Assembly: GCA_012523135.1 (NCBI GenBank)
Contig: JAAYJD010000086.1
Location: 1 to 35,702, forward strand
Reading direction: 5' to 3'
DNA length: 35,702 nucleotides
From: Clostridiaceae bacterium
Lineage (GTDB): Bacteria > Bacillota > Clostridia > Saccharofermentanales > UBA5734
Shown: positions 1-35,702 of the stretch, in pieces
How positions within the stretch are numbered: position 1 is the stretch's first letter
Layout of the letters: every line of letters begins with the position of its first letter
The notes under the pieces: generated by a model
Seen by the model: only the letters and a program-made list of their open reading frames with translations
What the model was told of the DNA's origin: nothing
Databases searched by the model: none
Made by a program: the position numbers and the translations under genes

Positions 1-1286
<1,286 letters not shown>

Positions 1287-1306
1287 AATCTGTTTCTGAA
1301 AAACAG

Positions 1307-1335
1307 CGGCCCGGTCAGCTTGACCGGGCCGTTTT
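1307..1335. terminator. Intrinsic terminator after eno, probably bidirectional
   Basis: A perfect 11-bp G+C-rich stem (1307-1317 with 1321-1331) with a three-base loop is followed by TTTT. On the opposite strand the stem is followed by CTG then five T, so it can also end the convergent oxidoreductase gene at 1358-2347. Confidence 0.9.
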
Positions 1336-1357
1336 CATGTGTAAAAGCAGGTCCTGT

Positions 1358-2347
1358 TCAGATATTCCCGTCGGCGAAGGCCTGCAGCCTGAGCGCGTCC
1401 CGGCTGGCTGCCAGCACCGCGTCCGTCGCCAGCGCGACGGGCCGGCCGGCGACATCGTCCAGGAAGGCAGTCAGGCAGTTGCCCGTCACCGTCGCGTCAG
1501 ACGGAATCTGGCGCAGGACGGTCTCGCCGTTCAGGGCCAGCTGGATCTGCTGGGTGCCGAACGCGACTTCCAGGACGCCTTTCAGACCCCAGATCGTGAA
1601 TCGCCAATACTGCGGCAGCCCGTAGCCAAAGCTGTCCGGCGACGCATACGAGACATCGCCCATCAGGCCAACACCGCCGCTCAGCCGGGCCATGAACTGG
1701 GCGCAGTCTTTGAAATCCGGTACGGCAGCCGCATAGGCGTTCCAGCAACGGGCGGCCAGAACCTGATCGATATGCTGGCCGGTCAGCCAGGCAACCAGGT
1801 CCAGGCCGTGCACGGCGATGTCGTTCAGCGTACCGCCGTGCTGGCCGGGTTCAAAATACCAGCCGGGCCGCGTGCCGTACATCAGGGGATGCTGGCCGCT
1901 GAAGAAGATCGCCTGGATGTCGCCCAGCTGACCCGACCGGACCAGGCGCTCGACCGGCCCGGCGACCGGGCTGTAACGCAAATCCAGCATCAGGCCGATT
2001 TTCAGATGCCGGTCCGCGGCCAGGTTTTGGATCGTCTCCAGCTCCTTAAGCGACGTGCAAAGCGGTTTGTCGGAGATGACATGCTTGCCGGCCTCGAGCG
2101 CGGCGATCACCATCGCGCCGCGGGCCTCGTACGTGTCCCCGACCGCCACCAGGCCAACCGCCGGGTCCGCCAGCAGGTCCGCATAGGCTTCATGGGTGAA
2201 TGACACACCCAGCGCCTGGCGGGCGTCTTCCCGCGCCCGGCCGTCAGCCTCGAAGGCACCGGCGATGTCCAGGTTAAGCTGCCTGGCCTGCTGGAAAAGC
2301 ATGTGGATGTGCGGATGCCGGAATCCGGCAAAAGCGATGCGCTGCAT
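1358..2347 (-). CDS. Gfo/Idh/MocA-family NAD(P)-dependent oxidoreductase (first of three)
   Basis: Predicted cytoplasmic sugar or cyclitol dehydrogenase of 329 residues, a typical length for the family. The N-terminus MQRIAFAGFRHPHIHM begins the Rossmann fold, but the usual GxGxxG loop is replaced by GFRHPH, as in some divergent members. The segment HVISDKPLCTSLKE contains the family's (E/D)KP motif, with Asp in place of the common Glu; the Lys is catalytic in characterised relatives. A long C-terminal substrate domain follows. The start at 2347 is chosen over an upstream in-frame codon because GGGAGG lies seven bases before this ATG. It stands alone, with its own promoter (2390-2418), and converges on eno. 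Substrate cannot be deduced; the neighbouring sugar genes suggest carbohydrate catabolism. Confidence 0.88.
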   Translation of the reverse strand: MQRIAFAGFRHPHIHMLFQQARQLNLDIAGAFEADGRAREDARQALGVSFTHEAYADLLADPAVGLVAVGDTYEARGAMVIAALEAGKHVISDKPLCTSLKELETIQNLAADRHLKIGLMLDLRYSPVAGPVERLVRSGQLGDIQAIFFSGQHPLMYGTRPGWYFEPGQHGGTLNDIAVHGLDLVAWLTGQHIDQVLAARCWNAYAAAVPDFKDCAQFMARLSGGVGLMGDVSYASPDSFGYGLPQYWRFTIWGLKGVLEVAFGTQQIQLALNGETVLRQIPSDATVTGNCLTAFLDDVAGRPVALATDAVLAASRDALRLQAFADGNI

Positions 2348-2389
2348 AATCGTCCTCCCGCCTGTTGTCACGGCTGCTGTTTGTCTTTC

Positions 2390-2418
2390 AGCATAGATGA
2401 CCCGGGAGCCCCTGTCAA
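2390..2418 (-). promoter_or_regulatory. Sigma-A type promoter for the oxidoreductase at 1358-2347
   Basis: On the minus strand TTGACA (2413-2418, perfect -35) is followed after 17 bases by TATGCT (2390-2395, 4 of 6 to the -10 consensus). Transcription would start near 2383, about 35 bases before the ATG. Confidence 0.65.
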
Positions 2419-2645
2419 TTCATATGCAGGCCCGCACCCCGCTGTAAAACAGCAAAAGCAGAAACAGGCGCATCAGCCGGACTGAACGTGAAGGTGAACC
2501 CCATGCAGAAAATCATCCCCTGCCTCTGATTCAGCCAGGACCGCTTCGGCTCTCCTGGCAGGCTGTTCCGGATTGTTTCGATCAGGTATTGCAGCGCGGC
2601 GACCCGGCTGCCAGCCGACGTATCCTGGAAACGTTCCTGCCACAG

Positions 2646-2683
2646 AAAAACACCGCGGCGTCATGACATGACGCCGCGGTGTT
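2646..2683 (-). terminator. Intrinsic terminator of the three-gene sugar operon
   Basis: A 17-bp inverted repeat (2649-2665 with 2667-2683) with a one-base centre is followed on the minus strand by a run of T. It lies about 25 bases past the stop of the gene ending at 2706. The near-absent loop means a few central pairs would open to form the real hairpin. Confidence 0.88.
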
Positions 2684-2705
2684 CAGGCCGTAACGGTGTA
2701 TGCGG

Positions 2706-3629
2706 TCAGGCCAAAAGTCGAGTCATGTGCTTGAGTCCCAGCTCGAGCCCTTCGTAAATCTTGGCCTCGCTCGCTTCGTAAAGCGGGTCTTCATGCTCGA
2801 TGCTGATCACCCCGCTGTAGCTGATTTTCTTCAGCTCGCGCACCATGCCGGCCAGGTCGACCTGGCCGAGGCCCGGCATGCGGAAGCGCCAGAAGCCGTT
2901 GTCCTGGCTGGACGGCAGCAGCTTGTTGTAAATCCCGTAATAGGCGAGCTTATCGGGGAACAGCTCGGCGTCCTTGGCATGGACATGCAGGATCCGGTCC
3001 TTGAACTGCCCGATCAAAGGCAGCGGATCGATCAGCTGGTAGAACAAGTGCGACGGGTCGAAGTTGAGTCCGAAATTGGGATTGGGCACCCGCCGGAACA
3101 TCTCTTGCCACAGTTCGGGTGAAAAGGAGATTGTTCCGGGCTGCAGCGGTACCTGCCAGCCCTCCATCGGACAGTTCTCGATGATGATCTGAACGCCCGC
3201 CGCTTCGGCTTCCCGGACAATGGCGCCGAACACCGTTTCAAACGCGTCGAAATTGGCCGCGATCGTTTTGTTGCTGTTGCGGCCGACAAACGTGCCGACA
3301 GCCGGCACGCCCAGCAGCTTGGCCGCCCGGATGCACTGGCGGGTGTGGTTGTTGACAAACGCCCGCTTGGCCAGGTCGGCGTCGAGGTTGTTGTCGTAGT
3401 AGGCCAGCGACGAAATCGTCAGGCCGAGCGAATCCATCATGGCGCGGATCTTGTCGGCCCCGGCCTGGGTCAGGTTGGCCACATCGATGTCGGAACTGGC
3501 GTAGTCACGGTCGTTGAGCCGCGGCCAGCAGGCGATTTCCAGGGCCTTGAAGCCTTTTTCGGCGGCCCAGGCGGCCTTCTCCTCCAGAGGGACCTTCGGT
3601 AAACAAGCGGTTAAAAATCCAAGATACAT
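2706..3629 (-). CDS. Sugar phosphate isomerase/epimerase (xylose-isomerase-like TIM barrel)
   Basis: Member of the AP-endonuclease-2/xylose-isomerase-like TIM-barrel superfamily, 307 residues, predicted cytoplasmic. Candidate divalent-metal ligands sit at expected strand ends: Glu in IIIENCP, Asp and His in LNFDPSHL, His in ILHVHAKD and Glu in VISIEHEDP. Such proteins isomerise, epimerise or dehydrate sugars and keto-sugars; the exact substrate is not readable. It is the last gene of a three-gene operon (5524 to 2706) whose middle gene is a Gfo/Idh/MocA dehydrogenase, a pairing common in inositol and keto-sugar pathways. AAAGGAG lies upstream of the ATG, and a strong terminator follows. A second TIM-barrel protein of the same broad family opens the operon, but the two are not close copies, so they probably act on different intermediates. 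Confidence 0.87.
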   Translation of the reverse strand: MYLGFLTACLPKVPLEEKAAWAAEKGFKALEIACWPRLNDRDYASSDIDVANLTQAGADKIRAMMDSLGLTISSLAYYDNNLDADLAKRAFVNNHTRQCIRAAKLLGVPAVGTFVGRNSNKTIAANFDAFETVFGAIVREAEAAGVQIIIENCPMEGWQVPLQPGTISFSPELWQEMFRRVPNPNFGLNFDPSHLFYQLIDPLPLIGQFKDRILHVHAKDAELFPDKLAYYGIYNKLLPSSQDNGFWRFRMPGLGQVDLAGMVRELKKISYSGVISIEHEDPLYEASEAKIYEGLELGLKHMTRLLA

Positions 3630-3655
3630 CGTGCTGTGCTCCTTTTGGGTTCCGT

Positions 3656-4741
3656 TCAGTCAAAGACCACCGGTTTGCCGGTCCTGCTCGAGGTGTAGAT
3701 TGCCTCCAGGATCTGGGTGACGACAAACGCCTGCTCCGGCAGGACGACCGGCCGGGTGCCCTTCTCCAGTGCCTCGTAGAACATGCGGCACTCGACATCC
3801 TGCGCTTCCTCGGTGACACCGCTGTAAAACGCGGCGCCGCCCGCCTTCAGGTCGGGTTTGGTCACGAAGGTGCGGCTGTTCTTCTCGCCGTTGATGCGCA
3901 GCCCGTCCTTCATGTCCGCACCGCCCTTGGTGCCGCACAGCGTCGTGGTCGCCTCGCCGACATCGAGTGTGTTGAGCGCCCAGCTGGCCTCGAGGACGAT
4001 CGTCGCCCCGTTTTTCATCGTGATAAATCCAAACGCGGCGTCCTCGACGGTGAATTTCTCCGGATCCCATGGGCCCCAGGCGTTGGCGGCGTTCGGCGTA
4101 TCGGCCAGTTTGCGGTAGGTTTTGCCCATGACGCTGGCCGGTTCGTAGTTGTTCATCTCCCACAAGGTCAGGTCGAGGGCATGGGTGCCAATGTCGATCA
4201 GCGGCCCGCCTCCCTGCTCTTCCTCGTTGAGAAACCCGCCCCAGGTCGGCACGGCGCGGCGGCGGATCGCGTGGGCCCGGGCATAGTAGATCTCGCCCAG
4301 CTCGCCGTCATCGATCAGCTTCTTGAGGTACATCGAATCGGTGCGGTAACGGCTCTGGTAGCCGATGCTCAGCGTCTTGCCGGTGCGCCGGGCCGCTTCG
4401 AGCATCGCCTTGGCGTCGGCGGCCGTCTTGGCCATCGGCTTTTCGCACAGCACGTGCTTGCCGGCCTCGAGGGCGGCGATCGTGATCGGGGCGTGCGACT
4501 TGTTGGGCGTCAGAACGTGGACGACGTCCAGCTCCGCCAGAGCTACGAGCTTATGGTAGTCGGTGAACACCTTTGCGCCTTTGGCGCCGTATTCAGCAGC
4601 CGCCTTCTCAGCCCGCTCCGGGATGATGTCGCAGAAAGCGACCAGTTCGACGTTGGGGCGTTTCTTGAGCGCGGGCATGTGCTTGCCGTTGGCGATGCCG
4701 CCGCAGCCGACGATGCCCACCTTGAATGTTTTGCCTGTCAT
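3656..4741 (-). CDS. Gfo/Idh/MocA-family oxidoreductase (second of three)
   Basis: NAD(P)-dependent sugar dehydrogenase family protein of 361 residues. The N-terminal Rossmann motif GIVGCGGIANGKH and the catalytic-type HVLCEKPMAKT are canonical, and LIDIGTHALDLTLW in the substrate domain carries the conserved DxxxH pattern. I start it at the ATG at 4741 because AGGAGG sits seven bases before it; an ATG two codons upstream (4747) is only one base from that site and so is less likely. It is flanked by two TIM-barrel isomerase genes in the same direction, with 26 bases downstream and 18 upstream. This suggests an oxidise-rearrange-reduce scheme on one sugar skeleton. Substrate unknown. Confidence 0.9.
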   Translation of the reverse strand: MTGKTFKVGIVGCGGIANGKHMPALKKRPNVELVAFCDIIPERAEKAAAEYGAKGAKVFTDYHKLVALAELDVVHVLTPNKSHAPITIAALEAGKHVLCEKPMAKTAADAKAMLEAARRTGKTLSIGYQSRYRTDSMYLKKLIDDGELGEIYYARAHAIRRRAVPTWGGFLNEEEQGGGPLIDIGTHALDLTLWEMNNYEPASVMGKTYRKLADTPNAANAWGPWDPEKFTVEDAAFGFITMKNGATIVLEASWALNTLDVGEATTTLCGTKGGADMKDGLRINGEKNSRTFVTKPDLKAGGAAFYSGVTEEAQDVECRMFYEALEKGTRPVVLPEQAFVVTQILEAIYTSSRTGKPVVFD

Positions 4742-4759
4742 CTTCATTCCTCCTGCTTC

Positions 4760-5524
4760 TTACGCCAATAGCTTCCTGATGTTGGCGCAGCTGATCGCGA
4801 TGCTCTCGAACATGTCGCGGGTAAAGGCCTCCTGCTCGACGATCAGGCCTTTGCCGATGATCTGGTTGCGGCGGGCGACCGCGACGATGGCCGCGAAATC
4901 GATGATCCCGTTGCCGACCTCGACGTTGATGTCATGACCGGCGATCTCCTTGTAGTTGGCGTTGATGTCCTTGAAGTGCAGCGGTCCGGCCAGCTGGCCG
5001 AGGCTGTCGATGTAGGCGACCGGGTCGACGTCGGCGTACTGCACCCAGCAGGTGTCGACTTCGGCGGCCAGGTCGATGCCGGCGTCGTTTTGCAGGATCA
5101 GGTTAAAGGCGTACTGGCCGTCAAACTGAACCAGTTCGCGGTGGTGGTTGTGGTAGCCGACCCGGATGTTGTACGGCGCCAGCGCCTGGGCAGCCCGCAC
5201 CAGGATCGCGGAAATGGCGCGGCAGTCATCGGCCGAATGGATCGGGTAACCCGGGCAGATCACCCAGGACAGACCCAGTTCGCTGCTGAATGCGACGACA
5301 TCGTCAAGCTGGTTTTCGAGCAGCTGGGCCCCGACATGCGACGAATACGGTTCCAGACCGATCCGGTCCAGTTCGGCTTTCAGTTTCTGGGCACTGTGGC
5401 CGCCGTAACCGGCAAATTCGACACAATCGTAGCCGGCTGCCTTCACTTTTTCCAATGAGCCAAAGAAATCTTCTTCCATAGCGGATCGGATCGAATAGAG
5501 CTGCAGACCGATTTTTGTTTCCAC
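4760..5524 (-). CDS. Sugar phosphate isomerase/epimerase (IolE/YcjR-like TIM barrel)
   Basis: A 254-residue TIM-barrel protein of the xylose-isomerase-like superfamily and first gene of the operon running to 2706. Visible motifs include the start KIGLQLYSIRSAMEED, the strand end VGYHNHHREL (His-rich metal or substrate site), AAEVDTCWVQYADVDP, GPLHFKDIN and VEQEAFT near the C-terminus, which supply the Glu, Asp, His and Glu ligands expected of the family. Relatives act as inosose dehydratases or keto-hexose epimerases; which applies here cannot be told. Translation probably starts at GTG (5522-5524), with GAGGTG about eight bases upstream; no ATG fits. A candidate promoter lies at 5637-5665 and a palindromic leader element at 5560-5587. 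The gene is divergent from an AraC regulator, the likely controller. Confidence 0.87.
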   Translation of the reverse strand: METKIGLQLYSIRSAMEEDFFGSLEKVKAAGYDCVEFAGYGGHSAQKLKAELDRIGLEPYSSHVGAQLLENQLDDVVAFSSELGLSWVICPGYPIHSADDCRAISAILVRAAQALAPYNIRVGYHNHHRELVQFDGQYAFNLILQNDAGIDLAAEVDTCWVQYADVDPVAYIDSLGQLAGPLHFKDINANYKEIAGHDINVEVGNGIIDFAAIVAVARRNQIIGKGLIVEQEAFTRDMFESIAISCANIRKLLA

Positions 5525-5559
5525 GCGTGATCACCTCAATTTTTCGTTTTTTCGCGGCT

Positions 5560-5587
5560 GCCTGAAAACAGCAGGCGCTTGCCTGCT
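5560..5587. repeat. Triple GCCTG/CAGGC inverted-repeat element in operon leader
   Basis: A perfect 7-bp inverted repeat AGCAGGC (5570-5576) and GCCTGCT (5581-5587) has a four-base loop. A further GCCTG at 5560-5564 can pair instead with CAGGC at 5572-5576, so two mutually exclusive hairpins are possible. It lies between the predicted promoter and the GTG start of the sugar operon. It may be a protein operator or an RNA switch; either is inference. Confidence 0.4.
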
Positions 5588-5636
5588 TCCAAGCTACCAG
5601 AAGATCGGGTCCGGGAATAGTCATTTGCTGCCAAAA

Positions 5637-5665
5637 AGTATAAAATATTTGTCATCAGGCGTGAA
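5637..5665 (-). promoter_or_regulatory. Candidate promoter of the three-gene sugar operon
   Basis: On the minus strand TTCACG (5660-5665; 4 of 6 to consensus) is spaced 17 bases from TATACT (5637-5642; 5 of 6). It would give a leader of roughly 105 bases. The weak -35 fits dependence on the divergent AraC-type activator, but that is inference. Confidence 0.45.
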
Positions 5666-5682
5666 AGCGAGGCGACACATAT

Positions 5683-6585
5683 ATGCCGGAAGAACGGCAC
5701 GAACCCTACTATGAACCCGAAGTCCAGCTGGCCCGTCAGCCCTACTATCCGTTCCGCTGCCATGTCCAGGCCTACCGGGACACCCCCCTGCTGTGCGACG
5801 CCCACTGGCACTACGCCATCGAGATCCTCTACGCGACCCAGGGCAGCGCGTCCATCCTGCTGAACGGCCGCTTCTACACCTTCTCGGCCGGCGATATGGT
5901 CCTGATCAACGCCCGCGATGTCCACGCCATCTGGGGCGAGCCGCAGACCCGTTACATCTGCATCAAGTTCAACCCCGAGATCCTGTACACGGCGGCGCGC
6001 TTCGTTTTCGAGTCGCGCTATGTCCTGCCGTTCACGATGGCCCGCGAATCGCCCCAGAAGGTCTTCAGCCGGGCCGAGCTCGACGGAACAGAGCTGCCGG
6101 ATTTGATCGGCGGCATCATGGCGGAACTGAACGAACGCGCCTACGGCTTCGAACTGGCCGTCAGGACCAGCATTAGCCGCATCTTCCTCTGGGTGCTGCG
6201 CAGCTGGAAAAGCAAGGGCCTGAGCGTCGACTCCGGCCGCTCGGTCCAGGAGCAGGACATGGAACGGCTCCAGGCAGTCTTCGACTGCCTGGACAAGGGC
6301 TACATGAACAAGCTGACTGCCGCCCAGATGGCCAGGCTGTGCAACATGAGCTACAGCTATTTTTCGCGTTATTTCAAGGCCGTCATGGGCAAGAGCTTTA
6401 CCGCCTACCTGAACTATGTCCGGATCACGGAGGCGGAAAAGCTCTTGCTGTCGTCCGACAAGACGGTGACGGAAATCGCCATGGAAACCGGTTTCGCCAG
6501 TGCCAGCTACTTTATCAGCCAGTTTCGCCAACTCAAGAAAATGTCACCGCACCACTACCGGCAGCAGGTCCAAAGCGAGCATTAG
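5683..6585 (+). CDS. AraC-family regulator with cupin sensor domain
   Basis: A 300-residue transcription factor. The N-terminal half is a cupin-type sugar-sensing domain with HWHYAIEILY (His41, His43, Glu47) and a further His at 81, the usual cupin cluster. The C-terminal 100 residues contain two AraC helix-turn-helix motifs: LTAAQMARLCNMSYSYFSRYFK and the signature VTEIAMETGFASASYFISQF. The first codons carry a weak ribosome site (GAGGCG) before the ATG. It diverges from the TIM-barrel/Gfo operon at 2706-5524 and converges, one base apart, with another Gfo/Idh gene. By the usual AraC pattern it senses a sugar and activates the divergent operon. The ligand is unknown. Confidence 0.92.
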   Translation: MPEERHEPYYEPEVQLARQPYYPFRCHVQAYRDTPLLCDAHWHYAIEILYATQGSASILLNGRFYTFSAGDMVLINARDVHAIWGEPQTRYICIKFNPEILYTAARFVFESRYVLPFTMARESPQKVFSRAELDGTELPDLIGGIMAELNERAYGFELAVRTSISRIFLWVLRSWKSKGLSVDSGRSVQEQDMERLQAVFDCLDKGYMNKLTAAQMARLCNMSYSYFSRYFKAVMGKSFTAYLNYVRITEAEKLLLSSDKTVTEIAMETGFASASYFISQFRQLKKMSPHHYRQQVQSEH

Positions 6586-6586
6586 G

Positions 6587-7681
6587 CTAGTAGCGCACGG
6601 CCGGGTCAAGCGCGGCCGGTCGGGCGCAGGGATGCTGGAGCGTGACGTGTGTCCCGGTGTCGGAGGCCGTGTGAAACCCGTGCATCGCCTCCAGGACATG
6701 CAGGGCCAGCGCGCCCGAAGCGCGCTGGTCTGATTTGCCCTCGCGCCAGGCGCGCGCCAGATCGGCAATCCCCAGGCCGCGGCTGTTCTCCGCGTACGGG
6801 CGGCTGATCTCGACCGGCTTGAACTCTTTTTCGCCTGCCAGACGCAGCCGGACAGGACCGCCAAACGAATTGGGGTCGGGAACCGACAGCGTCCCCAGGC
6901 TGCCGTAGATCTCGATACGCGGCAGCTCCGCCCCCCAGACATCGAAGCTGGTCAGGATCATGCCGACGGCGCCGGATGCGAAGTCGATCAGGCCGGCGAC
7001 ATGGGTCGGCACCTCGACATCGATCACCTGGCCGTTTTTCTTCTGGCTGGTGATGGTCCGCTGCGGAAACGACAGCGCGGTGCTGCCGGTCAGGCGGCGC
7101 ACCGGCCCCAGGAGGGCGATCAGGGCGGTCAGGTAGTACGGTCCCATGTCGAACATCGGACCGCCCCCCACCTTGTAGTAGAACTCGGGGTCGGGGTGCC
7201 AGCTCTCATGGCCGTGACAGGTCATGAAGGCGGTCGCGCCGATCGGCCGGCCGATCACGCCCTGGTCGATCAAATCGACGCAGGTCTGGATGCCGGCGCC
7301 CATGAAGGTGTCCGGGGCGCCGCCCAGCAGCAGGCCGCGGCTGGCCGCCAGCTGCTGCAGCTCGATCCCGTCTTCGAGGCGAATGGCCAGCGGCTTTTCC
7401 ACGTAGACTGGTTTTCCGGCCAACAGGGCCTCCCGGCAGATCGCGGTATGGCCCTGCGGCGTGGTCAGGTTGAGCACCACGTCGATCTGCGGGTCTTGCA
7501 GCAGGGCTTCGGTATCCAGGACGCGGGAGACGCCAAACTGGTCTGCCTGGGCCCTGGCCCGCTCCGGCACCAGGTCGGCGACCGCTTCCACGCGGACCGA
7601 CGCGAACACCTGGTTGAGGTTTTTCAGGTAGATGCTGCTGATGTTGCCGCAGCCGATAATCCCGATCCGTGTCTTATCCAT
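6587..7681 (-). CDS. Gfo/Idh/MocA-family oxidoreductase (third of three)
   Basis: A 364-residue NAD(P)-dependent sugar dehydrogenase family protein. Seen in sequence: [14 protein letters not shown] at the N-terminus (dinucleotide binding), [11 protein letters not shown] (EKP motif with the catalytic-type Lys), and [13 protein letters not shown] in the substrate domain. The start at 7681 is chosen because GGAGG lies just upstream and the Rossmann strand begins at residue 4. It follows the ThuA-like gene by 11 bases in the same direction, so the two are co-transcribed. A ThuA-like protein beside a Gfo/Idh enzyme is the arrangement of the thuAB genes of rhizobia, where trehalose and related disaccharides are oxidised to 3-keto forms; a similar keto-sugar role here is inference. 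Confidence 0.9.
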
Positions 7682-7692
7682 GTGCACCTCCG

Positions 7693-8409
7693 TCAGGGTT
7701 GGGGTTGGAAATCGTCCAGCTTCAGGCCCAGCTGCATGGCCCGGTCCTTGCCGGCCGCAGCCCACAGGAACCCGCGCCGCATCAGTTCGATCGGTTCGCT
7801 GGCGTCAAAAACATCGGCATGGTGGCCAAGCGAGTTGTAAAAAACACGCCCGTGCCCCCAGCGCTTGGTCCAGACGACCGGCACGGCGCAGAGGGGGTTG
7901 GATGAATGGAAGCCGATCGCGGCCGGGTTGGGAAAGAGCGTGCTGGCCAGGACCTCGACGGCCGGGTCGACGTGGACGTAGTACTGCTCGCTCTTGACCT
8001 CAAAGTCGGCGATGCCTTCTGTAATCGGGTTGGATGACGACCGGATGTTGACCCGGTACGGCGTGCCGTTGTTGCCGGGGTGGGCCACCCACTGGCCGCC
8101 GGTCATGAACTGCCAGTTGGTATCCTGGCGGAACGAATCGCACATGCCGCCGTGACAGCCGGCCAGACCGACGCCGGACGCGACCGCCAGGCTGGCGTTG
8201 CCGCTTTGTTCTTTGGAGATCGTGCCCATGGTCCAGGCCGGCACCAGCAGGTGCAGCTGTTTGAGCGCCTCCAGGTCCAGCAGGCTGTCCAGCGTATCGG
8301 AGATGGTGACATCGAAGCCTTCCGCGCGCAGGACGCGGGCAAAGACCTCGGAAACCTGAACGGGTTCATGGCCCTGCCAGCCGCCTTGTACAATCAGTGC
8401 CTTGCGCAT
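7693..8409 (-). CDS. ThuA-like domain protein (trehalose-utilisation family)
   Basis: A 238-residue protein with the ThuA fold, related to class I glutamine amidotransferases. The N-terminus [15 protein letters not shown], the central [15 protein letters not shown] (the turn that holds the nucleophile in amidotransferase relatives), and the end [15 protein letters not shown] all match ThuA-family landmarks. The start at 8409 is supported by AGGAGG eight bases upstream. It is the first gene of a two-gene operon with a Gfo/Idh oxidoreductase and is divergent from the AraC-type gene at 8570. Family members act in keto-sugar metabolism, but the reaction is poorly defined, so I assign no specific function. 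Confidence 0.82.
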
Positions 8410-8481
8410 TTTCTGATCCTCCTCGTCCTGTTCTGGCACCCTTGCCCCGGACTGGCCGAAATCGCGGATGCCGACAGTTAC

Positions 8482-8487
8482 ATTATA
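8482..8487 (-). promoter_or_regulatory. Consensus -10 box without a -35, ThuA operon
   Basis: The minus strand carries a perfect TATAAT about 75 bases before the ThuA start codon. No recognisable -35 hexamer lies 16 to 19 bases upstream and there is no extended -10 TG. This pattern is typical of activator-dependent promoters, and an AraC gene is divergently encoded next to it. Confidence 0.4.
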
Positions 8488-8569
8488 CGGGATCTGGCCT
8501 TTCCCTACTCGCCAAATCATGCTATGCTGTAGTCAAATTGTTGCATCAGACAGCGGAGGGACGATCAGC

Positions 8570-9388
8570 TTGGAACCCTTTCATGAACAAAGCCGCGACC
8601 GGGATGCCCGTTATCTCTTTATCCGCAGATCGGACGGTCTCGATTTTCTCGCGCATTACCACGACGCCTATGAGCTGTTCGTGGTTGTCAGCGGCCGGCA
8701 AAAAGTGGGGATCGCCAACCAGGAGGTCCTGCTGCAGGCCGGCCAGGCGATCCTGACTTCGCCGTGGACCATCCATTATTACAGTGCCTGCCGGCCGACC
8801 CGCGGTTTTATGCTGATCTTCTCGCCCGACCTGGTCGGCGGCCGGATCAGCCTGCCCCAGGCAATCTGGCGCTTTGCCCCCGACGGGCCTGATTTCAAGC
8901 GCGTCTGCGACCTGGTCGGGCGGCTCCAGGATGAAATGGACAAACAAAAACCGTATGCTGAACTGGCTGCCTGCGGGCTGCTCAACCAGCTGCTGCTGGC
9001 CCTGGTGCGCCCGGAAAACGGTCCGGCCAGCCTGCAGTCACTGCCGCCCGGTTCCGGCCGGCCCGGCCTGATGCAGGCCATCCTGGACTACCTGGCCCGG
9101 CATCTGCATGAGCCGGTCAGCCGGTCAGAACTGGCGCGGCACTTCAAGGTCTGCCCGGCGCACATCTCCCGGACGTTCCACGCCGCGACCGGCCTGTCGC
9201 TATCTGACTATCTGGCCCGGCTGCGCGTCGATCGCGCCCTGGATCAGCTCCGGTCCAGCCAGGAATCGATCACCGACATCGCCTACAACTGCGGCTTCGC
9301 GTCGATCCGCAGCTTCAACCGCCAGTTTCAGCGCATCACCGGCCAGGCCCCCCGCGACCTGCGCCGCCAGCAGGAGGTTTCGCCATGA
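8570..9388 (+). CDS. AraC-family regulator, probable TTG start, coupled to ABC transporter
   Basis: Transcription factor of about 272 residues. The N-terminal cupin-like part has AHYHDAYELFVVVSG, and the C-terminal AraC DNA-binding region contains SRSELARHFKVCPAHISRTF and the signature ITDIAYNCGFASIRSFNRQF. No ATG is well placed: GGAGGG at 8555-8560 lies about nine bases before a TTG at 8570, which I take as the start. The frame is open further upstream to 8468, but that part lacks family similarity. The stop overlaps the start of the ABC ATPase gene as ATGA, so regulator and transporter are translationally coupled. It is divergent from the ThuA/Gfo operon, so it may control both sides. The effector is unknown. 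Confidence 0.85.
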   Translation: MEPFHEQSRDRDARYLFIRRSDGLDFLAHYHDAYELFVVVSGRQKVGIANQEVLLQAGQAILTSPWTIHYYSACRPTRGFMLIFSPDLVGGRISLPQAIWRFAPDGPDFKRVCDLVGRLQDEMDKQKPYAELAACGLLNQLLLALVRPENGPASLQSLPPGSGRPGLMQAILDYLARHLHEPVSRSELARHFKVCPAHISRTFHAATGLSLSDYLARLRVDRALDQLRSSQESITDIAYNCGFASIRSFNRQFQRITGQAPRDLRRQQEVSP

Positions 9389-10317
9389 TCCTGACTGTCA
9401 CGGATTTACGGAAAAGTTTCGGGCCCACTGAGGTCCTGAAGGGCGTCAGCTTCGCCGTCGAGCCCGGCCTGGCGCTTGGCCTTTTAGGCCGCAACGGCGC
9501 CGGCAAGACGACCACCATCCGGATCATCATGCAGGTCTTCCCGCCCGATAGCGGCCAGGTCCTGCTCGACGGCCGTCCTATCTGCGAGCGAAGCATCCGC
9601 ATCGGCTACCTGCCGGAAGAGAAAGGCCTTTACCCCAAGCAGACGATTCGCGACCAGCTCGTTTACCTGGCCTGCCTGCGCGGCCTGGACAAAACCGGAG
9701 CAAAAAAAGCCGTCACCGGCTGGCTGGAGCGCATGGGCCTGGCCGACACCCTGGACAAGAAGCTGGAAACGCTGAGCAAAGGCAACCAGCAGAAAATCCA
9801 ACTGGCCCTGGCGCTGCTCCACGACCCCGACCTGATCATCCTGGACGAACCGTTCAGCGGCCTCGACCCGGTCAACGCCCAGCTGCTCAAGACGATCGTC
9901 AAAGAGCAGGCCGGTCTGGGGAAAATCATCTTGTTTTCCAGCCACCAGATGAACTATGTCGAGCAGTTCTGCGATTCGGTGGCCATCCTGCATCAGGGCC
10001 AGATCCAGGTCAGCGGCCGGATCGGCGAGCTCAAACGGCAATACCCGCGCCGCAGCCTTCAGCTGCGCTTCCACGACCACAGCCTACCCGCGGACGAGCA
10101 GCTGCGCCGGATCTGGCGCCAGGTTCCCCGGGCCGCCGACCTGGTCCGGTCCGTCGCATCCGCGCAGGACGGCTGCCGGGTCGAGCTGCACCGGGAATCG
10201 GACCGCAGCGTGCTTTTCGCCGCCCTGGCTGCCGCCGGGGCCGACCTGGAGCAGTTTCTGGTCGTCGAACCAACACTTGAAGAAATCTTTGTGGACAAGG
10301 CAGGTGACGCCCTATGA
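9385..10317 (+). CDS. ABC transporter ATP-binding protein, NatA-like
   Basis: Cytoplasmic ATPase subunit of an ABC exporter, 310 residues. Walker A GRNGAGKTT is at about residues 35-43, the signature LSKGNQQKIQLAL at about 130, Walker B LIILDEPFSGLDP after it, and the switch His in FSSHQM. The C-terminal 80 residues form the extension seen in NatA-type ATPases (ends EPTLEEIFVDKAG). The gene overlaps the preceding AraC gene and the following permease gene, each by four bases (ATGA), so the three are one translational unit. NatA/NatB systems export Na+; close relatives export drugs or peptides, and the sequence alone does not separate these. Confidence 0.92.
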   Translation: MILTVTDLRKSFGPTEVLKGVSFAVEPGLALGLLGRNGAGKTTTIRIIMQVFPPDSGQVLLDGRPICERSIRIGYLPEEKGLYPKQTIRDQLVYLACLRGLDKTGAKKAVTGWLERMGLADTLDKKLETLSKGNQQKIQLALALLHDPDLIILDEPFSGLDPVNAQLLKTIVKEQAGLGKIILFSSHQMNYVEQFCDSVAILHQGQIQVSGRIGELKRQYPRRSLQLRFHDHSLPADEQLRRIWRQVPRAADLVRSVASAQDGCRVELHRESDRSVLFAALAAAGADLEQFLVVEPTLEEIFVDKAGDAL

Positions 10318-11588
10318 GCCGGATCAGCCGCTTCAGGCCCTTTCGCGTGGTGTTGGCCTTCGAGTACCTTTCCTATCTGCGCAACAAAGTCTACATCGGC
10401 ATCACCGTCGCCATGATCGTCCTGATCGGCATCGGCCTGAGCCTGCCGGCGATCATCGCGGGGGTCCGGGCGCTCGGGCTGGCCGATCCGCAAACGCCGG
10501 CCCAGCCGGGATCGAAGGACACAGTGCACGTGATCGACGAAACCGGCCTGATGGCCGACTTGGATGCACTGCGGCAGCAATGGCCGCAATTCCTGTTTGC
10601 ACCGGCCGAACGCGCCGAACTGGACCATTTGAAGCAAACCGTGCACGAAGGCGAGGCGCGCGCCGTGCTGGTGCTGGAAACCCCGAGCCGCGCGACCCTG
10701 ATCGAGCGCCGTTCCCAGGACAGTCTCCCTGCTGAGCTGTCCGACTGGCTGACCGCGCGCAGCCGCATCAGCCAGCTGACCGCGCTGGGGCTGGACGAGG
10801 ACACCATCGGCCAGATCCTGGCCGAATCGGAGCTGATCTGGGTTGAAACGGTCGCCGAGCAAGGTAAAGCGACGCAGCAGACTTATTTCTACACCTATCT
10901 GCTGATGTTCCTGCTCTATATCACCGTCATGATGTACGGCCAGCTGCTCGCGTCCTCGGTGGCGTCTGAAAAAAGCAACCGGGCCATGGAGATGCTGATC
11001 ACATCGACCCGCCCGCTCAACCTGATGTTCGGTAAAGTGCTCGGTTCCGGCCTGGCCGGACTGACCCAGATCGGGCTGTTTCTGCTGGCGGCCGCCGGCT
11101 TTTATGCCCTCAACCGCGCCCATTGGGCCGGGATCGCGTTTATCCAGTCTGTGTTCGACATGCCGCCGGCGATCATCGGCTACACGGTGCTGTTCTACTT
11201 GCTGGGTTATTTCATGTACGCGTTCTTATACGGCGCCCTGGGATCCCTGGCCAGCCGGAGCGAGGACATCAACACGAGCATCATGCCGGTCATCCTCGTG
11301 ATCATGGCCGCCATGTTCATCTCGATCTTCGGTATGCTGGCGCCGGAAGCCACTTGGCTGGCGGTGTTTTCCTATGTTCCGTTCGTCGCCCCGATGGCCA
11401 TGTTCGTGCGCATCTGCATGACGGATGTCCCGGGCTGGTCGATCGCCCTGTCCGTCGCCCTGATGCTCCTGACCATTTATGCCACCGGGTCGTTGTCCAG
11501 CCGCATCTACCGGCTGGGCGTCCTCATGTACGGCAAACCGCCGCGGCTTGCCGATCTCGTGCGCCTGATGCGCCAGGCCGGCCGTTAA
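10314..11588 (+). CDS. ABC transporter permease, NatB-like (ABC-2 type)
   Basis: Integral membrane subunit partnering the ATPase just upstream, 424 residues. One transmembrane helix lies near the N-terminus (about residues 27-50). A polar extracytoplasmic stretch of about 140 residues follows, then a cluster of five or six hydrophobic segments from about residue 190, including YLLMFLLYITVMMYG and IMPVILVIMAAMFISIFG. The sequence SEKSNRAMEMLITS is the coupling-region motif characteristic of NatB/ABC-2 permeases. The start overlaps the ATPase stop (ATGA). The stop shares a TTAA with the convergent EAL gene, so the two 3' ends overlap by four bases. Function: efflux of Na+ or another small substrate, controlled by the linked AraC regulator (inference). 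Confidence 0.9.
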   Translation: MSRISRFRPFRVVLAFEYLSYLRNKVYIGITVAMIVLIGIGLSLPAIIAGVRALGLADPQTPAQPGSKDTVHVIDETGLMADLDALRQQWPQFLFAPAERAELDHLKQTVHEGEARAVLVLETPSRATLIERRSQDSLPAELSDWLTARSRISQLTALGLDEDTIGQILAESELIWVETVAEQGKATQQTYFYTYLLMFLLYITVMMYGQLLASSVASEKSNRAMEMLITSTRPLNLMFGKVLGSGLAGLTQIGLFLLAAAGFYALNRAHWAGIAFIQSVFDMPPAIIGYTVLFYLLGYFMYAFLYGALGSLASRSEDINTSIMPVILVIMAAMFISIFGMLAPEATWLAVFSYVPFVAPMAMFVRICMTDVPGWSIALSVALMLLTIYATGSLSSRIYRLGVLMYGKPPRLADLVRLMRQAGR

Positions 11589-12361
11589 GCCGCGTACTTG
11601 CGCACAAAGGCTGCCAGCTCGTCGAGCGGCATAGGCCGGCCGATCAGGTACCCCTGGGCTTTGTAGAAGCCGGCTTCTTCGAGCAGCTCGAGCTGCTCGG
11701 CGCTCTCGATGCCCTTGGCGCATACCGTGATGTCCAGGACCTGGGCCATCTGCAAGACCGCCAGCGACACCTTCAGGGCCCGTTCCGATTCCGTGATTTC
11801 AGCCGTAAAGTCCTTGCTGAGTTCGAGCATGTCAAACGGGACATGCCGGAGCAGATCGACCGTCGAGTATCCGGTCCCGAAGTTGCCCAGGACCAGCTTG
11901 ATGCCGTAGGCGTCGTGCAGACGGCAGAGGTTGGCAATCCCGGTGGGGTTGAGCGGCTGGGCTTCGCTGAGCTCAAACTGGACATGGTCGTAGCGGATGC
12001 CGGACCTGGCGACCAGCTCGACAGCCCGGTCGACGAATTCCGGCCGGTTGGCCTGGAAACCAAGGACGTTGATCGAGATGTTGAGATCCATGCCCAGATC
12101 CTTCATCAGGCGCGCGCCGCTGCTGAACGCCTTTTCCAGGAACCAGGCCCCAAAGCGCATGGTCAGCTCTTCATCGGCTTCGATAACGGGAATGAAAGCC
12201 TGGGCGGGCACCTGGTGCTGGTCCTCGGCGATCATCAGGTCGATGAAGACTTCGTACGTGTTGCAGGTGTTCTTCCCCAGGGTCCATTTCGGCTGTCCGA
12301 AAAGGAGAAACCGGTCCTGGGCGAGCGCTTCAAGTATCTGGTCCCTTGTGATCGTTTCCAT
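11585..12361 (-). CDS. Degenerate EAL-domain protein (c-di-GMP phosphodiesterase fold, probably inactive)
   Basis: A 258-residue, single-domain, apparently soluble EAL protein. The fold is clear from YEVFIDLMI, NISINVLGFQ, VQFELSEAQPL, FGTGYSTVDLLRHVPFDML and QGYLIGRPMP. Retained catalytic-type residues are Glu37 (EAL position), Asn94, Glu130 and Gln237. Lost residues: the metal-binding DD of DDFGTGYS is Gly159-Asn160, the Lys of LKID is Glu180, and the Glu of AEGVE is Lys216. Half of the usual active site is therefore replaced, so hydrolysis of c-di-GMP is unlikely. It may bind the nucleotide or a protein partner, as other degenerate EAL proteins do. The start at 12361 follows AGGGGGA with seven bases spacing. 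No GGDEF or sensor domain is attached. It diverges from nadE. Confidence 0.88.
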   Translation of the reverse strand: METITRDQILEALAQDRFLLFGQPKWTLGKNTCNTYEVFIDLMIAEDQHQVPAQAFIPVIEADEELTMRFGAWFLEKAFSSGARLMKDLGMDLNISINVLGFQANRPEFVDRAVELVARSGIRYDHVQFELSEAQPLNPTGIANLCRLHDAYGIKLVLGNFGTGYSTVDLLRHVPFDMLELSKDFTAEITESERALKVSLAVLQMAQVLDITVCAKGIESAEQLELLEEAGFYKAQGYLIGRPMPLDELAAFVRKYAA

Positions 12362-12430
12362 GCTGTATCCCCCTGTCTGTATGAATGCTCCGAGCCGGGC
12401 TTTGGTATGATCATTATACACCATTCCGCG

Positions 12431-12460
12431 CTGAAACGAGGGGCTGTTCTGTGCTAGAAT
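12431..12460 (+). promoter_or_regulatory. Extended -10 promoter for nadE
   Basis: TAGAAT (12455-12460) is preceded by TGC, an extended -10, and by CTGAAA (12431-12436; 4 of 6 to -35) at 18 bases. Transcription would begin about 35 bases before the nadE ATG. On the minus strand a perfect TATAAT at 12413-12418 may serve the EAL gene, though without a good -35. Confidence 0.5.
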
Positions 12461-12502
12461 AAGGGCACAGACCTTACACGACATCGGAAAGAGGGCAAGA
12501 CA

Positions 12503-14425
12503 ATGAAGGACGGTTTTATCCGCGTCGCGGCGGCGACCCCGGTCATCCGGGTCGCAGATGTCGCCGGCAACAGCCAAAAAATCCTGGAACTGATCCGCGA
12601 AGCGCAAACCAGGCAGGCCAGCCTGGTGGTTTTTCCCGAACTCTGCCTGACCGGCTACACCTGTGCCGACTTGTTTCTCAGCCAGGCCCTCCAGGACGCC
12701 GCACGCCGGGCGCTGCTGGATCTGGTCCGGGCCACAGCGGATGCGGACGCGGTCTGCGCCGTCGGGATGCCCCTGGCGGTCGGACCGGCCCTGTATAACT
12801 GCGCTGCGATTTTCCAGCGGGGCCGGATCCTGGGCATCGTGCCCAAGCAGCACATCCCCAACTACGCCGAATTCTACGAGCTGCGCCATTTCACGCCGGC
12901 GCCGGCCGCCGGACAGGAACCCCGGACGATCCTGTTCGACGGCGAAGAGGTGCCGTTTGGCAACGATCTGCTCTTTGCTTGCCGCGAGATGCCGGATTTT
13001 CAGCTCGCTTTCGAAATCTGCGAAGACCTGTGGGTTCCGCAGCCCCCCTCAATTGCTTCCGCCCAGGCCGGAGCCACCGTGATCGGCAACCTGTCTGCCA
13101 GCGATGAAACGCTGACCAAAGCGGCCTACCGGCGGCTGCTGGTGCAAAGCCAGTCCGCGCGGTTGCTCTGCGCCTACCTGTATGCCGACGCGGGCGAAGG
13201 CGAATCGACCACTGACCTGGTCTTCTCGGGCCACAACCTGATCTGCGAAAACGGGCGCAAGCTGGCCGAGTCGGCGCTGTTCAGCCACGGATTGACGTGT
13301 GCTGACATCGACGTGCAGCTGCTTGCCGCGGAACGGAGGCGCCAGAACACCTTTGGCCGTCCGGACCTGGCTGCGCAGCAGCGGATCCAGCCCTTTTCCC
13401 TGCCTGTTGTGCCGCTCAGACTGGAACGGCCGGTCCCGGCATCGCCCTTCGTCCCCGCCGATCACCGGGACCTCGCCGAGCGTTGTGACGAGATCATCGC
13501 CCTGCAGGTCCAGGGTCTGAAGAAGCGCTTGGCGCACATCGGCGCCAATCACGCGGTGATCGGCCTGTCCGGCGGCCTGGACTCCACGCTGGCTTTCCTG
13601 GTCACGATCCGGACTTTCGACGCCTTGCAGCTGGACCGGTCGGGCATCCTGGCGGTCACCATGCCGGGGTTCGGCACGACCGACCGCACCTACCGCAACG
13701 CCCTGGCGCTGGCCAGGGCCAGCCAGACCGAGCTGCGGGAAATCTCCATTCGCGAAGCTGTTTTGCAGCATTTTGACGCGATCGGCCACGATCCTGACCG
13801 CCACGATGTCACCTATGAAAACGCCCAGGCCAGGGAGCGGACCCAGATCCTGATGGATCTGGCCAACCAGGTGGGCGGTCTGGTCATCGGCACCGGCGAC
13901 TTGTCGGAACTGGCCCTGGGCTGGGCGACCTACAACGGCGACCACATGTCGATGTACGGCGTCAACAGCTCTGTCCCCAAAACACTGGTGCGCCACCTGG
14001 TCCGGCATGCCGCGGAAAACCTGGTACCGGATCTTCACGATCTGCTGCTCGACGTCCTTGACACACCGGTCAGCCCTGAACTGCTGCCGCCGCAAAACGG
14101 CGAGATCAGCCAGAAGACCGAGCAGATCGTCGGCCCCTACGATCTGCACGATTTTTTCCTTTATTATTTCGTGCGCTTCGGCTTCACGCCGCGCAAAATT
14201 CTGCGTCTGGCCGAACATGCCTTCGCCGGCCGCTTCGACCGGACGACCATCAAGCACTGGCTGACCGTGTTCCTGAAGCGCTTTTTCAGCCAGCAGTTCA
14301 AGCGTTCCTGCCTGCCCGACGGACCCAAAGTCGGCTCCGTCACCTTGTCGCCGCGCGGCGACTGGCGGATGCCCAGCGACGCGCAGGCCCTGGTCTGGCT
14401 CGAAGAACTGGAAAATGAAACCTGA
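12503..14425 (+). CDS. nadE: Glutamine-dependent NAD+ synthetase
   Basis: Last step of NAD+ synthesis: converts nicotinic acid adenine dinucleotide to NAD+ with ATP, taking ammonia from glutamine and releasing AMP and pyrophosphate. It has 640 residues, the length of the large fused form. The N-terminal nitrilase-type glutaminase has the full triad: Glu46 (VVFPELCLTGY), Lys115 (PKQHIPNYAEF) and Cys173 (FEICEDLW). The C-terminal synthetase has the PP-loop GLSGGLDSTL (about 356-362), then TGDLSELALGWATYNGDH and the C-terminal RRGDWRMP-like end (SPRGDWRMPSD). The ribosome site AGAGGG precedes the ATG. It stands alone between convergent and divergent neighbours. All expected catalytic residues are present. 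Confidence 0.97.
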   Translation: MKDGFIRVAAATPVIRVADVAGNSQKILELIREAQTRQASLVVFPELCLTGYTCADLFLSQALQDAARRALLDLVRATADADAVCAVGMPLAVGPALYNCAAIFQRGRILGIVPKQHIPNYAEFYELRHFTPAPAAGQEPRTILFDGEEVPFGNDLLFACREMPDFQLAFEICEDLWVPQPPSIASAQAGATVIGNLSASDETLTKAAYRRLLVQSQSARLLCAYLYADAGEGESTTDLVFSGHNLICENGRKLAESALFSHGLTCADIDVQLLAAERRRQNTFGRPDLAAQQRIQPFSLPVVPLRLERPVPASPFVPADHRDLAERCDEIIALQVQGLKKRLAHIGANHAVIGLSGGLDSTLAFLVTIRTFDALQLDRSGILAVTMPGFGTTDRTYRNALALARASQTELREISIREAVLQHFDAIGHDPDRHDVTYENAQARERTQILMDLANQVGGLVIGTGDLSELALGWATYNGDHMSMYGVNSSVPKTLVRHLVRHAAENLVPDLHDLLLDVLDTPVSPELLPPQNGEISQKTEQIVGPYDLHDFFLYYFVRFGFTPRKILRLAEHAFAGRFDRTTIKHWLTVFLKRFFSQQFKRSCLPDGPKVGSVTLSPRGDWRMPSDAQALVWLEELENET

Positions 14426-14432
14426 TCTGCCT

Positions 14433-15089
14433 TCAGATTTTGGGCTGCAGCAGCATCATGAGGACTTTTTCCGCATAGCAGGCGGCGTCTGTCTGGATCG
14501 TATAGCGGCGGTTGCGCACATGAAAATCGACTAGGTGCGCACTGCAGTCAAGCAGTTTCAGGTTCTGCAGCGGCACCTCGAAGCCGTTTTCGTCAGCCAG
14601 GAAAATCATGCGCTGGCTCGTGATGACCAGCTCGCCCTGGATTTGTTCATCGACCTGGGCCGGCATCAGGATCTCCTGGGGCCGCAGGATGTAGTAATAC
14701 TGACCGCCTGAAAAACGGACCGCCAGACGGGTCGGGTCGATTTTCAGCCCGTCGGGCAGCGCAGACAGGAGCAGCCGCTGGCCCTTGACGACAAAATGGC
14801 AGGTTTCAAACTCGCGCAGGCTGACCCGCGGATGAAAGCGGTTGGGCAGCCGGCCGCTGTCGATCAGCTTGGCCTGGCCTTCCGGAAAATCCGGCATATT
14901 GGCCAGATCACACGAGTCTTCGTCACGCGTTTGGCTTTTCAGGCGGCTGCGCCCGTAGAGCAGCCAGGCCAGCACGGCCACCAGGGCGGACAAGGCACTG
15001 AACGTGGACCAGCCCTGCCAGAACCCAGCCAGGGCCAGGGCGCTGAACAGCAGCGCGGCCAGGAAATGAAGCTGCCGGCCGCTAAGCAT
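14433..15089 (-). CDS. Membrane-anchored protein with PH/GRAM-like C-terminal domain
   Basis: A 218-residue protein of unknown function. Two hydrophobic segments (about residues 8-23 and 29-46) form an N-terminal hairpin or paired anchors; the remaining 170 residues are soluble. The C-terminal part, with GELVITSQRMIFLADENG followed by short beta strands and a final helix, resembles bacterial PH or GRAM-like domains. That call is by eye and weak. The start at 15089 lies inside the end of the preceding zinc-ribbon gene: the two overlap by eight bases (ATGCTTAG), so translation is coupled and the products probably act together. It converges on nadE seven bases apart. No enzyme motif is visible. 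Confidence 0.7.
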   Translation of the reverse strand: MLSGRQLHFLAALLFSALALAGFWQGWSTFSALSALVAVLAWLLYGRSRLKSQTRDEDSCDLANMPDFPEGQAKLIDSGRLPNRFHPRVSLREFETCHFVVKGQRLLLSALPDGLKIDPTRLAVRFSGGQYYYILRPQEILMPAQVDEQIQGELVITSQRMIFLADENGFEVPLQNLKLLDCSAHLVDFHVRNRRYTIQTDAACYAEKVLMMLLQPKI

Positions 15090-15393
15090 CTTCTTGCCAG
15101 TCCGCCTGCTGTTCGTCCAGCCAGGCTTCCAGTTCATGCAAAGGCCGGGGCAGCTGAACCAGGCCGGCTTCGGCATAGGGACGCAGGCGTTCCAGCAGCA
15201 TCCTGGCCGAATCCAGGCGGCCCAGCGCCGCTTCCGCCTGGTTGATGCGCTCCAGCGCCCGGATGATCTTGTCAAGCTCTTTCAAATCGTCAGGCATTGT
15301 CAGATAATAGTAGGGAGCGCAGGCGGAACAAAGGCCGTTGACATCGGTCTCGATGATGAATCCCTTTGTGCCGCAGCATTTGCATTTTGCCAT
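15082..15393 (-). CDS. Small zinc-ribbon protein with helical tail
   Basis: A 103-residue protein of unknown function. The N-terminus MAKCKCCGTKG and the later LCSACAPYYY give a Cys4 site (Cys4, Cys7, Cys22, Cys25), a probable zinc ribbon. The rest is predicted helical and rich in Leu, Glu and Arg, with a possible coiled coil from about residues 36 to 95. The start at 15393 is supported by GGGAGG four to five bases upstream. It is the first gene of a pair with the membrane protein at 14433-15089, overlapping it by eight bases. A consensus promoter precedes it. It may recruit a partner to the membrane via its coupled neighbour, but that is inference only. Confidence 0.75.
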   Translation of the reverse strand: MAKCKCCGTKGFIIETDVNGLCSACAPYYYLTMPDDLKELDKIIRALERINQAEAALGRLDSARMLLERLRPYAEAGLVQLPRPLHELEAWLDEQQADWQEDA

Positions 15394-15434
15394 ATGCCCT
15401 CCCGGCCGGATCTCAATCCGGTCCCGCCGCATCT

Positions 15435-15462
15435 ATTATACCGCGAAAAGGAGCTCTGTCAT
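15435..15462 (-). promoter_or_regulatory. Strong promoter of the zinc-ribbon/membrane pair, overlapping the mutM start
   Basis: On the minus strand ATGACA (15457-15462; 5 of 6) is followed after 16 bases by a perfect TATAAT (15435-15440). The -35 box covers the ATG of the divergent mutM gene, so RNA polymerase here could interfere with mutM transcription. Confidence 0.65.
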
Positions 15463-16321
15463 GCCTGAATTGCCTGAAGTTGAAACGGTTCGCCGCAGCC
15501 TGGACCCTTTTGTCGTCGGACGCTCTGTCAACCGTGTCATCCTGGACACGCCGTCGGTCTGGTGCGGCGCCGGCCCGGACGCGATCGCGGGGCTGACCGT
15601 GACCCGCAGCGCACGGCGGGGCAAATATCTGCTTTTCTTTTTGGCTCCGACCCACGCAGCGGGAACGGCCTACTGGCTGGTGGTGCACCTGCGCATGACA
15701 GGACGCCTGACTTTGCAGGATGCGCCGGAACCCGCCCGCAAGCACACGCATGTCCGCATTGAACTTGACGGCGAGACGATGCCGCCGATCTGGCTGATCT
15801 TCCAGGACACCCGCCGTTTCGGCCGCTTCAGCCTCTATCCGGCCCAGTCGGCTGACCAACTGCCTGCTGCGCTTCCGCGCTTGGGACCCGAGCCGCTCGA
15901 ACCGTCGTTTGGCGCCGAACTGCTGGCCCGGCAGCTCTCCGGGCACAGCCGGCTGAACCTGAAGGCCGCCCTGCTCAACCAGGCGATCGTCGCCGGAATC
16001 GGCAACATCTATGCGGATGAGATCCTCTTCGCCAGCCGTCTGTCTCCCCAGCGCCTGGCCGGCTCGCTTGACGACGCCGAAACCGCCCGGCTGGCAGATG
16101 CGGTCCGCTCTGTCCTGCTCCGCGCCGTCGATCTGTGCGGCACGACCCTCAAGGATTATGTCGACGGCTGGAACCGCAAGGGCAGCTTCCAGCATTGCCT
16201 GATGGTCTACGGCCGCTCCGGACAGCCCTGCCGCCGGTGCAGCCTGGCGGTCCAAAAGAAAAAGCTGGCCGGCCGCAGCACGCACTGGTGCCCGGCTTGC
16301 CAGCCTGGTCTGCCTGACTAG
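15461..16321 (+). CDS. mutM: Formamidopyrimidine-DNA glycosylase (Fpg)
   Basis: Base-excision repair enzyme that removes oxidised purines such as 8-oxoguanine and nicks the abasic site. It has 286 residues. The N-terminus MPELPEVETV supplies the catalytic Pro1 and Glu2 after Met removal. Lys55 (RRGKYLLF) matches the conserved Lys. NQAIVAGIGNIYADEILF is the helix-two-turn-helix, and the C-terminal zinc finger is Cys257, Cys260, Cys277, Cys280 with the conserved Arg of GRSTHWCPAC. The start is fixed by the required MPELPE terminus and by AAGGAG upstream. The gene diverges from the zinc-ribbon pair, whose promoter overlaps its start, and converges with a ferredoxin gene. All key residues are present. 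Confidence 0.97.
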   Translation: MPELPEVETVRRSLDPFVVGRSVNRVILDTPSVWCGAGPDAIAGLTVTRSARRGKYLLFFLAPTHAAGTAYWLVVHLRMTGRLTLQDAPEPARKHTHVRIELDGETMPPIWLIFQDTRRFGRFSLYPAQSADQLPAALPRLGPEPLEPSFGAELLARQLSGHSRLNLKAALLNQAIVAGIGNIYADEILFASRLSPQRLAGSLDDAETARLADAVRSVLLRAVDLCGTTLKDYVDGWNRKGSFQHCLMVYGRSGQPCRRCSLAVQKKKLAGRSTHWCPACQPGLPD

Positions 16322-16333
16322 CAGGCAACCGGT

Positions 16334-16525
16334 TCAGTCTTCGATCGCAATCGCCTCAACCGGGCAGGAAGCGGCCGCTTCCCGGGCGGTTTCTTCGATT
16401 TCGGCCGGGATGACATCGACGATCACCTGGGCGATCGCCTCGTCATCCATCTCAAACACTTCCGGGCAGATTTCCGTGCACAGGCCGCAACCGATGCACA
16501 AGTCGCGATCAACAACAGCTTTCAT
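16334..16525 (-). CDS. Single-cluster [4Fe-4S] ferredoxin
   Basis: A 63-residue electron carrier. CIGCGLCTEICPEVF near the N-terminus and SCPVEAIAIED at the end give the Cys pattern of Thermotoga-type ferredoxins with one [4Fe-4S] cluster: three ligands from the first motif and one from the last SCP. The remaining Cys of the first motif and the lack of a second full motif argue against a two-cluster protein. The start at 16525 (MKAVVDRDLC) matches the family length; an in-frame ATG twelve codons upstream would add a basic leader not seen in the family. Neither has a strong ribosome site. It converges with mutM. The partner enzyme is unknown. Confidence 0.9.
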   Translation of the reverse strand: MKAVVDRDLCIGCGLCTEICPEVFEMDDEAIAQVIVDVIPAEIEETAREAAASCPVEAIAIED

Positions 16526-16572
16526 GCCAGCACCACACTTTCTGCTTCTTTTGACAAACATTTGTCGTGCCT

Positions 16573-16601
16573 ATTTTAGCAGATCGGGGTTTTCCTGTCC
16601 C
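16573..16601 (-). promoter_or_regulatory. Candidate ferredoxin promoter
   Basis: On the minus strand GGGACA (16596-16601; 4 of 6) is spaced 17 bases from TAAAAT (16573-16578; 5 of 6), giving a leader of roughly 40 bases to the ATG at 16525. Confidence 0.45.
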
Positions 16602-16694
16602 GTTTTTTAACCCAGGCCAGCAAGAATTTACAATCAATGGCCCGGTTAGGGAAAATACATCAAAAAGCAGCTCTTTTTTTGACAGTCCCTTACC

Positions 16695-17063
16695 TTAGCG
16701 CTGCGGAACAATCTCCAGCCAGTAGTCGTCCGGGTCATGGATGAAATAGAGCCCCATGGATGTGTTCTCAAAACAGATGCAGCCCATCGCCTCATGCAGC
16801 GCGTGCGCTTCGTCATACTGGTCGGTGCGAAAGCAGATGTGCGATTCGTTGTCGCCCAGGTCGTAGGGTTCTTTCCGGTCGCGCAGCCAGGTCAGTTCGA
16901 TTTGGAACTGGCCGATGCCGTCGCCGAGGAAGGCCAGTTCAAAACTGCCGTCCGCCGCCATTTTTCGCCGTTTGACCTCGAGGCCGAGGGCTTTTTGGTA
17001 AAACGCGATCGAACGGTCCAAGTCCAGTACATTGATGTTGGCGTGTACAATCTGAAATTTCAT
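16695..17063 (-). CDS. VOC-family protein, glyoxalase I-like
   Basis: A 122-residue vicinal-oxygen-chelate protein. The four metal ligands of glyoxalase I are all matched: His7 (FQIVHANINV), Glu56 (FQIELTW), His75 (ESHICFRTD) and Glu117 (DYWLEIVPQ). The length and the two beta-alpha-beta-beta-beta halves fit a dimeric GloA-like enzyme. A metal-dependent lyase or isomerase is therefore likely. Whether the substrate is a methylglyoxal-thiol adduct is uncertain, because many clostridia lack glutathione. GGGAGG lies eight bases before the ATG at 17063; a longer upstream extension in frame has no support. It is a single gene, divergent from the oxoamine synthase at 17262. Confidence 0.87.
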   Translation of the reverse strand: MKFQIVHANINVLDLDRSIAFYQKALGLEVKRRKMAADGSFELAFLGDGIGQFQIELTWLRDRKEPYDLGDNESHICFRTDQYDEAHALHEAMGCICFENTSMGLYFIHDPDDYWLEIVPQR

Positions 17064-17156
17064 CCTGATCCCTCCCGGTTTGCTGCCGTGCGTGCGCAGT
17101 GTTACAACCAAATCATAGGCCAGGTCAGGTGTGTCCGTCAAGCAACGCCCCGATAC

Positions 17157-17185
17157 TTTCCATTCTGAATCTGCTGTGCTATGAT
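17157..17185 (+). promoter_or_regulatory. Extended -10 promoter for the oxoamine synthase gene
   Basis: TTTCCA (17157-17162; 4 of 6) is spaced 17 bases from TATGAT (17180-17185; 5 of 6), which is preceded by TGC, an extended -10. It would give a leader of about 70 bases. Confidence 0.55.
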
Positions 17186-17261
17186 GAGCACATTGTAAAA
17201 GCATTGACCGTCAAAAGAAACGCGGTGCTTGGCACCAGACAGCAGCAAGGAGCAGTTTGCG

Positions 17262-18464
17262 ATGGATTTATTCCAGAAATGCCGGGAGTTTACCCGTGCG
17301 CGCGAAGTTATGGAACTGGGGATCTACCCGTTTTTCCACACCCTGACAACCGGACAGGATACCGTCGTCACCATGGAAGGCCACCGGACCATCATGCTCG
17401 GTTCCAACAATTACCTGGGCCTGACGGCGGATCCGCGTGTCAAAGCCGCCGCAATCAAGGCGGTCGAGAAATACGGCACCGGCTGCTCCGGGTCGCGTTT
17501 CCTGAACGGGACGCTTGACCTGCACATCGAGCTGGAAGAAGCATTGGCCCGCTTCCTGCAAAAGGAAGATGCCCTGGTCTTCTCGACCGGTTTCCAGTCC
17601 AACCTGTCGATTATCTCGTCGATTGCCTGCCGCGGCGACTACATCCTGTCGGACACCATGAACCATGCCAGCATCGTCGACGGTACGCGCCTGAGCTTTG
17701 CCAAAACCCTGAAATTCAAGCACAACGACATGGACGACCTTGAGCGGTTGCTCAGCCATTGCGCCGCGGACGAAAAAGCCGGCATCCTGATCGTCACCGA
17801 CGGTGTCTTCAGCATGGAAGGCGAGATCTGCAACCTGCCCGCTATCGTCAGGCTGGCCCGCCAGTACGGCGCGCGCATCCTGGTTGACGATGCCCACGCG
17901 ATTGGCGTTCTGGGCGAGAAGGGCCGGGGCACGGCCGAGTATTACGGTCTCACCGACGAAGTCGACCTGATCATGAACACCTTTTCCAAGACACTCGCGT
18001 CGTTGGGCGGCTGCGTGGCCGGCAGCGCCAATGCGATCCATTACATCAAGCACAACGCGCGGCCCTTCATCTTCAGTGCCAGCATCCCGCCGGCCCAGAT
18101 CGCGGCCGCCCGCGAAGCGCTGCGGATCCTCGACACCGAGCCCTGGCGCGTGAAACGGCTCAACGCCATTGCCTGCCACATGAAACACGGCCTGCAGGCC
18201 CTGGAGCATGTCACGATCCATGACAGCGGCAACGAGCTGGTGCCGATCATCCCCATCATGACCGGCACAGACATCCAGACCATGGTTACGGCCAAGAAAC
18301 TGCTCGACCGCGGGGTCTATGTCAACCCGGTCTTCCCGCCGGCCGTCCCGCAGGATTCCTGCCTGCTGCGCACCAGCTACACAGCGACACATACCGATGA
18401 CCAGCTCAACGAGGCGCTGGCCATCATCGGCGATGTGTACGCAGAAATGGCTGCTCAGGCCTGA
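17262..18464 (+). CDS. Alpha-oxoamine synthase, serine palmitoyltransferase-like
   Basis: A 400-residue PLP-dependent enzyme of the family that condenses an amino acid with an acyl-CoA and releases CO2. Signatures: LGSNNYLGLTADPRV, GTGCSGSRFLNGTLDLH, NHASIVDG (His135), VDDAHAIGVLG (Asp209, His212) and NTFSKTLASLGG, where Lys243 should bind PLP. Several segments (EVMELGIYPFFHTL, KHNDMDDLE, DGVFSMEGE, FIFSASIPPAQ) recall bacterial serine palmitoyltransferases more than 2-amino-3-ketobutyrate ligase or biotin-pathway BioF, but this is from memory and not a search. The start at 17262 follows AAGGAG; a TTG eleven codons upstream is possible. No fatty-acid, biotin or threonine gene lies alongside. 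Its stop overlaps the convergent phosphohexomutase by 10 bases. Confidence 0.85.
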   Translation: MDLFQKCREFTRAREVMELGIYPFFHTLTTGQDTVVTMEGHRTIMLGSNNYLGLTADPRVKAAAIKAVEKYGTGCSGSRFLNGTLDLHIELEEALARFLQKEDALVFSTGFQSNLSIISSIACRGDYILSDTMNHASIVDGTRLSFAKTLKFKHNDMDDLERLLSHCAADEKAGILIVTDGVFSMEGEICNLPAIVRLARQYGARILVDDAHAIGVLGEKGRGTAEYYGLTDEVDLIMNTFSKTLASLGGCVAGSANAIHYIKHNARPFIFSASIPPAQIAAAREALRILDTEPWRVKRLNAIACHMKHGLQALEHVTIHDSGNELVPIIPIMTGTDIQTMVTAKKLLDRGVYVNPVFPPAVPQDSCLLRTSYTATHTDDQLNEALAIIGDVYAEMAAQA

Positions 18465-19873
18465 AGATTCAGGTGTTCGGCCAGCTGGTCGCTGATCTGT
18501 TCGGCCAGCGCCAGGTCCGGCATCTCGCAGAAGATCCTCAGCAGCGGTTCCGTACCGGAAAAACGGGCGATCACCCAGCCGCCGTTTTTGAAGTAGACTT
18601 TGCAGCCGTCCAGCCAGCTGACTTTTTCGACCGCTTCCGAAAAGTCGGGCAGGTTGTGGTCGACCAGCAGGCGCTGCGAGATGAGTTGCTTGTCCGCCTC
18701 GGTGAAACGGAAATCCTTTTCTGTCATAAACAACCGGCCGAACTTGGCCGTGATTTCGCGGAACAGGTCCGAAAGGCGCTGGCCGGTCACCGCCAGCATT
18801 TCCACCAGCAGGGCCGCCGCATAGATGCCGTCCTTGCCCGGGATGTGGCCGCGTACGGTCAGGCCGCCTGATGATTCGCCGCCGATCACCGCTTGCGTTT
18901 CCTGCATTTTGGCTGAGATGTGCTTGAACCCGACCGGCACTTCGTAACATGTCTCCCCGAAGTGGGCCGCCACGCGATCCAGCAGGTGGGTTGTGGCGAT
19001 GTTGCGCACGCAGGGACCGCGCCAGCCCTTGCGGCCCAGCAGATAGTAGTACAGCAGGACCAGGATCTGGTTGGGATGCAGAAAGCGCCCCTCGTCATCG
19101 ATGATCCCGAGCCGGTCGGCGTCGCCGTCGGTCGCGATGCCCAGGTCGCAGCGGTGTTCGAGAACGACCTGCTTGAGGCTGTTGAGCGTTTCGACATTCG
19201 GCGAGGGCAGGCGGCCGCCGAACAGCGTGTCCCGGCGCTCGTGGATGACCTCGACCTCGCAGCGCGCGGTCATCAGGATCGTCTGCAGGCTGGTCCGGGA
19301 GACGCCGAACATCGGGTCGAGGGCGACCTTGAGCTCCCGGCCACGAATCGCGTCCATGTTGATCGAGGCAATGATCGCGTCGATGTAGGTGTTGAACGGA
19401 TTGATCGTCAGCAGGAGGCCGGCCCGCTCCGCGTCCTGGACCGGCATTACGACGACCTCCTCAGGCTTGAGGGCGTCGATGATCTGCTCAAGCTGGGCGG
19501 TCACCTGGGCGTCCGCGTCGCGTCCGCCGGCCGTAAACAGCTTGATGCCGTTGTAGACGGCCGGGTTGTGGCTGGCGGTCACCGCCAGGCCGTAAGCCGT
19601 TCCCAGCCGCTTCACTGTGAACATGATCAGGGGTGTGGGCGCTTCCCGGTCGATCAGCCTGACCGTGATGTTGTTGGCGGCCAGCACCTGCGCGGCCCAT
19701 ATGGCGGCTTCGCGGGACAGGAAACGGCGGTCATAGCCCAGCACGATCCCGGGGTCGGTGACCCCCTCCGCCTGCATCTTGGCGGCCAGCCCCTGGCAAA
19801 GCAGCTGGATGTTGCTTCTGGTGAATTCGTCGGCGATGATGGCCCGCCAGCCGCCGGTTCCGAAGCGGATCAT
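18455..19873 (-). CDS. Phosphohexomutase (phosphoglucomutase/phosphomannomutase family)
   Basis: Interconverts a hexose 1-phosphate and 6-phosphate; 472 residues with the four-domain alpha-D-phosphohexomutase plan. Motifs in order are the N-terminal RFGTGGWRAIIADEF, the phosphoserine loop TASHNPAVYNG (Ser101), the Mg2+ loop ATDGDADRLG (249-253), the sugar loop GGESSGG and the phosphate loop RFSGTEP. All catalytic positions are intact. The GESSG motif is compatible with glucose, mannose or hexosamine phosphates. It is the last gene of the operon starting at 22826 and overlaps the preceding nucleotidyltransferase by four bases (ATGA). In context it probably links sugar 1-phosphate from the GHMP kinase to sugar 6-phosphate metabolism. 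Confidence 0.93.
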   Translation of the reverse strand: MIRFGTGGWRAIIADEFTRSNIQLLCQGLAAKMQAEGVTDPGIVLGYDRRFLSREAAIWAAQVLAANNITVRLIDREAPTPLIMFTVKRLGTAYGLAVTASHNPAVYNGIKLFTAGGRDADAQVTAQLEQIIDALKPEEVVVMPVQDAERAGLLLTINPFNTYIDAIIASINMDAIRGRELKVALDPMFGVSRTSLQTILMTARCEVEVIHERRDTLFGGRLPSPNVETLNSLKQVVLEHRCDLGIATDGDADRLGIIDDEGRFLHPNQILVLLYYYLLGRKGWRGPCVRNIATTHLLDRVAAHFGETCYEVPVGFKHISAKMQETQAVIGGESSGGLTVRGHIPGKDGIYAAALLVEMLAVTGQRLSDLFREITAKFGRLFMTEKDFRFTEADKQLISQRLLVDHNLPDFSEAVEKVSWLDGCKVYFKNGGWVIARFSGTEPLLRIFCEMPDLALAEQISDQLAEHLNLQA

Positions 19874-20649
19874 ACGGTGTCCTCCTGCAGGTAGCTTTCG
19901 CTGCGGTTCAGGTCCTGGAGCGTGTTGACCCCCAGGATCTGTTTTTCATCATAGAGCGTCTCGGTCTCGACCCGCAACCCGGACAGGCGCATGATCTGGG
20001 GCACATCCGTCAGGTAATACTCCCGCTGAGCGTTGTTGTTGCCAAGGTTTTGCAAGGCCAACAGGAGCGGCTGGATCCGGAAGACATAGATACCGGGGTT
20101 GACCTCGTTGATTTTGAGCTGTTCCGGGGTGCAGTCCTTCTGTTCGACGATGCCGGCAAAGCGGCCGTCGGGCGAGCGGATGATGCGGCCATAGTCGGGG
20201 ATGTTCGCGACAACCGCTGTCAGCATGGTGCAGTCGGCGCCGCTTTGCTGGTGCTTCCTGGCCAGGTTGTAATAGGTGTCGGTCTGCACCAGCGGCATGT
20301 CGCCGTAAACCACCAGCACATCGCCCGGATCGCCGGACAGCTCCGGAGCCGCCGCGGCAACCGCGTGCCCGGTTCCCAGCTGTTCGCGCTGCAGGGCATA
20401 GCGATAGGAAGCGCCGACAGCCTGTTTGACCTTGTCCGCCATGAACCCCACGACGATGATCGTGTTTTCCGGCCTGATGAAGGCGATGTGCTCCAGGACC
20501 CAGTCCAGCAGCGGCCGGCCCGCGGCCTGACGCAGCACCTTGGGCAGGTCCGAGTGCTCGGACTGCAGCCGTTTGCCCTTGCCGGCGGCCAGTACGACAG
20601 CTTTCATGCCGGGCAGCTCCGCCCGCTTTGTTTCAATCTGATCCATCAT
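19870..20649 (-). CDS. Nucleotidyltransferase, GlmU N-terminal domain-like, no acetyltransferase
   Basis: A 259-residue sugar-1-phosphate nucleotidyltransferase. LAAGKGKRLQSEHSDLPKVL is the nucleotide-binding loop, EQLGTGHAVAAA and VVYGDMPLV match GlmU strongly, NEVNPGIYVF and NNNAQREYYLTD are near-diagnostic of the GlmU uridyltransferase domain, and ILGVNTLQDL closes it. The left-handed beta-helix acetyltransferase domain of normal GlmU is absent, so it can make an NDP-sugar but cannot acetylate. UDP-N-acetylhexosamine is the likeliest product (inference). The start overlaps the GHMP kinase stop (ATGA) with AGGAGG five bases upstream; a second ATG follows immediately. Context: kinase before it, mutase after it. 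Confidence 0.9.
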   Translation of the reverse strand: MMDQIETKRAELPGMKAVVLAAGKGKRLQSEHSDLPKVLRQAAGRPLLDWVLEHIAFIRPENTIIVVGFMADKVKQAVGASYRYALQREQLGTGHAVAAAAPELSGDPGDVLVVYGDMPLVQTDTYYNLARKHQQSGADCTMLTAVVANIPDYGRIIRSPDGRFAGIVEQKDCTPEQLKINEVNPGIYVFRIQPLLLALQNLGNNNAQREYYLTDVPQIMRLSGLRVETETLYDEKQILGVNTLQDLNRSESYLQEDTV

Positions 20650-21779
20650 GAATCCCTCCTGACACCGCTGTCCTGGCGCAACAGCCGGGCCGGATAGCCC
20701 AGGTGTTCCACCGCTTCGATGATCGCCGGCGCATCGGCCGCATCCGCGTAGACGAAGCAGCAGCCGCCGCCGCCGGATCCGTTGACCTTGCCGCCCCAGG
20801 CGCCGTGCGCCAGGGCCGTGTCGAGGATCTTCTCCAGCGTCGGCGTCGAAATGCCCAGCCCGTCGCGCAGCCGGGCGTGATGTGCCGACAGCAGCTCGCC
20901 AAGCCGGCGGTTGTCGACCGTTTCCGCCTGCAGCACCGCCAAGCCACGCTTGAGCAGCGCATAGTTGTCGATGTTGGCGTCGAGCGCCCGCCGGCGCGCC
21001 GGATCGAGCCGGGCCAAGAGCGCCAGACGCGTCTCGTCGCGCGACCCGTCCGGCCTAAAAAAGTCACGGACGCTGCCGATGCCGCAGGAAGCCAGCGCGG
21101 CCAGGGCTTCCTGGGTGGGCACCTTGGCTGCCGCCAGGACCTGGGTGGTGTTTTTTTGTTCCAGCGAGTCAAACAGAATAAAGCACCCATCCAGGCGCGT
21201 TGCCAGCGGCGCGATCTTGAATTCGCCGTCAAAATCCAAATGAACCATGCCGCCCAGCGCCGAGGTGTAGTGGTCCATGCGCCCGCCGGGCTCGTTGAAC
21301 TCGGTCACCTCAGCCTGGAAGGCCAGTTCGGCGATCTTGCGCGGGTCCTCGCTGTCCGGGTTGCCGATACTCGCCAGGATCGCCTTGATCAGGACCACGA
21401 TCATGGTGCTCGACGAGCACATGCCCTTGCCGATCGGGATCTGCGAATCCATGCGGATATCGAGACCGGTCAGCGGATAGCCGTGTTTTTGCAGCACCCG
21501 CACGCTGGAGCGCAGGTAATCGCGCTTCGAGGTATAGCCGATCGGTTCGCGCAGGTCGATGGCCAAATACTCGTACTGCTGCGCGTCATTGACCGAATCG
21601 AGCCGGTCCAGCTTGCTGTCCCGGATGGCGATATGGATCACCGGGACCGGCTGTTTGATCACCCGCGCGGAAAAGCGCAGGTCAATGGCAACAGCGACCA
21701 CTTCAAGACCCAGGTAATCCTGGTGCTCGCCAAACAGGCAAAGCCGGCTTGGCGTAGAAAAAACGTCTGGCTCGTTCAT
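20646..21779 (-). CDS. GHMP-family sugar kinase
   Basis: A 377-residue kinase of the galactokinase/homoserine/mevalonate superfamily. SRLCLFGEHQDYLG near the N-terminus is the galactokinase-type substrate motif, PIGKGMCSSSTM is the ATP loop, GGRMDHYTSALGG carries the catalytic Asp, and VNGSGGGGCCFV is the third GHMP motif. It should phosphorylate a free sugar at the anomeric or a nearby position. The altered first motif (EHQDYLG rather than EHTDYNGG) and the downstream GlmU-like partner argue against a plain Leloir galactokinase. I start it at the ATG at 21779; a GTG four codons upstream has its ribosome site too close. It is second in the operon, 27 bases after the dehydrogenase. Confidence 0.9.
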   Translation of the reverse strand: MNEPDVFSTPSRLCLFGEHQDYLGLEVVAVAIDLRFSARVIKQPVPVIHIAIRDSKLDRLDSVNDAQQYEYLAIDLREPIGYTSKRDYLRSSVRVLQKHGYPLTGLDIRMDSQIPIGKGMCSSSTMIVVLIKAILASIGNPDSEDPRKIAELAFQAEVTEFNEPGGRMDHYTSALGGMVHLDFDGEFKIAPLATRLDGCFILFDSLEQKNTTQVLAAAKVPTQEALAALASCGIGSVRDFFRPDGSRDETRLALLARLDPARRRALDANIDNYALLKRGLAVLQAETVDNRRLGELLSAHHARLRDGLGISTPTLEKILDTALAHGAWGGKVNGSGGGGCCFVYADAADAPAIIEAVEHLGYPARLLRQDSGVRRDS

Positions 21780-21806
21780 GGGTCGACTCACTTTCCGGAA
21801 AATTCC

Positions 21807-22826
21807 CTATTGGTTCAAGATGACGGTCTTGATGACATCGGCCGGATGCTGGGCGGAAAAGGCAAAAGCTTCCGGCGATTGTTCGAAGGAAAAGATATGT
21901 GTGACCAGCGGTCCGGTCTGGATGCGCCCGTCACCGAGCCATTGCAGGGCGGCCGGAAACGCGTTGGCGTAGCGGTTGACCGCGACATAGTCCAGTTCCC
22001 GGTCGAGAAAATCGGCGATGTTCATGCTGACCAGGTTGCCGGCAGGCCAGCCGACCTGTACAACGCAGCCGCCCGGTCGGGCCGCCGCAAACAAACCGGC
22101 ACAAGCCTTCGCCGAGCCGGAGGTGTCAAAGACGACGTCGGCCTCGACTTTGTCGTCCAACCCGGCGCGCCGCGCGCCCAGCTGTTCGGCGGCCTGCAGC
22201 CTTTTCTCGATCAGGTCCCGGCAGACGACCTCGCCGCCGCCGGCTGCCCGGAACGCCTGGGCAACCATCAGCCCGATCGGACCGGCACCGACGACAAGGG
22301 CGCTGGCGCCCGGGGCAAAACGCGCCCGCCTGACCGCGTGGACCGCCACAGCTGCCGGCTCGGCCAGAGCGGCATCCTGAAAGCTCAGCGCCTCCGGCAT
22401 GCGCCAGAGGGCGTCGGCCCGCACGACAAGATAATCGCAGAGCGTTCCGTCTGTCGGCGGCGCCGATAAGAAGACAACGTCCGGACACAGATTGTAACGG
22501 CCGGCCCGGCACCAGGCGCAATGCCCGCAGGGGATACCGGGCTCGATGACCACCCGGTCGCCGACCGCCAGGTCGCGCACACCGCTGCCCAGCGACACGA
22601 TCTCACCGCTGGCTTCGTGACCGGGGATGTAGGGCCGGTCGACCACGAAGTTGCCCAGGCGGCCCTCTTTGAAAAAGTGCAGGTCCGACCCGCAGATGCC
22701 GTTGGCGGCAATCCGGACCAGGGCCGTTCCGGGTCCGGGAACCGGGACCGGTTTCTCCCGCACGGTCAGCTGGTGGTTCTGGTCCAGGTAAAGGCAGCGG
22801 TTAACCGCTCCATTTAATGCGTTCAT
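21807..22826 (-). CDS. Zinc-dependent medium-chain dehydrogenase, sorbitol dehydrogenase-like
   Basis: A 339-residue polyol or sugar-alcohol dehydrogenase. The catalytic zinc site is Cys45 (GICGSDLHFF), His70-Glu71 (IPGHEASGE) and Glu156 (LAEPAAVAVHA). The structural zinc site is Cys100, Cys103, Cys106 and Cys114 (CGHCAWCRAGRYNLC). The NAD(P) loop is VVGAGPIGLMVAQ (about 180). It is complete and of normal length. The start at 22826 is supported by GGGAGG upstream. It is the first gene of the four-gene operon and diverges from the IclR regulator, so it may convert a polyol to the sugar that the kinase phosphorylates, or reduce a keto-sugar. Substrate is not determinable from sequence. Confidence 0.92.
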   Translation of the reverse strand: MNALNGAVNRCLYLDQNHQLTVREKPVPVPGPGTALVRIAANGICGSDLHFFKEGRLGNFVVDRPYIPGHEASGEIVSLGSGVRDLAVGDRVVIEPGIPCGHCAWCRAGRYNLCPDVVFLSAPPTDGTLCDYLVVRADALWRMPEALSFQDAALAEPAAVAVHAVRRARFAPGASALVVGAGPIGLMVAQAFRAAGGGEVVCRDLIEKRLQAAEQLGARRAGLDDKVEADVVFDTSGSAKACAGLFAAARPGGCVVQVGWPAGNLVSMNIADFLDRELDYVAVNRYANAFPAALQWLGDGRIQTGPLVTHIFSFEQSPEAFAFSAQHPADVIKTVILNQ

Positions 22827-22905
22827 GGTGCGTGTCCTCCCTTTTGCGTCCGGCAAACCTAATACCCCAAGTTTACCGCTGTCCGTCTGGCTTGAAAAGG
22901 GCTTG

Positions 22906-22914
22906 TGGTATAAT
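22906..22914 (+). promoter_or_regulatory. Extended -10 promoter of the IclR gene
   Basis: TGGTATAAT combines a perfect -10 TATAAT (22909-22914) with an extended TG. No good -35 is visible, as is usual for extended -10 promoters. It lies in the 122-base divergent region shared with the NDP-sugar operon; no clear minus-strand promoter was found there. Confidence 0.6.
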
Positions 22915-22948
22915 AGAGTTGATTTTACCGCTTGCTGGAGAACAAATC

Positions 22949-23716
22949 ATGGATAACAGCCCTTATGTCCGTTCCGTCCTGAAAGCGCTGCACATCCTGG
23001 ACATCTTCGGGTTTGATGATCCGCTCGGTGAAGGATTCAGCCTGAGCGAACTGTCCCGCCGGACCGGTATCGCGCCCAATACCCTGTGCAAGATCCTGAA
23101 GACGCTGGTCCGGGCCGAATATCTGACCCAGGATAGCCTGCATCGCTACCACGCCAGCCACAAGACCTGCATGATCCAGATGGTCACGGCGCCCCATGCC
23201 GACCTGCCGGACCAGATCATGCAGATCATTCGCGCCAAGAGCCGCCTGCTGGCGGCGCCGATCTATTTCACGACCTTGTCGTTCGGCGAGCGCAAAATGG
23301 TCCTGCAAACCAGTGACAGCGCCCGGCAGGGCGATATCGTCCGCTTCGATGCCAAAAGCGGCGATTTCATCTACACCAAGCCCACCGGCCGGATCCTGGT
23401 CAGCTACGCCAACTCCGGCCAGCTCAACGACATCTTGGGGCGCTGGGGCTTCCCGGAGGAGCGCTGGGACAGCATCCGCAGCCTGCCTGAGCTGGTCCAG
23501 GCGCGCGAGGCGATCCGCCAGCAGGGCTTCTGCGTGCTGCACGAAGCCAACGATGTCCTGGCCGCGGCCGTCCCGATCAAGGTCGAGCGCTGCAATTTTC
23601 TCGGCGCCCTCGGCGCCGCGCGGCCCGGTCAGGCAGGCCGTCAGCAGGAAGCAGCCTTTCTCGTTGAGCAGCTGCGGGATTGCGCGGGCCAGATCGCCGC
23701 AGTCCTGTCCAGTTGA
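22949..23716 (+). CDS. IclR-family transcriptional regulator
   Basis: A 255-residue regulator. The N-terminal winged helix-turn-helix is seen in VRSVLKALHILDIFG, FSLSELSRRTGIAPNTLCKILKTLVRAEYL and the wing that follows. The C-terminal effector domain includes GRILVSYANSGQL and QQGFCVLHEANDVLAAAVPIK, typical IclR landmarks. The start at 22949 has GGAG nine bases upstream. It is divergent from the polyol dehydrogenase/GHMP kinase/nucleotidyltransferase/mutase operon and is its probable regulator, with a small metabolite as effector (inference). No terminator is evident before the Fe-S protein gene 82 bases downstream, so some read-through is possible. Confidence 0.9.
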   Translation: MDNSPYVRSVLKALHILDIFGFDDPLGEGFSLSELSRRTGIAPNTLCKILKTLVRAEYLTQDSLHRYHASHKTCMIQMVTAPHADLPDQIMQIIRAKSRLLAAPIYFTTLSFGERKMVLQTSDSARQGDIVRFDAKSGDFIYTKPTGRILVSYANSGQLNDILGRWGFPEERWDSIRSLPELVQAREAIRQQGFCVLHEANDVLAAAVPIKVERCNFLGALGAARPGQAGRQQEAAFLVEQLRDCAGQIAAVLSS

Positions 23717-23754
23717 ATAGCCCATCGCCATTCGCCCATAGTGAATGACAAACC

Positions 23755-23792
23755 ACCTCCTGTTGCCTACACTTAAGAAAAAAGCAGGAGGT
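23755..23792 (+). promoter_or_regulatory. Hairpin masking the ribosome binding site of the Fe-S protein
   Basis: ACCTCCTG (23755-23762) is a perfect inverse of CAGGAGGT (23785-23792), which contains the AGGAGG ribosome site of the gene starting at 23799. Two more pairs (one G-U) extend the stem to ten. The stem is followed by CTTTTT and then ATG, so the same structure could also act as a short terminator. Either way expression of the downstream gene looks conditional. Confidence 0.55.
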
Positions 23793-23798
23793 CTTTTT

Positions 23799-26096
23799 AT
23801 GCCCGCATCCTATGATCCGTCCCTTGCGCTGCAGCTGAAAAAGAAAGCCTATGAGCTCGGCGCTGACCTGGTTGGATTTGCCAACATCGAACGTTTTGCC
23901 AATGCCCCGATCATGATGAGCCCCCAGGGCATCTTGCCCTCCGCCCGCACCGTGATGGTCTGCGCCATTCACCACCCGGACGCCACCATCGAGCTGGACG
24001 GTGAAGAAAGCGCCCACATCGCGGACAGCTACGGTGTCCAGATCGCCATGAACGACAAGCTGGACCACATCTCCTTTACGCTCGCCTGCGAACTGGAAGA
24101 CATGGGCTTCCGCTCCGTCCCGATCGTTTCCAGCAACATCTGGCGCTACAAGGAATACAAGGACCTGAAAGCGGTCTTTGCCCCCGACATCTCCCATATC
24201 TACGCCGCCGTCACCGCCGGTCTGACTGAACTGGGCTGGAACGGCCTGTCGCTGTCACCGGAATACGGGCCGCGCAACCGCTTTGTCAGCATCATCACGG
24301 AAGCCGAGATCGAGCCGACGCCGCTTTACAAGGGCAAAGCCCTCTGCGACATGTGCGGCGCCTGCATCCAGCATTGCCCGACCCAGGCTTTCACCAAGGA
24401 AGTGCGCGGCGTCAACAATGTGCGGGTCGAGGACAAGGACAACCGCTTCGCCAACAAGAACCTGTGGCGCTGCGCCTGGGCCGAGCATTTCGCGCTCGAC
24501 CTGGACCAGGGCGTGCCGGATGTCATCAACGAAGAGGTCATCCTGAATACGGTCGAACAGCAAGGCCGGCGCAGCGGAACGCTGGGTACCTGCCTGAAAG
24601 TCTGCGTGCCGCCGGACATGCGCACCGAAAAGCCGGACTACACCGCCTTCACGACCCGCAAAAACCAGTTCATGCCGACCGGCCTGCCCATGCCGCGCAA
24701 AATCCTTGACCAGGCGATCCTGACGGCGACCGACTATGCGGCCGACCAGGTGGTCGTCCTCTCGGAAAAGACCGCCAAGGAAATGGGCCTTGATCTCAGC
24801 ACGCTCCTGCCCGACGCCAAGAGCATCCTGGCTGTCGCGATCAAGTGGCGTCTGGACGGCTATGCCGGCATCGACGAAGACGACAAGAAGCGCATCGGCT
24901 CAGCCATCCGCGAAGAGGCGCAGCGCGCCATGGTCTTCGCGACGCTGGACATCGCCCGCATTTTCGACACGCTGGGCGTCTCGGTGATTTCCCAGTCACG
25001 CAAAGTGCAGACAATCATCCATGATCACAAGCTGTTCGGCGAAACACCGGACGGATACGGCATCAGCTATTCGTCGGTCGTTGTCAACTGCGACCTGCCG
25101 GACATGGATCTGCCCCTGCGCGGCAACCCCGGCCGCAAACTGCGCGGCGCCCAGGCCGTCAAGGACCTGGCCAAAGCTTACGGCGCCAACCTGGCGGGCG
25201 TTTCCGACATCGCCCGGATCAACGCGGTCGTCGACCAGCTCAAGGGCGACGCCGCCAGCCGGACCATCCTTGACGCGGTCGACCTGAACGACTTGTTCAC
25301 GCCCTATGAACCATCCGTCAATACCCGCCAGCTTCGCCTCTACCGTCCCGCAGACTACCTGCCGGAGGGCAAAAGCGTCCTGGTGCTCGGCATGCGCTAT
25401 CCTGAAGCCGCCCTGGAGCGGGCGGGCAAACCGCCGGCGGAAGCCGTCGGCCCCTATGTCTTCGTGCAGTACCAGATTCACCGCGAGCTGACCATCCTGG
25501 CGCTCAAGGTTGTCAAATCCCTGCAGGAGCATGGTTACCAGGCGGCCCTGACGCACGACCTGACCCATCTCGGAACGGAAACCGGCAGCCCGCGCGGTCT
25601 GCACACGGCCCCGATCAACAACGCGGTCGAAGCCGTCTGCGCCGGCCTGGGCCAGCTGACCTGGAACCGCGCCGCCTACACCGAAGCCTATGGCATCAAC
25701 CAGGGTTTCATCGCGATCGTCACCGACATGCCGCTGCAGGCCGACCCGGTTCTGCCGGCCACCATCCAGGCCGTTTGCGCCGACTGCGGCAAATGTCTCA
25801 AGGCCTGCCCGGTCATCGCGTTCGAACCGGACAAGAAGCTGGCTCTGAAAGTCGGGGCCGAGACCTATGACTTCATGCCGCTGGACACCAACCGCTGCCG
25901 CTGGGCGACGCGTTACGCGCTGACCAACAAAGACGGTTTCGAGCACAACGGTTCGAGTCTGGACTTGCGTCCGGAAGCAGATCTGAACGAAGAGAACCTG
26001 GCTGCCGCCTTGCGCCAGCGTGACCCGATCAACAAGTTCAGGCCCACCATCGTGCAAAGCTGCCGTGTTGTCTGCCCCCTGCAGAAAACAACCTGA
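23799..26096 (+). CDS. Large multi-module iron-sulfur protein, QueG/reductive-dehalogenase-like
   Basis: A 765-residue cytoplasmic protein (no signal peptide or membrane helix). Module 1 (about 1-290) has a core (GADLVGFANIERF; LPSARTVMVCAIHHPD; GWNGLSLSPEYGPRNRF), then Cys183, 186, 189, 193 (CDMCGACIQHCP), Cys225 in a WRCAWA motif, and Cys265/269. Module 3 (about 450-765) repeats the same order: YGANLAGVSDIARI; LPEGKSVLVLGMRYP; Cys660, 663, 666, 670; Cys700 in NRCRWAT; Cys755/759. The middle (about 310-445) looks like another core copy (LLPDAKSILAVAIKW) without its Fe-S part. Relatives with this core are epoxyqueuosine reductase and corrinoid reductive dehalogenases; whether this one binds a corrinoid is unknown. 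The start at 23799 follows a perfect AGGAGG. Confidence 0.8.
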   Translation: MPASYDPSLALQLKKKAYELGADLVGFANIERFANAPIMMSPQGILPSARTVMVCAIHHPDATIELDGEESAHIADSYGVQIAMNDKLDHISFTLACELEDMGFRSVPIVSSNIWRYKEYKDLKAVFAPDISHIYAAVTAGLTELGWNGLSLSPEYGPRNRFVSIITEAEIEPTPLYKGKALCDMCGACIQHCPTQAFTKEVRGVNNVRVEDKDNRFANKNLWRCAWAEHFALDLDQGVPDVINEEVILNTVEQQGRRSGTLGTCLKVCVPPDMRTEKPDYTAFTTRKNQFMPTGLPMPRKILDQAILTATDYAADQVVVLSEKTAKEMGLDLSTLLPDAKSILAVAIKWRLDGYAGIDEDDKKRIGSAIREEAQRAMVFATLDIARIFDTLGVSVISQSRKVQTIIHDHKLFGETPDGYGISYSSVVVNCDLPDMDLPLRGNPGRKLRGAQAVKDLAKAYGANLAGVSDIARINAVVDQLKGDAASRTILDAVDLNDLFTPYEPSVNTRQLRLYRPADYLPEGKSVLVLGMRYPEAALERAGKPPAEAVGPYVFVQYQIHRELTILALKVVKSLQEHGYQAALTHDLTHLGTETGSPRGLHTAPINNAVEAVCAGLGQLTWNRAAYTEAYGINQGFIAIVTDMPLQADPVLPATIQAVCADCGKCLKACPVIAFEPDKKLALKVGAETYDFMPLDTNRCRWATRYALTNKDGFEHNGSSLDLRPEADLNEENLAAALRQRDPINKFRPTIVQSCRVVCPLQKTT

Positions 26097-26111
26097 CCCG
26101 AATAGTTCCCC

Positions 26112-26149
26112 AAAAAAGGCCCGGTTCAAAATGAGCCGGGCCTTTTTTT
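26112..26149. terminator. Bidirectional terminator between Fe-S protein gene and hppA
   Basis: A G+C-rich 11-bp stem (GGCCCGGTTCA with TGAGCCGGGCC, one G-U pair) with an AAA loop is flanked by a run of A on one side and seven T on the other. It can end transcription of both convergent genes. Confidence 0.93.
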
Positions 26150-26181
26150 ATTCAATGAGCATGAGCGCGTCCGGCTTGCGC

Positions 26182-28230
26182 TCAGAACACCGAGTAGAGG
26201 ATAAACAAGGTGGCGGCCAGGGACGCAACCAGCGAGACGACGGTGATCTGCGTGTTGATCGACGGGCCGGCCGTGTCCTTGAAGGGGTCGCCGACCGTAT
26301 CGCCGATAACACCGGCCTTGTGGGCATCGGAGCCCTTGCCGCCATAGTTGCCGGCTTCAATGTGCTTCTTGGCGTTATCCCACAAGCCGCCGGCATTGGA
26401 CATCAGCAGCGCCAGCAGCAGACCGGAGGTGATGTTGCCGGCCAGAAAGCCGCCGATGGCGTGGACGCCGCCGATAAAACCGACGGTGAGGGTGACAATA
26501 ATCGTCATCAGGCCAGCCGGAATCAATTCTTTCAGGGCGCCAACCGTAGCGATGTCGATGCACTTGTTGTAGTCCGGTTTCACACCTTCCTTGCCTTCCC
26601 TCAAACCCGGGATGGTGTCAAACTGGCGGTGGATCTCGGCGACCATACGCTCGGCATTGCGGTCGACGCCCATGATCAGCATCGCCGAAAAGACCGCCGG
26701 GACCGCGATACCGACCATCATGCCAAAGAAGACCAGCGGGTTGAGGATATCGAATTTCAAGCCGTCGCCGGTCACACCGGCCTTGCTGAGGATTTCCTGG
26801 TAGGCAGCTAACAGGGCGATAACGGTCAGACCGGCCGCGCCGATGGCAAAGCCCTTGGTGATTGCCTTGGCCGTGTTGCCGGCCGCGTCAAGCTCGTCGG
26901 TGATCTGAAGGACCTTGTCGCCGAGGTGACCCATCTCGGCCAGGCCGCGGGCATTGTCGACGATCGGGCCGTAGGCGTCGTTGGAGATGATCATGCCGAC
27001 GACGGACAACATGCCGACAGCGGCCATGCTGATGCCCAAAAGCGGATAGCCTGCGCCTAGCGGTTCACAGACCTTGAAGGACAGCAGCGAGGCAGCGGCG
27101 ATGCCCAGGATGGCCGGGAACGAGCTGAGCAGGCCGTAGGAAAAACCGCTCAGAATCGTGAAAGCAGGACCGGTTTGGGATGCCCTGGCCACCTTATCGA
27201 CCGTTTTGCTGCCGTCAGAGGTAAACAGATCCGAGGTAAAACCGATAACCGCTCCGGCAACCAGGCCGATGGCCGCGGCGATCCAGAGCCGGATCGAAAA
27301 GTCGAAGATCAGCGTGGCGCCCAGGGACAGCAAGGCGAAAATCACGTTGGTCACATAAGTGCCGCGGTTGAGGGCCCGGCCCGGATTGCCGTTCTTGCTC
27401 ACACCGGACAGAAAGACGCCGATGATCGAAGATAAAAGGCCCAGGCCGGCGAAGCAGAAAATGATATCGACCTGGCCCAGCGGCACCGCCAGAATCATCG
27501 AGGCGGCCAGCGTGGCGATGTTGGAGTCGAACAAGTCGGCGCCCATGCCGGCGACATCGCCGACGTTGTCGCCGACATTGTCGGCAATGACCGCCGGATT
27601 GCGCGGATCGTCCTCCGGGATGCCCAATTCGACTTTACCCGTCAGGTCGGCGGAAATATCGGCGGTTTTCGTGAAAATACCGCCGCCGGCCTTGGCGAAC
27701 AAGGCCAGCGAACTGGCCCCGAAGCTGAAAGCCAGAACCGGCTCAGCCTCCTTGGTCAGCAGATAGAGTACGGCAGCGCCCAACAGGCTGGTGCCGACAA
27801 CCGCCATGCCCATGACGGCACCGCCGCGGAATCCCGCCATAAATGACGGCGCCAGGCCCTGCCGGGCGGCGCTGGCCGATTTGACATTGGCGAGCGTCGC
27901 GATGCTGATGCCGATGTAGCCGGCCAGGGCGGACAGGACCGACCCGGCAATGTATGTCACCGCCATCAGGAGGTTGATCTTGATGTCGTGCGTCCAGAAC
28001 GGCCGGGGAAAGAAAAGCAGGATCAGGACCGCTGCCGCGATGACAAAGCGGCCCAGCAGCTTATACTCGGTGCGCAGGAAGGTATACGCGCCGGCCCTGA
28101 TCAGGGCCCCGATCTCGCCGATCGGCCCTTCAGCGGTCGGCAGTCGGCTGACCCAGCGGTAAAGCCAGGCCGCCACGCCAAAAGCAAGCAATGAGACAAC
28201 AATGGAGAAAATCGGCCAGTACACAGTCAT
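26182..28230 (-). CDS. hppA: Membrane-bound ion-translocating pyrophosphatase
   Basis: Integral membrane pump of 682 residues that hydrolyses pyrophosphate and moves H+ (or Na+) across the membrane. It has roughly 16 hydrophobic segments. Catalytic loops: KTADISADLTGKVELGIPED (about 188-207), DDPRNPAVIADNVGDNVGD (207-225), NDAYGPIVDNARG, and KAGVIGDTVGDPFKDT near the end. The segment GNTAKAITKG (451-460) has Lys455 and Thr458, the pair that marks potassium-independent enzymes; those are mostly H+ pumps. Asp235 stands in ADLFDS where Glu is usual. Start: the GAAGGA site abuts the ATG at 28230; the GTG two codons later (28224) is better spaced, so either may be used. It has its own promoter and lies 125 bases after pyrG. 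Confidence 0.95.
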   Translation of the reverse strand: MTVYWPIFSIVVSLLAFGVAAWLYRWVSRLPTAEGPIGEIGALIRAGAYTFLRTEYKLLGRFVIAAAVLILLFFPRPFWTHDIKINLLMAVTYIAGSVLSALAGYIGISIATLANVKSASAARQGLAPSFMAGFRGGAVMGMAVVGTSLLGAAVLYLLTKEAEPVLAFSFGASSLALFAKAGGGIFTKTADISADLTGKVELGIPEDDPRNPAVIADNVGDNVGDVAGMGADLFDSNIATLAASMILAVPLGQVDIIFCFAGLGLLSSIIGVFLSGVSKNGNPGRALNRGTYVTNVIFALLSLGATLIFDFSIRLWIAAAIGLVAGAVIGFTSDLFTSDGSKTVDKVARASQTGPAFTILSGFSYGLLSSFPAILGIAAASLLSFKVCEPLGAGYPLLGISMAAVGMLSVVGMIISNDAYGPIVDNARGLAEMGHLGDKVLQITDELDAAGNTAKAITKGFAIGAAGLTVIALLAAYQEILSKAGVTGDGLKFDILNPLVFFGMMVGIAVPAVFSAMLIMGVDRNAERMVAEIHRQFDTIPGLREGKEGVKPDYNKCIDIATVGALKELIPAGLMTIIVTLTVGFIGGVHAIGGFLAGNITSGLLLALLMSNAGGLWDNAKKHIEAGNYGGKGSDAHKAGVIGDTVGDPFKDTAGPSINTQITVVSLVASLAATLFILYSVF

Positions 28231-28321
28231 TCCTTCTTTCTGATCAAATAGATTTATCAGATGAACAAGACCGTCTTCCGTGCGGTCCTGACCACTGTCC
28301 GCATCGGCCAATATCGAGCCT

Positions 28322-28350
28322 ATTGTATCACATTCACAGGCCTTCCCCAA
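28322..28350 (-). promoter_or_regulatory. Promoter of hppA
   Basis: On the minus strand TTGGGG (28345-28350; 3 of 6) is spaced 17 bases from TACAAT (28322-28327; 5 of 6), which is preceded by TGA, an extended -10. Transcription would start about 85 bases before the hppA start codon. Confidence 0.5.
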
Positions 28351-28355
28351 CACAA

Positions 28356-31509
<3,154 letters not shown>

Positions 31510-31527
31510 CTGTCTGCCTCCCTGTCG

Positions 31528-32802
31528 TTATCGCAGGATGATCTCTTCGCGGCGCGGACCGTTGGAGACATAGGTAACCGGTACGCCGATTTCCTTTTCG
31601 ACAAACCGGACGTAAGCTTGTGCCTGCTGGGGCAGCTGGCTGAAATCGCGGATCCCGCGGATATCGGTCTTCCAGCCAGGCAGGCGGTCCAAAACCGGAC
31701 GGGCCCGATTGAGGCGTGTCGTCACCGGGAAATCGCGCACCACCTGGCCGTCGATCTCATAACCGACGCACACTGGGATTTCATCGAGATAAGACAAGAC
31801 GTCGATCGCGGTCAGGGCGACCGCTGTCGCGCTCTGGACGCGGCAGCCGTAACGCGTCGCGACGGCGTCAAACCAGCCCATGCGGCGCGGCCGCCCTGTG
31901 GTCGCGCCGTATTCGCCGGCATCTCCGCCGCGCCGGCGCAGTTCATCCGCCTGGTCGGAGAAGATCTCGCTGACAAACGCGCCGGCGCCGACCGCGCTGG
32001 AATAGGCTTTGACCACCGCGACGATCTCCGTGATGCTGCCCGGCGCCAACCCGGCACCGACCGAACCGTAGCCGGCCAGGGTCGATGATGAGGTGACAAA
32101 CGGGTAGATGCCGAAGTCCGGGTCTTTCAAAGCGCCCAGCTGCCCTTCGAGCAGGATGGCCTGATTCTGCTTCTGCGCCTCGTGCAAAAAGGCGAAGGTG
32201 TCGGCCACATACGGACAGATCGCCTCGCGCCAGGCGCGCAGCTGGGCCAGCAGATCATCAGCCTTGAGCTCCGGCTGGTGATAGAGGTGGCGCAGCAGGG
32301 TGTTCTTCAGCGGCAAAACATGCTCGAGCTTGGCAATCAGGACGTCATCGTCGTCCAGCTCGCTGACCTGGAAGCCGATCTTGGCGAATTTATCGGCGTA
32401 AAACGGCGCGATGCCGGACTTGGTCGAACCATACTGGCGGTCGCTCAGGCGGGCGTCCTCGACCTGGTCGAACAGGATGTGGTAGGGCATGACGATCTGG
32501 GTGCGGTCCGAGATCAAAAGGCGGGGCCTGGGGACACCGGCGGCCAGCAGCGCGTCGATCTCCTTAAGCAGGGCCGGGATGTTAAGGGCCACCCCGTTGG
32601 CGATGATGTTGGTGATATGCGGGTAGAATACGCCCGAGGGCAGCTGGTGCAGGGCGAATTTGCCATAGGGGTTGATGATCGTGTGGCCAGCGTTCGCTCC
32701 GCCCTGAAAGCGAATGACCACATCGGACGAATGGGCAAACATGTCCGTCAGCTTGCCTTTGCCCTCGTCCCCCCAGTTTGCTCCCACGATTGCCTTGACC
32801 AC
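31528..32802 (-). CDS. purA: Adenylosuccinate synthase
   Basis: Joins IMP and aspartate using GTP, the first committed step to AMP. It has 424 residues. Motifs are the GTP loop GANWGDEGKGKLTD at the N-terminus, the catalytic His in GGANAGHTI, YGSTKSGIAPFYADK (a variant of the usual GTTGRGIGP seen in a clostridial branch, as I recall it), EGQLGALKDPDFGIYPFVTSSS, and TTGRPRRMGWFD with the later substrate loop. Translation starts at GTG (32802), with AGGAGG six bases upstream. It is the first gene of purA-guaA-pyrG. Its leader is unusual: a consensus promoter, then a terminator-like hairpin and a second hairpin ending next to the ribosome site. Confidence 0.97.
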   Translation of the reverse strand: MVKAIVGANWGDEGKGKLTDMFAHSSDVVIRFQGGANAGHTIINPYGKFALHQLPSGVFYPHITNIIANGVALNIPALLKEIDALLAAGVPRPRLLISDRTQIVMPYHILFDQVEDARLSDRQYGSTKSGIAPFYADKFAKIGFQVSELDDDDVLIAKLEHVLPLKNTLLRHLYHQPELKADDLLAQLRAWREAICPYVADTFAFLHEAQKQNQAILLEGQLGALKDPDFGIYPFVTSSSTLAGYGSVGAGLAPGSITEIVAVVKAYSSAVGAGAFVSEIFSDQADELRRRGGDAGEYGATTGRPRRMGWFDAVATRYGCRVQSATAVALTAIDVLSYLDEIPVCVGYEIDGQVVRDFPVTTRLNRARPVLDRLPGWKTDIRGIRDFSQLPQQAQAYVRFVEKEIGVPVTYVSNGPRREEIILR

Positions 32803-32817
32803 GTTGAACCTCCTTAG

Positions 32818-32835
32818 GGCCTGCTCAGCCAGGCC
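32818..32835 (-). promoter_or_regulatory. Second hairpin in the purA leader
   Basis: GGCCTG and CAGGCC form a perfect 6-bp stem with a six-base loop, ending two to five bases before the purA ribosome site. On the minus strand GCCTGGC (32828-32834) in this hairpin can pair instead with GCTAGGC (32870-32876) at the leader's 5' end, which would disrupt both this hairpin and the terminator. Confidence 0.4.
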
Positions 32836-32840
32836 GTAAC

Positions 32841-32873
32841 AAGAAAAGCGCCCCGAATAGATGCGGAGCGCCT
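32841..32873 (-). terminator. Intrinsic terminator between dapL and purA, inside the purA leader
   Basis: On the minus strand a stem of eight to ten pairs (32864-32873 with 32846-32855, eight-base loop, G-U pairs included) is followed by TTTTCTTGTT. It may end dapL read-through, but it lies just downstream of the purA promoter, so purA transcripts must also pass it. Confidence 0.6.
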
Positions 32874-32883
32874 AGCCCTGCCT

Positions 32884-32913
32884 ATTATATATCGCGCTTT
32901 TTGGCGCTGTCAA
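32884..32913 (-). promoter_or_regulatory. Full-consensus promoter of purA-guaA-pyrG
   Basis: Perfect TTGACA (32908-32913) and perfect TATAAT (32884-32889) on the minus strand are separated by 18 bases. The spacer contains the inverted repeat GCGC-N6-GCGC (32894-32907), which could be an operator. Transcription should start near 32877. Confidence 0.82.
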
Positions 32914-32941
32914 ACACAATGTCAACCTCCTGCAGCATGGC

Positions 32942-34168
32942 TCAGCCCCCGAACAGGCGCCGGATGCGGTCCATGGCTTCAGCCGTCCTGGCGTGGCTGC
33001 CGAATGCGGTCAGGCGAAAATAACCTTCGCCGCAAGGGCCAAACCCCGAACCAGGTGTCCCGACCACCTGGGCCTGCTGGAGCAAGGTGTCGAAAAAGCC
33101 CCAGGAGCTGGCGTCCTCCGGCGTTCGCAGCCAGATATAGGGGGCATTGACGCCGCCGTACACCTCAAGGCCCAGATCGCTCAGGCCGCGGCGGATCTGG
33201 CGGGCGTTCTGCTGGTAATAGGCGATGGTCTCCCTTATTTCGCGCTGGCCTTGCTCGCTGTAGACGGCTTCGCCGGCTTTCTGGGCAAGGTAGCAGGCTC
33301 CGTTGAACTTGGTCGTCTGGCGCCGGTTCCATAGCTTGTTCAAGCTGACGCCGCCGATCTTGAGTTCGTGCGGAATCACCGTGAAACCCAGCCGCAGACC
33401 GGTAAAGCCGGCCAGTTTGGAAAAGCTGCAAAATTCAATGGCACAGCTCCTGGCGCCTTCGATCTCGTAGATGCTGTGGGGAAGGTCCTCCGTGATGTAG
33501 GCTTCGTAGGCGGCATCGTAGAGTATGACAGACCCATGATTTCTGGCGTAGTCCACCCATTCCCGGAGCGCGTCCGCCTGGATCACGGCGCCGGTCGGAT
33601 TGTTGGGGAAGCACAGGTAGATCAGGTCTGGAACCGGGTCCTGCGGGCCTGGCAGCTGCGGGCAGAAACCGGTTTCCCGGGAGCAGGGCAGGTAGATCAG
33701 GCGGCTCCAGCGCCCGTCGCTGCCGTAGGTTCCGGCCCGGCCGGACATGGCGCTGGTATCGACGTAGACCGGGTAGACCGGATCGCAGACCGCCACCACG
33801 GCGTCCGGTGAAAAGATGTCGCCGATGTTGCCCGTGTCGCTTTTTGCCCCGTCGCTGACAAAGATCTCGTCAGGCTGCAGCACGACCTGGCGCGGCAGGT
33901 AATGCCGCCCGGCAATCGCCTCGCGCAGGAAGGCATAACCCTGCTCGGGACCATAGCCGCGGAAGGTCGCTTCATCGGCCTGGTCATCGGCGGCCTCGTG
34001 CAGGGCGCGGATAACCGTCGGCGCCAACGGCCGGGTCACATCGCCGATGCCCAGCGAGATGACATCCGCCTGGGGATGGTCCGTGCGGTACGCGCTGACG
34101 CGGCGGGCGATTTCAGAAAAAAGGTAGCTGCCGGGCAGCTGCAGAAAATGTTCATTGACCTTCAGCAT
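32942..34168 (-). CDS. dapL: LL-diaminopimelate aminotransferase
   Basis: PLP enzyme converting tetrahydrodipicolinate directly to LL-diaminopimelate, bypassing the succinylase or acetylase steps of lysine and peptidoglycan synthesis. It has 408 residues. DapL landmarks are [65 protein letters not shown] and the PLP-Lys in [16 protein letters not shown] (Lys251). The start at 34168 follows GGAGG seven bases upstream and lies 17 bases inside the end of dapF, so translation is coupled. dapF next to dapL gives two successive steps of the pathway. Confident assignment. Confidence 0.96.
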
Positions 34169-35024
34169 GTTGATCCTCCTCGTCCAGGTCGATCCAGCCA
34201 TCGAAGACAAACGCGGCCGGACCGGTCATCAGCACCTCGCCTGATTGTTTCTGCCACGTGATCGCCAGATTGCCGCCCTTGAGGCAGACCGTCGCCTGCC
34301 GATCCGTGCGCCCGGTCAGCGCGGCCGCGACCAGGGCGGCACAGGCGCCGGTCCCGCAGGCCAGCGTCTCGCCGGCTCCCCGCTCCCAGACGCGCATCCG
34401 GATCTGGCGGCGGTCGATGACCTGGACAAACTCCGTATTGACCCGGTCGGGAAACAGCGTGTGATGTTCAAAGGCAGGGCCAAGACGCGGCAAATCCAGC
34501 GTGTCGATCTCATCCAGGAAGATGACGGCGTGCGGATTGCCCATCGACAGGCACGTCAGGGGATACAGTCGCCCGGCGACGGCAATCGGCTCCTCGACCA
34601 TGCTTTTGTCCTGCCAGCGCACCGGGATGCGCGCCGGCGCGAACTCGGGCGGTCCCATGTTGACGGTCACCTGGATGACATGGCCGCCCTGCACCTGCAG
34701 GTCGAGCGTCTTGATGCCGCTGAGTGTCTCGATGGCGAGCTGGCGGCGCTCGGTCAGGCCGCGCTCGTAACAGTACTTGGCAACACAGCGGATCGCGTTG
34801 CCGCACATCAGGCCGCGGGATCCGTCGCTGTTGTACATGTCCATCAGAAAATCAGCCTGCTGCGACGGCCGGATCAGCACCAGTCCGTCGGAGCCGACGC
34901 CAAAATGCCGGTCGCTGATCCGGCGGGCCAGCCGGCCAGGATCCATAGGAGCGGACTCCAGCGCGTTGACATAGATATAGTCGTTGCCGATTCCATGCAT
35001 TTTCGTGAACGCTAAGCGGGTCAT
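34152..35024 (-). CDS. dapF: Diaminopimelate epimerase
   Basis: Cofactor-free epimerase converting LL- to meso-diaminopimelate for lysine and cell-wall synthesis. It has 290 residues. The N-terminus [15 protein letters not shown] is canonical. The two catalytic cysteines are Cys74 ([10 protein letters not shown]) and Cys223 ([12 protein letters not shown]). [10 protein letters not shown]-type ([10 protein letters not shown]) and [10 protein letters not shown] motifs are present. I choose the ATG at 35024, which has AGGTGG five bases upstream, over an in-frame GTG three codons earlier that overlaps this ribosome site. Its end overlaps dapL by 17 bases. It follows the ANTAR regulator by about 30 bases. 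Confidence 0.96.
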
Positions 35025-35056
35025 ATCATCCACCTGTTTCTGTCATGCGCGGCCAA

Positions 35057-35608
35057 TCAGGTTGGCGCGCGGTCCGGATCGATCAGCAGCAGGGCCGTTT
35101 CAGCCAGGCGCAGGCCCAGCGCCATGCTCTTGTGCTGCAAATATCGGTGTGCCTCATCTTCACTGCAATGCCGGCGGTTCATCAGCAGGTACTTGGCCTG
35201 CTCGATCGCTTTCTGTTCCTGTGCTGTGCGCGCGGCATGGGCCGGCTGGCGTCCAAGGTTCAGCTGACGCGTTTCGAGCAGTTGCCGGGCTGCCTGCAGC
35301 AGTTGCTGGGCCTGCGCCGGCCAGGTCAGGGCATAGATGCCAGGGTCGACCAGCATGCCTTGCTGCCGGGGCGGAACCAGAAGAAGCACATCGAAGGTCT
35401 CCGGCAGCAGCTGGAGCAGCTCCCGGGCCGTCATGTCGACCAGCCGGTAAGGGCAGACCACCACGCCGCCATCTGTCAGACTGGCCTGCTGCAGGACCTG
35501 GGCGCCGGATTGGCACAAGGACGTGACCGGCAGTCCATGGCGCAGCAAAACCTGGCGGATGGTGCCGGCGGCTTTCTGGTCGTTGAAGGCAACGATCAGT
35601 TGTCGCAC
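35057..35608 (-). CDS. ANTAR-domain RNA-binding regulator with atypical receiver
   Basis: A 183-residue antiterminator-type regulator. The C-terminal ANTAR domain (about 128-178: QKAIEQAKYLLMNRRHCSEDEA, then YLQHKSMALGLRLAETA) binds paired RNA hairpins in known relatives such as EutV and NasR. The N-terminal 110 residues resemble a response-regulator receiver, but where the phosphoacceptor Asp should be (VVVCPYRLVDM, about residue 53) there is none, so phosphorylation control is unlikely. Translation starts at GTG (35608), with GGGGGAG five bases upstream. It sits between the end of a probable glutamine synthetase gene and dapF. Clostridia often pair such ANTAR proteins with glnA, so a role in nitrogen control is likely (inference). 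Confidence 0.87.
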   Translation of the reverse strand: MRQLIVAFNDQKAAGTIRQVLLRHGLPVTSLCQSGAQVLQQASLTDGGVVVCPYRLVDMTARELLQLLPETFDVLLLVPPRQQGMLVDPGIYALTWPAQAQQLLQAARQLLETRQLNLGRQPAHAARTAQEQKAIEQAKYLLMNRRHCSEDEAHRYLQHKSMALGLRLAETALLLIDPDRAPT

Positions 35609-35668
35609 GGGCTCTCCCCCTTTCAGGACGGTCAGCTTAAGATCTGGACGCGTCAGGCCGGCAGCCGT

Positions 35669-35702
35669 TTAGTATTTGCGCAGATAGGTGTCCAGTTCCC
35701 AA
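35669..35702 (-). CDS. glnA: Probable glutamine synthetase, last ten codons only
   Basis: The final bases on the minus strand read WELDTYLRKY and then TAA. This matches the usual C-terminus of clostridial glutamine synthetases (W-E-x-x-x-Y-L-x-x-Y). The ANTAR gene starting 60 bases downstream is a frequent glnA companion, which supports the call. Only ten residues are visible, so the assignment is provisional. Confidence 0.55.
   Translation of the reverse strand, partial: WELDTYLRKY

Follow-up and report, generated by a model that had tools for sequence, protein, structure and literature searches.

A three-core iron-sulfur protein of the RdhA/QueG superfamily encoded beside an IclR-type regulator gene in a Clostridiaceae genome

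What kind of protein carries two seven-cysteine iron-sulfur halves on one chain, separated by a third core, and what might it do? The question is raised by a gene in the 35,702-nucleotide stretch of Clostridiaceae DNA analysed here (the window). A preliminary description of this gene proposed a tandem protein with parts resembling epoxyqueuosine reductase (QueG) and reductive dehalogenases (RdhA), possibly an electron-transfer or corrinoid-activating enzyme.

Domain layout of the triple-core protein

The reading frame spans 23745-26096, and we took the ATG at 23799 as the start. The features of the locus are as follows.

22949..23716, + strand: IclR-type regulator gene, directly upstream of the triple-core gene (Pfam HTH_IclR, E 1.4e-8)
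23786..23792, + strand: ribosome-binding site AGGAGGT for ATG 23799 (direct sequence reading)
23799..26096, + strand: triple-core Fe-S protein gene, 765 aa (open reading frame and homologues of identical domain order)
23820..24332, + strand: module A core, ~aa 8-178 (AF2 model against QueG and PceA; alignment)
24333..24623, + strand: module A Fe-S domain, ~aa 179-275, with CxxCxxCxxxCP, RCAW and CxxxC (Pfam Fer4_16; AF2 confidence low here)
24681..25118, + strand: middle core M, ~aa 295-440, degenerate, without ligand Cys (hhalign to B and A; core topology in the model)
25131..25763, + strand: module B core, ~aa 445-655 (hhalign of A against B; QueG match to the model)
25764..26093, + strand: module B Fe-S domain, ~aa 656-765, 7 Cys (Cys positions; alignment)

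Read from alignments and predicted structure together, the 765-residue chain is laid out as module A (core plus Fe-S domain), a degenerate core M and module B (core plus Fe-S domain). The frame, its start and stop, both cysteine sets (183, 186, 189, 193, 225, 265 and 269 in A; 660, 663, 666, 670, 700, 755 and 759 in B) and the alignment of A with B all agree with the tandem protein of two seven-cysteine halves that had been proposed. In local alignment, A with B reaches 195, while shuffles average 33 (sd 5) and none of 300 attains that score; profile-profile comparison with five-member profiles (hhalign) gives E 4.8e-44. Pairwise alignment of M without homologues gives no signal above shuffles; with homologues included, the M profile matches both B (probability 98.6, E 1.4e-15) and A (probability 98.3, E 1.5e-14) in hhalign, which bears out the earlier three-part reading with a repeated core in the middle. 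In the AF2 model of the chain, helices and strands follow an identical order in all three cores, and confidence is best in M (pLDDT about 60-88). Two details of the preliminary description needed amendment. The middle part, said to be free of cysteines, does lack ligand cysteines but contains one Cys, C431, which is not a ligand since each of the eight aligned homologues has Ala there. The repeated order of motifs likewise stands for the cysteine sets of both halves, but not for the Trp of the GWN/TWN loop, which varies in the alignment.

Placement within the RdhA/QueG superfamily

A Pfam search with the 765-residue protein returned 4Fe-4S domains and a sub-threshold match to QueG_DUF1730. The best curated match was TIGR02486 (reductive dehalogenase; E 2.3e-22), at 80.3 bits under the NCBIfam cut-off of 160.35, with 121.8 bits for the best-scoring homologue; TIGR00276 (QueG; E 1.4e-14) reached 53.8 bits, under its curated cut-off of 200. 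Profile searches of PDB sequences return PceA, QueG and NpRdhA. The AF2 model of module A, in which the Fe-S part has low confidence, matches QueG with Z 16.1 over 205 residues and PceA with Z 14.8 over 207 residues (2.9 Å), with B12 chaperones next (CblD and MMACHC, Z about 9). QueG also matches the B region (chain-model residues 446-660) at Z 15, and NpRdhA ranks first when the whole-chain model is searched with Foldseek. Aligned over the whole chain, NpRdhA gives an rmsd of 17 Å, which makes the relative placement of domains uninformative. Confidence in the models is low, with a mean pLDDT of 55 for the chain and 58 for A, the full-length alignment of five sequences being too shallow for the Fe-S domains, which are poorly modelled, and a corrin cofactor (cobamide) is not placeable at such confidence. 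Taken together, profiles and fold matches uphold the view of A and B as RdhA/QueG-type modules, each with a core and a double-cluster domain, and support the fold assignment. Since the protein scores below the cut-offs of both families, we file it within the RdhA/QueG superfamily as a member of neither. We also sought a curated family of equal length and architecture, and found none in Pfam, NCBIfam or the fold matches.

The assumption that QueG and reductive dehalogenases have a single such module gives an incomplete baseline, as catabolic RdhAs are already known to carry a vestigial second core (PMC10463259). NpRdhA and JtRdhA (4ras, 6zxu; PMC10463259) resemble the triple-core protein in combining, on each chain, a vestigial cluster-less core and a core with a double Fe-S domain, whereas the triple-core protein has three cores, two cluster domains and no conserved catalytic Tyr, and gives no Pfam or NCBIfam match to the C-terminal NADPH/flavin reductase part of the NpRdhA type. 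PceA (4uqu, 8q4h) shares the core and the CxxCxxCxxxCP ferredoxin module, and the equivalent of its Arg305 is kept in A; PceA, however, has one core per chain and Tyr246, whereas A has seven cluster-type cysteines and no such conserved Tyr. The core fold of QueG (5d08, 5d6s; PMC4646009) is common to QueG and the model of A, but the triple-core protein differs in its triple architecture, in lacking the Tyr/Asp pair by alignment and in having no Pfam match to the HEAT-like C-terminal part. Core duplication is thus already known; a search of families, structures and open-access papers yielded no three-core, two-ferredoxin chain. The open-access literature, which is weak as evidence of absence, held nothing specific on the three-core form, on RdhA-like proteins outside dehalogenation or on the U32/IclR link considered below.

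One function to draw from these matches would be that of a genuine dehalogenase with organohalide substrates, as TIGR02486 is the best curated match and NpRdhA, the top fold match, also has a vestigial core (PMC10463259). The score under the dehalogenase cut-off, the lack of a conserved Tyr246 equivalent, the sugar-related gene surroundings of the family, the expansion of the superfamily to about 20 places in the same genome and the lack of any organohalide-respiration partner gene noticed in the parts read all argue against this reading, which we regard as quite improbable.

Conservation, putative active site and cluster ligands

Near-identical copies of the protein occur within the genus, at 93% and 84% identity; the 84% orthologue (L012:10001-12294) lies in two overlapping frames, reflecting a frameshift or an assembly error. 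At least eight more divergent genes have the A-M-B order, in further lineages of the class and the phylum and in two Planctomycetota genomes. These include genes of genomes G772 (46% identity), G050 (41%), G853 (39%) and G739, a paralogue of 862 residues on contig C85 of the same genome as the window, and two genes of one Planctomycetota genome, one of them at 35%; the protein of G621, from the same-phylum draw, has the full A-M-B order and is 38% identical to the Planctomycetota copy. The arrangement is rare, being present in 4/391 genomes sampled from the class and 2/299 sampled from the phylum (the genome of the window counted in both) and in 2/392 genomes of the Planctomycetota draw. Searches centred on the order and class of G050 found only G050 itself, a scan of viral contigs found no relatives of the triple-core protein and a plasmid scan gave one weak match at 15%. 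When modules of five triple-core proteins are placed in one tree with single-module proteins, the B modules group at 98/99, the A modules with weaker support at 81/52 and the single-module proteins at 99/100. Because A and B branch apart, one old fusion fits better than repeated recent fusions, and on these comparisons the A-M-B order is old and conserved.

The C85 protein (L023) has a repetitive Cys-rich insert (CGST...) in its middle core, at ~aa 395-435, that is absent from the related G739 protein. In the same genome, a frame cut by its contig start (L024:3-1412) encodes M-like and B parts, with no A part seen, and is possibly a third triple-core paralogue.

Conservation differs among the three parts. 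Across nine aligned proteins, mean pairwise identity is 47.5% in A, 33.6% in B and 22.1% in M, with 42, 26 and 2 invariant columns, respectively, and within A the core (50%) exceeds the Fe-S domain (45%). Arg161, the equivalent of PceA Arg305, is present in 9/9 A modules, while the corresponding position of B is Gly in the window's protein and varies among homologues. At the column of the QueG active-site Tyr (Tyr-101 in S. thermophilus), 8/9 A modules have Asn (Asn85 here), an assignment on which profile and multiple alignments agree; in B, this column holds His in the window's protein and is variable elsewhere. For PceA Tyr246, MAFFT and the profile search choose different columns, neither of which is Tyr-conserved in A or B. 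Module A also contains a conserved additional loop, SNIWRY...FAPDxSHI, ahead of the AGL segment.

In QueG, cluster 1 is held by Cys 184, 187, 190 and 243 and cluster 2 by Cys 194, 210, 236 and 239 (PMC4646009). Against the eight cysteines that hold two [4Fe-4S] clusters in QueG and RdhA, each module here has seven, and the missing ligand in both A and B is the residue matching QueG Cys 236. None of the nine proteins has Cys in this column of A. In B, an eighth Cys is found in 4/9 proteins (Thr, aa 750, in the window's protein), and was therefore probably lost in the other members. The proximal cluster of A is thus likely, judging from the alignment, to have three Cys ligands.

These absences bear on a second alternative, in which the cobamide has been lost and the protein is only a multi-cluster electron carrier that links a ferredoxin to another enzyme, its three cores serving as scaffold. 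The catalytic Tyr missing from A and B, the one cluster ligand short in each module and the genome's lack of a detected cobalamin riboswitch would all suit a carrier. However, the A core is conserved above the A Fe-S domain and above B (34%), which, with the A-specific loop and Arg161, fits a pocket better than a wire, and the neighbouring genes are mostly regulators, with no constant partner enzyme adjacent. We consider this explanation unlikely.

Neighbouring regulators and a proposed function

The frame of the IclR-type gene is open from 22817, and the part in common with L012 begins near MDNSPYVRS. The pair of IclR-type and triple-core genes is also found in L012 and in the Planctomycetota locus L013, and an AraC-type gene adjoins the copies in G050, G772 and G853 and the second Planctomycetota copy. 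In G002, the gene next to the C85-type copy encodes a LacI-type sensor domain and matches GH106 weakly, and the G621 copy adjoins a single-module relative, with no regulator seen beside it. Sugar-related genes surround the family's loci, and no constant catabolic partner gene was found among the loci read. That most copies lie next to a ligand-responsive regulator suggests that the enzyme is inducible. The genome of the window encodes proteins with B12-binding domains and has, at the end of a contig, a CobO/BtuR fragment; neither a cobalamin riboswitch nor a PduO-type adenosyltransferase was found in it, and PADLOC gave no matches.

The same neighbourhoods speak to a role as a corrinoid-activating enzyme, one of the functions suggested at the outset. 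Such an activator would re-reduce the corrinoid of a separate methyltransferase, a task for which low-potential clusters beside a corrin-binding fold would be suited and with which CblD and MMACHC as the next fold matches are in keeping. A URO-D gene does lie near one Planctomycetota copy, but no methyltransferase or corrinoid-protein neighbour appears in the other loci read and none is constant; the suggestion therefore finds no backing in gene context, and we hold it to be very improbable.

We give about even chances to an inducible reductase of the RdhA/QueG type (class III cobamide-like) with three cores in one chain and A as the catalytic module. A ferredoxin or similar donor would feed electrons into the two Fe-S clusters of A, which would reduce a base-off cobamide, predicted to bind in the A core, to Co(I); this in turn may drive reductive loss of a C-O or C-halogen leaving group from a substrate, its class being a guess, that would sit beneath the A-specific NIWRY...FAPDxSHI loop. 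M could supply a built-in (dimer) partner surface, by analogy with the vestigial core of NpRdhA (PMC10463259), and B might be a further cluster-carrying unit that relays electrons or has a structural role. When substrate is present, the adjacent IclR or AraC regulator probably turns the gene on. This reading draws on the superfamily profiles and folds, the architecture, the order of conservation (A above B above M), Arg161 and the A loop, the regulators, the B12-protein families and the known case of a vestigial core (PMC10463259), and is weakened by scores under both cut-offs, the lack of a conserved catalytic Tyr, the one Cys short in each module and the lack of a riboswitch. The occurrence of this rare A-M-B arrangement in distantly related bacteria and its usual position beside a regulator gene indicate that the protein is probably a real enzyme of anaerobic metabolism. 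A bolder form of the proposal, doubtful but to be taken seriously, would make it a new class of cobamide enzyme, in which a catalytic RdhA-like module, joined in one chain to a vestigial core and a second cluster module, with four clusters in total, a three-Cys proximal cluster and an Asn replacing the catalytic Tyr, reductively cleaves a natural, non-halogenated substrate in a novel reaction. The triple-core family and the expanded single-module set offer concrete candidates, with a conserved architecture and residues open to mutation, and the adjacent regulators could expose the inducer and hence the substrate.

The 3.4 Mb genome of the window has a striking expansion of the superfamily, with about 20 RdhA/QueG-like places on contigs that include C85, C128, C210, C237, C39, C195 and C266. 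The single-module RdhA-like proteins (on C210, C266, C128, C237 and others) likewise lie beside IclR or AraC genes, but differ from the triple-core protein in having one core each, in forming their own tree branch and in often being encoded as adjacent long and short pairs. Side-by-side genes occur at L026 (C210), L053, L056 and L057, in two phyla, and the long type (about 350-370 aa) and the short type (about 280-300 aa) fall on separate branches. Such pairs are possibly heterodimers, with the triple-core protein as their fused counterpart. A conserved Cys-rich protein (FAVGYQ...AEVYF), which matches Peptidase_U32 below threshold at best (Pfam E 0.004), is encoded at L028:9646-10677, L029:446-1465, L054:5401-6423 and L052:8534-9706. 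In the genome of the window and in a Planctomycetota genome, its gene adjoins single-module RdhA-like genes or the regulators of these, and the protein is a likely functional partner.
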